Shown: positions 1-64,000 of the stretch, piece by piece | Position numbering within the stretch: position 1 is the stretch's first letter | Layout of the letters: each line of letters opens with the position of its first letter | Source: an uncultured Mediterraneibacter sp. | GTDB lineage: Bacteria; Bacillota; Clostridia; Lachnospirales; Lachnospiraceae | Reading direction: 5' to 3' | DNA length: 64,000 nucleotides | NCBI GenBank assembly: GCA_944381935.1 | Contig: CALWMN010000002.1 | Span: 62,001-126,000, forward strand | Notes under the pieces: generated by a model | The model's database searches: none | The model's input: the letters and a program-made list of their open reading frames with translations, nothing else | What the model was told of the DNA's origin: nothing | Position numbers and translations under genes: made by a program

Positions 1-2
1 TT

Positions 3-1862
3 GTGATCAGCGGGTTTACGGGAGACCACTCCATGCTTACTACCGCAGACGCGTTTGGTATTTTCCTGAATACGGATACATATGAGGAATACTTTACAGG
101 TGCTACAGAGGCAGAAGATTTTATGCTTTATGTAGAATTTTCCCCTTTCTGTGATATACAGGGAACAATCACGGATATCTGTAAGCAACTGGACATTGAC
201 CGGGACACTGTGGGCCAGAATACGAAACTGCTCGGCCTGATGTTCCAGAGCGACGACCCCTATATGACCAGCTTCTTTCACATTGCCGCTGTTCTTGCGG
301 TACTCGTTGCCGTGGCAGGGATGCTGATGATCTCCAGCAGCCTGAACAGCAATGTGGCGCAGCGGACAGAGTTTTTCGGGATGCTGCGATGCCTTGGGGC
401 AGAGCCGGGACAGGTGGCACGCTTTGTTAGAAGAGAGGCGCTCCGCTGGTGCCTGACGGCGATTCCGACAGGGCTCGCGGCAAGTATTCTCGTGGTGTGG
501 GGATTAAGCGCTACGCTCCGGTATCTCAGTCCCGGTTATTTTGCAGGGATGCCGGTGTTCGGAATCAGCCTGCCCGGGATTGGGGCAGGGACCATACTGG
601 GGCTGGCCACTGTGCTCCTGGCAGTGCGTTCCCCGGCAAAGAAAGCGTCAAAGGTATCTCCGTTGGCTGCGGTGTCAGGCAATGCAGGCACGGTCCCGGA
701 GGCAAAAAAGGCGGCAGACACCAGGTTCTTTCACGTGGACACGGCGCTTGGGATCCACCATGCATGGGGGAGCCGGAAAAATTTCTTCCTGATGGCAGGC
801 TCCTTTGCCTTTAGCATCATCCTGTTCCTGAGCTTCAGTCCGGCGATTGATTTCATGAACCATGCGATCCGCCCGCTTAAGCCTTCTACGGCAGATCTTT
901 CTGTCATCAGCGAGGACAATACATGTTCGCTTCCGCGGGACCTGGCAGAGGAGCTTTCCCGAAATCCGGCGGTCAGGAGAGTATATGGAAGAAGCTTCGC
1001 CTTTCATCTGCCCGCAAAGGGCAGCAGCGGCGTAACGGCGGTTGATCTTGTCTCCTATGAGCGGAATCAGTTTGCCTGGGCAAAGGTGGTGGATGGCTCT
1101 GCCGAAGAGGCGCAAAAGGGAGAGGGCGTCCTGGTGGGATATTACGAGGCATCGGATAAGGACAGCCTTAAGGCCGGCGATGTGGTCCAAATAGAGGTGG
1201 AGGGGGAGACACGGCAGGTTGCGGTGTCAGGAGTCCTTTCAGATATCCCGTTCAACCCGACAGAGGGGGCGCAGATCCTGATCTGCTCGGAAGCTCTCTT
1301 TGAGCAACTTACCGGGCAGGAGGACTATACGGTCATAGATATGCAGCTTGAAAGCGGCGCCACAGATGCGGATGTGGAACAGATCCGGGAGGCTGCCGGG
1401 GAGGGAGTTACTTTCTCTGATCAGCGGCTGGCGAACAGCGAGGCAAAGGGAGCATATTATTCCTTCGCATTATGCCTGTACGGGTTCCTTGTGATCATCG
1501 CCCTGATCTCGGCGCTTAGTATCATCAACAGTATCTCTATGAGCGTATCCGCGAGAATGAAGCAATATGGGGCAATGCGCGCCATCGGCATGAGCATTGG
1601 CCAGGTGATACGCATGGTTGCAGCGGAAGCTGTAACCTATGTGTTCTGGGGAATCCTTTTCGGGTGCGCCGCAGGGTTGGCGCTGAACCGGATGCTTTAT
1701 GCCATGCTTGTGGCAGAGCGGTGGGGGACAGAATGGTATATCCCGGTGGCGGCGCTCCTGGTGATCCTTCTGTCTGTTACAGGTTCCGTTTTGTGGGCAG
1801 TAAAGGATCCGGCAAAGAGAATACGCAATATGTCCGTTGTGGAGACGATAGGGGCGGAATAA
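3..1862 (+). CDS. FtsX-family ABC transporter permease, 5' end missing
   Basis: This is the membrane subunit of an MacB/FtsX-type ABC exporter. The frame is open to the left window edge, so the GTG at 3 is probably internal and the first membrane helix lies outside. In the visible 619 residues, a first FtsX domain with about three helices spans roughly residues 85-210. A large extracytoplasmic region covers about 290-480, and a second FtsX domain about 485-610. Both FtsX domains contain the family pattern in which a short motif (FFGMLRCLGA; YGAMRAIGM) follows a helix. The matching ATPase must lie upstream, out of view. A two-component system follows after 129 bases, an arrangement common for exporters of antimicrobial peptides. 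That role is inferred from context only. Confidence 0.85.
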   Translation: MISGFTGDHSMLTTADAFGIFLNTDTYEEYFTGATEAEDFMLYVEFSPFCDIQGTITDICKQLDIDRDTVGQNTKLLGLMFQSDDPYMTSFFHIAAVLAVLVAVAGMLMISSSLNSNVAQRTEFFGMLRCLGAEPGQVARFVRREALRWCLTAIPTGLAASILVVWGLSATLRYLSPGYFAGMPVFGISLPGIGAGTILGLATVLLAVRSPAKKASKVSPLAAVSGNAGTVPEAKKAADTRFFHVDTALGIHHAWGSRKNFFLMAGSFAFSIILFLSFSPAIDFMNHAIRPLKPSTADLSVISEDNTCSLPRDLAEELSRNPAVRRVYGRSFAFHLPAKGSSGVTAVDLVSYERNQFAWAKVVDGSAEEAQKGEGVLVGYYEASDKDSLKAGDVVQIEVEGETRQVAVSGVLSDIPFNPTEGAQILICSEALFEQLTGQEDYTVIDMQLESGATDADVEQIREAAGEGVTFSDQRLANSEAKGAYYSFALCLYGFLVIIALISALSIINSISMSVSARMKQYGAMRAIGMSIGQVIRMVAAEAVTYVFWGILFGCAAGLALNRMLYAMLVAERWGTEWYIPVAALLVILLSVTGSVLWAVKDPAKRIRNMSVVETIGAE

Positions 1863-1991
1863 GACAGATATTAGAAGACATGGCATATCCAAAGAGGTAT
1901 TTTTATTTCAAATTTAACAATTCAGAAACAAAAGTCAAATATTTCGGAAACAGGAAAGGGGTATTTTGCTTAAAAAGCGGAGGAAGAAAAG

Positions 1992-2663
1992 ATGATACAT
2001 ATTCTTGTTGTAGAGGACGATGAGAGGCTGAACAGGATCGTCTGCACACATTTAAATGACAGCGGCTTCCAGGCAAAGGGATGCCTGCATGTCAGGGCGG
2101 CTTATGACGAAATGTATAACCAGCTTTATGATCTGATTATTTCGGATATCATGATGCCGGATATCGACGGGTTTGAATTTGCCAGGACTGTCAGAAAAAT
2201 AAACCGGCGTATTCCGATCCTCTTTATGTCTGCGAAGGATGACCTTCCGTCCAAACAGAAGGGGTTCCAGCTCGGAATCGACGACTACATGGTGAAACCG
2301 GTGGACCTGGACGAGCTGGTGCTCAGGACCCGGGCTCTTCTGCGAAGGGCAAATATTGAAACCGAGCGGAAGATCACCGTGGGGAACCTGGTCCTGGATG
2401 CCGATGCGATGAGCGCAGAAGCAGGAGGGGAAGAGATCAGCCTGACTACGCGGGAGTTCAATATCATTTACAAACTGCTCTCTTACCCGAAGAAAACATT
2501 TTCCAGGGCACAGCTTATGGATGAGTTTTGGGATGTGGACACCGGCACGAGCCTTCGCGCCGTGGATGTATATATGACAAAGCTCAGGAACAAGCTGTCC
2601 GGCTGCGATGGATTCAGGATTGTGACAGTGAGGGGACTGGGATATAAGGCGGTGCTGCAATGA
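1992..2663 (+). CDS. OmpR/PhoB-family response regulator
   Basis: DNA-binding response regulator of 223 residues, the normal family length. The receiver domain (about 1-115) has the acidic pair D9-D10, the phosphoacceptor D52 in SDIMMPD, S80 at the Thr/Ser switch position and K102 in VKPVD. A winged-helix output domain fills about 125-223, with the usual SLRAVDVYMTKLRNKL recognition region. The start follows the ribosome site GGAGGAAG. The stop overlaps the ATG of the kinase gene (ATGA), so the two are translationally coupled. The pair probably controls the adjacent ABC exporter or the small membrane protein downstream, but no operator was recognised. Confidence 0.93.
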   Translation: MIHILVVEDDERLNRIVCTHLNDSGFQAKGCLHVRAAYDEMYNQLYDLIISDIMMPDIDGFEFARTVRKINRRIPILFMSAKDDLPSKQKGFQLGIDDYMVKPVDLDELVLRTRALLRRANIETERKITVGNLVLDADAMSAEAGGEEISLTTREFNIIYKLLSYPKKTFSRAQLMDEFWDVDTGTSLRAVDVYMTKLRNKLSGCDGFRIVTVRGLGYKAVLQ

Positions 2664-3772
2664 GAGTAAAATATAAGGCGGGCGAGAACGGAAACGGGGA
2701 CCGCGTGATAAAGAACAGCCTGTTCCCGCTGTCTCTCTTTGCCATTTATCTGGCAACGCTTCTTCTGATGTCAGGGCTTCATGTCGGGCTCATCGTCCTG
2801 ATGAACAGGCTAGAATGGAATGAGGTCATACAGTCTGCCGTGCCGGTCCTGTACTGGGGATCTGTGGCAGTCGGGCTGACCCTTTTTACCAGGAAGAAGA
2901 TAAAGGATACTTACGAAGAGCCTCTCCACAGGCTGGCAGAGGCCACCGAGCGGGTGGCAAACGGGGATTTCTCGGTCTATGTTCCCCAGATCCATACGGC
3001 AGACAGGCTGGATTATCTTGACGTCATGATTCTGGACTTTAACAGAATGGTGGAGGAGCTGGGAAGCGTGGAGACGTTAAAGACTGATTTTGTGTCCAAT
3101 GTCTCCCATGAGATGAAGACCCCGGTCGCCGTTATCAAGAATTACGCGGAGCTTCTTCAGGCAGGAAAGAGGACAGAGAAGGAACGCCTTGAGTACGCCC
3201 GGAATATCGAGGAGGCGGCAGGACGCCTTTCTGACCTGATCAGTGACATCCTGAAGCTGAATAAGCTGGAGAACCAGAGGATCGACCCGGATATCGAGAA
3301 CTATGACCTGTGCGGTCAGCTTGAGGAATGTATCCTCCACTATGAGGAATTATGGGATGAAAAAGATCTCGAACTGGAAGTCGGGATGGAGGAAAAGGCT
3401 TTTGTGAAGGCGGACAGAAACCTGATGGAACTGGTGTGGAATAATCTTCTTTCCAATGCCATCAAGTTCACCGAACCTGGCGGAAGCGTGAGAGTATGCC
3501 AGACTGCTTCAGAGAACGGGATAGAGGTGGAGGTTACAGATACCGGATGTGGGATGAGCAGGGACAGCGTCCGGCATATTTTTGACAAGTTCTATCAGGG
3601 AGAGACCTCCCATTCTAAGGAAGGGAACGGACTGGGACTGTCTCTTGTAAAACGGATTCTCATTCTGATGGACGGCGAGATCTCGGTCGTCAGCGAAGAA
3701 GGAAAGGGGAGCACCTTTACGGTGAGGCTTCCCGCATCAGAAGAATCGGCAGAAAGAGGGAAAGGGGAGTGA
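2660..3772 (+). CDS. HAMP-containing sensor histidine kinase
   Basis: Membrane sensor kinase of 370 residues that pairs with the response regulator it overlaps. Two hydrophobic helices (about 20-48 and 59-78) are joined by a loop of only about ten residues, so there is little extracellular sensor domain. A HAMP-like linker follows (about 80-135). The dimerisation domain carries the phosphoacceptor H150 in SNVSHEMKTP. The ATPase domain shows the N box (NLLSNAIKF), G1 box (DTGCGM) and G2 box (GNGLGLSLV). The tiny external loop suggests that the kinase senses within the membrane or through a partner such as the upstream FtsX permease. This is inference from the architecture. Confidence 0.92.
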   Translation: MRVKYKAGENGNGDRVIKNSLFPLSLFAIYLATLLLMSGLHVGLIVLMNRLEWNEVIQSAVPVLYWGSVAVGLTLFTRKKIKDTYEEPLHRLAEATERVANGDFSVYVPQIHTADRLDYLDVMILDFNRMVEELGSVETLKTDFVSNVSHEMKTPVAVIKNYAELLQAGKRTEKERLEYARNIEEAAGRLSDLISDILKLNKLENQRIDPDIENYDLCGQLEECILHYEELWDEKDLELEVGMEEKAFVKADRNLMELVWNNLLSNAIKFTEPGGSVRVCQTASENGIEVEVTDTGCGMSRDSVRHIFDKFYQGETSHSKEGNGLGLSLVKRILILMDGEISVVSEEGKGSTFTVRLPASEESAERGKGE

Positions 3773-4344
3773 AGACAGTGGAAAATGCGGGAAGAAGGCC
3801 AGGGAAGTATATCGGGTATGAATATAAGGAGGTCGTGGCAGATTCCGGGCAGGCATCCTTCCTGATGGACGGGTATGCCAATTTCGGCTGGGAGACCGAT
3901 GGAAATGTAATGCCGGACGGTCTGGAGCAGTATCGGCAGAGCGCGGGCGGTTCCAGTCACGGTAAGGTTGTGATCCGCCTCAAGAGGGACCGGAAAATCG
4001 TCAACAAGATGGAACTGACAAGGCTGCAGAGAAATTTTGAGGCCTGTGTCGCACAGTTGAGCCACCTTGAGAAAGAGAAGACCTCCATGCCATCCATGCT
4101 GTCGCTGGCGGTGGGAATTGCAGGAACTGCTTTTATTGCAGGAAGTACGTTTGCCGTGACAGCCACCCCGCCTCACATCGTGCTGTGTGTCCTGCTGGCA
4201 GTACCGGGATTCCTCGGATGGATTCTTCCGTATTTTCTGTATAAAGCGGCAGTCAGGAGGCAGACAGAAAAGGTCACGCCGCTGATTGAAGAAAAATACG
4301 ATGAAATCTATGAAATCTGTGAAAGAGGAAACAAACTATTGTAA
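3769..4344 (+). CDS. Membrane protein of unknown function in the two-component operon
   Basis: A 191-residue protein that I do not recognise as a named family. It starts at GTG in a GTGA overlap with the kinase stop, so it is very likely co-translated. The first 100 residues are soluble and contain a predicted helical stretch (KMELTRLQRNFEACVAQLSH). Two membrane segments follow at about 110-131 and 138-160. A charged C-terminal tail of about 30 residues completes the protein. It has no signal peptide and no cysteine pairs. Its place in the operon suggests a role tied to the exporter or sensor. The start is fairly secure because no later methionine precedes the conserved-looking N-terminal region. 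Confidence 0.7.
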   Translation: MKTVENAGRRPGKYIGYEYKEVVADSGQASFLMDGYANFGWETDGNVMPDGLEQYRQSAGGSSHGKVVIRLKRDRKIVNKMELTRLQRNFEACVAQLSHLEKEKTSMPSMLSLAVGIAGTAFIAGSTFAVTATPPHIVLCVLLAVPGFLGWILPYFLYKAAVRRQTEKVTPLIEEKYDEIYEICERGNKLL

Positions 4345-4347
4345 CTA

Positions 4348-4376
4348 TTGACATTACAACTTGAAAGTGCTATCTT
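4348..4376 (+). promoter_or_regulatory. Promoter of the SirTM-macrodomain operon
   Basis: TTGACA (4348-4353) and TATCTT (4371-4376) are 17 bases apart. ATTACA overlaps the -35 (4353-4358), TGTAAT lies at 4389-4394 and ATTACA recurs at 4402-4407, around and after the expected start of transcription. The same TTGACATTACA and AAAATGTAA words occur in the rrf2 promoter, so an Rrf2 site is plausible. The translation start at 4449 is preceded by AGGAGG at 4436-4441. Confidence 0.6.
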
Positions 4377-4448
4377 AAGGATACAAAATGTAATAAAAAT
4401 AATTACAACAAATGGTACCGGGAGCACGGTGCAACAGGAGGCTAAGAG

Positions 4449-5423
4449 ATGGCGATTCAGTTGTTAAACAGGAAGAAGCCTGTGAAAAAGATTGATTTTA
4501 TGCAGTTTTTGAGCGGCGTTCCGGCAAGGGACTATGTGTTTTTAAACACCCCGTATGAAGAGCAGGTCAGGCGGTCCGCACAGTTTTTAAAAAGTGCGGA
4601 CGCCGTGCTCATTGGCGCCGGGGCAGGGCTGTCCACTGCAGCCGGACTTGACTACGGCGGGAAACGGTTTACGGATAATTTTGGGGAGTTCATTGAGAAA
4701 TACGGTCCTGCCATGACAGACATGTACAGCGCCGGTTTTTATCCGTTCCCCACAGAGGAAGAAAAGTGGGGATACTGGTCAAAACATGTGTATCTGAACC
4801 GGATCGAGCCGGGGGCACTGCCGCTTTATCAGTCAATCTATGAACTGGTAAAGAATAAACCGCATTTTGTCCTCACAACGAATGTGGACCATCAGTTCTG
4901 GAAAGCAGGGTTCGCAGATGAAGATATCTTTGCTACGCAGGGAGACTACGGGGAGATCCAGTGCGCCAGAGGATGCCATGACAGGGTATATGACGCAAAA
5001 GAGCTGTTCCTTGAGATGAATGAGGAAAGAAAGGACTGCAGGATTCCATCCTCTATGGTTCCAAAATGCCCGGTGTGCAGGGGAGAGATGGCAATGCATC
5101 TTCGCTGCGACCAGTACTTTGTGGAAGATGGGCACTGGAACGAAGCCGCCTCACGCTACGCCGGTTTCCTGGACAGGCACAGAAAAGGGAAGGTCGCGCT
5201 TCTGGAGCTGGGCGTCGGATTCAATACCCCGACTATCATCCGGTTCCCGTTTGAGAAGATGGCAGGAGAAGAGAAAGGCTGGACACTGATCAGGCTGAAC
5301 CTGGGTGAAGCGGTGGTGCCGGAAAGCCTGGCAGAAAGAGCAACAGGGATCAATGAGGATATTGCGAAGAGCATCCGCGATATCATGAAGGCGGAGAAAT
5401 GCGCAGAGGAGGGGCAGGATTGA
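4449..5423 (+). CDS. Class M sirtuin (SirTM), probable protein ADP-ribosyltransferase
   Basis: Sir2-fold protein of 324 residues. The NAD-binding motif GAGAGLS is at about 56-62 and TTNVDHQFW at 143-151. Zinc cysteines are C172, C176, C207 and C210. The position of the usual catalytic histidine is occupied by Gln164 in ATQGD, which is typical of class M sirtuins. Known members from Streptococcus and Staphylococcus act as mono-ADP-ribosyltransferases on lipoylated GcvH-L rather than as deacetylases. The start codon follows AGGAGG with 7-base spacing. The gene overlaps the macrodomain gene that would reverse its modification. Unlike the described operons, no GcvH-L or LplA2 gene is nearby, so the target protein here is unknown. 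Confidence 0.9.
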   Translation: MAIQLLNRKKPVKKIDFMQFLSGVPARDYVFLNTPYEEQVRRSAQFLKSADAVLIGAGAGLSTAAGLDYGGKRFTDNFGEFIEKYGPAMTDMYSAGFYPFPTEEEKWGYWSKHVYLNRIEPGALPLYQSIYELVKNKPHFVLTTNVDHQFWKAGFADEDIFATQGDYGEIQCARGCHDRVYDAKELFLEMNEERKDCRIPSSMVPKCPVCRGEMAMHLRCDQYFVEDGHWNEAASRYAGFLDRHRKGKVALLELGVGFNTPTIIRFPFEKMAGEEKGWTLIRLNLGEAVVPESLAERATGINEDIAKSIRDIMKAEKCAEEGQD

Positions 5424-6244
5424 AAATGACACATAATGAAAAAAGAGAATATCTGATTAAAGAATTACTGTCAGAACTCCCGCAATACAGTGATATGGAA
5501 ATACCAGACAATGAGGATGAGCAGAAAAGGCTTCTCCGAAGTCTGATGAATATTCGTTCTCCACGCCCGATAAATGATGAGTTTCTTATGATTCAGGACG
5601 AATATTTAAGTGGAGAAGTTGAAAGAAAAGGAGTTACGGACAGCGCATCGCTGCCTGCATCATCCCTGGACAGCCGTCTGGCGCTATGGCGTGGGGATAT
5701 TACAACGCTAAAAATTGATGCTATTGTAAATGCGGCGAACAGTGCCTTGAGGGGATGCTTCATACCTTGCCATTCTTGCGTGGATAACATCATTCACAGC
5801 GTAAGTGGCGTACAGCTCCGTTTGGCCTGCGATCAGATTATGAATGAGCAGGGATACGACGAGCCAACAGGGAAAGCAAAAATTACACCTGCGTATAATT
5901 TGCCTTCTAAATACGTGCTTCACACTGTCGGACCGATAGTATCAGGACGTTTGACGGATAAACATTGCAGGCAGCTTGCAGACTGCTATAAATCCTGCCT
6001 GGAGCTTGCGGCAGATAACAGAGTGAAAAGCATTGCGTTCTGCTGTATTTCCACCGGAGAATTTCATTTCCCGCAGAAAAAGGCCGCGGAAATTGCGGTA
6101 CAGACAGTTAAGGATTATCTGAACACAGATACACGCATAGAGAAGGTGGTATTTAATGTTTTCAAACAAGAAGATTATGACATTTACCGGGAACTCATCG
6201 GACATGATAGAAAAAATGGCAAAAAGTATCCCGTGGGGACATAA
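5420..6244 (+). CDS. Zinc-dependent macrodomain ADP-ribosylhydrolase
   Basis: Predicted to remove ADP-ribose from proteins modified by the sirtuin encoded just upstream. The macrodomain covers the C-terminal two thirds and shows GDITTLKIDAIVNAAN followed by GCFIPCHSC. The Cys, His and Cys of that segment are the zinc ligands of the Zn-macro class. An N-terminal helical extension of about 80 residues is normal for this class. I chose TTG at 5420, which overlaps the sirtuin stop and lies 7 bases after GGAGG (5408-5412). ATG at 5426 is the alternative, and an ATG at 5399 lies upstream of the ribosome site. Translation is probably coupled to the sirtuin gene. Confidence 0.9.
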   Translation: MKMTHNEKREYLIKELLSELPQYSDMEIPDNEDEQKRLLRSLMNIRSPRPINDEFLMIQDEYLSGEVERKGVTDSASLPASSLDSRLALWRGDITTLKIDAIVNAANSALRGCFIPCHSCVDNIIHSVSGVQLRLACDQIMNEQGYDEPTGKAKITPAYNLPSKYVLHTVGPIVSGRLTDKHCRQLADCYKSCLELAADNRVKSIAFCCISTGEFHFPQKKAAEIAVQTVKDYLNTDTRIEKVVFNVFKQEDYDIYRELIGHDRKNGKKYPVGT

Positions 6245-6260
6245 TAAGCGAATCGCTTAT
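6244..6260. repeat. Perfect 17-base palindrome after the macrodomain stop
   Basis: ATAAGCGA, one central A, then TCGCTTAT, starting inside the stop codon. A short A-rich run follows but no T tract, so it is a poor intrinsic terminator in the forward direction. It may be a mRNA end structure or a protein site. Confidence 0.45.
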
Positions 6261-6330
6261 AAATACAAAAAAAGACTCTGAAGATAAACTTACGCTGCCT
6301 TCTCGAAAAGTAAGGGGATGAGTGGAATGA

Positions 6331-6363
6331 TTGACATTACATTTGGCTCCGGGTAAAATGTAA
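6331..6363 (+). promoter_or_regulatory. rrf2 promoter with embedded palindromic operator
   Basis: TTGACA (6331-6336) and TAAAAT (6354-6359) are exactly 17 bases apart. The perfect inverted repeat TTACATTT (6337-6344), N11, AAATGTAA (6356-6363) occupies the spacer and overlaps the -10. A repressor bound here would block RNA polymerase, so autoregulation by the Rrf2 protein is the simplest reading. Confidence 0.7.
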
Positions 6364-6385
6364 GCCAGAAAGAGAGGGGACCGGT

Positions 6386-6814
6386 ATGCAGATTTCAAGC
6401 AGATTTACGATCGCAATACATATGCTGGCGTGTATGGAGACGTTCAAAGAAACTTATAAAATAACAAGTGACTTTCTCTCGGCAAGCATAAATGTGAACC
6501 CGGTTATTATCAGAAAGATACTGTCACAGTTAAGAGAGGCGGGGTTGATTGAAGTAAAGCGCGGTACGGGCGGGGCTTCATTGAAAAAGCCGATGGAAGA
6601 GATCACGTTTCTGGATGTGTACCGCGCAGTGGAGTGCATCGGAGAAAATATGCTCTTTCACTTCCATGAGAATCCCAATCCGGACTGCCCGGTGGGACGC
6701 AATATCCATAATATCCTGGACGACAGGCTTATCCGGGTGCAGGAGGCGATGGAGCGCGAGCTAGAGTCCATCACACTTGCAGATGTGATGGGTGATTTGA
6801 AGAAATACATCTGA
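6386..6814 (+). CDS. Rrf2-family transcriptional regulator (YwnA-like)
   Basis: A 142-residue winged-helix regulator. The N-terminal residues (QISSRFTIAIHMLACM) and the recognition region (SINVNPVIIRKILSQLREAGL) match the Rrf2 family. The usual wing follows (VKRGTGGASL). Rrf2 proteins of the IscR or NsrR type use three clustered cysteines for an iron-sulfur cluster. Here only C101 sits in that region, in NPDCPVGRN, with C16 and C84 elsewhere. This resembles the YwnA branch, so thiol-based sensing is possible and a classic three-cysteine cluster is not. The palindrome over its own promoter and similar words before the sirtuin gene suggest it controls both units. Confidence 0.9.
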   Translation: MQISSRFTIAIHMLACMETFKETYKITSDFLSASINVNPVIIRKILSQLREAGLIEVKRGTGGASLKKPMEEITFLDVYRAVECIGENMLFHFHENPNPDCPVGRNIHNILDDRLIRVQEAMERELESITLADVMGDLKKYI

Positions 6815-6844
6815 GCGGAGCGGCTGCCGGATCAGGATGTATCG

Positions 6845-8173
6845 TCATGTACAGTGCCGGAATGACCGGTCGGTGATGATGCGGGCGCAGATCAGCCCGA
6901 GCGGAAGCATCATGATGATCAGCAGCGCCAGGACAAGCCAGTTGGCAGAGAGAATCAGGGACATCTCTGCCATATTGTATGCCGCCCGGTAGAGGTAGAG
7001 ACCCGGTACCATGATCACGGTGGAAGGCACAGTGACAGCGATCCGCGGGTATCCGAACCGGCGCATCAGGAAAGATGCCATAAGACCTGCGGCCAAGGCG
7101 CCCAGGAAGGCGGCGGCAGCGGCGGGGAAGGATGCAAGGTCCACAAGCTCCAGCCGGAGGGTATTTGCGATGGCGCCGATCACCGCGGCAGAGGCGGCGA
7201 TGCGCAGAGGACTGTTAAACATGATGGAGAAGCCGAAGACTCCGATAAAGCCGGCAACCAGCCGGAGAAGCAGGAGCAGTGCCGAGGGCAGGGCAAGCTC
7301 GGGGAAATCTGCCGGATGGAGATCCAGGACAGTCGACATGATCCAGCCGGTGATGGTGGCAGTGGAGACGATGATCACGGCATAGGCAAGGCGTTCCAGA
7401 CCGGAGCGCATGTCCAGCTTCGCCAGGTCAATTCCGCTTGTAATAAACGGAAAGCCGGGAATGATAAAAAGCATGGCGCAGACATATCCGGCCTCGTGTG
7501 CCCTGGATACGGGAAACGCCATCTCGATCAGGCGCAGGGACGCCACATAGGCAAGGCAGGCGAGCGCGACAGAAGAGATGACGCACAGGTATAATGTAAA
7601 ATGCCTCTTGATCAGATGGCAGCGGAGATAGTTCCCCGCGCCTGCGCCGATAAAGGCACAGACCATCTCAATGATCCCGCCCCCAAGCAGGAAGGTAAAC
7701 GCCGCACAGGCAAAGGCTGCCGCCAGTCCCAGCATGGCAGGCGTATACAGGCCGCGGATCTGTTCGATCCCGTCAAGCTCTGACTGAAGCTGCTCAGCAG
7801 ATTTTGAGATGCCGTCCTTTGGGAAATTTTTTACAAAGCGCTCCAGGCGGTCAAGCCTGGACGTGTTCACCCCGGTATTGTTCAGAGCCAGGGAGTTGGT
7901 GAAGGTTTTATGTCCGTCAAAGCAGGTGTAGACGATCGTCAGAAGTCCGATGTTTGCGGTACAGGTGACGCCAAGATGTTCTGACAGGGAGTTCATGGAA
8001 CTGCGGACTCTCCACGCCCCTGTCCCGCAGGATAATAGCATCAGCCCGACCCTGCCGATCAGCGCCGCCTTTACCGGGAGGCTTGCTTCTCTGACCGGCT
8101 TGTCTTTCACATGGCCGGTATAATCATGCCAGTCGATATTCATATGATTTGGGATGATCGTATCTTTTACCAT
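6845..8173 (-). CDS. ThrE-type threonine/serine exporter family protein
   Basis: Integral membrane protein of 442 residues with about ten hydrophobic segments. A cytoplasmic N-terminal region (about 1-140, including SCGTGAWRVRSSMNSL) precedes the helices. It joins both halves of the ThrE architecture in one chain: the DUF1212-like half, with IPGFPFITSGIDLAKLDMRSG, and the DUF3815-like half, with VPGLYLYRAAYNM near the end. In many Firmicutes these halves are separate genes, so the fused form is worth noting. Family members export threonine, serine or other small metabolites; the substrate here is not shown. It faces the rrf2 gene with a 30-base gap and no clear terminator. Confidence 0.87.
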   Translation of the reverse strand: MVKDTIIPNHMNIDWHDYTGHVKDKPVREASLPVKAALIGRVGLMLLSCGTGAWRVRSSMNSLSEHLGVTCTANIGLLTIVYTCFDGHKTFTNSLALNNTGVNTSRLDRLERFVKNFPKDGISKSAEQLQSELDGIEQIRGLYTPAMLGLAAAFACAAFTFLLGGGIIEMVCAFIGAGAGNYLRCHLIKRHFTLYLCVISSVALACLAYVASLRLIEMAFPVSRAHEAGYVCAMLFIIPGFPFITSGIDLAKLDMRSGLERLAYAVIIVSTATITGWIMSTVLDLHPADFPELALPSALLLLLRLVAGFIGVFGFSIMFNSPLRIAASAAVIGAIANTLRLELVDLASFPAAAAAFLGALAAGLMASFLMRRFGYPRIAVTVPSTVIMVPGLYLYRAAYNMAEMSLILSANWLVLALLIIMMLPLGLICARIITDRSFRHCT

Positions 8174-8198
8174 TTCAATTCCTTTCGATAACTGCCGT

Positions 8199-8240
8199 CA
8201 TTTCCACATATCAGTATAGATGGAAATGATAAAAAGTCAA
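8199..8240 (-). promoter_or_regulatory. Promoter of the ThrE-type gene with flanking inverted repeat
   Basis: On the minus strand TTGACT (8240-8235) and TATACT (8218-8213) are 16 bases apart. The inverted repeat CATTTCCA (8199-8206), N14, TGGAAATG (8221-8228) brackets the -10, as an operator would. The binding protein is unknown. Confidence 0.5.
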
Positions 8241-8301
8241 GAAATATGCAGCAGAAAAATGAGAGGTGCCTCTTGGAAGCACTGGATGAAAAACACCCGG
8301 C

Positions 8302-8772
8302 CTACAGTATAACTTCCATGCCCACCTTCTGCGGCTTCAGCCCGCAGGACTGATAGAATTTCATGGCGCTTTCGTTGCAGCTCCACACGTTCAGCGTGAC
8401 GTTGTAGCACCCGTGTTTTTTTGCAAAGTCGAGCACAGCGTGATAGAGCGTTTTGCCGATGTGCATCCCCCTTTTTGTCTCATCCACACACAGATCATCG
8501 ATATAGAGTGTCTTGATATCTGTCAGTATATTGTCGCCTGTATGCTGTTGAAAAATGCAGAACGCATAACCCTGCAGGCAGTCATTTTCATCAACGGCGG
8601 CAAAGACGGGCCTGCTCTTATCCTTTAAGATCCCTGCAAGCTGCCCGTCCGTATATTTGCGCTGCCCGCATTTGAACAGGTCAGGGCGCCCCCGGTGGTG
8701 CACCATTGCTACCTGCAAGAGCAGTTCATGGATCCTTTTGATGTCTTTTTCAGATGCCATACGTACTTTCAT
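8302..8772 (-). CDS. GNAT-family N-acetyltransferase
   Basis: Single-domain acetyltransferase of 156 residues. The acetyl-CoA pyrophosphate loop is seen in DETKRGMHIGKTLYHAVL, preceded by the beta-strand YIDDLCV. The C-terminal part NVTLNVWSCNESAMKFYQSCGL is the usual GNAT ending. N-terminal residues (VRMASEKDIKRIHELLLQV) are typical of the fold. The substrate cannot be read from the sequence. The ATG at 8772 follows AAAGGAG on the minus strand. The gene stands alone between the ThrE-type gene, in the same direction, and cfa, which is divergent. Confidence 0.88.
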   Translation of the reverse strand: MKVRMASEKDIKRIHELLLQVAMVHHRGRPDLFKCGQRKYTDGQLAGILKDKSRPVFAAVDENDCLQGYAFCIFQQHTGDNILTDIKTLYIDDLCVDETKRGMHIGKTLYHAVLDFAKKHGCYNVTLNVWSCNESAMKFYQSCGLKPQKVGMEVIL

Positions 8773-8892
8773 CTCTCATACTCCTTTTTCTTTCTGGTCA
8801 GTAAAATTCTAACATACTTTATCGCGGTAAGTAAAGAAAGTGTTTGAAATAGTGTTTTATTGTCAATGCTAGAAAGGAAAGGATTGGTAAAC

Positions 8893-10056
8893 ATGATAGC
8901 AGAACATGGAATGATTTCTTTTTTACGGAAATTTGACGAACATCCGTTTCTCGTGAAGATGGGAGGCAGGGATTACAAGATCGGGGAAGGCGACCCTTTG
9001 TTTACCGTGAGGTTTAACAGGCCGCTCCCGCTGAAAGACCTGCTCACCAGTACGTCTCTCGCTCTGGGGGAGGCTTACATGAACAAGGACCTTGAGATCG
9101 AAGGAGACCTCTATCAGGCATTGGACCATTTCCTGGGGCAGATGGGAAAATTCTCCACCGATCAGAATGCTCTTAAAAAACTGATTTTTCCTTCGTCTTC
9201 AAAGAAAAACCAGGAAAAAGAAGTGCAGAGCCACTATGATATCGGAAATGATTTCTACCGGCTGTGGCTGGATGATACGATGAGTTATTCCTGCGGCTAT
9301 TTCCTGCAAGGGCATGATACGCTTTATCAGGCGCAGGTGAACAAAGTGGATTATATCCTGAAAAAGCTCTGCCTAAAAGAGGGGATGTCTCTTCTTGACG
9401 TCGGCTGCGGCTGGGGCTTCCTGCTGATGGAAGCTGCGAAGAAATACCGGGCGCGCGGGACAGGGATCACACTCAGCGAAGAGCAGTATAAGGAGTGCCG
9501 GCGTCGGATCAGGGAGGAAGGGCTGGAAAACCTTGTGACAGTGAGACGGATGGATTACCGCGATCTGCCAGAGCTTGGGGAGCAGTTCGACCGGGTGGCC
9601 AGCGTCGGTATGGTGGAACATGTAGGAAGGGACAACTATAAATTGTTCCTGGACCGTGTCAACGGCGTGATGAAAGAAGGAGGGGTGTTCCTGCTCCATT
9701 CCATCAGCGCATTAAAAGAACATCCCGGAGACGCCTGGATCAAGAAATACATCTTCCCGGGCGGTACAGTCCCGAGCCTGCGGGAGCTGATATCCGCTAT
9801 GGCGGAGGGCGGTTTCCACACAATGGATGTGGAGAATTTAAGGCTCCACTACAACCGGACGCTGCTTTGCTGGAGGGAGAATTATCTGGCGCATCTGGAT
9901 GAGGTGAAAAAAATGTTTGATGAAAGATTTATCCGTATGTGGGACCTTTATCTGACTGCGTGTGCAGCGACATTCCACAGCGGTATCATAGATATCCATC
10001 AGATCCTCATGACAAAGGGAATCAACAATACTCTGCCGATGGTAAGGTGGTACTGA
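8893..10056 (+). CDS. cfa: Cyclopropane-fatty-acyl-phospholipid synthase
   Basis: Methyltransferase that adds a methylene from S-adenosylmethionine to unsaturated acyl chains of membrane lipids. The protein has 387 residues from ATG 8893, chosen because GAAAGGAAAGG precedes it at 8872-8882; a TTG at 8860 lies upstream of that site. The N-terminal lipid-binding region (about 1-110) is followed by QSHYDIGNDFYRLWLD, SYSCGYF, the SAM motif LLDVGCGWG and VGMVEHVG, all conserved in the family. The C-terminal LHYNRTLLCW and FHSGIIDIHQIL also match. It is a single-gene unit that ends at a long GC-rich hairpin. Confidence 0.93.
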   Translation: MIAEHGMISFLRKFDEHPFLVKMGGRDYKIGEGDPLFTVRFNRPLPLKDLLTSTSLALGEAYMNKDLEIEGDLYQALDHFLGQMGKFSTDQNALKKLIFPSSSKKNQEKEVQSHYDIGNDFYRLWLDDTMSYSCGYFLQGHDTLYQAQVNKVDYILKKLCLKEGMSLLDVGCGWGFLLMEAAKKYRARGTGITLSEEQYKECRRRIREEGLENLVTVRRMDYRDLPELGEQFDRVASVGMVEHVGRDNYKLFLDRVNGVMKEGGVFLLHSISALKEHPGDAWIKKYIFPGGTVPSLRELISAMAEGGFHTMDVENLRLHYNRTLLCWRENYLAHLDEVKKMFDERFIRMWDLYLTACAATFHSGIIDIHQILMTKGINNTLPMVRWY

Positions 10057-10076
10057 TATCTGAGAAGAAGATTCAG

Positions 10077-10112
10077 GAGGGGGTCAGGTTCCGGGCGGAA
10101 CCTGACCCCCTC
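10077..10112. terminator. Long GC-rich hairpin between convergent cfa and vWA genes
   Basis: GAGGGGGTCAGGTTCCG (10077-10093) is followed after two bases by its perfect complement (10096-10112). There is no strong T tract on the plus strand and only a mixed TC run on the minus strand. Position between convergent genes suggests a bidirectional terminator. The unusually perfect and long stem would also fit a dispersed REP-like element. Confidence 0.6.
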
Positions 10113-10114
10113 TG

Positions 10115-11494
10115 TCATATATTAAAGGTATTGCAGCAATGGAAATCCGTGTCAATGCTGTGGGCAATGATACGCACTTTTAAGTTCCGGGTGCTGCACA
10201 TGGTGCCAGGCGTGGCGGCAGATACATTCAGGTCCTCCGGGAGGACGAACTTGATGCAGCGGATACGCACGTCTTTGCACGTAGGTGAATCGTGGGCAGG
10301 AACTGTGATGGTTTTGATTCCTCTGGAATACTCTTTTCCCCGGCCGTCCACTTCGGTGAGGATGATTCCGAGAGCGGTTCGCCTGTGCGGACAGATATTT
10401 TTAAGGGTAAGATTCAGCTCTATGATACGCCCCTGAGATTCCAGATAGGTGTCGCCCAGGTCAACAGTGGCAGAATCCCGGCACCCTTCTACTGTCAGAT
10501 CCACAGGGAGAGGGCAGGGTTCCTGGACGGTGTCCGGACCGCAGTTGATTTCCACATAGGGCTCGGGAAACGTGACCAGATTGTTTTCGGCGTCAGAATA
10601 GGAGATCGACTGGTTGACCTGCCGGGAGCCTGTATCCTGTCCGATATGCGTGATATAAAATTCAAGGGATGCCCCTTCATTTCCCGAGACGCCAAGTTCA
10701 GGTATCTTCCATTGCAGGGCAGTCGGACTTAGCATCATCACAGTCCCTTTATCCGGCATGAGAATGTTTGAGATGTTGAAATCCGGGTTGATGACTTCGT
10801 CGATTACGATCTCGGTTGCACCGGGTTTGGAAATGTCGGCAGCAAGGTCTGCAAACAGATCCTCCAGCTCCGAGTCATCAGGAGTGACGGCGACATGGGA
10901 GTCGTCCGGATCCGTTGCCCAGTCATTGAGGATATCCACATCAATTCCGTCTGCCCCTGTCAGCCCGATGCAGTAAATCACGATCCCCATAGCCCGTGCA
11001 GCTGCGGCGGCAGGAGACGGATCAGGTCCTGCTGTCGTCTTCCCGTCGGTGAACATTACGATTACTTTCGCGTTTGCAGAAGCCATGTCAAAGAGAGAAA
11101 TGGCTGTCTCAAAAGCATCTGCATGGTTGGTAGAGCCGCCTGCCGTCAGAGATTCTATGGCAGAGTCCAGATCGGAAACAGAAGTGATTAACGCGGTGTC
11201 GGCAGACGCGCTTCCCGCGAAGCTGACAATACCGATCCGGCTTCCGGAACCGATATTTCCGTCCTGGGCGCCGTCTGTCGCCTCATCGATAATATCGACA
11301 AATGTTTTCGCACCGGCTTTCATGTTTTCCAGAGGACTTCCCGCCATACTTCCCGACCTGTCAAGCACAAGTACGATATCTGTCGGGTTGGCGGCGATAT
11401 CCGGAGCTGCCGCAAGGGCAAGAGTGACTTTGAGCGTCCCGCCGCAGTTTATCTGAGCGGCATCAATTTGTTTGTTAGAATTAGTAATACCCAT
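10115..11494 (-). CDS. von Willebrand factor A domain protein
   Basis: A 459-residue protein with a vWA domain at about 38-230. The metal-ion-dependent adhesion site is complete: DRSGS (D45, S47, S49), T122 in GGSTNHADAF and D150 in MFTDGK. After the domain come beta-rich sequence and a C-terminal region (about 325-459) rich in cysteine, including CRDSATVDL, CPHRR, CKDVRIRCIKF and a terminal HCC motif. I see no signal peptide, membrane helix or sorting signal. It could therefore be cytoplasmic, a spore-coat component or exported by an unusual route. The start follows a TGGAGGTAATC ribosome site. No operon partner is present, and its function is unknown. Confidence 0.8.
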   Translation of the reverse strand: MGITNSNKQIDAAQINCGGTLKVTLALAAAPDIAANPTDIVLVLDRSGSMAGSPLENMKAGAKTFVDIIDEATDGAQDGNIGSGSRIGIVSFAGSASADTALITSVSDLDSAIESLTAGGSTNHADAFETAISLFDMASANAKVIVMFTDGKTTAGPDPSPAAAAARAMGIVIYCIGLTGADGIDVDILNDWATDPDDSHVAVTPDDSELEDLFADLAADISKPGATEIVIDEVINPDFNISNILMPDKGTVMMLSPTALQWKIPELGVSGNEGASLEFYITHIGQDTGSRQVNQSISYSDAENNLVTFPEPYVEINCGPDTVQEPCPLPVDLTVEGCRDSATVDLGDTYLESQGRIIELNLTLKNICPHRRTALGIILTEVDGRGKEYSRGIKTITVPAHDSPTCKDVRIRCIKFVLPEDLNVSAATPGTMCSTRNLKVRIIAHSIDTDFHCCNTFNI

Positions 11495-11644
11495 CTGATT
11501 ACCTCCATATAATATAAGTTAGGGAAGAAAGCCCTTTGTAATATCATATGAACGGACTGCAAAAAACGGAACCTGTACCGGGACGTATCCTTTGCGCCGA
11601 ATGTACGTTCTGGTAAAATGGGGTTTAAAGGAGATGGTAAAAGG

Positions 11645-12907
11645 GTGGAGAGAATGTATGTCTGCATCGACCTGAAATCATTCTATGCCTCGGTGGAGTG
11701 CCGGGAGAGAGGGCTTGACCCGATGACGGCGAACCTTGTCGTCGCAGACCCGGAGAGGACGGATAGGACGATCTGCCTCGCTGTATCGCCGGCTATGAAG
11801 GCTCTGGGTGTGCCGGGACGGTGCAGGGTGTTTGAGATCCCCCGTGAGATCGAATATGTCATGGCGCCTCCGCGGATGCAGCTTTATATCGATTATTCCG
11901 CAGAGATCTACGGGGTGTACTTGAGATATATTTCAAAAGAGGACATCCATGTATACAGCATCGACGAGGCCTTTATGGATGTGACGGACTATCTGGGAAT
12001 GTACCGCATGACGGCGAAAGAACTCGCTGTGAAGATGATGGAGGACGTCCTGAGGACAACGGGCATTACGGCGACGGCAGGGATCGGAACGAATCTGTAC
12101 CTGGCGAAGGTGGCTCTGGACATCATGGCGAAACATGCAGAGGACCATATCGGGATACTTGACGAAGAGTCCTATCGGAAGAATTTGTGGGATCATAAGC
12201 CGCTGACCGATTTCTGGCGTGTGGGTTCCGGTACGGTAAAGCGGCTCGCCCGGGCAGGTATCTCAACAATGCGGGAGATTGCCGGGGCGGATGAGGACCT
12301 GCTCTACAGAATATTCGGGATTGACGCGGAACTCCTGATCGACCATGCGTGGGGAAGGGAGCCGGCTACTATGGCAGACATCAAAGCATACAGACCAAAG
12401 ACACAATCCGTCTCCTCCGGGCAGGTGTTGGGGTGCGACTACGATTTTGCCCATGCCCGCCTGGCAGTAAAAGAGATGGCGGATGCCCTCTGCCTTGAAC
12501 TGGTGGACAGAGGGCTGGCCACAGATTCTGTCACCCTTTATGTGGGTTATGCGAACCGGGCGCAGAGGAAGCCCGCCCATAAGACGGTCTCCCTTCCGGC
12601 TGCAACCAATTCTGCCCGTCAGATCCTCTCATATGCCGTCCGGCTTTATGAGGAGATTACGGACAGGCATACGCCGGTCCGCCGCCTGAGCCTTTCGTTT
12701 AACAATGTGTCGGATGAGGCGTATCAGCAGTATGATCTGTTTACGGATCCCGCAGAGCTTGAAAGGGAGCGCAGGATGCAGAAGGCGATGCTGGAGATTA
12801 AGGATAAATATGGGAAAAACGCGATTCTAAGAGGCATGGATCTGCTGGAGGGCGCCACGGCGATGGAGAGAAACCGCCAGATCGGAGGCCATAAAAGTGG
12901 GATATAG
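11645..12907 (+). CDS. Y-family DNA polymerase (UvrX/YqjW-like)
   Basis: Translesion DNA polymerase of the DinB/UmuC superfamily, about 420 residues. Catalytic signatures are CIDLKSFYASVEC (first metal aspartate), the fingers-region VSPAMKALGVPGRCRVFE, and YSIDEAFMDVTDYL with the second acidic pair. TAGIGTNLYLAKVALDIMAKH and a helix-hairpin-helix region (VGSGTVKRLARAGI) follow, with a little-finger domain after about residue 235. GTG at 11645 was chosen because AGGAG (11629-11633) lies 11 bases before it; the ATG at 11618 has no ribosome site. The next gene, a YolD-like protein, overlaps its end, matching the UvrX-YolD pairing known from Bacillus and its phages. Confidence 0.92.
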   Translation: MERMYVCIDLKSFYASVECRERGLDPMTANLVVADPERTDRTICLAVSPAMKALGVPGRCRVFEIPREIEYVMAPPRMQLYIDYSAEIYGVYLRYISKEDIHVYSIDEAFMDVTDYLGMYRMTAKELAVKMMEDVLRTTGITATAGIGTNLYLAKVALDIMAKHAEDHIGILDEESYRKNLWDHKPLTDFWRVGSGTVKRLARAGISTMREIAGADEDLLYRIFGIDAELLIDHAWGREPATMADIKAYRPKTQSVSSGQVLGCDYDFAHARLAVKEMADALCLELVDRGLATDSVTLYVGYANRAQRKPAHKTVSLPAATNSARQILSYAVRLYEEITDRHTPVRRLSLSFNNVSDEAYQQYDLFTDPAELERERRMQKAMLEIKDKYGKNAILRGMDLLEGATAMERNRQIGGHKSGI

Positions 12908-13238
12908 AGAGAAGATGCCCCGGGAGGAGAGGGCAAAGCAGTTCATGCCTTTCGCAGCGCTCAAAGGATACCCGGACGCGCTGCGGAAAAAGGAGAGGGC
13001 CGTCGTATCGAGGAGAGAGCTTTCAGAAGAATATGCGGGGGAGCTGGACAGGAAACTCAGGCAGATGAGGAAGAATGATATTGTTACAGCGGTTTATTTC
13101 AAGAGAGGAGAGTACCTGAAGGTCACAGGGATGGTCACGGGAATTGATAGGACAGCCAGGATACTTAGGATCGTGAATACGAAGATCCCTTTCGGAGATC
13201 TGTATGACCTGATCCTGGAGCGGAAGGGGTTTCAGTGA
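12897..13238 (+). CDS. YolD-like protein, partner of the Y-family polymerase
   Basis: A 113-residue protein with the YolD-like opening REKMPREERAKQFMPFAALKGYPDALR. A charged helix (ELDRKLRQMRKNDIVTAVYF) and a small beta domain follow. GTG at 12897 is preceded by GGAGG at 12884-12888 and overlaps the polymerase stop by 11 bases, so translation is coupled. YolD proteins are found beside UvrX-type polymerases and are thought to act as UmuD-like accessories. The biochemical role is not established, and here it is inferred from the pairing. Confidence 0.83.
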   Translation: MGYREKMPREERAKQFMPFAALKGYPDALRKKERAVVSRRELSEEYAGELDRKLRQMRKNDIVTAVYFKRGEYLKVTGMVTGIDRTARILRIVNTKIPFGDLYDLILERKGFQ

Positions 13239-13287
13239 CAGAGGGGCGGCGTTTGAAGCGAAAAGTCAGGGAAAAGATGAAATTTTC

Positions 13288-13329
13288 TTGACTTTTCTTT
13301 TTTACCGTATATAATTATCTAAGATAATT
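13288..13329 (+). promoter_or_regulatory. marR-MFS promoter with palindromic operator
   Basis: TTGACT (13288-13293), 16 bases, TATAAT (13310-13315). The perfect inverted repeat AATTATCT (13313-13320), A, AGATAATT (13322-13329) overlaps the -10, and another TTAATTATTTG follows. AT-rich palindromes over the promoter are typical MarR autorepression sites. Confidence 0.65.
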
Positions 13330-13364
13330 ACTTTTGTTAATTATTTGAAAGGAGAGGTGTTCTT

Positions 13365-13841
13365 TTGGATATATCATTTGTGAAGCAATTTCTGGCGTCC
13401 TGCCATAATGTAAAGCGGATCGCGGAGCTGATGCCAGAACTGCCGGCAGGGATGACGCCCCGGCATATCCATGTGATCGACGCAGTCTTTGAGCTGGGAA
13501 GACGGGAAGAGCTTGTCAGGGTCAGCGATATCAGTGAGTACTTTAATGTGACGCGTCCCAGTATCACAAAACTGATCCATGAGCTGGAAAATATGGGCGT
13601 GGTAGAAAAGAAGCCGGATTCCGCCGACAAGAGGGTAGTTCTGCTTCGGCTGACAGAACTTGGGCAGGAGTATTATGATTTCTATATCACAAAGTACCAC
13701 ACATGGGTGGCAGAGCAGCTTGCCGGGATAGATCCTCAAGAACTCTGCATTACGGCAAATGTGATCAATCAGGTTTATGGGATACTTTCTACAAGGAAAA
13801 TGGAGGAAAATGAAAATGAAGGAAACAGAGAAAAAAATTGA
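13365..13841 (+). CDS. MarR-family transcriptional regulator
   Basis: Winged-helix regulator of 158 residues starting at TTG 13365, placed after AAAGGAGAGG. The helix-turn-helix is seen in LVRVSDISEYFNVTRPSITKLIHELENMGVVEKKPDSADKRVVLLRLTELG, where DKR of the wing is the MarR hallmark. The protein probably represses its own operon through the palindrome on the promoter and responds to a compound exported by the downstream MFS pump. The MFS start codon lies inside the end of this gene, so the two are translationally linked. Confidence 0.92.
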   Translation: MDISFVKQFLASCHNVKRIAELMPELPAGMTPRHIHVIDAVFELGRREELVRVSDISEYFNVTRPSITKLIHELENMGVVEKKPDSADKRVVLLRLTELGQEYYDFYITKYHTWVAEQLAGIDPQELCITANVINQVYGILSTRKMEENENEGNREKN

Positions 13842-15246
13842 TGCGAAACTTGTGCTCTCCATTCTGGCAGCAGGGATCATGTCGTTCTCCGGAGTGGTGG
13901 TGGAGACGGCGATGAACGTAACATTCCCGACGCTGATGGAGGAATTTGGCATAGGGACATCCACTGTGCAGTGGATTACGACAGGATATCTGCTCGTCCT
14001 GGCGATTATCATCCCCGCGTCCTCTTACCTGAAGAAGCGGTTTACAACAAAGGCGCTGTTCGTCACGGCGGTATGCCTGTTCATCATCGGTACGGTCATG
14101 GCGGCCGCAGCTCCGGTGTTTGCCATTCTGCTTCTGGGAAGGCTGATCCAGGGAGTCGGTACGGGGATCGCCCTGCCGATGATGTTCAATATTGTCCTGG
14201 AACAGGTTCCGGAGAACCGGCTCGGCCTTATGATGGGGATTGCGTCGCTGATCACTGCAATGGCGCCTGCGGTAGGCCCCTCGCTTGGAGGCGTGATTGT
14301 CAGCTATTTCGGATGGAGGATGATCTTTGTGGTATTGCTGCCGCTTCTGGTCCTCTCCTTCCTGTTCGGAGTGACATCCATAAGACAGGTGACAGAGACG
14401 GGAAGGCTCTCATTCCAGGTTGTGGATTACCTGTTTGTTGCAGTTGGATTTGCCTGTTTTATCTTTGCCACGAGCATGGCGTCTGAAGCAGGATGGACAA
14501 GCGCCAGAGTGGCCGTGCTGTTCCTTGTGAGTATTTTCGCTATTGTGCGGTTCTACCGGAGGAGCCTGCGCTCTGAGGCGCCCCTTATTGATGTCAGGGT
14601 CTTTCGCTGCCTCCCTTTTTCTCTCAGTGTCATGACGCTGCTGCTTATCCAGTTTATCTGCCTGGGGCTGGGGTATCTGATCCCCAATTATTCCCAGATC
14701 GTTTCCGGGGAAGAAGCGTTTCTTGCGGGATGCCTCCTGCTCCCGGGATGTATCCTGGGAGCGTGCCTGTCCCCGGCCAGCGGAAGGCTGTTAGACCGCT
14801 TCGGCGCTAAGAGGCCGATCCTTATCGGGATCACAGCTATCATCATCTCGCTGTGCTGCTTTAGTATATTTGAAGCGGGTCTTACAACGGGACTGTTTAT
14901 TTTATTCTATCTGTTCTTTGCGTTTGGGCAGGGATTTTCATCGGGAAATACCATGACAAATGGTCTGCGTCAGCTTCCGGCAAAGAAGAATGCAGACGGG
15001 AATGCGGTGTTCAATACCTTGCAGCAGCTCGCCGGGGCAATCGGCACATCGGTGATCACAACGATTGTGGCTTCTGCACAGGCGGCACGCCCGGATGATA
15101 TGGCTCTGGCTACGATGGAAGGGAGCAGAAATTCCTTTTATCTCCTCACAGTACTTGCAGCGGCGGCACTTCTCTGCTCCTGCGGAGTGTTTTTCCTGGG
15201 GAGAAAGCAGGACGGGCATGTGCGTGATACCGGTCTGAACCACTAG
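13816..15246 (+). CDS. DHA2-family MFS multidrug efflux transporter
   Basis: Drug:proton antiporter of the EmrB/QacA type, 476 residues and about 14 membrane segments. Family motifs include VVETAMNVTFPTLMEEFG in helix 1, TTGYLLVLAIIIPASSYLKKRF, the helix 4-5 motif LLGRLIQGVGTGIALPM and the antiporter motif C region APAVGPSLGGVIVSYFGWRMIF. ATG 13816 has GGAGG (13802-13806) 9 bases before it; ATG 13810 is too close. It overlaps marR by 26 bases, and a strong terminator follows at once. Substrates cannot be predicted beyond likely toxic organic compounds. Confidence 0.92.
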   Translation: MKETEKKIDAKLVLSILAAGIMSFSGVVVETAMNVTFPTLMEEFGIGTSTVQWITTGYLLVLAIIIPASSYLKKRFTTKALFVTAVCLFIIGTVMAAAAPVFAILLLGRLIQGVGTGIALPMMFNIVLEQVPENRLGLMMGIASLITAMAPAVGPSLGGVIVSYFGWRMIFVVLLPLLVLSFLFGVTSIRQVTETGRLSFQVVDYLFVAVGFACFIFATSMASEAGWTSARVAVLFLVSIFAIVRFYRRSLRSEAPLIDVRVFRCLPFSLSVMTLLLIQFICLGLGYLIPNYSQIVSGEEAFLAGCLLLPGCILGACLSPASGRLLDRFGAKRPILIGITAIIISLCCFSIFEAGLTTGLFILFYLFFAFGQGFSSGNTMTNGLRQLPAKKNADGNAVFNTLQQLAGAIGTSVITTIVASAQAARPDDMALATMEGSRNSFYLLTVLAAAALLCSCGVFFLGRKQDGHVRDTGLNH

Positions 15247-15275
15247 AAAAAGACGCAGGGTTCCTGCGTCTTTTT
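15247..15275 (+). terminator. Intrinsic terminator after the MFS gene
   Basis: AAAAAGACGCAGG (15247-15259) and CCTGCGTCTTTTT (15263-15275) form a perfect 13-bp stem with a three-base loop and a T run. Confidence 0.92.
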
Positions 15276-15316
15276 CATGTCCTGTGAAAAATGAGAAAAT
15301 ATATCAACTGCATATA

Positions 15317-15375
15317 TTGATATTGGCTCTCATTTAGTGTAATATACTGGTAAAAGTTAGATATAACTAACTAAC
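15317..15375 (+). promoter_or_regulatory. DUF2325 promoter with GTTAG-N6-CTAAC box
   Basis: TTGATA (15317-15322), 17 bases, TAATAT (15340-15345). GTTAG (15356-15360), ATATAA, CTAAC (15367-15371) lies about ten bases after the -10, with a further overlapping CTAAC at 15371-15375. The same box at the same place is found before enolase and ahpC. Confidence 0.6.
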
Positions 15376-15425
15376 GAAAAAGGAAACGGCAAAACTCATC
15401 AGTATATAGATACAGGAGGTAAGAT

Positions 15426-15707
15426 ATGAGTGTTGTGATTATAGGCGGCCACGACAGGATGGTTTGTCAGTACAAGAAGATATGTAAGCAGTATAACTGC
15501 AAGGCAAAGGTATTCACGCAGATGTCAGCGAATCTGGGCAAGCAGATCGGAAGCCCGGATCTGATCGTGCTTTTCACAAATACTGTATCACACAAGATGG
15601 TGCGCTGCGCGGTGGAAGAGGCAGGCAGATGCAATGCGGACGTGGTACGCTGCCATACCAGCAGCAAGAACGCATTAGAAGAGATTCTGGGAAACGTGTG
15701 TGCGTAA
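15426..15707 (+). CDS. DUF2325 domain-containing protein
   Basis: A 93-residue protein that is almost entirely one DUF2325 domain. It opens with SVVIIGGHDRMVCQYKKICKQYNC, an alpha/beta fold with a glycine-rich first loop, and ends with VRCHTSSKNALEEIL. Cysteines are present at several positions, including CKQYNC and CNADVVRC. The function of the family is unknown; members are often found near iron-uptake genes in Clostridia. AGGAGG stands just before the start. The gene has its own promoter and a shared operator-like box. A bidirectional terminator separates it from the S1-domain gene. Confidence 0.88.
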   Translation: MSVVIIGGHDRMVCQYKKICKQYNCKAKVFTQMSANLGKQIGSPDLIVLFTNTVSHKMVRCAVEEAGRCNADVVRCHTSSKNALEEILGNVCA

Positions 15708-15746
15708 GAAACGCCGGACATGCGGGAGCGGCCCGGAAAAAGATAT

Positions 15747-15789
15747 AAAAAACTCTGAATCCTGGTTTGGCAGGGCTTCAGAGTTTTTT
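15747..15789. terminator. Bidirectional terminator between DUF2325 and the S1-domain gene
   Basis: AAAAAACTCTGAA (15747-15759) pairs with TTCAGAGTTTTTT (15777-15789). The A and T runs make it work in both directions, which suits its place between convergent genes. Confidence 0.92.
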
Positions 15790-15797
15790 GTCAGTTT

Positions 15798-16538
15798 TTA
15801 CAGCTTCAGGTTTTTGAAGAGATCTCCGAGATTTGTCCCGATATTCTCGCTTTTCGGAATCACCACTTTCTCCTCCGGCTCTTCCCTGGACTCCTCGAGT
15901 GCCTTCATGCTGAGGCTGATTTTGCCGTCTTTGATCCCGATGACCTTTACTTTTACAGTGTCCCCCACACTCAGGACATCAGAAGGGAGCTTCACACGCT
16001 TCTGCGAAATCTGCGAGACATGGACCAGACCGGACAGACCGTTCTCAAGCTTTACAAATGCGCCGTAGCTCTGGAGTGTCTCGACTGTCCCTTCCATAAC
16101 AGTACCGATCTTAAGGTTTGCAATCTGTTCTTCGCGTGCCTTTTTCTCCTTCTCTTTGAGAATCTCGCGGGCAGAGAGGACAAGGCGGTTGTTCGCCTGA
16201 TCCACCTCAATGACACGGACTTCGATGTCTTTGAGGAGATAGGTCTCAAGATCTTCGATGTAGGAAAGGGATAACTTGGAAGCGGGGACAAAACCTCTAA
16301 GCCCCTCTACCATGACAATGACTCCGCCGTTCACTACTCCCTCTACCTTTACAGGGAGAACTGTCTTGTCATCCATATATTCCTGAACCCTGTTCCAGGG
16401 GTTGGCGTCATCAAAATGTTCCTCATAATCCGCCATTGTCTCAGCGGGAGCGTCTGCTGACAGATCTGCTGTCCCTGTCTCTGGCGTTGCCTCCGGTGTT
16501 GCGGTTGTCTGTAATTCTTCTTTCATTTCTTCGCTCAT
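15798..16538 (-). CDS. S1 RNA-binding domain protein (RpsA-like)
   Basis: A 246-residue protein with an acidic, alanine- and threonine-rich N-terminal tail of about 50 residues followed by two S1 OB-fold domains. The first (about 58-128) contains VKVEGVVNGGVIVMVEGLRGFVPASKLS, and the second (about 145-215) contains GTVMEGTVETLQSYGAFVKLENGLSGLVHVSQIS. This is much shorter than the four- to six-domain ribosomal protein S1, so it is a truncated S1-like form common in Clostridia. It probably binds mRNA or helps translation. ATG 16538 follows GAGG on the minus strand. Both gene ends are clear, since a terminator follows. Confidence 0.88.
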   Translation of the reverse strand: MSEEMKEELQTTATPEATPETGTADLSADAPAETMADYEEHFDDANPWNRVQEYMDDKTVLPVKVEGVVNGGVIVMVEGLRGFVPASKLSLSYIEDLETYLLKDIEVRVIEVDQANNRLVLSAREILKEKEKKAREEQIANLKIGTVMEGTVETLQSYGAFVKLENGLSGLVHVSQISQKRVKLPSDVLSVGDTVKVKVIGIKDGKISLSMKALEESREEPEEKVVIPKSENIGTNLGDLFKNLKL

Positions 16539-16702
16539 TGGTAGCACCTCAATTTACTTTCTTTTTGTTCAATGGAAACAGTATACCATAAAATACAGCC
16601 AAAAAACAACTAATCTGTGAAAACCCGTTGACGAAACTGCAAAAAAATGGCAAGCTACTAAAAAGAAGTTATTTTGGAAGGAAGAGGATTGGAGATAAAT
16701 AT

Positions 16703-18352
16703 ATGGCAAGAGAAAAAGAGAGGAAAGTATATGTCGTAGGGCATAAAAACCCGGATACAGACTCGGTCTGCTCGGCGATCGCGTATGCGGCGCTGAAGAC
16801 AAGGGTGACGGGGCATCCCCATGAGGCGCGCCGTGCCGGGCAGCTCAATGAGGAGACACAGTATGTGCTGGAACGTTTTCAGGTGAAGGTTCCGGCGCTT
16901 TTGTCTGACTTAAAGGAGCAGATCAAAGACGTCGAGCTTAAAGAGGTAGAAGGGCTTAGGAGCAGCGTCTCGATCAGGACTGCATGGGAGAAGATGAGGG
17001 AATCCAATATACATACGCTTCCGGTTACGAGAGACGGCAGGCTGGAGGGCGTCATCACCATCGGTGATATTGCAAGGACGTATATGGAAGTGTATGACAG
17101 CGCAGTGCTGGCGAAAGCGCGTACCCAGTACAGAAATATTGCAAGAGCTGTCGAGGGTGAGGTGATTACCGGGAACGAACACAGCTATCTCCTTGACGGA
17201 AAAGTGGTGATTGCCGCATCCAGCAGGATTCTGATGTCCGATTTTATTGCAAAAAACGATCTTGTGATTATGGGGGACAGAAAAGACGCCCAGCAGTGTG
17301 CCGTGGATATGGAAGCAAGCTGTATGGTTGTCTGCCAGAATGCACCCATATCAGATAAGATCATCCGGCAGGCGCAGGAAAAACAGATCGTGATTATCCG
17401 CACGCCCCATGATACTTTTACAGCCGCTCAGCACATCAACCAGAGTATTCCGGTAAAATATTTCATGACCAGGGAGAATCTCGTGACATTTAAGCTGAGG
17501 GATTATGTGGACGACGTCAAGGAAGTGATGGCAAGGAAGAGATTCCGTGATTTCCCGATCGTGGATGGGAAAGGGAATTTCCTGGGCCTTATTTCCAGGA
17601 GGCGTTTGCTCAATGTCAGGAAGAAGCAGGTGATTCTAGTGGACCACAATGAGAAGAACCAGGCAGTGGACGGGATCGAGGAGGCGGATGTCCTTGAGAT
17701 CATCGACCATCACAGATTGAGCAGCATTGAGACGATCGGTCCGGTGTTTTTCCGCAATCAGCCGGTGGGATGCACGGCGACGATTGTCTTTCAGATGTAC
17801 CAGGAAGCGGGGGTTGAGGTAGACAAGACGAATGCGGCGCTTCTGTGTTCGGCAATCATTTCCGATACGCTTATGTTCCGGTCGCCCACCTGTACGCCCC
17901 TGGATGAGGAAACTGCAAGGAAGCTGGCAAAGATCGCGGGAATCGAGATTGAGGCTCTGGCGCAGGAGATGTTCAATGCGGGCAGCAATCTGAAGGGGAA
18001 AAGCGCGGAGGAGATCTGTTTCCTTGACTTTAAACAGTTTACGGTAAATGATACCGTCTTTGGCGTGGGACAGGTGAACTCCATGAGTGCCGAGGAGCTC
18101 TCGGAGATCAAGAATATCGTAAAGCCTCATCTCGAGAAAGCGCGCCAGAATCATGGCCTGAACATGATCTTTTTTATGCTGACCAATATCATAACAGAAT
18201 CATCCGAGCTGCTCTGCTGCGGAACTGAGGCGAGAGAGAAGATTATCAGTGCATATGACTTAAGGGAGGATACAGACGAACTGATGTTAAGGGGAGTTGT
18301 ATCCCGAAAGAAACAGCTTGTCCCGGCGCTTGTAAGTGCATTGCAGCAGTAA
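16703..18352 (+). CDS. CBS-domain manganese-dependent inorganic pyrophosphatase
   Basis: Family II (DHH) pyrophosphatase that hydrolyses pyrophosphate to phosphate, in the long regulated form. The 549 residues compare with about 310 in the basic enzyme. The catalytic core starts with VVGHKNPDTDSVCSAIAYA (H14, D18, D20) and resumes with the DHH triad at 335-337, PVGCTATIVFQMY and the C-terminal DHHA2 domain. Between them, at about 65-315, lie two CBS motifs (TLPVTRDGRLEGVITIGDIA; DFPIVDGKGNFLGLISRRRL) and a DRTGG-like domain, which in known enzymes bind adenine nucleotides. ATG 16703 follows GGAG with good spacing. Confidence 0.92.
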   Translation: MAREKERKVYVVGHKNPDTDSVCSAIAYAALKTRVTGHPHEARRAGQLNEETQYVLERFQVKVPALLSDLKEQIKDVELKEVEGLRSSVSIRTAWEKMRESNIHTLPVTRDGRLEGVITIGDIARTYMEVYDSAVLAKARTQYRNIARAVEGEVITGNEHSYLLDGKVVIAASSRILMSDFIAKNDLVIMGDRKDAQQCAVDMEASCMVVCQNAPISDKIIRQAQEKQIVIIRTPHDTFTAAQHINQSIPVKYFMTRENLVTFKLRDYVDDVKEVMARKRFRDFPIVDGKGNFLGLISRRRLLNVRKKQVILVDHNEKNQAVDGIEEADVLEIIDHHRLSSIETIGPVFFRNQPVGCTATIVFQMYQEAGVEVDKTNAALLCSAIISDTLMFRSPTCTPLDEETARKLAKIAGIEIEALAQEMFNAGSNLKGKSAEEICFLDFKQFTVNDTVFGVGQVNSMSAEELSEIKNIVKPHLEKARQNHGLNMIFFMLTNIITESSELLCCGTEAREKIISAYDLREDTDELMLRGVVSRKKQLVPALVSALQQ

Positions 18353-18380
18353 AGGGACAGCGGGAAAATAGGAGGGCCCG

Positions 18381-18980
18381 ATGGGAAAACAGGTATGGAA
18401 ACCGGGAAACATGCTTTATCCGCTTCCGGCGGTTATGGTCAGCACGGCAGATCTGGAGGGGGAGAGCAATATCCTGACAGTTGCGTGGGCCGGGACGGTC
18501 TGTACAAACCCGCCGATGGCATATATCTCGGTGCGCCCGGAACGGTATTCTTACCATATGATAGATGAGAGCGGGGAATTTGTGATTAATCTGACGACGG
18601 AGAAGCTTGCCCGTGCCGCAGATTACTGCGGGGTCCGCTCCGGGCGGGACGTGGACAAGTGGAAGGACTGTTCTCTGACAAAAGAGCGCGCCTCTGTCCT
18701 GAAGTATGCGCCGGTTATTGCGGAATCACCGGTCAATATAGAGTGCAGGGTGGCAAAGCGGGAGAAGCTCGGAAGCCATCACATGTTCCTTGCTGAAGTG
18801 ATGGCTGTCCAGGCGGATGAGTCGTATCTGGATGAGAAGGGAAGGTTTGACCTGAACCGTACCGGTCTTCTGGCTTATTCCCACGGTGAATATATGGGAC
18901 TGGGCAAAAAGCTCGGGACTTTCGGGTACAGTGTCAGGAAGAAACGGCGGCGGGCGAATAAAACGCACAGAATCAGATAA
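18381..18980 (+). CDS. Flavin reductase-like (FMN-binding split barrel) protein
   Basis: A 199-residue protein of the flavin reductase-like family. The opening PGNMLYPLPAVMVST, the segment ILTVAWAGTVCTNPPMAYISVRPERYSYHMI and SGEFVINLTTEKLARAADYCGVRSGRDVDKW are typical of FMN-binding split barrels. Its likely role is NAD(P)H-dependent flavin reduction or a related redox reaction; the partner is unknown. It lies 28 bases after the pyrophosphatase gene with GGAGG before the start, so the two may be co-transcribed. The C-terminus is short and strongly basic (KKRRRANKTHRIR). No terminator is obvious before the enolase promoter. Confidence 0.88.
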   Translation: MGKQVWKPGNMLYPLPAVMVSTADLEGESNILTVAWAGTVCTNPPMAYISVRPERYSYHMIDESGEFVINLTTEKLARAADYCGVRSGRDVDKWKDCSLTKERASVLKYAPVIAESPVNIECRVAKREKLGSHHMFLAEVMAVQADESYLDEKGRFDLNRTGLLAYSHGEYMGLGKKLGTFGYSVRKKRRRANKTHRIR

Positions 18981-19044
18981 ACTAAATTTCATATGGTAAT
19001 CATTCACAAACAGGGGAAAGTGATAATCAATCTCCATAAATTAC

Positions 19045-19102
19045 TTGAATCCAAAATCAAATTCTGGTAAACTACATATAGTTAGCTTATGCTAACTATA
19101 TG
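19045..19102 (+). promoter_or_regulatory. Enolase promoter with extended GTTAG-N6-CTAAC palindrome
   Basis: TTGAAT (19045-19050), 17 bases, TAAACT (19068-19073). The core GTTAG (19081-19085), CTTATG, CTAAC (19092-19096) is part of a perfect palindrome CATATAGTTAGC (19075-19086), TTAT, GCTAACTATATG (19091-19102) that covers the probable start of transcription. Confidence 0.65.
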
Positions 19103-19109
19103 TGAATGA

Positions 19110-20480
<1,371 letters not shown>

Positions 20481-20494
20481 TAGAAATGAGTTTC

Positions 20495-20533
20495 CCTGCG
20501 GTAAGTGATTATTTGGCTTATCGCAGGTTTTTT
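20495..20533 (+). terminator. Intrinsic terminator after enolase
   Basis: CCTGCG (20495-20500), then AAG...CTT inside the loop region, then CGCAGG (20522-20527) followed by TTTTTT. Confidence 0.85.
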
Positions 20534-20580
20534 ATATCAGGGGGCGAACCTGGCAAAAAAATAAAAAAAATTTAAAAAAG

Positions 20581-20607
20581 TGAAAGGATTACAGCCTCTC
20601 CGTCGTA
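20581..20607 (+). promoter_or_regulatory. Possible ECF-type promoter for the sigma operon
   Basis: TGAAAG (20581-20586) is followed after 14 bases by CGTCGTA (20601-20607). This resembles ECF promoters of the TGAAAC...CGTA/CGTC type. It lies about 50 bases before the first gene of a unit that encodes an ECF sigma factor, which would fit autoregulation. Confidence 0.45.
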
Positions 20608-20656
20608 TTATAAGTGAAGATGCAAATATATGCCAGAAGGTAAGGAGGAATGATCT

Positions 20657-20974
20657 ATGAGACAGAGTATCAAAAGAACGGCAGCGGGCATTCTGGCGGC
20701 GGCGATGGTAGTATCCGCAGGATCGACGGATGTGTTTGCAGCCGGGCAGGGAAGCAGGTATATAGATTCGGACGGGGACGGGATCTGCGACAACCGGGGC
20801 GGGATCAGCACGACGCAAAATATATCTGTCCGGAGCGTAAGGAAGTTTATTGATGCGGATAATGATGGCATCTGCGACAATTATGGCACAAACGCGGGAG
20901 GCGGCACCCGTGGCGGCGGCACCAAAGGAGGAGGCGGTCACGGCGGAGGAGCCCGTGGCGGGCGCAACAGATAG
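20657..20974 (+). CDS. Small secreted protein with aspartate-ladder repeats and Gly-rich tail
   Basis: A 105-residue protein of unrecognised family. Residues 1-28 form a clear signal peptide, with cleavage expected after DVFA. The mature part has two copies of a calcium-loop-like motif, YIDSDGDGICDN (35-46) and FIDADNDGICDN (64-75). The spaced aspartates resemble dockerin or thrombospondin type 3 loops. A tail of about 25 residues is almost all glycine, arginine and threonine. The ribosome site GGAGG stands 8 bases or so before the ATG. It is the first gene of a unit with an ECF sigma factor and its likely anti-sigma. Binding of calcium at the surface is inferred from the motif. Confidence 0.8.
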   Translation: MRQSIKRTAAGILAAAMVVSAGSTDVFAAGQGSRYIDSDGDGICDNRGGISTTQNISVRSVRKFIDADNDGICDNYGTNAGGGTRGGGTKGGGGHGGGARGGRNR

Positions 20975-20988
20975 CAGAGGATGGTTTA

Positions 20989-21471
20989 ATGCGGAGCGAA
21001 CAAGAGGTGAACAGGGCGGTCGAAGAGTATTCCGGTATGGTTCGGCGCCTTTGCATGATACATTTGAAAAGTTATGCCGATACCGAGGACATATTTCAAA
21101 CAGTGTTTTTGAAGTATGTCCTCAGTTCTGTCCCATTTGAAAGTGAAGAGCATGAGAAGGCATGGTTTATCCGCGTTACGATCAATGCCTGTAAGGATTT
21201 ACTCAAAAGCTTTTTCCACAAACGCGTTATATCGCTGGATGAGATATTGGAAAAACCCGAAGAAATACGGGAGGAGTACAGGGAGGTCTGGGAAGCGGTG
21301 CTGTCGCTTCCCCCAAAATACAGAGAGGTTATATATTTGCACTATTATGAGAACTATACTGCCCCGGAAATCAGCAGGATTTTAGGGAAAAAGGTCAATA
21401 CGATTTACACGCTCCTGACACGTTCCAGGCAAATGCTCAGGGAAAAGCTGGGAGGTGAGGAATATGAATGA
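20989..21471 (+). CDS. ECF-type RNA polymerase sigma factor
   Basis: A 160-residue sigma factor of the extracytoplasmic-function group. Region 2 is seen at about 12-60 (MVRRLCMIHLKSYADTEDIFQTVFLKYV, then KAWFIRVTINACKDLLKS). Region 4 is at about 105-155, with LPPKYREVIYLHYYENYTAPEISRILGKKVNTIYTLLTRSRQMLREKL. It starts 15 bases after the secreted-protein gene and overlaps the next gene by 8 bases. The anti-sigma-like membrane protein downstream is the probable regulator. Target promoters are unknown apart from a candidate in front of this operon. Confidence 0.92.
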   Translation: MRSEQEVNRAVEEYSGMVRRLCMIHLKSYADTEDIFQTVFLKYVLSSVPFESEEHEKAWFIRVTINACKDLLKSFFHKRVISLDEILEKPEEIREEYREVWEAVLSLPPKYREVIYLHYYENYTAPEISRILGKKVNTIYTLLTRSRQMLREKLGGEEYE

Positions 21472-22249
21472 GAAGCTCAGAGAAGCTTTCGGGCAGGTAC
21501 AGGCAGGAGATGGATTAAAAGCAAAAACAAAAGACTATATCGCGGAAAAGACAAGAGGATACACGAGGGCAGGACACATCCGCTACAGGCATCTTGCAGC
21601 CGCCCTTGTATGTGTGGCAGTTTTCTTTATCGGAGGGAACTGGCTTTATTTCACCCCCACAGTGGAGATCAGCATAGATATCAATCCATCCCTGGAACTC
21701 GGCGTCAACCGTTATAACCGGATTATTTCTTTTGAAAGCTATAATGATGAAGGACAGGAGCTGCTGGATTCTCTTGATATAAAATTTATGGATTATTCTG
21801 AGGCGGTAAATAAAATAATAGAGGACGAGGATGTTGCCGCTTTATTATCGGACGATGAAATCATGACGATCGCCGTTGTAGGAACCGACAGCGCACAGTC
21901 CGAGGAAATTTTTGCCGGCATGCAGACCTGCATTGCCGGAAGAAATAATATGTATTGCTATTATGCACATTCGGACGAAGTCAGGGAGGCTCATGAAGTC
22001 GGGCTTTCGTATGGGAAATACAAGGCATTTCTGGAAGTGCAGGCCCTGGATCCCGATATAACTGCCGGCCAGATAAAGGATATGTCAATGCGGGAGATCC
22101 GGGACCTGATCGACAGCCTTTCGGACGGAGCAGAGGGAGAGGCGGATCAGGCAGAGGAACAGCCTGATAACGGCAAAGGATATGGACAGAAGGGAAATGG
22201 CAGCGGCAAAGGGGAAAAGAGAAGACGGGGAAAGACAGACGGATGGTGA
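21464..22249 (+). CDS. RsgI-like membrane anti-sigma factor
   Basis: A 261-residue single-pass membrane protein. The cytoplasmic N-terminus (1-42) would bind the sigma factor. One membrane helix lies at about 43-62 (HLAAALVCVAVFFIGGNWLYF). Outside, VEISIDINPSLELGVNRYNRIISFESYNDEG matches the extracellular region conserved in RsgI-type anti-sigma factors, with an alpha-helical domain after it. The last 40 residues are low complexity, rich in Gly, Lys and Gln. ATG 21464 has GGAGG (21451-21455) 8 bases before it. RsgI normally pairs with SigI; here the partner is an ECF factor, which is a less common pairing. Confidence 0.85.
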   Translation: MNEKLREAFGQVQAGDGLKAKTKDYIAEKTRGYTRAGHIRYRHLAAALVCVAVFFIGGNWLYFTPTVEISIDINPSLELGVNRYNRIISFESYNDEGQELLDSLDIKFMDYSEAVNKIIEDEDVAALLSDDEIMTIAVVGTDSAQSEEIFAGMQTCIAGRNNMYCYYAHSDEVREAHEVGLSYGKYKAFLEVQALDPDITAGQIKDMSMREIRDLIDSLSDGAEGEADQAEEQPDNGKGYGQKGNGSGKGEKRRRGKTDGW

Positions 22250-22265
22250 CGGAAGCAGAATAAAA

Positions 22266-22294
22266 TTGACTGCCGTGCCAATTTGAAATATCAT
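22266..22294 (+). promoter_or_regulatory. Promoter of the MATE-AraC unit
   Basis: TTGACT (22266-22271), 17 bases, TATCAT (22289-22294). The leader of about 50 bases contains a small GGGG/CCCC stem that I could not match to a known riboswitch. Confidence 0.5.
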
Positions 22295-22349
22295 AGAGGG
22301 AGGGGATGGGAAAACCCCTGAAAGAAATCTTGAATATGAGGTTGGGACA

Positions 22350-23765
22350 ATGAGGGGGAATCGGACGACGGACATGACCCGCGGACCGGTGTTCGGGCAG
22401 ATGGCAGCGTTTGCCCTGCCGGTCCTGCTGGGGATGGTATGCCAGAGAATTTACAATTTTGCCGATGCTTATATCGTGGGAAGATATCTGGGGGACCAGG
22501 CGCTTGCAGCAGTGAGTATCGCGGGGACAGCCATGTATATAATGACTTCCGTCATGATGGGAGTGACGACCGGCGTGAGTGTCGTGATCTCCCAGTTTTA
22601 CGGAGCCGGGCAGAGCCGGAAGATACGGAAGACATTTGTGTCTGGTATACATGTATGCATATGGATCGCTGCACTGATTACCGCCCTGGGCATGGCGACG
22701 ACGGAGCCGCTCCTTTGTGCCCTTCAGACAAGCAGGGGGTTAATGCCGGATGCATCCCGATATCTGATGATCATTTATGCAGGGTGTGGGACGACAATGC
22801 TCTACAACTTTGCCTCGTCAGTCTTAAGGGCAATGGGAAATTCCATCGCGCCGCTTATTTTCCTGGTGATTTCCAGTGCCCTGAATGTGGTCCTGGATGT
22901 GGCGTTCGTCTCCTGGATTCCCATGGGTGTGGCAGGTGCGGCGCTGGCGACAGTATTATCTCAGCTCATTTCCGGTGTACTTTGCATCGGATATGCTTTG
23001 AAGATTCTTCCGGTTCTCTGCCTGAGAGGGAAGGAATGGAAGGCGGACAGGTATCTGATCAGACAGATTTTGCGGTATGGGCTGCCGACCGGGCTTCAGA
23101 TGAGCATTATTTCTATCTCCGATATGACACTGCAGGCAGTGATTAATACATACAGTACGGCTATGATTGTGGCGTACGGGGTGGCACTCAAGGTGGAAGG
23201 GCTTGGATTTCAGATCGCGGATGCCATCGGCTCTGCAATGGGGACTTTTGCAGGGCAGAATGCAGGTGCAGGGAATCTTGACCGTGTCAGGAAAGGCGTG
23301 AGAAGCGCATATTTGCTCAATATCGTCAGTTACGGGATCTTCTGCCCGGCTGTATTCCTCCTGGCAGAACCGGTTATGGGGGCGTTTACCGATACACCGG
23401 AATCCATATACTATGGCGTGGAGTATATGAGGATATTTACGGTGTTTTTCCTTGCGGGAGGAATCCTTGTCGTTTATCATAATATTCTGAGGGCAACGGG
23501 GGATGTTGCAGTGACAGTGCTGATGGGAGTCAGCGAAGTGGCCACGCGGATCGGGTGTGCATTTTTGTTCCCGGCGCTTTTCGGGTACAGAGGGCTCTGG
23601 TTCGTCTCGCCGGCCACCTGGATCTGCGCGGCTGTGGTGGGAGCCGTCCGCTATTACGGCGGGGGATGGGAGAAAAGGGCAGCCCTGCTGACAGGAAACG
23701 GGGAAAACGGAACGATAAGGCAGGTATCAGACAATGAGCAGAAAGAAGAGAAAACCGAAAATTGA
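22350..23765 (+). CDS. MATE-family efflux transporter
   Basis: Multidrug and toxin extrusion protein of 471 residues and about 12 membrane helices in two similar halves. The first half starts PVFGQMAAFALPVLLGMVCQRIYNFADAYIVGRYLGDQALAAVSI, and the second has GLPTGLQMSIISISDMTLQAVINTYS. It exports cationic compounds in exchange for sodium or protons; the substrate is unknown. It overlaps the AraC gene by 32 bases, so efflux and regulator are probably one transcript. The C-terminal 30 residues are hydrophilic and variable. Confidence 0.92.
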   Translation: MRGNRTTDMTRGPVFGQMAAFALPVLLGMVCQRIYNFADAYIVGRYLGDQALAAVSIAGTAMYIMTSVMMGVTTGVSVVISQFYGAGQSRKIRKTFVSGIHVCIWIAALITALGMATTEPLLCALQTSRGLMPDASRYLMIIYAGCGTTMLYNFASSVLRAMGNSIAPLIFLVISSALNVVLDVAFVSWIPMGVAGAALATVLSQLISGVLCIGYALKILPVLCLRGKEWKADRYLIRQILRYGLPTGLQMSIISISDMTLQAVINTYSTAMIVAYGVALKVEGLGFQIADAIGSAMGTFAGQNAGAGNLDRVRKGVRSAYLLNIVSYGIFCPAVFLLAEPVMGAFTDTPESIYYGVEYMRIFTVFFLAGGILVVYHNILRATGDVAVTVLMGVSEVATRIGCAFLFPALFGYRGLWFVSPATWICAAVVGAVRYYGGGWEKRAALLTGNGENGTIRQVSDNEQKEEKTEN

Positions 23766-24681
23766 GTACAGATACTACCGGATGCCGGATGGGAGAAAAG
23801 TATTCGCGCTTCTCGGGGAAAAGTGGGTGCAGCATTATGGAAGGAACATTGATTTCCTGCATTTCCACAATTATATGGAGATCGGCTACTGCTATGAAGG
23901 GAGCGGAACACTGACTCTGGGAAAAAGGGACTACCGGTTTGAGGGAGGGGAGTTCTCGGTGATCCCGCAGAATTATCCCCACACGACAAACAGTGACGAC
24001 GATACGGTCAGCAGATGGGAATATCTTTTTGTAGATGCAGAGGCGATCCTAAGAAGTGTCGGAGGGGGGACGTCCCCAATGCGCACAGAGAGAATCATCC
24101 GGAGGCTGAATCTGAAAGCACAGTTTTTAAAAGAAAAGGATTATCCGGAGCTTGGGCGCCAGGTGCGCAGGATTCTGGATGTCATGCGGGGCAGGGAAGA
24201 GTTTTATGAAGAAGAGGCGACAGGGCTTCTGACCGCTTTTTTCTCGGGAATAGCCAGAAACAATCAGGAGGATGACAAACGCGAAGAAAGTGGGATGGAA
24301 GAAAGCAAGTTTTCGGCCATGATCACACATGTTCTGGAATATATCAGCGAACATTACGGGGAGCCGATCAAAGTGAAAGAGCTTGCCAATATATGCCATA
24401 TAAGCGAGACTCATTTCAGAAGGATATTTTCTTCCTATATGAATATGAGTCCCCTGGAATACATTAATCAGGTGAGGATACGCATGGCGTGTGAGCATCT
24501 GAAAAGGACAGATGAATCTGTGGCAGACATAGCCCTGAAATGCGGATTTTCCACGAACTCGACTTTTAACAGGAATTTCCGGCAGTTTATGGGGGTGACT
24601 CCGATGGAATGGCGGAAACGTCCCGAAAATTATGAGAGACAGCTTCTAAAATTTGAGGTGCATTCAGAGGAAGGGTGGTAA
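23734..24681 (+). CDS. AraC-family transcriptional regulator
   Basis: A 315-residue regulator. The N-terminal cupin-like sensor domain (about 20-170) includes HFHNYMEIGYCYEGSGTLTLGKRDYRFEGGEFSVIPQNYPHTT. The C-terminal AraC double helix-turn-helix (about 205-305) has EPIKVKELANICHISETHFRRIFSSYMNMSPLEYINQVRI and the second motif DIALKCGFSTNSTFNRNFRQFMGVTPMEWR. It overlaps the MATE gene upstream and sits three bases before the next gene. It may control the pump or the nearby sugar transporter at 25.5 kb; neither is shown. Confidence 0.92.
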   Translation: MSRKKRKPKIEYRYYRMPDGRKVFALLGEKWVQHYGRNIDFLHFHNYMEIGYCYEGSGTLTLGKRDYRFEGGEFSVIPQNYPHTTNSDDDTVSRWEYLFVDAEAILRSVGGGTSPMRTERIIRRLNLKAQFLKEKDYPELGRQVRRILDVMRGREEFYEEEATGLLTAFFSGIARNNQEDDKREESGMEESKFSAMITHVLEYISEHYGEPIKVKELANICHISETHFRRIFSSYMNMSPLEYINQVRIRMACEHLKRTDESVADIALKCGFSTNSTFNRNFRQFMGVTPMEWRKRPENYERQLLKFEVHSEEGW

Positions 24682-24684
24682 GAG

Positions 24685-25200
24685 ATGTATTCAGATTATA
24701 AAATCGTAGAACAGGTGAAAAGAAAAAGAAAGAAGTCAACCGCGATGCTGCGCGCGGCGATGCTTATTTTTACGGTCTTGTTTATAGTTATGGGAATTAT
24801 TTTCACACGGGGATTTATGTTGCCGGGGTTTTTGATGGCAGCACTGTACCTGTCGTATGACATTTTCGGACAGAAAGACTATGAGTACACATTGGAAAAC
24901 GAAAATCTGTCCATTGATGTGATCTACGGAAGGAGATACCGCAGGAACAGACATATGCTCAACCTCCAGGAACTTGAGGTGCTGGCGCCCAACTGGCATG
25001 ATGCGGTGGCAAAATACAGGATAAAGGGCGGGACTGTGCGTCTTCCCAAGTATGACTATACTTCCTATGAGGAGGATATCCCCTATTATACGATGATCAT
25101 TATGGAGGGGAAAAAGAAAATCAAACTTCTTCTGGACCTGAATGACGAGATGATGCAGAAAATAAAAATCATGCACCCGGAGAAGGTCTATTTTGCATAA
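24685..25200 (+). CDS. Small membrane protein of unknown function
   Basis: A 171-residue protein beginning three bases after the AraC stop. Two close membrane helices (about 22-40 and 45-60) follow a basic N-terminus (KRKRKKST). The remaining 110 residues are soluble and beta-rich, with YEYTLENENLSIDVIYGRRYRRNRHMLNLQELEVLAP. The layout resembles small bacterial proteins with an internal PH-like domain, common in Lachnospiraceae, and may be DUF6106-like, but I cannot confirm the family. No catalytic motifs are visible. Confidence 0.7.
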   Translation: MYSDYKIVEQVKRKRKKSTAMLRAAMLIFTVLFIVMGIIFTRGFMLPGFLMAALYLSYDIFGQKDYEYTLENENLSIDVIYGRRYRRNRHMLNLQELEVLAPNWHDAVAKYRIKGGTVRLPKYDYTSYEEDIPYYTMIIMEGKKKIKLLLDLNDEMMQKIKIMHPEKVYFA

Positions 25201-25514
25201 AAATGTGAATAAAAGGTAAATAAAGCGCAAAACAGGGGCGTTTTTCATGCCATAAATCCGTAAAAAAGTCGAAAAAAGAAGAAAAATGCCATATAGTACA
25301 GGCTCGAAGACAGACAGTCAGCCATAAAATGAATAAAAAAAGCTTTCACTGTTTTTTAAAATAGTGCAAACTATACAATGATGGTCGAAATTGCAATTTT
25401 CCCGAACGGTTATGCACACTATAGAATAAATTATTTTGCTATAATAAGTCCATAAGCAATTCACATAAAAAGCAGAACAGGAATTGCTTTTTATAGAAAA
25501 GGAGGACAAGCATT
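25201..25514 (+). promoter_or_regulatory. 314-base AT-rich control region before the sugar-binding protein gene
   Basis: TATAAT at 25440-25445 has no good -35 (CACTAT at the 17-base position), which suits activator-dependent transcription. Two near-identical 15-base words, TGCAAACTATACAAT (25365-25379) and TGCACACTATAGAAT (25413-25427), lie 48 bases apart upstream of the -10 and are candidate AraC-type sites. AAAAGCA...TGCTTTT (about 25467-25493) can form a leader hairpin. AAGGAGGA precedes the ATG. I see no gene here. Confidence 0.55.
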
Positions 25515-26825
25515 ATGAAGAGAAGAGTATTTGCGGCTCTGCTGGCAGGGGCAATGGTTTTGTCACTGGCAGCCTGTGGAAACGGTGGGAGTGATTCGTC
25601 ATCAGGCGGCGGAAGCGCTTCAGGCGGAGATGAGCACACACTGACTCTCTACGCATGGGATCCGAACTTTAACATCCCGGCAATGGAAGCAGCAGGAGCT
25701 GACTATAAGGAGAACGTAGATCCGGACTTCAATCTTGAGGTTATTGAGCAGGCTGCATCTGAAGATGTTGAGACAGCAATTACAACAGCTGCATCTGCTG
25801 GAGACTATAGCACCCTGCCGGATATCGTGCTGTTCCAGGATCACTACATCCAGCAGTATGTGTCCGACTATCCAGATGTGTGGGTTCCGCTTGATGATGT
25901 AGATGTCAACTGGGACGACTTCTCGGCAGAAAAACTGGATTACTCCACGATCGACGGCGTACACTATGGCATGCCTGTAGATAACGGTACTGTTGTCTGC
26001 GCTTACCGTGTAGACCTTCTGGAGCAGGCAGGGCACACGATCGATGAGCTGACAGGATGCACATGGGATGAGTTTGAGCAGATCGCTCTTGACGTTAAGG
26101 AAGCAACGGGCAAATACATGATGTGTATGAACAGCGACGGTAATGACCTTGTTTATATGATGCTTCAGGCTGAGGGCGTATCTCAGTTCCAGGATGGAAA
26201 GCCGTACATCACAGATAACGAGACGCTGGTCCAGGTTGTCGATACAATCGTGAAATTTGTAAACGAGGGCATCTGCCTCCTTCCGAACAGCTGGGAGGAT
26301 TACACAAATACAGCAATCCAGGGCGATCAGGTTGCAGGTGTTATGAACGGTAACTGGATTATCCCGACGATCGAGGCTGTGGAAGAAAACAGCGGCAAAT
26401 GGGAAATCACAACAATGCCGACATTCTCCGGAGAAGAGGGATATGCAAGTAACGGCGGTTCTTCCCTGTACATTACAGCTAACTGCCAGAATGTAGATCT
26501 TGCAAAAGATTTCCTCGCATACACATTCGGCGGAAGTACAGTTACATACGACAATGCGCTGAGAGACGGCGGTGTTATTTCTACATACGCACCGGCAGGC
26601 GAGACAGATGTCTACAATGAAGGCGTTGCATACTTCAATAACCAGCCGATCTATGCAGACATCGTTGAGATGGGTACTCACGTTGGAATCGTAGAGCAGA
26701 GTCCGTATCACTACTCCGCACGTAACTATGTTGGATCCGCGATCGTTAACATTATAAATGGCGCAGACACAGCATCTGCTCTTCAGGAAGCAGAAGACCA
26801 GCTCAACTTTGAGATGGGCAACTAG
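25515..26825 (+). CDS. Sugar ABC transporter substrate-binding lipoprotein
   Basis: Family 1 extracellular solute-binding protein of 436 residues. A lipoprotein signal ends in LAAC with the lipidated cysteine at 21, followed by a Ser/Gly-rich linker. The mature domain starts HTLTLYAWDPNFN and has the MalE-like GKWEITTMPTFSGEEGYASNGGSSLYIT segment near the hinge. It delivers a sugar to the two permeases encoded next. The nearby beta-galactosidase, AraC regulator and galE point to a galactoside such as lactose or a galacto-oligosaccharide. That substrate is inferred from neighbours only. A hairpin follows the stop. Confidence 0.92.
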   Translation: MKRRVFAALLAGAMVLSLAACGNGGSDSSSGGGSASGGDEHTLTLYAWDPNFNIPAMEAAGADYKENVDPDFNLEVIEQAASEDVETAITTAASAGDYSTLPDIVLFQDHYIQQYVSDYPDVWVPLDDVDVNWDDFSAEKLDYSTIDGVHYGMPVDNGTVVCAYRVDLLEQAGHTIDELTGCTWDEFEQIALDVKEATGKYMMCMNSDGNDLVYMMLQAEGVSQFQDGKPYITDNETLVQVVDTIVKFVNEGICLLPNSWEDYTNTAIQGDQVAGVMNGNWIIPTIEAVEENSGKWEITTMPTFSGEEGYASNGGSSLYITANCQNVDLAKDFLAYTFGGSTVTYDNALRDGGVISTYAPAGETDVYNEGVAYFNNQPIYADIVEMGTHVGIVEQSPYHYSARNYVGSAIVNIINGADTASALQEAEDQLNFEMGN

Positions 26826-26869
26826 TTTCCGGTGACTGGAAACAGGACGTCAAAAGAGTAAGTGAGAAG

Positions 26870-26905
26870 CAGGCGGGGGACGGAAAAATCCGTTCCCCAC
26901 GCCTG
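26870..26905 (+). terminator. Intercistronic hairpin between binding protein and permease genes
   Basis: CAGGCG...GGACGGA pairs with TCCGT...ACGCCTG (26870-26905) and is followed by only TTT. Such a structure typically protects the upstream mRNA and lets a fraction of polymerases continue, giving more binding protein than permease. Confidence 0.75.
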
Positions 26906-26928
26906 TTTATAAAAGGAGGGGCTCTCAG

Positions 26929-27828
26929 GTGAACAACAAAAAAAGAATGACGCTGCTTCAAAAGCAGTCGGCGGCAGGATGGGGATTCCTGATTCCGGGG
27001 ACTATCCTGATCGCGATTACGGCTTTCTGGCCGATGATCCAGGCATTTATCATGTCGCTTCAGACCGGTTCCAGCGCAAACATGACCTGGTCGGAACCGA
27101 TTTTTAACAATTACATACGAATGTTCCAGGATAAGCTGTTCCTGCGTTCTGTGGGGAACACGTTCCTGTATCTTATAATCCAGGTGCCGATCATGCTGAT
27201 CCTTGCGATCCTTCTTGCACAGCTTCTGAATAACAGGGATCTGAAGTTTAAAGGTTTGTTCCGTACCTGCGTGTTCCTGCCTTGTGCGATATCACTGGTA
27301 TCATATTCTCTGATCTTTAAATCACTGTTCGCGACAGAAGGGTTGATCAACACGATCCTGGTCAACATCGGAATCTTCCAGGAGAACTATAACTTCCTCG
27401 GAAATGCGGCAAGTGCAAAGGCAGTTATCATCATTGCCCTGATCTGGAGATGGACGGGGTACAACATGGTATTCTATCTCGCCGGGCTGCAGAATATCGA
27501 GTATTCTGTATATGAGGCGGCGAAGATTGACGGCGCTAATGGATGGAAGACATTCTGGGGAATCACAGTCCCGCTTCTGAAACCTACGATCATCATGACA
27601 TTCATTATGTCGATCAACGGTACCCTGCAGCTGTACGACGAGTCAGTCAACCTGACAAACGGAGGTCCGGCAAACGCGACGATCACCATGTCACATTACA
27701 TTTACAACAACTCACTGGGACAGGGGGTTGCCAACTTCGGATATGCGACTGCGATGTCGTTCTTCGTATTTATCGTCGTGGGTATCCTGGCATTAATCAA
27801 TATGAAAGTAGGTGATACACGTGACTGA
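26929..27828 (+). CDS. Sugar ABC transporter permease (MalF/LacF type)
   Basis: Membrane subunit of 299 residues with six helices and the EAA cytoplasmic loop (YEAAKIDGANGWKTFWGITVPLLKPT), which docks the ATPase. The N-terminus AGWGFLIPGTILIAITAFWPMIQAFIMSL is typical of carbohydrate uptake family 1. GTG 26929 follows AAAGGAGGGG with good spacing. It overlaps the next permease by 8 bases. No ATPase gene is in the locus, so a shared MsmK/UgpC-type ATPase encoded elsewhere probably energises the system. Confidence 0.92.
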   Translation: MNNKKRMTLLQKQSAAGWGFLIPGTILIAITAFWPMIQAFIMSLQTGSSANMTWSEPIFNNYIRMFQDKLFLRSVGNTFLYLIIQVPIMLILAILLAQLLNNRDLKFKGLFRTCVFLPCAISLVSYSLIFKSLFATEGLINTILVNIGIFQENYNFLGNAASAKAVIIIALIWRWTGYNMVFYLAGLQNIEYSVYEAAKIDGANGWKTFWGITVPLLKPTIIMTFIMSINGTLQLYDESVNLTNGGPANATITMSHYIYNNSLGQGVANFGYATAMSFFVFIVVGILALINMKVGDTRD

Positions 27829-28651
27829 GAAAAAGAACAAAAGCATGATTCAGCGCAGGCTGATTCCTACATACATTTTCCTGATCATCGTATCATTTTT
27901 ATCGGTATTCCCGTTTTACTGGATGATCTCGGCCGCAACGAATGAGTCCATTGATGTGGCTCGGGGGAAAATCGTCCCCGGCAGCTATGCGCTGCAGAAC
28001 TTCCAGAATCTGATACAGAATAACAACCTATGGGGAGCGATGGGCAATTCTTTTCTGTATGCAGTTGTACAGACGGTCCTTGCCCTGCTGATCTGTTCCC
28101 TTGCAGGGTTCGGATTTGAGCTGTATCATGATAAGGGAAAGGATATCGTGTTTACGGTTCTCCTCCTTGCAATGATGATCCCGCAGGTTGCCACGATGAT
28201 CCCGCTGTTCAGGATGCTGTCGACTCTGAAGCTCCTGAACTCTGTATGGGGATTTATCCTTCCTTCTATTTCGACGCCGTTCCTGATCATGATGTTCCGG
28301 CAAAATTCCAGGAACTTCCCGATCGATACAATGGAGGCCGCGCGTATTGACGGATTGAATGAGTTCCAGATATTCTACCGTATGTACATGCCGATGATGA
28401 AAGCGACATACGCGGCGGCAGCGGTTATCACGTTCATGAATGCGTGGAACGCATATCTGTGGCCGAGAGTCATATTGACGAACCCCGATGCACAGACGAT
28501 GCCAATGTTGATCGCAAACCTGGCGTCCGGGTATACGACAGATTATGGCCTGCTCATGATGGGCGTACTGTTCTGTTCTGTTCCTACGATGATTGTATTC
28601 TTCGTCCTGCAGAAACAGTTCGCAGAAGGTATTACAGGTGCGGTAAAATAA
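27821..28651 (+). CDS. Sugar ABC transporter permease (MalG/LacG type)
   Basis: Second membrane subunit, 276 residues and six helices. The opening segment LIPTYIFLIIVSFLSVFPFYWMISAATN and the EAA loop MEAARIDGLNEFQIFYRMYMPMMKAT are typical of the MalG family. GTG at 27821 was preferred to GTG 27812 because AGTAGGTG then sits at a normal ribosome-site distance. It forms the heterodimeric channel with the preceding permease. A strong terminator ends the operon 14 bases after the stop. Confidence 0.92.
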   Translation: MTEKKNKSMIQRRLIPTYIFLIIVSFLSVFPFYWMISAATNESIDVARGKIVPGSYALQNFQNLIQNNNLWGAMGNSFLYAVVQTVLALLICSLAGFGFELYHDKGKDIVFTVLLLAMMIPQVATMIPLFRMLSTLKLLNSVWGFILPSISTPFLIMMFRQNSRNFPIDTMEAARIDGLNEFQIFYRMYMPMMKATYAAAAVITFMNAWNAYLWPRVILTNPDAQTMPMLIANLASGYTTDYGLLMMGVLFCSVPTMIVFFVLQKQFAEGITGAVK

Positions 28652-28664
28652 TAAGCGCAAAATC

Positions 28665-28697
28665 AGGGAGGCTGCCCGGTACGGCAGCCTCCCTTTT
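28665..28697 (+). terminator. Intrinsic terminator of the sugar ABC operon
   Basis: AGGGAGGCTGCC (28665-28676), six-base loop, GGCAGCCTCCCT (28683-28694), then TTT. It lies between this operon and the convergent AraC gene. Confidence 0.92.
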
Positions 28698-28743
28698 GTG
28701 TCACGGCGGGTAAAGCCCGGATCTGTCCGAGGCAGAGCTTCTT

Positions 28744-29559
28744 TCAGACAGTACGGTTGAGCCTGCGAAATTCCATCGGGGTCATGCCGGTGATCTTTTT
28801 AAATACTGCAATGAAATGGCTTGGATCGGAAAATCCTGTCCTGCGTGAGACATCCTGTACCTCAAGCCGGACATCGGTGATGAGCAGTTCTTTTGCTTTG
28901 CTGATCCGATAAGAAGTCAGATATTCATAGGTCGAACACCCGAGGAAACGCCGGAACAGCCGGGAGAGATACTGAGGCGTGATGTAGGCTTTCCTGCTCA
29001 AATCTTCTACGGTGAGATCCAGGGGATAGTTTATTTCAATTTCTTTTATCACAGGGACAAGATAACGCGCATACAAAGGATCCCTTTCCACCCTTCTTGT
29101 ATGGACTCCGCTGAGAAAGGACATCAGGATGTTGTAGCAGTTTACGGACAAGGCCCTGTTATCCAGAGGCAGTGTTTCGCACAGCACCATGCAGTCATTC
29201 AGAAGTGAGGCAATACGCTGTCCTTGTTCTTTCCCGACGAGGATGACCTGCCGGTTCTCCATCATCTGTGGGAGGATGCTTTCGACAGTTCCGGTAAAAG
29301 AGGCGAAAAGAGTGCGCCATATCTCGCTTTCCTGGGAATAGGAGTGGGGGACAAAGGGGGCAATGAGAATCCCCTCATCCTCGCGCAGGACATAGGATTT
29401 TCCGGCTGCTTCAACCCGTCCTGTGCCGGTCTCTGTCTGCAGATAATGATAGAACGGATATCCTTTTGGCCGGGATACCGATTCCTGGTCCCAGTGATTC
29501 CCCAGGGAGTCGAAGGTGAAAGGCTCGCTGACTGGCGCACTTCGGAAAATAATAGGCAT
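28744..29559 (-). CDS. AraC-family regulator of the beta-galactosidase locus
   Basis: A 271-residue regulator. The N-terminal cupin-like domain (about 1-150) includes VEAAGKSYVLREDEGILIAPFVPHSYS. The C-terminal AraC domain (about 170-268) has LTVEDLSRKAYITPQYLSRLFRRFLGCSTYEYLTSYRI and VQDVSRRTGFSDPSHFIAVFKKITGMTPMEFRRL. It is divergent from the beta-galactosidase gene and convergent with the transporter operon, so it is the best candidate activator of both. Their promoters have a good -10 but a weak -35, which agrees with activation. The inducing sugar is probably a galactoside. Confidence 0.92.
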   Translation of the reverse strand: MPIIFRSAPVSEPFTFDSLGNHWDQESVSRPKGYPFYHYLQTETGTGRVEAAGKSYVLREDEGILIAPFVPHSYSQESEIWRTLFASFTGTVESILPQMMENRQVILVGKEQGQRIASLLNDCMVLCETLPLDNRALSVNCYNILMSFLSGVHTRRVERDPLYARYLVPVIKEIEINYPLDLTVEDLSRKAYITPQYLSRLFRRFLGCSTYEYLTSYRISKAKELLITDVRLEVQDVSRRTGFSDPSHFIAVFKKITGMTPMEFRRLNRTV

Positions 29560-29610
29560 AAAGGATCACCACCTGTTTCAAAATATTATATTGTTTAGTT
29601 TAACATATGA

Positions 29611-29639
29611 TACACAGGGGTGTCTATCTGTATTATACT
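29611..29639 (+). promoter_or_regulatory. Possible beta-galactosidase promoter
   Basis: TACACA (29611-29616), 17 bases, TATACT (29634-29639). The -35 is weak. GATACAC and GTGTCTATC form an imperfect inverted repeat around the -35, a possible AraC-type site. Confidence 0.4.
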
Positions 29640-29695
29640 GTAATCACAAGAAGGTGCATTTGAGAAGAGAAGAAGCAGGATTCCATGCACATTGA

Positions 29696-32761
<3,066 letters not shown>

Positions 32762-32912
32762 GCGGGTGCGCCGGGACGGAGTGCGATGCCGCTATGCAGA
32801 CAGCCTCTGTGCAACATTTTTACTAAAAGATGGGATAAAAAGATAAAGAACTTTGTCCCGCGCTGTGCTATACTGTATCTGTAAGCGGAAAACAGTTGAA
32901 GGAGGAAATGAT

Positions 32913-33929
32913 ATGTCTATTTTGGTAACAGGGGGAGCCGGATTTATCGGAAGCCATACATGTGTGGAATTGCTGGATGCAGGATATGATGTGGTTGTAG
33001 TCGACAATCTGTATAATGCCTCCCCGAAGGCGCTTGAGAGAGTGAAGGAGATCACGGGAAAAGACCTGAAATTCTATGAAGTGGACATTCGTGACGCAAA
33101 AGCGCTCAGCGAAGTGTTTGACAAAGAAGAAGTTGAATCAGTGATCCATTTTGCGGGTCTTAAGGCTGTGGGCGAGTCGGTGTCAAAACCGCTGGAGTAT
33201 TATGAGAATAATATCGGTGGCACGGTCACGCTCTGCGACGTGATGAGGAAGCATGGAGTGAAGAATATCATTTTCAGTTCTTCGGCTACAGTGTATGGAG
33301 ATCCGGCTTTCATACCGATCACGGAAGAATGCCCCAAAGGGACATGCACGAATCCGTACGGATGGACGAAATGGATGCTGGAGCAGATCCTGACAGACCT
33401 GCACACGGCAGACCCGGAATGGAATGTAGTGCTTCTTCGGTATTTCAACCCCATTGGCGCACATAAGAGCGGGAAGATCGGGGAGGATCCGAAGGGAATC
33501 CCCAACAACCTTATGCCGTATATCACACAGGTGGCAATCGGGAAGCTGGAATGCCTCGGAGTGTTTGGGAATGATTACGATACGCCGGATGGAACCGGGG
33601 TACGAGATTACATCCACGTGGTGGATCTGGCGATAGGGCATGTACGTGCGGTGGAGAAGCTGAAAGAGAAAGATGGCGTTTCCGTCTACAACCTGGGAAC
33701 AGGCAAAGGGTATTCTGTCCTTGACATGGTGAAAGCCTTTGAGAAGGCATGCGGGAAAGAAATCCCGTATCAGATCAAACCCCGCCGGGCCGGTGATATC
33801 GCGACATGTTACTGCGACGCTTCCAGGGCGAAGGAGGAGCTGCACTGGACAGCCGAGAGAGGGCTGGAGGAGATGTGCGAGGACTCCTGGAGGTGGCAGA
33901 GCCAGAACCCGAACGGGTATAATGACTGA
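32913..33929 (+). CDS. galE: UDP-glucose 4-epimerase
   Basis: Leloir-pathway enzyme that interconverts UDP-galactose and UDP-glucose with bound NAD. The protein has 338 residues, as usual. The dinucleotide motif [10 protein letters not shown] is at residues 6-15. The catalytic serine region is [11 protein letters not shown], and the YxxxK pair sits in [12 protein letters not shown]. The segment [12 protein letters not shown] and the C-terminal NPNGY are typical of GalE. ATG 32913 follows AAGGAGG. It lies 150 bases after the beta-galactosidase gene in the same direction and may share regulation, though a TATACT box at about 32868 suggests its own promoter. The other two Leloir genes are 12 kb away. 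Confidence 0.96.
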
Positions 33930-33990
33930 TCCAAAGCGGGACATATCAAAGCAGCAGGAGAAAGGATATCGGACAGATAAAGATATAAAA

Positions 33991-34040
33991 GAAAGGGGAC
34001 TGCAGAACCTGGCATATCAGGCTCAGCAGCCCCCTTTCTT
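33991..34040. terminator. Terminator between convergent galE and deoR-type gene
   Basis: GAAAGGGGACTGC (33991-34003) pairs with GCAGCCCCCTTTC (34026-34038) with one mismatch, flanked by A and T stretches. It can act in both directions. Confidence 0.8.
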
Positions 34041-34045
34041 GCATC

Positions 34046-34819
34046 CTAATAGACAAGTGTCACGTGATGCTCGTTCAGGGTCCTGACGTATTCCTCGGAA
34101 GGCTTGGCATTTGTGATCAAATAATCGATATCGTCAAAGGTGGCAAAGGTATAAAGGGACAGCTTGTCGAATTTCGTGCTGTCCGCCACCATATAGATTG
34201 TCTCACTGTTTTCAAAAATACAGTTCTTGATGGCGACTTCAGAATCCCCGGCATTGGAAAACCCCTTGTTGAGAGAGATCCCGTTGCAGCTTACAAATGC
34301 TTTATTAATGTTCAGGGAACGGAGGGAGTCGATTGCCTGAACCCCGACGGTAGACTGGGTGTAATAATCGATCTTGCCGCCCACAAGAATAATATCCTTG
34401 TTGCTCTTTGAGTCATTTGCCGCGACAAGAAGATTGTTCGTTACTATGGTCAGATCGGGAATGTCCTTTAAGTAGGGAAGAATGTGAAAAGCTGTGGCTC
34501 CAGAGCCCACGTAGACTACATTGCCCGGCTCTATGAAGCTGGATGCCAGCTTTCCGATATAATTCAGCCGGTGGGAGATGTCATCTGTTCCGGCAACGTC
34601 CTCCCTGCTGCTTAAGCTGCTGTCCTTCCTGGCGGAAGTCCCGAATACAGCAGTGACGCCGCCATATACCTTGTGTACAGAATGATTCTGTATCAGCTCG
34701 TTGATATCACGCCTTGCGGTGCTCAGAGAAATGTCAAATTCACTGCATATCTCATCATAGCTGCATATCTCATGGTTCTCGATGTATTCTAATACAGAAT
34801 TAAGCCGCTGTGCTCTCAT
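34046..34819 (-). CDS. DeoR-family sugar-responsive regulator
   Basis: A 257-residue repressor. The N-terminal winged helix (about 5-60) includes CSYDEICSEFDISLSTARRDINELI with the DeoR signature, followed by VHKVYGGVTAV. The C-terminal sugar-phosphate sensor domain has VVYVGSGATAFHILPYL, TIVTNNLLVA and VADSTKFDKLSLYTFA. It is divergent from a seven-gene sugar catabolism and transport operon, and probably represses it until a phosphorylated intermediate binds. Repeated ATTCAAA words in the shared intergenic region are candidate sites. Confidence 0.93.
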   Translation of the reverse strand: MRAQRLNSVLEYIENHEICSYDEICSEFDISLSTARRDINELIQNHSVHKVYGGVTAVFGTSARKDSSLSSREDVAGTDDISHRLNYIGKLASSFIEPGNVVYVGSGATAFHILPYLKDIPDLTIVTNNLLVAANDSKSNKDIILVGGKIDYYTQSTVGVQAIDSLRSLNINKAFVSCNGISLNKGFSNAGDSEVAIKNCIFENSETIYMVADSTKFDKLSLYTFATFDDIDYLITNAKPSEEYVRTLNEHHVTLVY

Positions 34820-35183
34820 ATAACGCCTCCTGGTGAACGGATAAATTTTGCTCAGCTTCGTTCACCTGACCGTCTCCATCATACCATAACCCCAAATTTG
34901 ATTCAAGAAAAAATTCTAATATATATTCAAAACTTATTCAAACTGATTGAAACATAGAAAACACATAATACAGGTGTGTTATATTTAAAACTTATACTAT
35001 ATAATGTCAAAATATTGTCATTTTATGCGGAAAAACAACTAATTAAATTTGATGATGATTGTATATTATGGCAAAAAGATTGATATATAAAGATAAATTA
35101 TTGACAATTTTGACAATAATAAATAAAATAAATTCAAAAGATATTCAAAATCTTACCGGTAAGATCAAAAGAAAGGAGGAAAT
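34820..35183. promoter_or_regulatory. 364-base AT-rich divergent control region
   Basis: Between deoR-type and dehydrogenase genes. It holds at least four ATTCAAA words in the forward direction (two near 34926-34943, two near 35131-35150), plus related ATTCAAG and GATTGAAAC. Two TTGACA boxes stand at about 35102 and 35111, with AT-rich -10 candidates downstream. The ribosome site GAAAGGAGG precedes ATG 35184. No gene is seen. Confidence 0.55.
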
Positions 35184-36230
35184 ATGAAACTTGTTGGTAT
35201 TGGTGATCTGCTGATTCCTGCCCAATATATTGAAAAAGGCTTTGCAGGATTTCGGGATATGGGAATCACAGTCGAGACTGTTTCATGGGAATTATCAGAT
35301 TACACGGAATTGCAGCATATTAATCTGCTGGTGGAGCAGGAAGGGGCTGAAGCATATCAGCCGCCGGACTATATTTTAAACGCCGTCAGAGATGCAGATA
35401 TTATCATTACACAGTTCTGCACAATTACCAGGTCGCTGATTGACCATTGCAGAAATTTAAAGGCAGTCGGTGTCCTGCGGGCGGGAATCGAAAATGTAAA
35501 TCTGGAATATGCCAATGAAAAGGGGATCCTTGTATTCCACACTCCGGGAAGAAATGCGACGGCTGTTGCAGATTTTACCGTGGGTATGCTTCTGGCAGAG
35601 TGCAGGAATATCGCGAAGAGCCACATGGAGTTAAAAAGAGGAAGGTGGGTGCGTGATTATGCCAATGCGGAGTATGTGCCCGACCTGGAAGGAAAGACGG
35701 CCGGAATCATAGGATATGGCAATATTGGGAGAAAGGTGGCAAAAAGACTGAGGGCATTCGGGATGGAGATTATTGCGTATGACCCGTATTATACGGGGGA
35801 TGATGTGACACAGGTCTCCCTGGAAGAACTGATGAAGAAATCAGACTTTGTGCTTGTGCACTACAGACTTACGCCAGAGAGCCGGCACATGATAAACCGG
35901 GATATGTTAAGCCTGATGAAACCCACAGCGTATCTGATTAATACTGCCCGTTCCGGACTGGTAGATGAGGACGCCCTGCTCTGGGCGCTGAAGGAGAAGA
36001 AAATCTTCGGCGCTGCGTTGGATGTATTCGAGAAGGAACCGCCTGGAGAAGATTACCCTCTGGTTACATGCGAGAATGTGACAATTACGCCACATCTTGC
36101 AGGCGGGACGAAGGATGCCTTTCTAAATTCCCCGGTCCTGCTCGCGGATCAGATCAAAACTGTCCTGGATGGCGGAAGATCCGGTTTCCTGCTCAATGCG
36201 GAGCAATGCGCCGGAAATGAATTATTGTAG
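35184..36230 (+). CDS. D-isomer specific 2-hydroxyacid dehydrogenase
   Basis: NAD-dependent dehydrogenase of 348 residues, related to 3-phosphoglycerate dehydrogenase. The nucleotide-binding motif is GIIGYGNIGRKVAKRLRAFGMEIIAYDP. The catalytic arginine, glutamate and histidine are in NTARSGLVDEDAL, VFEKEPPGEDYPL and TPHLAGGT. The N-terminal 100 residues form the substrate domain. It is the first gene of the operon opposite the DeoR regulator, 12 bases before the short-chain dehydrogenase. It could reduce a 2-keto acid or oxidise a sugar acid made in the pathway. The substrate is unknown. Confidence 0.9.
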   Translation: MKLVGIGDLLIPAQYIEKGFAGFRDMGITVETVSWELSDYTELQHINLLVEQEGAEAYQPPDYILNAVRDADIIITQFCTITRSLIDHCRNLKAVGVLRAGIENVNLEYANEKGILVFHTPGRNATAVADFTVGMLLAECRNIAKSHMELKRGRWVRDYANAEYVPDLEGKTAGIIGYGNIGRKVAKRLRAFGMEIIAYDPYYTGDDVTQVSLEELMKKSDFVLVHYRLTPESRHMINRDMLSLMKPTAYLINTARSGLVDEDALLWALKEKKIFGAALDVFEKEPPGEDYPLVTCENVTITPHLAGGTKDAFLNSPVLLADQIKTVLDGGRSGFLLNAEQCAGNELL

Positions 36231-36242
36231 GAGAAAAAAGAT

Positions 36243-37010
36243 ATGGATTATGGATTAAAGGGAAAATGCGCGATCGTAACCGGCGGCGGAAGCGGAATAG
36301 GAGCGGCGGCAGTGGAGCTTCTGCTCCAGGAGGGAGCCAACGTTGCGGTAAGCTATATCGTGGATGAAGAGAATGTGTTGAAAAGGATCGATGAATTGAA
36401 TGGAAAATATGAAGCAAAAGCGATTCCGGTGTTCAACGATGTCTCAAGCCAGGACAGCGATGAGAAACTGATCTCGGAGGTGCTTGGAAAATTCGGAGGG
36501 ATCGATATTCTCGTAAACAGCGCCGGGATCTGGCCGACGGCATACGTGCGCGAGATGGAGCTTGAAGCATTTAGGAAAACGCTGGATATCAACCTTCTCG
36601 GACCATTCATTCTTTCAAAACTGCTTGTGAATTACTGGATTGAGAAGAAGAAGAAAGGAAAAATCATCAATGTAGTTTCCCAGGCTGCATTTCACGGCTC
36701 TACATCGGGGCATGCACATTATGCGGCTTCAAAGGCAGGGTTGGTCGGGTTCACGGTTTCCCTTGCGCGCGAGGTGGCACCTTACGGGATCAATGTGACG
36801 GCTGTGGCGCCGGGAATTGTACGCTCACCTATGAACGAAGAGGTCCTGAATGATCCTAAAAGGGTCGATGCCTACTTGGCAAGGATACCATTAAGGAGAG
36901 TGGCAGAGCCGGAGGACGTGGCGAAGACAATCGCTTTTCTGGCGTCCTGCCAGGCAGATTATATCACAGGAGCTACGATTGATGTGACTGGCGGCATGCT
37001 CATGCGGTAA
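36243..37010 (+). CDS. SDR-family short-chain dehydrogenase
   Basis: A 255-residue classical short-chain dehydrogenase. Motifs are GGGSGIG for the cofactor, NSAG in the fourth strand, the catalytic serine in NVVSQAAF and the YxxxK pair in HYAASKAG. Near the end, ITGATIDVTGG is typical. Preference for NAD or NADP is not obvious. In a sugar operon with a kinase and aldolase it would most likely oxidise a polyol or sugar, or act on a ketose. This is inferred from the neighbours. It starts 12 bases after the previous stop. Confidence 0.92.
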   Translation: MDYGLKGKCAIVTGGGSGIGAAAVELLLQEGANVAVSYIVDEENVLKRIDELNGKYEAKAIPVFNDVSSQDSDEKLISEVLGKFGGIDILVNSAGIWPTAYVREMELEAFRKTLDINLLGPFILSKLLVNYWIEKKKKGKIINVVSQAAFHGSTSGHAHYAASKAGLVGFTVSLAREVAPYGINVTAVAPGIVRSPMNEEVLNDPKRVDAYLARIPLRRVAEPEDVAKTIAFLASCQADYITGATIDVTGGMLMR

Positions 37011-37067
37011 TGAACCGGATGAGGATCGGAATAAGACTGCACAAAGAAAGAGATAAAGGAGAGGACA

Positions 37068-37952
37068 ATGGCATTAGTAAATTTGAATGGGATACTTGAG
37101 GATGCACGCAAAGGGCATTATGCAGTGCCGGCCTTTGACGTCAGCAGCTATGATATGGCAAAGGCGGTGGTTGATGTCGCGGAAGAATTAAATTCACCGG
37201 TTATTTTCATGGGGCTGAAAGCCGACCTGACAGACGACGCGTTTGACATAATGTCCGTCGTTATGGGGATTCTGGCAAAAAAAGCAAAGGTGGACGTATG
37301 TATTCATCTGGATCATGCAAATGACACAGCCCTGATAAAGAAAGCGATTGCGCAGGGATACAGCTCGGTCATGATTGATGCATCCACGAAACCTCTGGAA
37401 GAAAATATCAGGATCACGAAAGAGATTGTGGACTATGCGCATATGTACGGAGTGTCTGTTGAAGCTGAGCTTGGACATGTGGGAGACGGCATTGTTGTAT
37501 CTTCTGAAAGTGCTGCCCAGGGAGACGAGAGTGGGGGGCATGAGAGTGCGTTTACCAGAGTAGATGAGCTGGAATGTTTTACGGCGGAAACGAAAGTGGA
37601 CGCCCTTGCTGTCGCGATCGGGACATCACACGGCGTCTACAGGGGAACGCCTAAGCTGAACCTTGAGCTGATGGAGGAACTTAACAATCATTCTTCCATT
37701 CCGCTCGTCATGCATGGAGGCTCCGGGACGCCGGAAAAAGATCTCTTAAAATCGATCGAGCTTGGGATGTGCAAAATTAATATTTTCTCAGATATCCTCA
37801 AGGGATATTACTCTGGGATGAAGGAATTTTTGAACGAGGCAGAAAATCTTTCCATGTGGCCCTCCGTGGGAAATAAACACGCTATTGAAGAGATGAAAAA
37901 GGTAATCAGAGAAAAATACGAATTGTTTGGCGCGGTAAATAGAAACCGTTGA
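37068..37952 (+). CDS. Class II ketose-bisphosphate aldolase (KbaY/GatY/Fba-like)
   Basis: Zinc aldolase of 294 residues that splits a ketose phosphate into dihydroxyacetone phosphate and an aldehyde. Residues AVPAFDVSSYDM open the barrel. HLDHAND carries the catalytic D82 and zinc ligand H83. SVEAELGHVGDG and GTSHGVYRGTPKL supply further ligands, and VMHGGSGTPE binds phosphate. The size matches tagatose- and fructose-bisphosphate aldolases, but the exact substrate cannot be read. With the FGGY kinase of the same operon it probably acts on a ketose 1- or bisphosphate. AAAGGAGAGG precedes ATG 37068. Confidence 0.92.
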   Translation: MALVNLNGILEDARKGHYAVPAFDVSSYDMAKAVVDVAEELNSPVIFMGLKADLTDDAFDIMSVVMGILAKKAKVDVCIHLDHANDTALIKKAIAQGYSSVMIDASTKPLEENIRITKEIVDYAHMYGVSVEAELGHVGDGIVVSSESAAQGDESGGHESAFTRVDELECFTAETKVDALAVAIGTSHGVYRGTPKLNLELMEELNNHSSIPLVMHGGSGTPEKDLLKSIELGMCKINIFSDILKGYYSGMKEFLNEAENLSMWPSVGNKHAIEEMKKVIREKYELFGAVNRNR

Positions 37953-37972
37953 GAAGAAAAAGGAGAAAGGGT

Positions 37973-39073
37973 ATGAAAAAAAGACTTTGTATGTTGTTAG
38001 CATGTGTGATGTTGGTCGCTGGCCTGGCAGGCTGCAGTGGAGGAGCCTCAGGAGGAAGCGAGGGAGCAGATTCGGGGTCTTCTCAGGCGGGTTCTGAGCT
38101 GAAGGGAAGCCCGGATGAAACATACTATATGTGTGTTCCGAACTCCGGAGTTGAATACTGGTTTACTGTTTATCAGGGAATGAAAGATGCCGCAAAGGCG
38201 CTCGGCGTAAACTGCTATTATATGGGAACACCGGAGTATGACGCGTCCAAGCAGGTAGAGGTGTTCGACCAGATCCTGGCAATGGAGCCCACCGGTATCG
38301 TGGTTCATCCGATTACAGCGGAAAGTTTTGTTGACCCCATCCAGAGGGCAGTTGATGCCGGAGTCGGAGTTGTGACATTTGCTGCGGATTCTCCGGATTC
38401 TGCAAGGACTGCTTACATAACTTCTGACAACGAGAAAGAGGGTAACACGGCAGCGGAGAGTATTGCGCAGGAACTTGGCGGAAAAGGCGAAGTGATGGTG
38501 ATGCGCAATCCGGGACAGACGAACCATGAGACAAGATGTGATTCCTTCATCGCTTACATGGAAGAAAACTATCCTGATATCCAGGTTGTTGCAGAAGAGA
38601 TTTCCGGACAGGATGCGGATAAGACCTATCAGTCTGTTATGACAGTGGCGCAGGCACATCCGAACCTGGCAGCAGTGTTCACACCTGAGGCAACTTCGGC
38701 AGTGGGGGCGGCACAGGCAGGAATTGAGCTTGGCGGCGGAGAGCAGTCGCTTCTGGTAGCGTGCTGCGATACTTCAGAGCAGGTTCTGGATCTGTTGAAA
38801 GACGACAAGTTCTTTGTGGCGATTGCGCCGGATGAGTACCTGCAGGGATATATTTCTATGTTAAACTGCTTCTACTCTGTACATAATGAAATGTTAAATC
38901 CGAAGAACAGCAGGGAAGCGGATGGAGAAAACCTGTGGCAGGTTCCGTACTGCGACAATGGGTTATCCCTTGTTACGAAAGAAAATGCGGACAGCTTTTA
39001 TATGAAAAATTACTGTGAGAAAATCGGGGTCAAAGATGTCGATGAGATGTTAAGTCCCTATGAAGTAGAGTAG
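37973..39073 (+). CDS. Ribose-type periplasmic-binding-like lipoprotein of an ABC transporter
   Basis: A 366-residue binding lipoprotein of the RbsB class (type 1 PBP fold). The signal ends LAGC with the lipidated cysteine at 21, then a Gly/Ser-rich linker of about 30 residues. The mature domain starts YYMCVPNSGVEYWFTVYQGMKDAAKALG, with GIVVHPITAESFVDPIQRAVDAGVGVVTFAADS as the typical second strand-helix unit. It captures the sugar or polyol that the operon breaks down. ATG 37973 was chosen because AAAGGAGAAAGGG precedes it; a TTG at 37949 lies upstream. A strong hairpin follows the stop. Confidence 0.93.
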   Translation: MKKRLCMLLACVMLVAGLAGCSGGASGGSEGADSGSSQAGSELKGSPDETYYMCVPNSGVEYWFTVYQGMKDAAKALGVNCYYMGTPEYDASKQVEVFDQILAMEPTGIVVHPITAESFVDPIQRAVDAGVGVVTFAADSPDSARTAYITSDNEKEGNTAAESIAQELGGKGEVMVMRNPGQTNHETRCDSFIAYMEENYPDIQVVAEEISGQDADKTYQSVMTVAQAHPNLAAVFTPEATSAVGAAQAGIELGGGEQSLLVACCDTSEQVLDLLKDDKFFVAIAPDEYLQGYISMLNCFYSVHNEMLNPKNSREADGENLWQVPYCDNGLSLVTKENADSFYMKNYCEKIGVKDVDEMLSPYEVE

Positions 39074-39110
39074 ATATCCCGGACCCGATCCGGTTATACA
39101 GCTCATGTTT

Positions 39111-39138
39111 GCTTTGCCCCGGCGGACCGGGGCAAAGC
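39111..39138 (+). terminator. Intercistronic hairpin after the binding-protein gene
   Basis: GCTTTGCCCCGG (39111-39122), CGGA loop, CCGGGGCAAAGC (39127-39138): a perfect 12-bp stem without a T tract. It probably stabilises the upstream message rather than ending transcription fully. Confidence 0.75.
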
Positions 39139-39156
39139 GGTGGAAGGTGATAAGAT

Positions 39157-40680
39157 ATGGCGTTACTGGAATTAAAAAATATATCGAAAAGTTTTGGCAA
39201 AAATGAGGTCTTAAGCGGTGTGAACTTCAGCCTGGAAGCTGGTGAAGTTCATGCTTTGCTGGGCGAGAACGGGGCGGGAAAATCTACGATGCTCAATATT
39301 ATCGGAGGCCTGTTTCACAGCGACGGCGGGGAGATTTTCTTTGACGGAGAAAAGGTGGAAAACAATACGATCTCAAAGGCTAAGAAGCTGGGAATCGGTT
39401 TCGTGCATCAGGAAATCGAACTCTGCCAGGATGTTACTGTAGCAGAGAATATCATGATGGCATCCATATGCGACAGTAAATCATGGAATGTCAATTACGG
39501 AAAAATCGCGGAAGAGGCAAAGAAAATCCTTGAGCCGATGGTTGGGGACAGTATTGATCCGCTGGCGCCGGTGTCAAGCCTCTCGATTTCGCAGCAGCAG
39601 GTAGTGGAAATCGCAAAAGCTATCTCATATAAATGCAAGCTCCTGCTGTTAGATGAGCCTACAGCGGCATTGTCTGAAAATGAGACGGAGTCTCTGTTTC
39701 AAATTATGAGGAAGCTCACAAAGGAAGGAATCGGAATCATATTTATCAGCCACAGGATGTCGGAAATTTTTGAACAGAGCGACCGGGTAACGGTGCTTAG
39801 AGACGGGAAGATTATTTCCACATATCGTTCAAAAGAGGCAAAAATGGAACAACTGTTAAAGGATATGGCAGGGCGGGAAATCTCGGATATTTATCCCCCG
39901 AAAGCAGAAAATATTGATTATGGGGAAGAAAACATTTTGCTGGAGATTAGAAACCTGACAGATAAAAAGAACAGGTTCCGCAATGTGGACATTACGCTGT
40001 ATAAAGGAGAGATCCTGGGAATTGCGGGACTGGTAGGAGCAGGGCGGACAGAGATCATGCAGACGGCTGTAAATCAGAGAAAGCGCCGGAGCGGGGAAGT
40101 CTTTTTCCTGGGAGAGAATATCAGTAAAATGTCGACGTCTCAAATCTATAAGAAAGGCCTGATACTGCTCAGCGAGGACAGGAAGAAGAGCGGGCTGTTC
40201 ATGGACTATTCTATCGAGATGAATATCAGCTCCACTCACCTGGAAGAAGTGAAGCAGGGGATTTTTATCAATGAAAAGAAGGAGAAGGCGCTTGCCGAGT
40301 CCAAGATAGAGGAGCTTGCGATCCGATGCAGGGGACCGAAACAGATTGTGAGTACGCTCTCCGGCGGGAACCAGCAGAAGGTCCTATTGGCAAAGCTCCT
40401 TGCAAAGCGTCCCAAGGCGATCATTCTCGATGAGCCGACAAGAGGCGTGGATGCCGGGGCAAAAGCTGATATCGGAAAGTATATCCGGGAACTGGCAGAC
40501 AGCGGGATCGGCGTCATCATTATTTCATCGGAGATGAATGAACTGCTGGGATTGTGCGACAGGCTGACTTACATTGATATTGACGGGGACCAGGTAAAAG
40601 GAAAGGGCGAGAATGCATTTGATTCCGACGAGATTATTTATTATATTTCGGGCGCTTACAAATACGAAGAGGTGAAATGA
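39157..40680 (+). CDS. Ribose-type sugar ABC transporter ATPase (two domains)
   Basis: A 507-residue tandem ATPase of the RbsA/MglA class. The first domain has Walker A GENGAGKST (36-44), signature LSISQQQVVEIAKAI and Walker B LLLLDEPTAAL. The second domain has a degenerate P-loop (GLVGAGRTEIM) and a full signature and Walker B (LSGGNQQKVLLAKLLA; AIILDEPTRGVD), as is usual in this class. It powers import through the permease encoded next, whose ATG overlaps its stop (ATGA). GGAAGGTGA precedes ATG 39157. Confidence 0.95.
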   Translation: MALLELKNISKSFGKNEVLSGVNFSLEAGEVHALLGENGAGKSTMLNIIGGLFHSDGGEIFFDGEKVENNTISKAKKLGIGFVHQEIELCQDVTVAENIMMASICDSKSWNVNYGKIAEEAKKILEPMVGDSIDPLAPVSSLSISQQQVVEIAKAISYKCKLLLLDEPTAALSENETESLFQIMRKLTKEGIGIIFISHRMSEIFEQSDRVTVLRDGKIISTYRSKEAKMEQLLKDMAGREISDIYPPKAENIDYGEENILLEIRNLTDKKNRFRNVDITLYKGEILGIAGLVGAGRTEIMQTAVNQRKRRSGEVFFLGENISKMSTSQIYKKGLILLSEDRKKSGLFMDYSIEMNISSTHLEEVKQGIFINEKKEKALAESKIEELAIRCRGPKQIVSTLSGGNQQKVLLAKLLAKRPKAIILDEPTRGVDAGAKADIGKYIRELADSGIGVIIISSEMNELLGLCDRLTYIDIDGDQVKGKGENAFDSDEIIYYISGAYKYEEVK

Positions 40681-41672
40681 CGATGAAAAAGTCTGGAAAA
40701 AATCTGGTGAAAAAACTGTTTGAAAAAAGAGAAACCATGCTTGCTCTGATAGTGATTGTCCTGTTTGTGATACTGGCGCTGTCGACGAGGAATTTCCTGA
40801 AGTGGTCGAATCTGAAGGTAATTATATCCAGCCTGTCTGTAGACGGTATCATTGTGATCGGTATGACAATCGTCCTGATTTCAGGAGGAATCGATCTTTC
40901 AGTAGGTTCGACGATGTGCCTTTCCATGACAGTTGCAGCTATGCTGATCAAGACAGGGGCGAATCCCTGGCTTGGAAGCGTTGCCGGGATTGCGGCAGCA
41001 GGTGCGTTCGGAGTAGTCCTGGGGATTCTTGTCACAAAGCTTCATCTGACGCATTTTATTGTATCGCTCTGTTTTATGGGGATCGCGAGAGGTCTGGTTT
41101 ATATACTGACGAGCGGCTCGCCGATTTCCCTTGTACAGGAGTTGAAAGACTATCCTTCCTTTGCATTTCTCGGTCAGGGGACTCTTGGGCAGTTCCCGAT
41201 GGCACCGGTGTGCTTTATCGTAATTGCGGTTGTCAGCGCGATATATGTGAAAAAGTCAGCCGGAATGAGGAAGGTGTTCTATACGGGAAGCAATGAAAAC
41301 GCGGCAAAATATTCTGGCATAAAGGTTGACAAAGTTAAGATACTCGCCTGTATTGCATGCGCGGCGATGGCAGGGATTGCCGGGATTATCTATATGATCC
41401 GGTACTCCGGAGTCGCAGTGAGCGCAGGAGAAGGCGGCGAGATGGTGGCGCTTTCGGCAGCGGTAATCGGCGGAGCCAGCATGAACGGCGGGAAAGGCTC
41501 TATTGCAGGTTCTGTGCTTGGGCTGGTCTTTATTGTCCTGATTCAGGATGCGATGACCCTGATGATGGTGCCGTCTTACTGGCAGGATTTTGTGAAATAT
41601 GCGATCGTACTGCTGGCAGTATGCCTCGACGGAATTTCTTTGAACCGTGCCTATGCTGCGACAAATAAATAG
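40677..41672 (+). CDS. Ribose-type sugar ABC transporter permease
   Basis: Membrane subunit of the RbsC class, 331 residues with about ten helices. Typical features are GIDLSVGSTMCLSMTVAAML, LTHFIVSLCFMGIARGLVYILTSG, the cytoplasmic loop YTGSNENAAKYSGIKVDKVKI and GGASMNGGKGSIAGSVLG. The ATG overlaps the ATPase stop; an ATG at 40683 is an alternative two codons later. A single permease gene means it forms a homodimer. It ends 17 bases before the kinase gene. Confidence 0.94.
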   Translation: MTMKKSGKNLVKKLFEKRETMLALIVIVLFVILALSTRNFLKWSNLKVIISSLSVDGIIVIGMTIVLISGGIDLSVGSTMCLSMTVAAMLIKTGANPWLGSVAGIAAAGAFGVVLGILVTKLHLTHFIVSLCFMGIARGLVYILTSGSPISLVQELKDYPSFAFLGQGTLGQFPMAPVCFIVIAVVSAIYVKKSAGMRKVFYTGSNENAAKYSGIKVDKVKILACIACAAMAGIAGIIYMIRYSGVAVSAGEGGEMVALSAAVIGGASMNGGKGSIAGSVLGLVFIVLIQDAMTLMMVPSYWQDFVKYAIVLLAVCLDGISLNRAYAATNK

Positions 41673-41689
41673 CAGAGAGGAGGAATCCT

Positions 41690-43204
41690 GTGGATTACTA
41701 TATGGGAATTGATATCGGAGGCACAATGGTAAAAGCCGCAGTCTTTAACCGGGATGGGGAAGAGGTCGCGGTCAGTGAGCATAAGCTGAAAGTGATACAT
41801 CCGGGAAAAGACAAGGTGGAGCGCGATATAAATGACGCTACGAAAGCAGTGTATGCGGTGATTACGGATGTGATCCGAAAAAGCGGGATCGACAGCGCCG
41901 GGATCAGGGGGATTGGCGTGACGGGCCAGGCAAATGGACTGTATATGTTCGACTCAGATGGAAAGCCTGTGCATAATGCAATTTTAAGCAGCGACATGCG
42001 GGCGAAGGAGTATGTAAGAAAGTGGGCTCTGGATGGTACGTGGAAAAAGATCCTGCCGAAGATCAGGCAGCAGGTGTGGGCAGGCAATGTGCCGGCGCTG
42101 ATCGCCTGGTTTAAGGAACAGGAGCCTGAGGTCTTGAAAAAGGCGCAGGTTGTCTGTACGGCGAAAGATTACGTGAGATACCTTCTGACCGGGGAGTTCG
42201 CTCTGGAAGAGACAGAGGCCTCCGGCATCGCCTCTATGGACCAGGATGCCGGTGAGATCACAGAAGAGATCTATGAGGCTTTCGGCATTGAAGAGTACAG
42301 GAAGCTTCTCCCCGGGAAGATCCTCGGATGCACGGAGATAGCCGGAGGCGTCACCGCGGAATGTGCGGAAAAGACCGGGCTGCGGGAAGGGACGCCAGTG
42401 GTGGGCGGTCAGATGGATACGGGCGCCTGCATCATTTCGGCAGGGGTAACCGAAGAAAACCAGCTCGGGATCATTGTCGGGACATGGGGCATCAATTCCA
42501 TCATAAAGAAGCAGCCGGTGACAGATGAAAATATTTTTATGGTGTATCGATACTGTATCCCGGATATGTACTGCGTGATGGAAGGAAGTTCCACCTCAGC
42601 TACCAACCAGGAGTGGTTCATAGACAATTTTATACGGGACGCTTCGGATGAAGAGGTCTATAATGTATGCAATAAGCTGGTAGCCGATGCGGATTATCAG
42701 GACACGGTCCTGTTCCTTCCATTCCTGTACGGCAGCAATGTCGGATTGGATGCAAAAGCAGCATTTGTGGGACTGGAGGGCAGGCACGGGAAAAAGGAAA
42801 TGTTAAGGGCGATTTATGAAGGCGTTGCCTTTTGCCATAAATATCATATTGAGAGGCTTCAGGGATATATCAGGTCACTGGATGTGGTCCGCATGGCAGG
42901 CGGAGCCGCAAGATCTTCCGTTTGGATGCAGATGTTCTCTGATATACTGGGCGTGCCGGTAGAGATATCCAAAGCTTCAGAGCTTGGGGCGATGGGGGTG
43001 GCAATGGAAGCGGCAGTCGGTACGGGGCTGTTCCGTGACCTGCGTGAAGCTGCGGAGAAATGGGTCAAGATAAAGGCAGTCTACCACCCGGAACCGAAGC
43101 GTACCCAATATTACAAGAGGAAATATGAAGTTTACAAAAAGATTATTGACGATCTGTCAGGGACGTGGAAGAGCATAGAGCTCTTAAAGTATGACAAGGC
43201 GTGA
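41690..43204 (+). CDS. FGGY-family carbohydrate kinase
   Basis: Sugar kinase of 504 residues, close to xylulokinases in length. The N-terminal phosphate-binding loop is MGIDIGGTMVKAAVF. GVTGQANGLYMFDSDGKPVHNAILSSDMRA matches the region that binds the sugar. The C-terminal ATP domain has VRMAGGAARSSVWMQMFSDILGVPVEI. It phosphorylates the imported ketose or polyol-derived ketose before aldolase cleavage. FGGY enzymes act on many three- to seven-carbon sugars, so the substrate is open. GTG 41690 follows AGAGAGGAGG. It is the last gene of the operon and is followed by a terminator. Confidence 0.92.
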   Translation: MDYYMGIDIGGTMVKAAVFNRDGEEVAVSEHKLKVIHPGKDKVERDINDATKAVYAVITDVIRKSGIDSAGIRGIGVTGQANGLYMFDSDGKPVHNAILSSDMRAKEYVRKWALDGTWKKILPKIRQQVWAGNVPALIAWFKEQEPEVLKKAQVVCTAKDYVRYLLTGEFALEETEASGIASMDQDAGEITEEIYEAFGIEEYRKLLPGKILGCTEIAGGVTAECAEKTGLREGTPVVGGQMDTGACIISAGVTEENQLGIIVGTWGINSIIKKQPVTDENIFMVYRYCIPDMYCVMEGSSTSATNQEWFIDNFIRDASDEEVYNVCNKLVADADYQDTVLFLPFLYGSNVGLDAKAAFVGLEGRHGKKEMLRAIYEGVAFCHKYHIERLQGYIRSLDVVRMAGGAARSSVWMQMFSDILGVPVEISKASELGAMGVAMEAAVGTGLFRDLREAAEKWVKIKAVYHPEPKRTQYYKRKYEVYKKIIDDLSGTWKSIELLKYDKA

Positions 43205-43232
43205 ATGTAGGATATTTTCCCCGAAAGTTTTC

Positions 43233-43265
43233 AGGGTTCGGAAGACGTGTTCCGGACCCTTTGTT
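43233..43265 (+). terminator. Terminator after the FGGY kinase operon
   Basis: AGGGTTCGGAA (43233-43243) pairs with TTCCGGACCCT (43250-43260) with one mismatch, followed by TTGTT. Confidence 0.75.
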
Positions 43266-43329
43266 GCACCCGGAGGAACATTATGCTAAACTGGGAGGCG
43301 AAAAAGAGAGAAAAAAGGAGGAGGAAAAG

Positions 43330-43797
43330 ATGGTAGGCGGACTTATATTTATGCTTATATCAGCTTTAGGGGGGATTCTCTACGGACTGTTTTCGCTTTT
43401 CTGGGTGATCCTGATGATTATCGCATACTGGAAAGTTCTCGTAAAAGCGGGAGAACCGGGATGGAAATGCCTGATCCCAATCTATAACGGATACACATTT
43501 TATAAAATAGCATGGAATGCAGACATGTTCTGGATAGGATGCGTGTTTATCATAATGGAGGCGGTGTTTCGGACTTTCAGCGGCGGGATGTTCAGTGTTA
43601 TGGGGATCCTGGCAGGGCTGTGCGGGGTTGCGCAGGCTGTGATCAATTTCTTCTATTCTGTTAACCTTGCAAAGTGCTTTGGGAAGGGGATCCTGTTCGG
43701 GATCGGAATCTGGATTGCCGGGCCGATCTTTATCCTGATACTTGCCTTTGGTTCTGCCCGTTACCAGAGAGGGAGTGGCACATGGGCAGGGTACTGA
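43330..43797 (+). CDS. DUF5684-like integral membrane protein
   Basis: A 155-residue membrane protein with about four to five helices. The motif WKVLVKAGEPGWKCLIPIYNGYTFYKIAW between helices 1 and 2 is the signature of the DUF5684 group, which sometimes occurs next to signal peptidases; its function is unknown. ATG 43330 was chosen for the strong AAAAAGGAGGAGG just before it. A GTG at 43201 would extend back over the kinase stop and the terminator and is unlikely. The AEC transporter gene starts inside its last codons. Confidence 0.83.
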   Translation: MVGGLIFMLISALGGILYGLFSLFWVILMIIAYWKVLVKAGEPGWKCLIPIYNGYTFYKIAWNADMFWIGCVFIIMEAVFRTFSGGMFSVMGILAGLCGVAQAVINFFYSVNLAKCFGKGILFGIGIWIAGPIFILILAFGSARYQRGSGTWAGY

Positions 43798-44687
43798 CAC
43801 AGACGGTTGTCTACCTGGCATTGCTCTTTATCGGATACGGGTTTAAAAAGGGCGGAATCTTCAAAGCGGAGGACTCCGGTTTTTTAAAATCCGTTATCCT
43901 CTATATCACGATGCCGGCGATGGCAGTCAATGGACTGAAAGACCTGCACCTTCAGATGTCTTTTCTGTGGTGCTTTCTGACAGGGTTTTTCACCTGTACA
44001 GTTCTTTTGCTCGTTGGGATGGCTGCATCGAAAGGACAGGATGCATCAGGAAAGCTTCTGTATCTGTTCAGCTTCAACAGCTTTAACGTGGGGAATTTTG
44101 CAATTCCGTTCCTGACAGGCCTTATCTCCGCAGATGGATTTGCGGCTTTGTGCCTGTTTGACATTGCTGTTGCCATGTTTCTGTATGGGGTGGATTACAG
44201 TATAGCCGAGAGCAGAAAGGGCGAGGGCGGTTTTTCGCTGAAACTGCTCGTGAAGAAGGTGTTCTGTTCCCCCATAACCGATGCTTATCTGGCCATGCTG
44301 CTTCTGGCAGCCCTTCAGATCCGGCTTCCTGCGCCTGTCCTGAAACTTGCGGAGGTGGCAGGCAATGCCAACGCTTTCCTGGCAATGCTGAGCATCGGAA
44401 TACTCTTTGAGTGGAACCTGGATAGGAAGAACCTGAAAATGCTGCTGGGATTCTTTTCCCTGCGGTATATTACTGTACTGCTGCTTGCAGCCGGCGTCGT
44501 CCTCTTTGTTCCGTTTCCGCAGGATATCCGCCAGGCAGTGTGTGTGCTTTTGATGGCCCCTGTGGCGAGTGTTGCCCCTCTTTTGACAGAAAATGCCGGA
44601 GGAAACGGGGCAAAAGCAGCTCAGATCAACTCGATCAGCATATTTACAGGGATTGCGATGATGATGATTGTTTATATGATTCTTTAA
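43782..44687 (+). CDS. AEC-family transporter
   Basis: Auxin efflux carrier family protein of 301 residues with about ten helices in two inverted halves. It opens with GRVLTQTVVYLALLFIGYGFKKGGIF and carries FNSFNVGNFAIPFLTGLI at the conserved crossover. The C-terminal half has LLMAPVASVAPLLTENAGGNG. Bacterial members export or import small organic acids or other anions, and the substrate here is unknown. ATG 43782 has AGGGAG before it and overlaps the DUF5684-like gene by 16 bases. An upstream ATG at 43674 would extend over hydrophilic out-of-family sequence and was rejected. Confidence 0.9.
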   Translation: MGRVLTQTVVYLALLFIGYGFKKGGIFKAEDSGFLKSVILYITMPAMAVNGLKDLHLQMSFLWCFLTGFFTCTVLLLVGMAASKGQDASGKLLYLFSFNSFNVGNFAIPFLTGLISADGFAALCLFDIAVAMFLYGVDYSIAESRKGEGGFSLKLLVKKVFCSPITDAYLAMLLLAALQIRLPAPVLKLAEVAGNANAFLAMLSIGILFEWNLDRKNLKMLLGFFSLRYITVLLLAAGVVLFVPFPQDIRQAVCVLLMAPVASVAPLLTENAGGNGAKAAQINSISIFTGIAMMMIVYMIL

Positions 44688-44713
44688 ATAATAATAATTA
44701 TTGTTATTATTTG

Positions 44714-44771
44714 TTGACTTTTCTTTTCGTGTCATGTTATAGTACTTATATAAAAGTTAGAAAAACCTAAC
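44714..44771 (+). promoter_or_regulatory. ahpC promoter with GTTAG-N6-CTAAC box
   Basis: TTGACT (44714-44719), 18 bases, TATAGT (44738-44743). GTTAG (44756-44760), AAAAAC, CTAAC (44767-44771) follows about 12 bases after the -10. It is preceded by TAAAA, exactly as in the DUF2325 promoter. Confidence 0.6.
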
Positions 44772-44794
44772 CGAGAGAAAAGGAGGAATTTAAT

Positions 44795-45358
44795 ATGTCG
44801 TTAATCGGAAAAGAAATTGTAGATTTTACGGTACAGGCTTATCAGGGAAATGAATTCAGAGAGGTAAAGAAGGGGGATGTGTTGGGCAAGTGGTCCGTGT
44901 TCTTCTTTTACCCGGCAGATTTTACTTTTGTGTGCCCTACGGAACTGGAGGACCTGGCAAATAAATACGAAGATTTTAAAAAGGCAGGATGCGAGATCTA
45001 TTCTGTATCATGCGATACCCACTATGTACACAAAGCTTGGCATGACGCGTCAAAGACGATCCAGAAGATCCAGTATCCGATGCTGGCGGACCCGACAGGG
45101 GTACTTGCCCGGGGATTTGATGTGATGATTGAGGAGGATGGAGTGGCAGAAAGAGGAAGCTTCATCGTCAACCCCGAGGGAAAGATCGTCGCCTATGAGG
45201 TGACTGCGGGGAACGTGGGCAGAAATGCAGACGAGCTGCTCAGGAGAGTGCAGGCGTCCCAGTTCGTTGCCGAACACGGGGACGAGGTGTGCCCGGCAAA
45301 ATGGCAGCCGGGAGCGGACACGCTCAAGCCAAGCCTGGATCTTGTGGGGCTGCTGTAA
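44795..45358 (+). CDS. ahpC: Peroxiredoxin AhpC
   Basis: Typical 2-Cys peroxiredoxin of 187 residues that reduces hydrogen peroxide and organic peroxides. The peroxidatic cysteine is C47 in DFTFVCPTELED, and the resolving cysteine is C166 in DEVCPAKWQPG near the C-terminus. SFIVNPEGKIVAYEVTAGNVGRNADELLR is diagnostic of AhpC. No AhpF reductase gene follows, so the partner is encoded elsewhere or is a thioredoxin-type protein. AAAGGAGG precedes ATG 44795. Its promoter shares an operator-like box with DUF2325 and enolase, which may link peroxide defence to a wider regulon. Confidence 0.96.
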   Translation: MSLIGKEIVDFTVQAYQGNEFREVKKGDVLGKWSVFFFYPADFTFVCPTELEDLANKYEDFKKAGCEIYSVSCDTHYVHKAWHDASKTIQKIQYPMLADPTGVLARGFDVMIEEDGVAERGSFIVNPEGKIVAYEVTAGNVGRNADELLRRVQASQFVAEHGDEVCPAKWQPGADTLKPSLDLVGLL

Positions 45359-45379
45359 AGGACAGCGGGACAGAATATA

Positions 45380-45416
45380 AAGACGGACTACCGGTTTTCC
45401 GGGATAGTCCGTCTTT
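45380..45416. terminator. Terminator between convergent ahpC and galT
   Basis: AAGACGGACTA (45380-45390) and TAGTCCGTCTT (45405-45415), with an inner CCGG/CCGG pair, followed by TT. It serves ahpC strongly and galT weakly. Confidence 0.88.
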
Positions 45417-45455
45417 TGATCTTTGTGAAAAGGTGATTCCCCCAACAGCCGGGAG

Positions 45456-46961
45456 TCAGAGAGCGCTGATGAAGCGGCGGAAGGCTTTCAGGCCTTCCTC
45501 TGTGCATTTGTAGACGCCGGCGTCTTCGAGTACCTGGCAGAAGACCTTTCCAACCTCCTGTTCGAGGATGTGTTCAATATTGCCTTCATTGAGATCAGGA
45601 TATAGAGGAAGAAATTCCTCTACCCAGTCAGCGTGTTTGGCGATCTGGCTGCAGCTTCTGATATCCTTCCCTTCCAGGATATATTCTCTGAGAAGTTCCA
45701 TCTCGCCTTTTAAGCGGGCGGGAAGGACAGCAAGTCCCATGACCTCGATCAGCCCGATGTTTTCCTTCTTGATGTGATGGAGCTTTGCGTGCGGATGGTA
45801 TACGCCAAGAGGGTGCTCCTCTGTCGTGATGTTATTGCGCAGAGCCAGGTCCAGCTCATACAGGCCGTCCCTCCTGCGGGCGATGGGAGTGATCGTGTTG
45901 TGGGGCGTCCCATCTGTCTCAGCGAAGATGAAGGCATCCTCATCCGTGTAAGAGCGCCATTTGTTCAGGATATGCTCTGCGAGGTCGATGATCCGTTCCG
46001 GATCCGCGCTCTTTAGACGGATGACAGACAGGGGCCATTTCACAATGCCCGCGCTTACATCTTCATATCCCTTTACAGAGAAGGTCTCGATGACGGGAGC
46101 CTTCGCCATTGCAAAGGTATAATTTCCGCCCTGGAAATGATCGTGGCTTAAGATGGAGCCGCCTACGATCGGGAGATCGGCGTTTGAACCGAGGAAATAG
46201 TGGGGGAACAGCCGGATAAAGTCAAACAGCTTCGCAAATGCGCTCCGGTCAATCTTCATCGGGATATGCTCCCCGTTGAATACGATGCAGTGCTCGTTAT
46301 AATACACGTACGGAGAATACTGGAACCCCCATTTTTTCCCCTGGATCGTGATCGGGATGATGCGGTGGTTCTCCCTGGCGGGATGGTTCGTCCTGCCGGC
46401 ATACCCTTCGTTCTCCATGCAGAGCTGGCATTTCGGGTAAGCGGAGGACTTTGCCTTTCCGGCAGCCGCGATGGCTTTCGGATCCTTCTCCGGTTTGGAG
46501 AGATTGATCGTAATGTCGAGAGTGCCGTACTCGGTATCCACGGTCCATTTGCGGTCCTTTTTGATGCGGTAGCGACGGATATAGTCGCTGTCCTGGCTCA
46601 GTTTATAGTAATATTCGGTTGCCGCCTCAGGTGATTCTTCATATTTTTCCCGGAATTTCTCCTGGATCTGCGCAGGGCGCGGCACGAGGCAGTTCATCAG
46701 CCTGGTGTCAAAGAGATCGCGGTATGTAATGCTGTCCTCGATGAGCCCTCTCCTGACAGCCTCATCAAGAAGGCCGGAAAGCACATCCTCAAGCACGATG
46801 TGCTCCAGGTCGCATTCCACGTCCTCATAATCGTCCTCCTTCATGACGTCCAGCAGAAGATTCGTTGTGTAGATCCGCTCGGATTCCGGTGTCAGCCCGG
46901 TGTCGATCCCGTACTGGACCAGTTTTTTGATTAATTCACAGAGCATATGGTTTCCCTCCAT
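45456..46961 (-). CDS. galT: UDP-glucose--hexose-1-phosphate uridylyltransferase, Firmicute class II
   Basis: Leloir-pathway enzyme that exchanges galactose 1-phosphate with UDP-glucose. The 501 residues are the long class II form. Diagnostic segments are CQLCMENEGYAGRTNHPARENHR, WGFQYSPYVYYNEHCIVF, GSNADLPIVGGSILSHDHFQGG with the active-site histidines, and EHPLGVYHPHAKLHHIKKENIGLIEVMG. GGAGGGAAACC precedes the ATG at 46961 on the minus strand. It lies 51 bases after galK in the same direction with no terminator, so the two form one operon. galE is not here but next to lacZ. Confidence 0.96.
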   Translation of the reverse strand: MEGNHMLCELIKKLVQYGIDTGLTPESERIYTTNLLLDVMKEDDYEDVECDLEHIVLEDVLSGLLDEAVRRGLIEDSITYRDLFDTRLMNCLVPRPAQIQEKFREKYEESPEAATEYYYKLSQDSDYIRRYRIKKDRKWTVDTEYGTLDITINLSKPEKDPKAIAAAGKAKSSAYPKCQLCMENEGYAGRTNHPARENHRIIPITIQGKKWGFQYSPYVYYNEHCIVFNGEHIPMKIDRSAFAKLFDFIRLFPHYFLGSNADLPIVGGSILSHDHFQGGNYTFAMAKAPVIETFSVKGYEDVSAGIVKWPLSVIRLKSADPERIIDLAEHILNKWRSYTDEDAFIFAETDGTPHNTITPIARRRDGLYELDLALRNNITTEEHPLGVYHPHAKLHHIKKENIGLIEVMGLAVLPARLKGEMELLREYILEGKDIRSCSQIAKHADWVEEFLPLYPDLNEGNIEHILEQEVGKVFCQVLEDAGVYKCTEEGLKAFRRFISAL

Positions 46962-47012
46962 TTTATTTTTGAACAGTGTGTTAAGACAATTCCCGCCTTA
47001 TCGCGGAACAGG

Positions 47013-48185
47013 CTATTCCTCTATGCGGGAAGCACCGTCTCCGATATCGACGGTATAGAACTCAGCCTCGTGCCCGACGGCCTCTTTGTATGCTTTTCCG
47101 ATGCTGCTGATGAATGTATCTACAGCGTCGTTTTTCACAATGCTGACCGTGCATCCGCCAAAGCCGCCTCCGGTGATGCGGGAGCCGACTACGCCCGGGA
47201 TCTTCCATGCGAGATCAACCAGGATGTCGATTTCCTTACAGGATACTTCGTAGTCATCGCGAAGAGAGATGTGGGACTGGTTCATCAGTTCCCCGAATTT
47301 TCCGATGTCGCCTGATCTGAGCGCGGCAACGGCGTCAATGGTGCGCTGGTTCTCGTACACGGCGTGTTTCGCGCGTTTTAACTGTATCCCATCTGTGATG
47401 AGCCCTTTGTGCTTCTCAAATTCATCGGGGGCAAGATCGCCGAGGGATTTGATGCCAAGCTCTTTCTGAAGGGCGGCGAGGGCGTCGGCACACTCCTGGC
47501 GCCTGTCGTTGTATGCGGAATCCACAAGGCTGTGTTTCACCTTACTGTTTGTGATGATGATCTTTGCATCGTCGAGCTGGATCGGGGCATACTCATATTT
47601 CAGCGTGCTTGTATCCAGGAAGATGGCATTGTCCTTTTTGCCCATCGCAACGGCAAACTGGTCCATGATGCCGCAGTTGCATCCGTTGAAATTGTTCTCA
47701 GAATACTGGCCGATAAGGGCCAGGTCTGTCATGCTCAGGTCCGTGATGCCAAACAGGTCCGTCAGGATGACGCCTGTGAGCACCTCGAGAGAGGCGGAGG
47801 AAGAAAGCCCAGAGCCGTTCGGGATATTCCCCCAGATGACCATATCGAAACCGGCCTCTAGCTTATAGCCTTTCCCGGCAAATGCCCAGACAACGCCGAG
47901 GGGATAATTTGCCCAGTTGTACGCCTTTTTGTTGGTCAGGTCATCCAGAGACGCCTCCACCACACCGAAGGAATCCAGATTCATAGAGTAGAAATGTATC
48001 AGACGGTCCTCCCTTTTGCGCGCAGCGCCGTACGTGCCGAGCGTCAGGGCGCAGGGGAATACGTGCCCGCCGTTATAGTCGGTGTGCTCGCCGATGAGGT
48101 TGACCCTGCCCGGTGAGAAGTAGAAATGCGCTCCGTCTGCATTTCCAAAGAGTTCTGCAAATTTGTCAAACAGCTTTTTTTTCAT
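47013..48185 (-). CDS. galK: Galactokinase
   Basis: GHMP-family kinase that phosphorylates galactose at carbon 1, the first step of the Leloir pathway. The 390 residues match the family. The N-terminal signature is FSPGRVNLIGEHTDYNGG. The ATP motif is IPNGSGLSSSASLEVLTG. DQFAVAMGKKD and the C-terminal RITGGGFGGCTVSIV complete the set. ATG 48185 has AGGAGG nine bases before it on the minus strand; the longer frame to 48386 adds out-of-family sequence. The operon promoter has a good -10 (48251-48246) but a poor -35, which suggests activation by the divergent AraC protein. Confidence 0.97.
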   Translation of the reverse strand: MKKKLFDKFAELFGNADGAHFYFSPGRVNLIGEHTDYNGGHVFPCALTLGTYGAARKREDRLIHFYSMNLDSFGVVEASLDDLTNKKAYNWANYPLGVVWAFAGKGYKLEAGFDMVIWGNIPNGSGLSSSASLEVLTGVILTDLFGITDLSMTDLALIGQYSENNFNGCNCGIMDQFAVAMGKKDNAIFLDTSTLKYEYAPIQLDDAKIIITNSKVKHSLVDSAYNDRRQECADALAALQKELGIKSLGDLAPDEFEKHKGLITDGIQLKRAKHAVYENQRTIDAVAALRSGDIGKFGELMNQSHISLRDDYEVSCKEIDILVDLAWKIPGVVGSRITGGGFGGCTVSIVKNDAVDTFISSIGKAYKEAVGHEAEFYTVDIGDGASRIEE

Positions 48186-48245
48186 TTTGTAGTTCCTCCT
48201 GATTTCAAATGAGATACTGTAAGCAGTGATTATTTTCTGTCTTTC

Positions 48246-48334
48246 ATTATAAATGCATGGGGGTGGGGCGTATATAAAAAATACGTGCAAACGCATGTAA
48301 AAATGTTGCGCACAGGAGGATGAGGGGATATAAT
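48246..48334. promoter_or_regulatory. Divergent galKT / araC-type control region
   Basis: For the AraC gene, TTGCGC (48306-48311), 17 bases, TATAAT (48329-48334). For galK on the minus strand, TATAAT (48251-48246) with a poor -35. Between them TACGTGC (48282-48288), AAAC, GCATGTA (48293-48299) forms an imperfect inverted repeat, placed just upstream of both -35 positions, as expected for an activator site. Confidence 0.55.
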
Positions 48335-48384
48335 GGCGATAGGTGCAGGGCACAGGATCATGCCGGAGCCAAAAGGAGGCAAGC

Positions 48385-49221
48385 ATGTCAGAAACGTATA
48401 AACATTCTTATAAAGTGGGAGAGAACCTGCTAAATTCCCTGGCGGTCTATAATGTGGGATATCAGAAATGTGAACCGGAGTATCAGTGGGGACCCGGCGT
48501 CCGGGATCATTACTGCATCCATCATATCCTGTCGGGAAACGGATACTATCTGTCGGGAGATACTGTCTGCCGGCTGGGAGCGGGCGATACATTTCTTATC
48601 TATCCGGGCGAAGAAGTGAAATATTACGCAGACCGGGAGGAACCCTGGGAATACGCCTGGGTGGGGTTCATGGGGGCGGATGCGGCGCCGGTTATCCGCA
48701 ATACGGAATTTACCAAAGAAAAGCCATACATATTGAGCGGGCGTATCCCTGCTGACAGGATAAAAAGAGGACTGGAAAATATCTATGAGGTGAAGGGGAA
48801 TACCTATGAGGCGACAGTCGCTATGGCGGGAGCGCTGTACAGCCTGCTTGCCATATTCATGCATTATTCAAAGCGGGAGGAAAGGAAAAAAGACGTCCAG
48901 ATGATATATGTGGAAAAAGCGGAGATGTATATTGAAACGAACTATTCCTATCCGATCACGGTAGAGGATGTGGCGGCGTATGTGGGGATCAGCAGGAGCC
49001 ATCTGTTCCGCTCGTTCCAGACCTGCATGAGGAAATCTCCCAAAGAATATCTGTCCGAGTACCGGATCAGGCAGGCATGCCATCTTCTGAAGGAGACAGG
49101 GTTGTCTGTCTCTGCCATTGCATACTCGGTCGGCTTTGAGAACAATCTCTATTTTTCAAAAGCGTTTAAGAAACAGAAGAAGATCAGCCCTTCCGAGTAC
49201 CGGAGGACACATAATCTCTGA
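48385..49221 (+). CDS. AraC-family regulator, probable activator of galKT
   Basis: A 278-residue regulator. The sensor domain (about 1-165) includes VRDHYCIHHILSGNGYYLSGDTVCRLGAGDTFLIYPGEEVKYYADREEPWEYAWVGF, the pattern of AraC cupins that bind sugars. The C-terminal domain (about 175-275) has ITVEDVAAYVGISRSHLFRSFQTCMRKSPKEYLSEYRI and VSAIAYSVGFENNLYFSKAFKKQKKISPSEYRR. ATG 48385 follows AAAAGGAGG; an ATG at 48343 lacks a ribosome site. Its place opposite galK makes it the likely regulator of galactose use, with galactose or a derivative as the signal. Confidence 0.92.
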   Translation: MSETYKHSYKVGENLLNSLAVYNVGYQKCEPEYQWGPGVRDHYCIHHILSGNGYYLSGDTVCRLGAGDTFLIYPGEEVKYYADREEPWEYAWVGFMGADAAPVIRNTEFTKEKPYILSGRIPADRIKRGLENIYEVKGNTYEATVAMAGALYSLLAIFMHYSKREERKKDVQMIYVEKAEMYIETNYSYPITVEDVAAYVGISRSHLFRSFQTCMRKSPKEYLSEYRIRQACHLLKETGLSVSAIAYSVGFENNLYFSKAFKKQKKISPSEYRRTHNL

Positions 49222-49332
49222 CCGGGCCTGAAATGCGGGCAGGATCATTTTGGAAGAATGAAAAAGGGTCCGGCGGCATATGCATAGCTAAGAGAATGGA
49301 GTGCTGGCTTTGGGCCAAAGGAATGCTGAGGT

Positions 49333-50070
49333 ATGGCGTCAAATGGTTATCTGAAACGGTGGATGCAGGCGGTTGGGCTGATCTATGTGCTTTTGTTTCT
49401 GCGTACCCCGGTATATGCAGGCATGGGGCATATGCCAGGAAGTTATGGCAGTGTGCAGACAGAGGCAGATCCGGCATCTGGTGAAGAGGCGGAGGGACAG
49501 ACTCTGCCGGGACCGAGAATTGCCCTCACATTTGACGACGGACCGGATGCAGGGACGACCCCTGTCCTTCTTGACGGACTGAAAGAACGGTCCGTCAAAG
49601 CGACATTTTTCGTGATCGGGGAGAATATAGAAAAGGATGGAAATAAAGCGGTCATCGAGAGAATGCATGAGGAAGGGCATCTGATCGGCAACCACACCTA
49701 CCATCATGTGAATCTGGCAGGGCTGACGAAGGAGGAAGCACACCGGGAACTGGCAATGACAGATGAACTGATAACGGGGATCACAGGGGAAGAGGTCCTG
49801 CTTGTCAGGCCTCCTTTCGGGGCTTTTCCGGAACGGATGGAGGAAGAGCTCGACAAACTGTATATCAAATGGACCGTAGATCCGCTTGACTGGACGACGG
49901 AGAATGTGGATGAAATTGTAAGACGGGTAGTGACGGAAGTGGAAGAAAATGATATTATTCTTTTGCACGACTGCTACGAAAGCTCCGTGGAGGCAGCGCT
50001 GCGCATTGTCGATGTCCTTCAGGATGAGGGGTATGAATTTGTCACGGCGGACCGCCTGCTCGTAGAGTGA
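49333..50070 (+). CDS. Polysaccharide deacetylase (NodB domain), membrane-anchored or secreted
   Basis: Carbohydrate esterase family 4 protein of 245 residues, probably an N-deacetylase of peptidoglycan or another cell-wall glycan. A hydrophobic segment at about 10-30 acts as signal or anchor. The NodB domain (about 60-240) has motif 1 TFDDGPD (66-72) with the catalytic Asp and metal Asp, motif 2 HTYHH (H121 and H125), motif 3 RPPFGAF, motif 4 DPLDWTT and motif 5 LLHDCYE. All catalytic residues are present. The ribosome site is weak (GCTGAGGT). It stands before tcdA, whose frame begins close to its stop. Confidence 0.9.
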   Translation: MASNGYLKRWMQAVGLIYVLLFLRTPVYAGMGHMPGSYGSVQTEADPASGEEAEGQTLPGPRIALTFDDGPDAGTTPVLLDGLKERSVKATFFVIGENIEKDGNKAVIERMHEEGHLIGNHTYHHVNLAGLTKEEAHRELAMTDELITGITGEEVLLVRPPFGAFPERMEEELDKLYIKWTVDPLDWTTENVDEIVRRVVTEVEENDIILLHDCYESSVEAALRIVDVLQDEGYEFVTADRLLVE

Positions 50071-50120
50071 CGCAGGTGGTGTGCTATGCGGGGAACGGCA
50101 GACGAAAGCAGGAGGAAGAT

Positions 50121-50852
50121 ATGGAGAAAGAGCACAAGATAAACGAATATTCAAGGACAGAACTACTGATCGGGCAGGAAAAGCTGGAGCGTCTTAAGAA
50201 AGCCTGCGTTCTTGTATTCGGAGTCGGCGGCGTGGGGTCGCACTGTATTGAAGCGCTGGCGCGCAGCGGGATCGGGCATCTCATTTTGGTGGATCACGAT
50301 ACGGTTTCCATCACCAACATTAACCGGCAGTCGATCGCACTCCACAGCACCCTTGGAAGATATAAGACCCATGTCATGGCGGAGAAGATACGGGATATTG
50401 ACCCCGGAATACAGGTCAGGACATTTGAGGCGTTTATTCTGCCGGACAATGTGGGCGCCGTATTCGAGGAAAGACCGGATTATATTATAGACGCGGTGGA
50501 CACTGTATCCGCCAAACTGGCGATCGCGGAATATGCCGTTGCCCATGACATCCGGATCATCAGCAGTATGGGGACCGGGAACAAGCTTTATCCCGGACTC
50601 TTTGAGATCGAGGACATCTCAGGGACAAGCGTGTGCCCTCTGTGCAAAGTGATGCGGCGGGAGCTAAAGGCGAGGGGAATCCGCCACCTGAAAGTCCTGT
50701 ATTCAAAGGAAAAACCGGTAAAAACCGGGGGCCGGGAAACAGGTGAGGATACGGGGAAACGCAGGGCAGTGCCGGGGAGCATATCCTTTGTCCCGCCGGT
50801 GGCAGGAATTTTGATTGCCGGTGAGGTGATCCGGGAGCTGGCAGAGATTTAA
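50121..50852 (+). CDS. tcdA: tRNA threonylcarbamoyladenosine dehydratase
   Basis: E1-like enzyme (ThiF/MoeB family, YgdL/CsdL branch) that converts t6A to cyclic t6A at position 37 of tRNAs reading ANN codons. The 243 residues include the adenylation motif VLVFGVGGVGSHCIEALARSGIGHLILVDHDTVSITNINRQ and CPLCKVMRRELKARGIRHLKVLYSKE, typical of TcdA. The C-terminal end has SISFVPPVAGILIAGEVIREL. ATG 50121 has AGGAGGAAG just before it. It is probably co-transcribed with the deacetylase upstream, although the functions are unrelated. Confidence 0.93.
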   Translation: MEKEHKINEYSRTELLIGQEKLERLKKACVLVFGVGGVGSHCIEALARSGIGHLILVDHDTVSITNINRQSIALHSTLGRYKTHVMAEKIRDIDPGIQVRTFEAFILPDNVGAVFEERPDYIIDAVDTVSAKLAIAEYAVAHDIRIISSMGTGNKLYPGLFEIEDISGTSVCPLCKVMRRELKARGIRHLKVLYSKEKPVKTGGRETGEDTGKRRAVPGSISFVPPVAGILIAGEVIRELAEI

Positions 50853-50922
50853 CAGATGCCTGCAGGAGCATACCGGACAGCAGACAGTAAGAAGAGAATC
50901 CTGATGCTTGGGAGGAAGAGAC

Positions 50923-52239
50923 ATGGATTTATTTGATTATATGAGGGAGGCAAACCAGGAGAAAGAGTCTCCCCTCGCCTCAAGAATGAGGCCGGAGACA
51001 CTTGACGAGGTCGTGGGGCAGCAGCATATCATCGGGAAGGACAAGCTGCTCTACAGGGCAATCAAGGCGGACAAGCTTGGCTCGTTGATCTTTTACGGGC
51101 CGCCCGGAACCGGGAAGACTACACTGGCAAAAGTGATCGCCAATACGACAAGCGCACAGTTTAAGCAGATCAATGCTACCGTGGCAGGAAAGAAGGACAT
51201 GGAAGAGGTCGTAAAAGAGGCGAAAGACATACAGGGAATGTACGGCAGGAAGACCATTTTGTTTATCGATGAGATCCACCGCTTTAACAAAGGGCAGCAG
51301 GACTATCTGCTCCCCTTTGTCGAAGACGGGACGGTCACTCTCATCGGCGCCACAACGGAGAACCCGTATTTTGAAGTAAACGGGGCGCTTCTGTCGCGTT
51401 CTAGCATTTTTGAACTCAAGGCGCTGGCAAGGGAGGATATCAGGGAGCTGATCATAAGGGCAGTCCGGGATCCGGAAAAGGGGATGGGAAGCTTTCGTGC
51501 CCGGATAGAGGAGGACGCCCTGGATTTCCTGGCGGACGTCTCGGGAGGGGACGCCAGAAACGCGCTCAATGCAGTGGAGCTGGGAGTGCTTACAACAGAG
51601 CGTTCCGATGACGGGTTCATACACATCACTCTTAAAGTGGCGTCTGAGTGCATCCAGAAACGGGTGGTCAGCTATGACAAAAAGGGAGATAATCATTATG
51701 ACATTATCTCGGCGTTTATCAAGAGCATGAGGGGATCCGACCCGGATGCGGCAGTGTTTTACCTTGCGAAAATGCTGTACGCGGGGGAGGACGTAAAGTT
51801 TATCGCACGGCGCATTATGATCTGCGCCTCTGAGGATGTGGGAAATGCGGATCCCATGGCGCTGACTGTGGCTGTCTCGGCGGCGCAGGCAGCAGAGCGG
51901 ATCGGGATGCCGGAGGCGCAGATCATCCTGTCCCAGGCGGTGACGTATGTGGCCTCTGCCCCCAAGAGCAATTCTGCTTCCAATGCTATTTTCGCGGCAG
52001 GCGAGGCGGTGAAGCACAACCGGACGACTGTGCCCGTCCATCTTAAGGACGCCCACTATAAAGGGGCGCAGAAGCTGGGGCATGGGACCGGGTATAAATA
52101 TGCCCATGACTATCCGGGGCATTATGTGAAGCAGCAGTATCTGCCGGATGAAATAAAAGACGCCAGATTCTATGAACCGGGCGTTCTTGGCTATGAGAAA
52201 AAAATACGGGAATATTTAGAGGAGCTGCGCAAGGAGTGA
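50923..52239 (+). CDS. rarA: Replication-associated recombination protein A (AAA ATPase)
   Basis: RarA/MgsA clamp-loader-like ATPase of 438 residues that acts at stalled replication forks. The N-terminal MRPETLDEVVGQQHIIG precedes Walker A FYGPPGTGKTT, Walker B LFIDEIHRFNKGQQD and sensor 1 LIGATTENPYFEVNGALLSRS. The C-terminal tetramerisation part has DPDAAVFYLAKMLYAGEDVKFIARRIMICASEDVGNADP and the family ending YKYAHDYPGHYVKQQYLPDE. ATG 50923 follows GGGAGGAAG. Its 3' end overlaps the convergent DUF4364 gene by 24 bases. Confidence 0.95.
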   Translation: MDLFDYMREANQEKESPLASRMRPETLDEVVGQQHIIGKDKLLYRAIKADKLGSLIFYGPPGTGKTTLAKVIANTTSAQFKQINATVAGKKDMEEVVKEAKDIQGMYGRKTILFIDEIHRFNKGQQDYLLPFVEDGTVTLIGATTENPYFEVNGALLSRSSIFELKALAREDIRELIIRAVRDPEKGMGSFRARIEEDALDFLADVSGGDARNALNAVELGVLTTERSDDGFIHITLKVASECIQKRVVSYDKKGDNHYDIISAFIKSMRGSDPDAAVFYLAKMLYAGEDVKFIARRIMICASEDVGNADPMALTVAVSAAQAAERIGMPEAQIILSQAVTYVASAPKSNSASNAIFAAGEAVKHNRTTVPVHLKDAHYKGAQKLGHGTGYKYAHDYPGHYVKQQYLPDEIKDARFYEPGVLGYEKKIREYLEELRKE

Positions 52240-52728
52240 AGCATAGATTTCCTGGTTCTTCAGAGACCAGTTATTGGCGATGGTTTCAGCCTCCTTCTCG
52301 GTGGGGACGGTCAGTTTCAGGTCGATCAGGCTGAAACCGTTTTCCACGATCTGGCAGCGCACTTCAAATTCTCTGTTCGTATTCAGGTAGTAGTCGGATT
52401 TTACCGCCACTTCTTCTTTCAGGTCATATTGTTTTTCCTTCAGAAAATCGTCGATATCCTTCCGGATGGCAGGAGAGATCTTGCCGCTGAAATAGTGGAG
52501 CGTCTCCGCCCCGTTTTCCGTCAGATGGTAAAGCGTGCGGTTGTGCGTTGTCTCCGCCTTTAAAAGCTTGGAAGCCGTCAGCTCGGAGAGCGTCTCCTGA
52601 AGCCTGAAATAGGAGGTATATCCCTTGTCGAGTATAAATTCTGAGATTTGGGAGGTTGTCAGGGGAAAATCCACTTTATCCAACATGTATAAGACAATCA
52701 GTTTGTATAATGTATAAGTTTCAGACAT
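52216..52728 (-). CDS. DUF4364 family protein
   Basis: A 170-residue protein of a Clostridia-specific family. The N-terminal third resembles a winged helix (KLIVLYMLDKVDFPLTTSQISEFILDKGYTSYFRLQETLSELTASKLL), which suggests a DNA-binding regulator. The C-terminal half is alpha/beta and lacks catalytic motifs (CQIVENGFSLIDLKLTVPTEKEAE). ATG 52728 follows AAAGGAG at close spacing. It converges on rarA with a 24-base overlap of coding ends. A promoter was found at 52838-52810. Targets are unknown. Confidence 0.88.
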   Translation of the reverse strand: MSETYTLYKLIVLYMLDKVDFPLTTSQISEFILDKGYTSYFRLQETLSELTASKLLKAETTHNRTLYHLTENGAETLHYFSGKISPAIRKDIDDFLKEKQYDLKEEVAVKSDYYLNTNREFEVRCQIVENGFSLIDLKLTVPTEKEAETIANNWSLKNQEIYASLLAQLL

Positions 52729-53131
52729 AAAACTCCTTTCCCTGCCGCTGCCTCTGCCAGAGGCAGGATGGACAGACAGATGCGGATACAAAAGTCTTCG
52801 CTGCTGATTATCATAACACTCCCGGCAAATCTGTGCAATATCAGGTTTTATGCATGCCAGGGAGCGTTCCCGGCTTACAGAGGGACTTTTTTTGGAAAAA
52901 CAACAAAAAAGCTTTCTTTTTTGAAGGACATGCAGTATAATACAGACATATTTGATGCATTTTCCGATTTATGTCAATTCAGACAGAAATTCCCGAAGCA
53001 TTTGGATATTGGTGTCATGCAAGGTGCCCAGGACAGGAGGGCGCCCGCTGTGTCTATATAGGAAAACGGACCGCATGCGGTCTGGCTGGATTTTTTATTT
53101 AGTATTATGAAACAGGAAAGGAACGGATTGT
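52729..53131. promoter_or_regulatory. 403-base region between DUF4364 and rho, with rho leader
   Basis: On the minus strand, TTGCAC (52838-52833), 17 bases, TATGAT (52815-52810) should drive DUF4364. On the plus strand, TATAAT (52936-52941) with a weak TTTCTT 17 bases before it should drive rho, giving a leader of about 185 bases. In the leader GACCG-CATG-CGGTC (53069-53082) is followed nine bases later by a T-rich run (53091-53100), a possible attenuator. I see no gene; the short frames here lack ribosome sites. Confidence 0.55.
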
Positions 53132-54481
53132 ATGACGAGAGAAAAGTATGAATCACTGCCTCTGGCAACACTGAAGGACCTGGCAAAAGCCAGAAAGATG
53201 AAAGGCATCTCCGGCATGAAGAAAAGTGCGCTTATTGACGCCATGCTTGCCCTTGACGAGAAGGCGAAACAAAAGGAAGCGAGCGAAGAGGCAAAAGAAG
53301 AAGTAAAAGAGGAGATGAAGGAAAAGAAAGAGGAGACGGATATCGAGCAGCTTGACAGCGGCCATACTGCCAACGGCATTCTGGAGGTCCTGCAGGACGG
53401 GTATGGGTTTATCCGCTGTGAGAATTATCTCCCGGGAGAGAATGACGTATATGTGTCCCCGTCCCAGATCCGCAGATTCGGACTTAAGACAGGCGATATT
53501 ATTATGGGGAATACAAGGGTCAAGACACAGGGGGAGAAGTTCAGCGCCCTTCTTTATGTGTCGACGATCAACGGGATGCGCCCGGCAGAAGCGATGCGCA
53601 GGAAGAACTTTGAAGACCTGACCCCGATTTTCCCAAACAGGAGGATCCGGCTTGAGACCCCCGGGTGTACCACCGCAATGCGTATCGTGGATCTGATTTC
53701 CCCTATCGGCAAAGGCCAGAGAGGAATGATCGTATCGCCGCCGAAAGCGGGCAAGACAACGCTTTTAAAGGAAGTTGCGCTCTCTGTGCAAAAGACAGAG
53801 CCGGATATGCATATGATCATCCTGCTCATTGATGAGCGGCCGGAGGAAGTGACCGACATCAAGGAGGCGATCGCAGGTCCGAACGTGGAAGTGATCTATT
53901 CGACATTCGACGAGCTGCCGGAACATCATAAAAGAGTGTCTGAGATGGTGATTGCCCGGGCAAAACGCCTTGTGGAGCATGGGAAAGACGTCATGATCCT
54001 TCTCGACAGCATTACCCGCCTGTCGAGGGCGTATAACCTGACGGTGCCGCCGTCGGGCAGAACGCTTTCGGGGGGGCTTGACCCTGCGGCTCTCTACAGC
54101 CCGAAACGGTTTTTCGGAGCTGCCCGGAATATGCGGGAGGGCGGCAGCCTTACGATCCTGGCGACAGCGCTTGTGGATACCGGGAGCAAGATGGACGATG
54201 TGGTCTACGAGGAATTTAAAGGGACTGGGAATATGGAGCTTATACTGGACCGTAAACTTCAGGAGAAGAGAATGTTTCCTGCCATTGACATCCCGAAGTC
54301 CGGCACAAGGCGCGAGGATCTTCTGCTCAACAAGGAGGAACAGGAAGCCGCATATATTATGCGCAGGGCAATGAACGGAATGAAGGCGGAGGAGGCTGTG
54401 GACAACCTCCTGAATATGTTTACCCGGACGAAGAGCAACAGCGAGCTTGTGCATCAGGTGAACCGGCAGAAGTTTATCTGA
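53132..54481 (+). CDS. rho: Transcription termination factor Rho
   Basis: Hexameric RNA helicase that ends transcription of untranslated RNAs. The 449 residues include the Rho N domain (about 5-45, [32 protein letters not shown]), an acidic Lys/Glu-rich insertion (about 46-70) and the cold-shock RNA-binding domain (about 75-140, [40 protein letters not shown]). The ATPase has Walker A PPKAGKTT (203-210), Walker [17 protein letters not shown] and the Q/R-loop region. No bicyclomycin-resistance change was noticed. It starts after AACAGGAAAGGA. A leader with a possible attenuator may allow autoregulation. Confidence 0.96.
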
Positions 54482-54549
54482 AAAGCCCGGGGCACATGAA
54501 TCCTGTACCGATACTGTCTCAGGATAAATATCTACGCAGAAGGGGGCGG

Positions 54550-55680
54550 ATGCAGATGCTTGACGTGGCTCTGGCAAAAAAGCTGATTGAGAGAGTAACG
54601 GAATATACCAGTTATAATGTAAACATTATGAATGAGGACGGCGTTATCATCGCGAGCCGCGACCCGGAGAGGGTGGGAACCTTCCACGAGGCGGCATATC
54701 AGATCGTCCACGGTGGGAAAGACATCATAACAGTGGAAAGCGACCATGATTATCCCGGCGTGCTGCAGGGAATGAACATGGTGATAGATATAGACGGAAG
54801 GCGGGAGGGGGTCGTCGGCGTAACCGGCGATCCGGATGAGATACGTCCCGTCGCGCTTATTACGAAGATGGCGATTGAGACGATGATAAAATATGAGAAC
54901 CAGAAACTGCAGTCTATCCGGCGGCAGTCCAGGAAGGAGCGCTTTGCGGAGATCCTGACCCGGGAGCCAAATCCTGATCCGAACTATATCCGAAGACTTG
55001 CACGGGAACTGAACTATCACGAGGACATTGTGCGGATTCCCATACTCTGTCAGCCAGACCGGTCCAAATATGTCAGTTCCCTGCTTGAGATGATCAAGAG
55101 CAGCAGTGCCCACGGACGTGAGGATATCAGTTTTGCCCTTGATGACAAGTATGTTCTTGTCTTTAAGACTCTGGATACGGGAAAGCAGAATATTTTTGCA
55201 GACTATAAATATATTCTGGCAGATTATATGAAAATCGCCCTGAACCGGATGCGTGAGGAAAATATCGGATGTCAGTTTTTCATCGGAACATTTCAGAGTA
55301 ATTTTATCCAGTACCATTATGCCTACCGTCACTGCCTCTGGCTGGCAGACAATGTACACACGGAGCATTCGGCAGTCTATTTCTATGACTACGCCGGAAG
55401 ATACATACAGCAGCTGATCCCCCGAAAAGAGCTCCAGCAGATATTCAATGTATTTGGGAGCAGCTTCTCAGATGATTTTAAGAAAGACTACTGCGAGCTG
55501 GTCGGGAGCCTGATTGAGAATGACTTCAACACTGCTGCAGCTTCAAGGGAGATATTCATGCACAAAAATACGTTTCTCTACCGGTATAATAAAATACGCG
55601 ATATGCTCAATGTGAACCTGCAGGCATCACCCCGGGATAAATGGCTGCTGATTTATCTGTATCTCTACCTGATGCCGTAA
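54550..55680 (+). CDS. CdaR-family sugar diacid regulator
   Basis: Transcriptional regulator of about 376 residues. The N-terminal diacid-recognition domain (about 1-130) has LDVALAKKLIERVTEYTSYNVNIMNEDGVIIASRDPERVGTFHEAAY and NMVIDIDGRREGVVGVTGDPDEI. The C-terminal PucR-type helix-turn-helix is in IENDFNTAAASREIFMHKNTFLYRYNKI. Known CdaR proteins activate glucarate, galactarate and glycerate genes. It precedes a GntP permease and a glycerate kinase, so activation of that pair is likely. The start may be ATG 54550 or 54556; AAGGGGG at 54539-54545 favours the second. Confidence 0.9.
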   Translation: MQMLDVALAKKLIERVTEYTSYNVNIMNEDGVIIASRDPERVGTFHEAAYQIVHGGKDIITVESDHDYPGVLQGMNMVIDIDGRREGVVGVTGDPDEIRPVALITKMAIETMIKYENQKLQSIRRQSRKERFAEILTREPNPDPNYIRRLARELNYHEDIVRIPILCQPDRSKYVSSLLEMIKSSSAHGREDISFALDDKYVLVFKTLDTGKQNIFADYKYILADYMKIALNRMREENIGCQFFIGTFQSNFIQYHYAYRHCLWLADNVHTEHSAVYFYDYAGRYIQQLIPRKELQQIFNVFGSSFSDDFKKDYCELVGSLIENDFNTAAASREIFMHKNTFLYRYNKIRDMLNVNLQASPRDKWLLIYLYLYLMP

Positions 55681-55728
55681 GAGGACCGCGGCGCAGCACA
55701 TACAGGGAACGAAACGTGGGAACATACG

Positions 55729-55820
55729 TTTTGTGCTTCGGGCACAAAAATTTCCTGTTTTTTTGTGCTGAGGCGTTCTGAATTTGAAGAAAACCCCCTG
55801 CTAAAATAATTGCATATAAT
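55729..55820 (+). promoter_or_regulatory. gntP-glycerate kinase promoter with TTTTGTGC sites
   Basis: TTTTGTGC (55729-55736), five bases, GCACAAAA (55742-55749) is a perfect inverted repeat, and TTTTGTGC recurs directly at 55761-55768. The -10 TATAAT (55815-55820) has no recognisable -35. This arrangement fits activation by a protein bound upstream, most simply the CdaR product. The first palindrome could also act as a weak terminator for the regulator gene. Confidence 0.55.
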
Positions 55821-55850
55821 AAAACACCATAGAAAAGGGGGTTATACTCT

Positions 55851-57242
55851 ATGACAGGTTTACCACTTATCATCGCGTTTGTTATTGCGATTATCGTCAT
55901 GATCGTAGCTATCTCAAAATTCAAGATCCATCCTTTCCTTGCGATCATGGCCATTTCGCTGCTCCTCGGGCTGGCAGCCGGTATTCCGCTTGTGGATCAG
56001 ACGGCGGAGGACGGCACCGTTACACAGGGGCTGGCGAATGTAATAGGAGCCGGGTTCTCCGGTACCTTTACAAGCATCGGCATCGTCATTATTCTGGGTG
56101 CTTTGATCGGAACGATCTTGGAAGAGACAGGCGCAGCGCTTAAACTGGCAGATATGGTGATCCATGTTGTCGGGAAGAACCATCCCGAGCTTGCCATCGA
56201 GCTTATGGGCTGGGTGGTCTCCATACCGGTATTCTGTGATTCCGGATTTGTTATCCTTAATCCCATCAGAAAGGCTCTCGTAAACCGTACCGGAACTTCC
56301 TCTGTTGCCATGACTGTGGCCCTTGCTTCCGGACTTTACATCTCACATGTGTTCATCCCGCCCACACCCGGACCGATTGCAGCGGCTTCCACGCTGGGGA
56401 TCGGCAATAACATGCTCCTTGTCATGGGAATGGGCGCGCTCTGTTCCATATTCCCGCTGATCGCAGGATACTTTTATGCAAATTATATTGGCAAAAAGGT
56501 GACATCTGACGATGAGGCGAACGCCAATGACGTGAAGAAAACATATGAGGAGCTGGTGGCAGAGTACGGAAAGCTTCCGAATGGCTTTAACGCCCTGGCG
56601 CCGATTATCATTCCGATTGTCCTGATGGGATTAAGTTCCGTGGCATCTATGGCAGGCTGGGAGGGGCTGGCAAGCGACATCCTGCAGTTCCTCGGGACAC
56701 CGATCATTGCCCTTGCAGTCGGTACGGTATTTGGCGTGATTCAGCTTGCAGGAGCGAAAAAGCTCGGCAGCTTCTATAAGCTGACAGACGATACGCTGAA
56801 GACGGTCGGACCGATTCTCTTTGTCACGGCAGCGGGCGGTGTGCTTGGAAAGGTCATCTCCTCCACGGACATGATCAACTACATTACGCAGAATGCGACT
56901 CTTCTGGAGAAGATCGGCATCTTCTTCCCGTTCATACTTGCAGCGATCCTGAAGACAGCACAGGGATCTTCCACAGTGGCGCTTACAACTACGGCAGGCA
57001 TCGTGGCGCCTATCCTTCCGGTGCTTGGACTGGCGACGCCTGTCAGGACGGCGCTTACGGTTATGGCGATCGGGGCAGGAGCCATGACGGTATCCCATGC
57101 AAACGACTCCTATTTCTGGGTTGTGACGAACTTTGGCGCCATGACGCCGGAGAAAGGATACCGGACGCAGACGGTTGCCACACTGATACTCGGTATCGCG
57201 AGTATGGCGGAAATCTTTATTCTCTCACTTTTCCTGCACTGA
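55851..57242 (+). CDS. GntP-family permease (gluconate/glycerate type)
   Basis: Proton symporter of 463 residues with about 12 to 14 helices. Family features are ISKFKIHPFLAIMAISLLLGLAAGIPL near the N-terminus, GFVILNPIRKAL, SHVFIPPTPGPIAAASTLG in the middle and TAQGSSTVALTTTAGIVAPIL followed by SHANDSYFWVVTNFGAM in the C-terminal half. GntP members carry gluconate, glycerate or related hydroxyacids. Glycerate is favoured here because a glycerate kinase gene follows after 42 bases. The leader has candidate CdaR sites. Confidence 0.93.
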   Translation: MTGLPLIIAFVIAIIVMIVAISKFKIHPFLAIMAISLLLGLAAGIPLVDQTAEDGTVTQGLANVIGAGFSGTFTSIGIVIILGALIGTILEETGAALKLADMVIHVVGKNHPELAIELMGWVVSIPVFCDSGFVILNPIRKALVNRTGTSSVAMTVALASGLYISHVFIPPTPGPIAAASTLGIGNNMLLVMGMGALCSIFPLIAGYFYANYIGKKVTSDDEANANDVKKTYEELVAEYGKLPNGFNALAPIIIPIVLMGLSSVASMAGWEGLASDILQFLGTPIIALAVGTVFGVIQLAGAKKLGSFYKLTDDTLKTVGPILFVTAAGGVLGKVISSTDMINYITQNATLLEKIGIFFPFILAAILKTAQGSSTVALTTTAGIVAPILPVLGLATPVRTALTVMAIGAGAMTVSHANDSYFWVVTNFGAMTPEKGYRTQTVATLILGIASMAEIFILSLFLH

Positions 57243-57284
57243 TGGGGCAACGATATGTCAGTGTGTGAGTAAGGAGGATGTCTT

Positions 57285-58430
57285 ATGAAGTTTTTATTTG
57301 CATCTGATTCGTTTAAAGGGACGCTTTCCTCCAGAAAAACGGCAGAACTTCTGGCTCAGGCAGCATCCGAGATATTTCCCGGGTGTGAATACGGCAGCAT
57401 AGAGGTGGCAGACGGGGGAGAGGGGACGACTGACGCGGTGCTCTCAGCCGTGGATGGGAGGAAGATAGCGGTTGCTGTCCGGGGACCCCTGTGGGATGAG
57501 ACTGCCGCTTACTATGGCAGGCTCGACGGCACAAGGGCAGTCATGGAGATGGCGCAGGCTTCCGGACTGTCCCTCATACCGGCTGAAAAGAGGGATCCGA
57601 GGAAAACCACTTCCTATGGAACCGGCGAGATGATTGCGGATGCTCTGGAAAAAGGATTCCGTGATATTTCGGTTGCCATCGGCGGCTCCGCCACCAATGA
57701 CGGCGGAATCGGCTGCATGAGAGCTCTTGGAGTCCGTTTTCTGGATGGAAACGGGCAGGAGCTGCCGGGATGCGGCGATGATCTGGCGAAGATCAGAAGT
57801 ATTGACCTGTCAGGGCTTGATCCGCGGGTAAAGGATTGTACGTTTACGGTCATGTGCGATGTGACGAATCCCCTCTGCGGTGAAAAAGGAGCGACCTATA
57901 CCTTTGGGAGACAGAAGGGGGCAACACCGGAGATCCTTAAGGAGCTGGAGGCGGGGATGTGCAATTACCGCGATATCCTGTACAAACAGTTTGGCGTCAA
58001 TATGGATGAAGTGCCCGGGGCGGGAGCTGCAGGGGGGCTTGGGGCCGCGCTCATGGTTTTCTTAAACGGTACGCTAAAATCTGGGATTGAGACTGTGCTT
58101 GACCTGGTAGAATTTGACCGGAAACTGGAGGGAGTGTCACTGGTCGTCACAGGAGAAGGCGCTACGGACTGGCAGTCTGTCTTCGGCAAGGTGATGCAGG
58201 GGGTAGGCGTGCACTGCAAAAGGGCAGGGATTCCTGCTGTTGCAGTCGTCGGAAGTATGGGGAAGGGGGCAGAAGATATCTATGATTACGGTATTGAATC
58301 TATCCTGACTACCGTAAACGCGCCGATGCCGCTTGAAGAAGCCCTGTGCCGGGCAGAGGAGTTATATCTGGAAGCGGCGCGAAGGCTGTTCCGGCTGCTG
58401 AGAGCCGGGCGTGGGATGAAGCATGTGTAA
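57285..58430 (+). CDS. Glycerate kinase (GarK/GlxK family)
   Basis: Kinase of 381 residues that phosphorylates glycerate, in this family usually giving 2-phosphoglycerate, which enters glycolysis at enolase. The N-terminus FASDSFKGTLSSRKTAELLAQA and ADGGEGTTDAV are diagnostic. AIGGSATNDGGIGCMRALGVRFLD, the C-terminal GAGAAGGLGAALMVFL and VTGEGATDWQSVFGK add support. AAGGAGGA precedes ATG 57285. Transport, phosphorylation and the CdaR regulator form a compact glycerate-use unit. No glucarate or galactarate dehydratase is present, so glycerate itself is the probable growth substrate. Confidence 0.94.
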   Translation: MKFLFASDSFKGTLSSRKTAELLAQAASEIFPGCEYGSIEVADGGEGTTDAVLSAVDGRKIAVAVRGPLWDETAAYYGRLDGTRAVMEMAQASGLSLIPAEKRDPRKTTSYGTGEMIADALEKGFRDISVAIGGSATNDGGIGCMRALGVRFLDGNGQELPGCGDDLAKIRSIDLSGLDPRVKDCTFTVMCDVTNPLCGEKGATYTFGRQKGATPEILKELEAGMCNYRDILYKQFGVNMDEVPGAGAAGGLGAALMVFLNGTLKSGIETVLDLVEFDRKLEGVSLVVTGEGATDWQSVFGKVMQGVGVHCKRAGIPAVAVVGSMGKGAEDIYDYGIESILTTVNAPMPLEEALCRAEELYLEAARRLFRLLRAGRGMKHV

Positions 58431-58438
58431 AAAAGGTA

Positions 58439-58467
58439 TTGCAAAAAAAATTATCTCGTGTTATAAT
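58439..58467 (+). promoter_or_regulatory. rpmE promoter
   Basis: TTGCAA (58439-58444), 17 bases, TATAAT (58462-58467), a strong housekeeping promoter about 50 bases before the start codon. Confidence 0.75.
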
Positions 58468-58521
58468 CAAAAAGCTGTTTAGAGATTATAATAAGTAATT
58501 TGAAATAGAGAGGTGAAAAAC

Positions 58522-58722
58522 ATGCGCGAAGGAATCCATCCGGAATATCATCAGGCAACTGTAACCTGCAACTGCGGCAATACATTTGTGACGGGCTCTA
58601 CGAACGAGAGCATTCACGTGGAAATCTGCTCCAAATGCCATCCGTTCTATACAGGTCAGCAGAAAGCGGCACAGGCACGCGGCCGTGTTGATAAGTTCAA
58701 CAAGAAGTATGGTATTAAATAA
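58522..58722 (+). CDS. rpmE: Ribosomal protein bL31, zinc-binding form
   Basis: Large-subunit ribosomal protein of 66 residues. [27 protein letters not shown] and [13 protein letters not shown] match bL31. The cysteines in CNCG and CSKC are the zinc ligands of the C+ form, so this is the zinc-dependent paralogue used when zinc is available. ATG 58522 has AGAGGTG eight bases before it; a GTG at 58513 overlaps that ribosome site and is unlikely. It has a strong promoter and a terminator of its own. Confidence 0.97.
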
Positions 58723-58735
58723 AAATGACATGTTG

Positions 58736-58766
58736 CAGGCTGAGGTGGAAGCATCTCAGCCTGTTT
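58736..58766 (+). terminator. Terminator after rpmE
   Basis: CAGGCTGAG (58736-58744), ten-base loop, CTCAGCCTG (58755-58763), then TTT. The T tract is short, so some read-through into the next gene is likely. Confidence 0.8.
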
Positions 58767-58797
58767 GCTTACAGAATGTGAACTTACAGGAGGCGGT

Positions 58798-59712
58798 ATG
58801 AAATCATCAAATATAGGCGGACAGGCGGTTTTGGAAGGCATCATGATGAGAAACAAAGAGAAATACTCCGTGGCTGTCCGAAAAGCAGACGGCGGGATTG
58901 CAGTGGATGTCAGGGAGTACAAAAGCGTGTTTCCCTGGAAGGCTCCCATGAAGATCCCGTTCGTCAGAGGAATCTTTCATTTTGTGGATTCTCTCGTCCT
59001 TGGGATGAAGACGCTGACCTATTCCGCCGGCTTTCTGGAAGAGGAAGAAGGGGAGGCCCTGACGGAGGAAGAGGCGGCAAAACGGGAAAAGACAGACAAA
59101 TTTATCATGAATCTGACCGTTGTGCTGGCTATCGTGCTTGCGGCAGCCATTTTCATGGTGCTGCCGTATTTCCTGAGCAGCCTTGTTGAGAAACGTACCT
59201 CGTCAAGAACGCTTATGACGGTCTTTGAGGGCGTGATAAGGGTTGTGATTTTTCTGGCATATATTTTTCTGATTTCGCGGACGAAGGATATCAAAAGGAC
59301 TTTCATGTATCACGGAGCCGAACATAAGTGCATCAACTGTATCGAGCACGGTATGGAGCTGACGGTGGAGAATGTAAGGAAGAGCTCCAGGCAGCATAAG
59401 AGATGCGGGACAAGTTTTCTGTTTTTTGTCATGATTGTCAGCATTATCTTCTGCTTTTTTATTACGGCGAAGTCACAGGTATTGCGTGTATTGCTCCGAA
59501 TTGCCCTGCTCCCTCTTATAGCGGGGGCCTCATATGAGATGATCCGTCTGGCAGGGAACAGTGACAATGCGTTTATCAACCTTCTGAGCCGCCCGGGAAT
59601 GTGGGTCCAGAATATGACTACAAAAGAACCGGACGACAGTATGATAGAGGTGGGAATCCGCGCCGTGGAGGAAGTGTTTGACTGGAGAACCTGGCAGAGG
59701 GAAAACCTATGA
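58798..59712 (+). CDS. DUF1385 membrane protein (YqhQ-like)
   Basis: A 304-residue membrane protein of the DUF1385 family. The conserved opening NIGGQAVLEGIMMRNKEKYSVAVRK, the segment PFVRGIFHFVDSLVLGMKTL and YHGAEHKCINCIEHG with several histidines and cysteines identify it. About four to five helices are predicted at 105-160 and 210-255. Its function is unknown; it is commonly found just before prmC and prfA in Clostridia, as here. ATG 58798 follows GGAGG. Its stop overlaps the prmC ATG (ATGA). Confidence 0.93.
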   Translation: MKSSNIGGQAVLEGIMMRNKEKYSVAVRKADGGIAVDVREYKSVFPWKAPMKIPFVRGIFHFVDSLVLGMKTLTYSAGFLEEEEGEALTEEEAAKREKTDKFIMNLTVVLAIVLAAAIFMVLPYFLSSLVEKRTSSRTLMTVFEGVIRVVIFLAYIFLISRTKDIKRTFMYHGAEHKCINCIEHGMELTVENVRKSSRQHKRCGTSFLFFVMIVSIIFCFFITAKSQVLRVLLRIALLPLIAGASYEMIRLAGNSDNAFINLLSRPGMWVQNMTTKEPDDSMIEVGIRAVEEVFDWRTWQRENL

Positions 59713-60620
59713 CAATAAAGGAAGCGTACGACAGCGGCAGGAAATGTCTTGAGGAGGCGTCTGTCTCGGATGCCGGGATTGATGCATGGTATCTTCTGGA
59801 GTTTGTGACCGGAATCAAGCGCGCGGACTATTATATGCAGCCGGGCAGGGAGATGACAGAGGAGGAAGCCGGAAGGTACCGGGATTGTATTGAGCGCCGC
59901 AGCAGGCATATCCCTCTTCAGCATCTGACCGGTGAACAGGAGTTTATGGGCCTGAAATTCCAAGTGGACTGCCGTGTGCTGATCCCACGCCAGGATACGG
60001 AAGTGCTGGCAGAGCATGCGTTGCGTATCCTGGAAAGGGATCTCGTACCCCGCGTGGACGGCAGAATAAGGCTGCTTGACCTGTGCACGGGATCGGGCTG
60101 CATTCTTCTTTCTGTGCTGCACCACGCGGATAAAATAGGCGCTGCGCATGCCTGCACCGGCCGGGGCAGAAATTCCCGGGAAAAGATTTCTATAGAAGGG
60201 ACAGGGGCGGACCTCTCAAAAGATGCTCTTGAAGTCGCGGAGAAGAACGCAGGGGCACTCGGAGAAAAGGCGGACTTTATCAGAAGTGACCTGTTTGAAA
60301 ATGTGAGCGGAAGGTATGGGATGATCCTTTCAAATCCGCCGTATATCAGGACACCGGATATCCAGAAGCTGCAGGATGAGGTCAGGCTGCATGATCCTTT
60401 TATCGCACTGGACGGGAAGGAGGATGGGCTGTATTTTTACCGGCGCATCATCAGGGAGAGCCCCGGGTATCTGGAGGAGAATGGATGGCTTATCCTGGAG
60501 ATCGGATCCGACCAGGCAGGGGACGTGTCCGCGCTTATGGAGGAAGCGGGGTTTCAGGAGATCACGGTGAAAAAGGATCTGGCAGGACTTGACCGTGTTG
60601 TATCAGGCGTGTTAAAGTGA
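59709..60620 (+). CDS. prmC: Peptide chain release factor N5-glutamine methyltransferase
   Basis: Methylates the glutamine of the GGQ motif of release factors, including the product of the next gene. The 303 residues include an N-terminal helical domain (about 1-75), the SAM motif LLDLCTGSGCILLSV and the catalytic NPPY at 209-212. A stretch of about 20 residues (AAHACTGRGRNSREKISIE) sits between motif I and the acidic loop and looks like an insertion relative to usual PrmC. Gene order prmC-prfA is highly conserved. The ATG overlaps the upstream stop. Confidence 0.95.
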   Translation: MTIKEAYDSGRKCLEEASVSDAGIDAWYLLEFVTGIKRADYYMQPGREMTEEEAGRYRDCIERRSRHIPLQHLTGEQEFMGLKFQVDCRVLIPRQDTEVLAEHALRILERDLVPRVDGRIRLLDLCTGSGCILLSVLHHADKIGAAHACTGRGRNSREKISIEGTGADLSKDALEVAEKNAGALGEKADFIRSDLFENVSGRYGMILSNPPYIRTPDIQKLQDEVRLHDPFIALDGKEDGLYFYRRIIRESPGYLEENGWLILEIGSDQAGDVSALMEEAGFQEITVKKDLAGLDRVVSGVLK

Positions 60621-60655
60621 TGCAGGAAGAAATATGTAGAAAAGGGTAGATAAGA

Positions 60656-61726
60656 ATGTTTGACAGATTAGAGGATTTGTTGATCCGATATGAAGAAGTG
60701 ATGGGAGAGCTCCAGGAGCCGGATGTGGCGAATGACCCGGAACGGTTCCGCAGGCTGATGAAGGAGCAGAGTGATCTGGCTCCGATTGTCGAAACATATA
60801 ACGAATATAAGAAATGTAAGCAGAATATAGAGGACAGCCTTGCGCTTCTGGAAGAGGAATCGGATGAGGAGATGCGGGAGCTGGCGAAAGAGGAACTCGG
60901 CGAATCGAAAGACCGGATGGAGGAACTGGAACAGAAGCTTAAGATCCTCCTCCTCCCGAAGGACCCTAACGATGACAAGAACGTAATCGTTGAGATCCGC
61001 GCCGGCGCCGGCGGAGATGAGGCAGCGCTTTTCGCCGCAGAGATCTACCGGATGTATGTACATTATGCAGACAGCCGTCACTGGAAGACGGAGCTGATCT
61101 CCTTAAATGAGAACGGCATCGGCGGATTCAAGGAGTGCGTGTTCATGATCACGGGACAGGGAGCGTATTCACGGCTGAAATATGAGAGCGGCGTCCACCG
61201 TGTCCAGCGAGTGCCCGAGACGGAGAGCGGGGGCAGGATTCACACTTCGACGATTACTGTGGCAATCATGCCGGAGGCGGAGGAAGTGGATGTCGTGATC
61301 GATGAGAAGGACATCAGGATCGATGTCATGAGGGCGTCAGGAAACGGCGGCCAGTGCGTCAATACGACCGATTCTGCCGTGCGCCTTACCCACTATCCGA
61401 CGGGAATCGTAATTTACAGCCAGACAGAGAAGTCGCAGTTACAGAATAAAGAAAAGGCATTTCGCCTGCTCAGGTCCAAGCTGTATGACCTGGAGCTGGA
61501 AAAACAGCAGGCGTCCGAGGCGGAGGCGAGGAGGAGCCAGATCGGAACGGGAGACCGCTCCGAGAAGATCAGGACCTATAACTTCCCGCAGGGAAGGGTG
61601 ACGGACCACAGGATCAAGCTGACGCTCCACAAGCTGGACAGTATCCTGGGAGGAGATCTGGATGAGATCATTGACAGCCTGATCGCAGCAGACCAGGCGG
61701 CAAAGCTTGCCAGAATGGAGGACTGA
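60656..61726 (+). CDS. prfA: Peptide chain release factor 1
   Basis: Class I release factor for UAA and UAG, 356 residues. The N-terminal helical domain is followed by [22 protein letters not shown], the codon-recognition region with the RF1-type tripeptide segment, and the catalytic GGQ at 231-233 in [16 protein letters not shown]. The C-terminus [24 protein letters not shown] is typical. It lies 35 bases after prmC, whose product modifies the GGQ glutamine. The next gene begins four bases after its stop. Confidence 0.97.
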
Positions 61727-61730
61727 TAAG

Positions 61731-62630
61731 ATGACAGAACCAGAGTTTAAGAGACCGGAGCTAGAAGACAGGGACATCATCACGTCGTATTTTGCAAAAG
61801 CGCCCAGCAGGAGCTGTGAGAGGACGTTCGTGAATGTGTATCTGTGGTCCAGGCACTATAAAGTGAAATATGCGGTGATAGAAGACGCCCTTGTCTTTCG
61901 CAATGAGGGCGGGAACCATGCTTTTTCATATCCTGCCGGGGAACCGGAAAATGTCAGGAGGGCACTTGAATTTCTCATGGGATATTGCAGGGAGAAGGCC
62001 TGTCCCTTTATCCTGTACAATGTGACGCCGGAAATGTTTGCCCAGCTCGACGCGTGGTACCCTGGGCGGTTCAAAATCGAATACAACCGGGACTATGCAG
62101 ACTACGTCTATGAGACGGAGAAGCTTGCCACGCTGGCAGGGAAGAAGCTGCACGGGAAACGGAACCATATCAACAAATTCAAGGTGCTCTATCCGGACTG
62201 GTCATATGAATCCTTAAGTGACGACAATGTGGAAGGATGTTTCCAGATGGCGCTGAAGTGGAGGAACCAGAACGGATGTGAGGAGGATCCCGAGAAAAAT
62301 ACGGAGATGTGTGTGACGCTCAACTCTTTGCGCCTGTACAAAGAACTGGGACTTACAGGCGGCGTCCTGAGGAGAGGTGGGGAGATTGTAGCATTTACTG
62401 CCGGGGAGCCGCTCTGCGACGATACATTTGTAGTCCATATCGAGAAAGCATTTTCTGACGTGGAGGGAGCCTATCCGATGATCAACCAGCAGTTCGTACA
62501 GCATGAATGTATGGGGTTTAAGTATGTGAACAGAGAGGACGATACAGGCGCAGAGGGACTCAGAAAGGCGAAGCTCTCATACCGGCCTGCCTTTCTGGAG
62601 GAAAAGGGAATTGTAAAAGAAATGGAGTGA
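61731..62630 (+). CDS. DUF2156 (phosphatidylglycerol lysyltransferase C-terminal domain) protein
   Basis: A 299-residue soluble protein with tandem GNAT-like folds, as in the DUF2156 family. EFKRPELEDRDIITSYFAKAP begins the first half. GKKLHGKRNHINKFKVLYPDWSYESL and HIEKAFSDVEGAYPMINQQFVQHE are conserved segments of the second. Members include the catalytic part of MprF-type lysyl-phosphatidylglycerol synthases, but this one lacks the membrane part, so its acceptor is unknown. ATG 61731 follows GGAGGACTG at the end of prfA. It overlaps the ribosome region of the aminotransferase gene. Confidence 0.9.
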   Translation: MTEPEFKRPELEDRDIITSYFAKAPSRSCERTFVNVYLWSRHYKVKYAVIEDALVFRNEGGNHAFSYPAGEPENVRRALEFLMGYCREKACPFILYNVTPEMFAQLDAWYPGRFKIEYNRDYADYVYETEKLATLAGKKLHGKRNHINKFKVLYPDWSYESLSDDNVEGCFQMALKWRNQNGCEEDPEKNTEMCVTLNSLRLYKELGLTGGVLRRGGEIVAFTAGEPLCDDTFVVHIEKAFSDVEGAYPMINQQFVQHECMGFKYVNREDDTGAEGLRKAKLSYRPAFLEEKGIVKEME

Positions 62631-62635
62631 CAGCG

Positions 62636-63829
62636 ATGATATCGAAAAAAATGGAAAACATGGTGGCAAACAGTTCGGCGATCCGTGCGATGTTCGAGGA
62701 GGGGAACCGTCTGGCAAAGATTTACGGGGCGGAGAACGTCTATGATTTCAGTCTTGGAAATCCCAATGTACCCGCACCGGAATCTGTGAAAAAAGCGATC
62801 ATACAGCTCCTTGAAGAGGAAGATCCTGTTGTCCTCCACGGGTATACGAGCAGCAATGCCGGATATGAAGATGTGCGTGAGGCGGTCGCATCCTCCTTAA
62901 ACGAACGGTTCGGAACAAACTTTTCGGGGGATAATATTACGATGACTGTGGGAGCAGCAGGCGGACTGAACGTGATCTTTAAGGCATTGCTTAACCCGGG
63001 AGATGAAGTGATCACATTTGTACCTTATTTTGGAGAGTACAGAAGCTATGTAAACAATTATGACGGCGTGCTTGTCGAGATTTCTCCCGACACTTCCACC
63101 TTCCAGCCGAAGCTGGACGAGTTTGAACAGAAGATTACACCGAAGACAAAAGCCGTGATTGTAAATACGCCGAACAATCCGACAGGAGTCGTATATTCGG
63201 AAGATACGATCAAAAAGATGGCTGCCATACTGGAAAAGAAACAGAAGGAGTACGGCACGGACATCTACCTGATCTCGGACGAGCCTTACAGGGAGCTTGC
63301 CTATGACGGCGTGGAGGTCCCCTATCTTACGAAATACTATGCAAACACGGTTGTCGGGTATTCCTACAGCAAATCCCTGTCGCTTCCGGGAGAGCGTATC
63401 GGTTATCTTGTGATCCCTGGCGAGGCGGCTGACAGTGAGAATCTGATCGCGGCGGCAAATGTCGCCACGAGAATACTTGGCTTTGTCAATGCCCCGACAC
63501 TTCAGCAGAAAGTGGTAAAGGCATGCCTGAATGAGAAAACCGACGTCTCTTTCTATGACAGGAACAGGGAGACGCTGTATCATGGATTAAGAGAGCTGGG
63601 GTTTGAGTGCATCAAGCCGGAGGGAGCATTTTATCTTTTTGTGAAATCTCCCGTAGAGGACGAAAAAGCGTTCTGTGCCGCGGCAAAGAAATATAACATT
63701 CTCCTTGTCCCGGGAAGCTCCTTCGGATGCCCGGGATATGTCAGGATCGCATATTGTGTCGCCTATGGGACAATTGTCAATTCCCTGCCTGAATTTGCCA
63801 AACTGGCAAAGGAATACCGGGCGGATTGA
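62636..63829 (+). CDS. Class I/II pyridoxal-phosphate aminotransferase
   Basis: Fold-type I aminotransferase of 397 residues, AspC/AAT-like. The N-terminal SGAIRAMFEEGNRLAKIYGAENVYDFSLGNPNVPAP-like opening binds substrate. PNNPTGV, SDEPYRELAYDGV and the cofactor lysine in SYSKSLSLPGERIGY follow the usual order, and GAFYLFVKSP ends the fold. Substrate preference, aspartate, alanine or aromatic, cannot be read. ATG 62636 has GGAG nine bases before it; a GTG at 62627 overlaps the preceding gene. It is followed after 30 bases by a histidinol-phosphate aminotransferase gene, so two transaminases are adjacent. Confidence 0.92.
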   Translation: MISKKMENMVANSSAIRAMFEEGNRLAKIYGAENVYDFSLGNPNVPAPESVKKAIIQLLEEEDPVVLHGYTSSNAGYEDVREAVASSLNERFGTNFSGDNITMTVGAAGGLNVIFKALLNPGDEVITFVPYFGEYRSYVNNYDGVLVEISPDTSTFQPKLDEFEQKITPKTKAVIVNTPNNPTGVVYSEDTIKKMAAILEKKQKEYGTDIYLISDEPYRELAYDGVEVPYLTKYYANTVVGYSYSKSLSLPGERIGYLVIPGEAADSENLIAAANVATRILGFVNAPTLQQKVVKACLNEKTDVSFYDRNRETLYHGLRELGFECIKPEGAFYLFVKSPVEDEKAFCAAAKKYNILLVPGSSFGCPGYVRIAYCVAYGTIVNSLPEFAKLAKEYRAD

Positions 63830-63859
63830 GCAGGATAGACAGGACAGGAGAACAATACG

Positions 63860-64000
63860 ATGGCTTTACGGCAAGAATTAGCGGAAAAAATACGAAGGAC
63901 GGAACCATATGTTCCTGGCGAACAGCCGCAGGACAAGGTGATTAAGCTGAACACGAATGAAAATCCATATCCGCCCGCCCCCGGGGTGCAGGAGGCCTTA
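63860..64000 (+). CDS. hisC: Histidinol-phosphate aminotransferase, 3' end missing
   Basis: The first 47 codons of a gene that runs off the window. After the ATG, which has AGGAG before it, the frame reads [19 protein letters not shown] and then [20 protein letters not shown]. The [10 protein letters not shown] segment is the recognised N-terminal signature of HisC, which transaminates imidazole acetol phosphate in histidine synthesis. Identity rests on this short piece only; related phosphate-type aminotransferases such as CobD share a similar start. Confidence 0.75.

Follow-up and report, generated by a model that had tools for sequence, protein, structure and literature searches.

We propose, with a probability of about 0.7, that the window (the whole 64-kb stretch of DNA analysed) carries a lipoylation-independent, minimal SirTM/Zn-macrodomain pair belonging to an electrophile (quinone) stress regulon under the predicted control of an adjoining Rrf2 regulator; the target of the pair is left unfixed in this reading. 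The combination of a quinone-sensor-like switch and matching DNA sites suggests that the gene set answers to chemical stress and has a target other than the lipoyl protein of Staphylococcus and Streptococcus.

The gene pair, its regulator and their promoters

Sequence and profile searches confirmed a SirTM, a Zn-macrodomain protein and an Rrf2 regulator at 4449-6814 (Table 1), and the writer and eraser identities given in the initial annotation were borne out. Gln164 of SirTM lies within a TQG motif in which QG replaces the catalytic HG, as in class M sirtuins, and this residue and the four zinc cysteines were invariant in all 16 aligned SirTMs. The best solved relative was 5a3a/b/c ('SIR2 family protein', E 2.5e-54), followed by 8rsn; the Pfam SIR2 profile scored 17.1 bits, below its cut-off of 24. 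The Zn-macrodomain protein reached 355 bits against NF003163 (protein-ADP-ribose hydrolase, cut-off 272) and 299 bits by phmmer against MorMacro, whose zinc-binding motif GCFIPMHNC aligns with GCFIPCHSC (residues 110-118 of the 272-aa form). Its open reading frame spans 5399-6244, and the ATG at 5426 was chosen as the start, since it is preceded by a purine-rich, ribosome-binding-like stretch whereas position 5399 overlaps sirTM. Only 2 bases then separate it from the sirTM stop codon.

The rrf2 gene lies on the same strand, 141 bp downstream of the pair; given this gap and its own promoter-like site, it is adjacent to the pair but need not be co-transcribed with it. The Rrf2 profile matched YwnA (1xd7) with an E value of 2e-39, and the HENPNPDC motif (94-101) contains the conserved HxxPNPxC cysteine of the SifR/YwnA class. 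In the available text of PMC9218516, SifR of Streptococcus pneumoniae is a monothiol, quinone-sensing Rrf2 repressor in which this cysteine is the sensor; HxxPNPxC and the operator core TGTAA-N9-TTACA, common to SifR and YwnA of Bacillus subtilis, are both found in the window. In the sequences aligned here, Cys16 is invariant as well: like Cys101 it was conserved in 15/15 (window included), but its place is taken by Leu in 1xd7 and by Ile in 1ylf according to the alignment.

Table 1. Features of the SirTM locus (positions in the window).
Feature	Position	Strand	Details
Operator 1, TGTAACTATTGACATTACA (TGTAA-N9-TTACA)	4340..4358	+	Overlaps -35 box of sirTM promoter
sirTM promoter-like site, TTGACA-17-TATCTT, TG before -10	4348..4376	+	10/12 consensus positions
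Operator 2, TGTAATAAAAATAATTACA	4389..4407	+	49 bp downstream of operator 1
SirTM, putative protein ADP-ribosyltransferase	4449..5423	+	324 aa; Q164, Zn cysteines 172/176/207/210
Zn-dependent macrodomain, putative protein ADP-ribose hydrolase	5426..6244	+	NF003163 over cut-off; nearest solved structure MorMacro 8rsi
Operator 3, TGGAATGATTGACATTACA, one mismatch	6323..6341	+	Overlaps rrf2 -35 box
rrf2 promoter-like site, TTGACA-17-TAAAAT	6331..6359	+	11/12 consensus positions
SifR/YwnA-type Rrf2 regulator	6386..6814	+	PF02082 E 4e-35; HENPNPDCPVG at 94-104, Cys101, Cys16

The SifR/YwnA operator was thus found at the promoters presumed to be regulated. The 64 kb contain two TGTAA-N9-TTACA sites, at 4340 and 4389, both before sirTM (shuffle mean 0.07). 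Operator 1 is the one place in the 3.04-Mb genome where TGTAAYNNTTGACATTACA is matched perfectly, and operator 2 is the sole perfect match to TGTAATN7ATTACA among the genome matches listed. Paired sites 40-49 bp apart were observed in 8 of the 15 relatives scanned (at most 2 mismatches). Control of the sirTM locus by Rrf2 through the operators is highly probable, and a quinone or another electrophile is a rather likely inducer. A second Rrf2 is encoded in the host genome (C1:115557-115979, 132 bits) and has its own TGTAA-N9-TTACA pair, so that cross-binding is possible.

The upstream 191-aa gene (3769-4344) had no Pfam match. By eye, a protein similar to its product follows similar two-component genes at another locus (L220); because of this similar arrangement, the gene was assigned to the two-component genes and rejected as a partner of the pair.

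Operators and Rrf2 linkage in the family

In a survey of 200 genomes from 200 genera of the family, the strict operator form gave 34 perfect matches in 24 genomes and none in the reversed control. A looser form (TGTAATN7ATTACA, at most 2 mismatches) was discarded as too unspecific, since it hit 182 sites per strand and its reversed control still hit 123; the strict form was therefore used. Thirty-three of the 34 strict sites lie just upstream of regulon-type genes, the genes that follow being rrf2 (7), NmrA (5), cupin (5), Zn-macrodomain (4), PNPOx (4), PNPOx-ferredoxin (3), SirTM (3), SnoaL (2) and other (1). The gene-family queries were taken from the window (L036), L040 (L140), L038 (L145), L202, L199, L043 and L157, so that the five sites of L036, L140, L145, L199 and L202 match by construction; when the query loci were set aside, the count was 28/29. 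One locus, L210, is a broken copy whose estimated gene start falls before its operator site. An NmrA-like (YwnB-like) gene is among the operator-bearing genes, as in the SifR/YwnA systems, whereas the inclusion of SirTM and the Zn-macrodomain distinguishes the regulon described here.

The operator was present in 19 of the 39 genomes with a strong Rrf2 and in 5 of the 161 others (Fisher p 9e-12), the strong set being what was left of 55 Rrf2 genomes when 16 below 170 bits were dropped; hence a strong Rrf2 is lacking from 5 of the 24 operator genomes. Linkage of Rrf2 to SirTM recurs in relatives, in 20/101 SirTM loci and in 24/80 named loci, where "with Rrf2" means anywhere in the fetched stretch. 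One example is L236 of the commensal Coprococcus comes, which combines Rrf2 and operators with PNPOx-ferredoxin, Zn-macrodomain and SirTM genes. With at most one mismatch allowed, the operator occurred at 14/20 loci with Rrf2 versus 5/81 without it, and at 20/24 versus 4/56 in the named set; it was absent from the other 6/20 and 4/24 loci with Rrf2, and for 4 of the 5 operator loci without Rrf2 among the 81, a strong Rrf2 was found elsewhere in the genome. When relatedness was controlled, the association between Rrf2 and the operator was not significant (8 independent pairs, about 4.1 in the same and 0.4 in the opposite direction, median p 0.22).

A macrodomain match was present in 72 of the 101 SirTM loci. 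For the trees, 103/181 loci were kept, whose matches were close to full length, free of stop codons and no more than 3.5 kb apart. In these quick trees, the window SirTM groups, by path, with the Rrf2-linked L229, L228 and L038 (support 95), and the window Zn-macrodomain with L073/L078 (support 96). Constraining the Zn-macrodomain with L038 and L229 was rejected (AU p 4.3e-6; 1.2e-7 with L228 added), as was constraining SirTM with L073/L078 (5.1e-7), the groups having been picked after viewing the trees and identities. From these quick trees, the Zn-macrodomain gene appears to derive from another lineage by exchange.

The pair could be a mobile cassette that landed incidentally beside an rrf2 regulating other genes. 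In genome G028, an 81% identical rrf2 stands at L220 beside seemingly the same two-component genes with the pair absent, and the regulator type shifts often on the tree (16 changes for the RRF2 label). We nevertheless consider an incidental adjacency quite improbable: the sirTM promoter itself holds both perfect operators of the window, the G028 Zn-macrodomain gene keeps an operator while unlinked to rrf2 and SirTM (L209/L221), and clustering of the RRF2 label on the SirTM tree exceeded that in every one of 500 shuffles.

The pair might also be an anti-phage or NAD-depletion module, phage defence being a role of other sirtuin-like proteins. However, PADLOC models matched none of four proteins (the products of the three genes and of the preceding gene), and to our knowledge defence modules do not typically include an eraser and stress operators. 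This explanation was rejected as extremely unlikely.

Lipoylation genes and candidate targets

The extended SirTM operon of Staphylococcus aureus and Streptococcus pyogenes comprises GcvH-L, Zn-macrodomain, SirTM and LplA2, with OYE/LLM. The writer and eraser families are those of the window, and flavin-type redox genes are likewise near SirTM/Zn-macrodomain in its relatives, but carrier and ligase are lacking: the profile scan of the scanned neighbours placed no GcvH or lipoate ligase beside the pair, and no adjacent GcvH-L and LplA2 were found. The absence of both, claimed by the initial annotation for the locus, extends to the host genome as far as profiles detect: PF21948 had no match, and the sole match of PF01597, below cut-off, was an AccB-like biotin carrier with VEAMKLMNEIES. 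In the Zn-macrodomain of the window, Ile/Ser/His correspond to R172/K175/R183 of SpyMacro (HMMER alignment inspected visually, taking an offset of 4 residues as given), although other Arg/Lys residues are close by.

The initial annotation had taken GcvH-L and LplA2 as part of the described SirTM operons; this does not apply to all of them, and pairs without these genes are already in print. In the parts available, Rack 2015 (PMC4518038) reports "independent operons" and lists Lachnospiraceae, and Ariza 2024 (PMC11490716) describes a "minimal operon" and states that other pairs have no known targets. The adjacent pair of Methanobrevibacter oralis, without GcvH-L/LplA2, is a close parallel; the Zn-macrodomain here is nearest to its MorMacro, which in the available portion of PMC11490716 did not demodify GcvH-L. 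The window pair differs from the minimal operon in the attached Rrf2 regulator and operators. The term "Rrf2" does not occur in the main text of either paper and, as far as our literature searches go, Rrf2/operator control of a SirTM pair is the new part.

Among the SirTM genomes (90 kept, some tandem-type SirTMs included; 27/117 dropped with E above 1e-40 as weak, partial or distant, a few perhaps true), lipoate ligase and GcvH were both missing in 75, and a lipoate ligase match was present in 14. Across the 200 genomes, SirTM was associated neither with LplA (p 0.85) nor with GcvH (p 1.0). Linked lipoylation was rejected on this and on the host genome, and the target is very probably something other than lipoyl-GcvH-L. 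As lipoylation genes went undetected and Rrf2 linkage recurs, neither of the observations that the initial annotation had set against itself (a GcvH-L/LplA2 pair elsewhere in the genome, or no conserved linkage in relatives) was made, and the reading with a different target and a different redox link is preferred. Rrf2 itself, being a regulator, does not replace a carrier.

A PNPOx-ferredoxin, a flavo-Fe/S protein, is a better candidate for the carrier's place. Of 51 genomes with this protein, 49 have SirTM (p 3e-19), and 16/18 do when linked copies are set aside (p 6e-7); in G021 (L153), an unlinked PNPOx-ferredoxin gene has the operator. Neither of the copies in the host genome adjoins the window pair, and the stretches fetched around them contained no operator at up to one mismatch. 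It is the leading candidate, and its being a target of SirTM is a tentative proposal.

By analogy, SirTM might modify another swinging-arm carrier such as the biotin carrier AccB, PNPOx-ferredoxin being merely a co-regulated neighbour. The extended-operon SirTM prefers a lipoylated carrier, according to the text available of PMC4518038, and the one GCV_H-profile match of the genome is AccB-like. Against this, no biotin gene was among the identified neighbour families (a minority of the neighbours), and the first gene after 33/34 operator sites belongs to another family. AccB is common housekeeping equipment, which leaves the patchy distribution of SirTM unexplained, and such a target is improbable.

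Instead of one dedicated protein, the substrate of the pair could also be a small molecule, a nucleic acid or a wide range of proteins; SirTM might, for instance, ADP-ribosylate an electrophile or its thiol adduct. No carrier gene adjoins the window pair, 41/90 SirTM genomes have no PNPOx-ferredoxin match, and the reductase-like regulon members suggest detoxification. However, the SirTMs characterised in the available part of PMC4518038 modified one specific protein, and the Zn-macrodomains tested in that of PMC11490716 took ADP-ribose off protein; we hold this alternative to be unlikely, though less so than AccB.

Predicted mechanism and significance

The family identities, the operators, the recurring linkage and operator, the lack of detected lipoylation genes and the co-occurrence with PNPOx-ferredoxin are sequence results; for repression, inducer, enzymatic activity and target of the system, we infer the following scheme. 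Reduced Rrf2 would bind the paired operators, one overlapping the sirTM -35 box and the other immediately beyond the -10, and would also occupy the single site that overlaps the -35 box of its own gene. Quinones or other electrophiles (or oxidants) would react with Cys101, possibly together with Cys16, and the released Rrf2 would allow both the sirTM and rrf2 transcripts to be switched on. SirTM would next use NAD+ to place mono-ADP-ribose on a redox protein, from which the Zn-macrodomain would remove it again. The candidate target is the PNPOx/2[4Fe-4S] ferredoxin flavoprotein, which occurs together with SirTM in operons and genomes and has operators in common with it. In its most specific form, which is less likely than not, a quinone-gated SirTM/Zn-macrodomain switch in Lachnospiraceae and relatives would reversibly ADP-ribosylate this non-lipoyl flavo-ferredoxin, stopping or redirecting low-potential electron flow under electrophile stress; the row NmrA, Rrf2, PNPOx-ferredoxin, Zn-macrodomain and SirTM, complete in L225, would be the core unit.

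The analysis supplies a regulator with a defined predicted operator, a regulon, a class of likely inducers and, by name, one candidate substrate, and the question therefore becomes directly testable in commensal gut bacteria. These results suggest that reversible SirTM-dependent ADP-ribosylation is, in general, part of electrophile stress and has no need of lipoylation.

The window locus and its predicted operators

Bacterial SirTM (class M sirtuin, putative protein ADP-ribosyltransferase) and macrodomain genes are described in independent or extended operons, with Lachnospiraceae named among the carriers (Rack et al. 2015, PMC4518038), and the lone pair is termed a minimal operon (Ariza et al. 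2024, PMC11490716). The host genome of the window is 3.04 Mb long and 99.88% complete. Its SirTM carries Q164 and cysteines 172/176/207/210, which are invariant in 16/16 aligned sequences. The Zn-dependent macrodomain (Zn-macro, the putative eraser) scored 355 bits against NF003163 (cut-off 272) and was nearer to MorMacro, an archaeal protein (299 bits), than to either SauMacro (238) or SpyMacro (185), these structure chain names being taken from PMC11490716.

Genes and predicted operator sites of the window locus
Feature	Position	Strand	Location	Sequence
sirTM, Zn-macrodomain gene, rrf2	4449-6814	+ (all)		
Operator 1	4340-4358		before sirTM	TGTAACTATTGACATTACA
Operator 2	4389-4407		before sirTM	TGTAATAAAAATAATTACA
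Operator 3	6323-6341		before rrf2	TGGAATGATTGACATTACA

The adjoining Rrf2 protein matched the PF02082 family. Its best NCBIfam equivalog, HypR, remained below threshold (53 bits for a cut-off of 180), and YwnA 1xd7 was found by the Rrf2 profile search. In SifR, quinones are sensed by the cysteine within a conserved HxxPNPxC motif (PMC9218516), which in the window protein reads HENPNPDC; the TGTAA-N9-TTACA core is bound by both SifR and S. aureus HypR (PMC9218516). Operators 1 and 2, located between sirTM and the preceding gene, are the only occurrences of this core in the 64-kb window (shuffle mean 0.07), and each of the two top-scoring promoter-like sites of the stretch scanned has its -35 box overlapped by an operator (1 or 3). 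Among 15 Rrf2-linked relatives, similar sites were observed near the operon heads in most, with pairs 40-49 bp apart in 8. The operator assignment carries the caveat that the sites of a second Rrf2 of the host genome belong to the same operator class. This second gene (C1:115557-115979) has its own TGTAA-N9-TTACA pair, 46 bp apart (L308:2017-2081).

A putative regulon across the family

Among 200 family genomes (one per genus), the strict pattern TGTAAYNNTTGACATTACA gave 34 perfect matches in 24 genomes, and the reversed control gave 0. The first recognised downstream gene (Pfam family names) at 33 of these sites was rrf2 (7), NmrA-like (5), cupin (5), Zn-macro (4), PNPOx (4), a PNPOx-like flavin domain fused to 2[4Fe-4S] ferredoxin (PNPOx-ferredoxin, 3), SirTM (3) or SnoaL (2); the remaining site precedes an unrelated gene. 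Five of the 34 sites came from loci that had supplied queries, and the independent count is 28/29. At 16/34 sites, a SirTM or Zn-macro gene lay within the scanned downstream stretch. Genes apart from the complete locus also carried the operator: a lone Zn-macro gene (L209) in genome G028, on a contig other than that of rrf2 and SirTM; another in G071, with rrf2 about 2 kb off and SirTM on another contig (L208/L216); and an unlinked PNPOx-ferredoxin gene in G021 (L153). In G185, a one-mismatch site lies ahead of SnoaL and PNPOx-ferredoxin (L157).

The operator co-occurred with a strong Rrf2 match (19/39 genomes versus 5/161 without one, p 9e-12); no such match was present in 5 of the 24 operator genomes, and an independent-pairs test of Rrf2 versus operator was not significant. 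With up to one mismatch allowed, the operator was absent at 6/20 Rrf2 loci of a 101-locus set (100 hand-picked stretches from SirTM matches plus the window) and at 4/24 of a named set (best 80 of 592). Among the open-access papers listed in literature searches, no account of Rrf2/operator regulation of SirTM/Zn-macro was found, and the word "Rrf2" is absent from the main texts of PMC4518038 and PMC11490716. Sequence comparison makes a case for predicted Rrf2/operator control of SirTM/Zn-macro, with a putative regulon and a candidate target.

PNPOx-ferredoxin as a candidate target

According to Ariza et al. 2024 (PMC11490716), GcvH-L, the lipoyl carrier of extended operons, is not demodified by MorMacro, and the targets of other SirTM/Zn-macro pairs are unknown. 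The lipoate ligase domain PF21948 had no match in the host genome, the same search being positive in 13/14 control genomes, and the sole match to PF01597, below cut-off, was a biotin carrier with VEAMKLMNEIES. In the 200 family genomes, PF21948 was found in 33 and PF01597 in 27; neither was associated with SirTM (p 0.85 and p 1.0, respectively), and both were absent from 75/90 genomes with a strong SirTM match. The LplA/GcvH gene closest to a SirTM gene on the same contig was about 105 kb away (G149; listed coordinates compared by eye).

Apart from SirTM/Zn-macro, into whose cluster HxlR proteins had merged, the biggest neighbour cluster (31/101 loci) consisted of PNPOx-like flavin domains, in many cases joined to 2[4Fe-4S] ferredoxin (Pfam); by tblastn, the fused or unfused form was present at 39/101 loci. 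PNPOx-ferredoxin occurred in 51/200 genomes, 49 of them SirTM-positive (p 3e-19), and when those with a linked copy were removed, 16/18 were positive (p 6e-7); 41/90 SirTM genomes had no match. One locus (L225) bears NmrA, Rrf2, PNPOx-ferredoxin, Zn-macro and SirTM in a single row. The host genome has two copies, one (C33) directly upstream of a second Zn-macro/SirTM pair and the other (C17) with a divergent HxlR gene. These genomic associations support a functional tie of PNPOx-ferredoxin to SirTM, as a candidate target only.

What may be a second redox operon type, of varying completeness, comprises a short HxlR-like regulator, radical SAM/SPASM, nitroreductase, PNPOx-ferredoxin, SirTM and sometimes Zn-macro (L064, L079, L084, L098, L107, L124).

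Variant loci and probable exchange of operon parts

Tandem SirTM-like pairs with no directly adjoining Zn-macro were observed at L043:4806-6603, L054:6932-9661, L055:6792-8634, L127, L129:4992-6822, L130, L131, L136 and L137; L043 has an additional separate SirTM/Zn-macro pair, and a distant macro match lies at the edge of L054. In the tandem pairs, one partner has Gln164 and the other Glu, the four Zn cysteines being intact in both, and the two may form a Q/E sirtuin complex. Several of these pairs have a distantly related Rrf2 (31-38% identity) beside them, and C_GCAxxG_C_C or DUF3786 genes lie near some. In a genome only 69% complete, one 513-aa open frame (L110, G128:C97) matches Zn-macro plus SirTM, a possible bacterial fusion like the fungal kind. 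Reading frames are interrupted in the Zn-macro/SirTM copies of L210 and L048 (G136, G155).

In the trees, the window SirTM grouped with Rrf2-linked SirTMs (L229, L228, L038) and the window Zn-macro with those of the HxlR-type loci L078 and L073 (88% over the tree columns for L073). Tree tests rejected the opposite groupings (SirTM with L073/L078, Zn-macro with Rrf2-linked loci). This fits an eraser exchange between an Rrf2-type locus and the PNPOx-ferredoxin-linked locus L073, consistent with a common substrate, among other possible readings. At L220 (G028:C67), an rrf2 81% identical to that of the window lies beside seemingly the same two-component genes without SirTM/Zn-macro, which suggests that the pair was gained or lost there.

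Of the 101 loci, 20 have an Rrf2 (at least 50% identity) and 39 an HxlR-type regulator; these counts include 4 loci with both, and 46 loci have neither. At the same identity, Rrf2 was present at 24 named loci (best 80 of 592), including those of Coprococcus comes, Lachnoclostridium sp. An138 and Ruminococcus flavefaciens. On the SirTM tree (103 pairs), the Rrf2 label changed 16 times, at least 8 of these forced by supported branches, and its clustering exceeded all 500 shuffles; the regulator thus appears to have been swapped repeatedly, yet non-randomly. YodB is an HxlR-family protein. Since in B. subtilis it is a quinone sensor (PMC9218516), both SirTM-linked regulator types, Rrf2 and HxlR, may by analogy be tied to electrophile stress.
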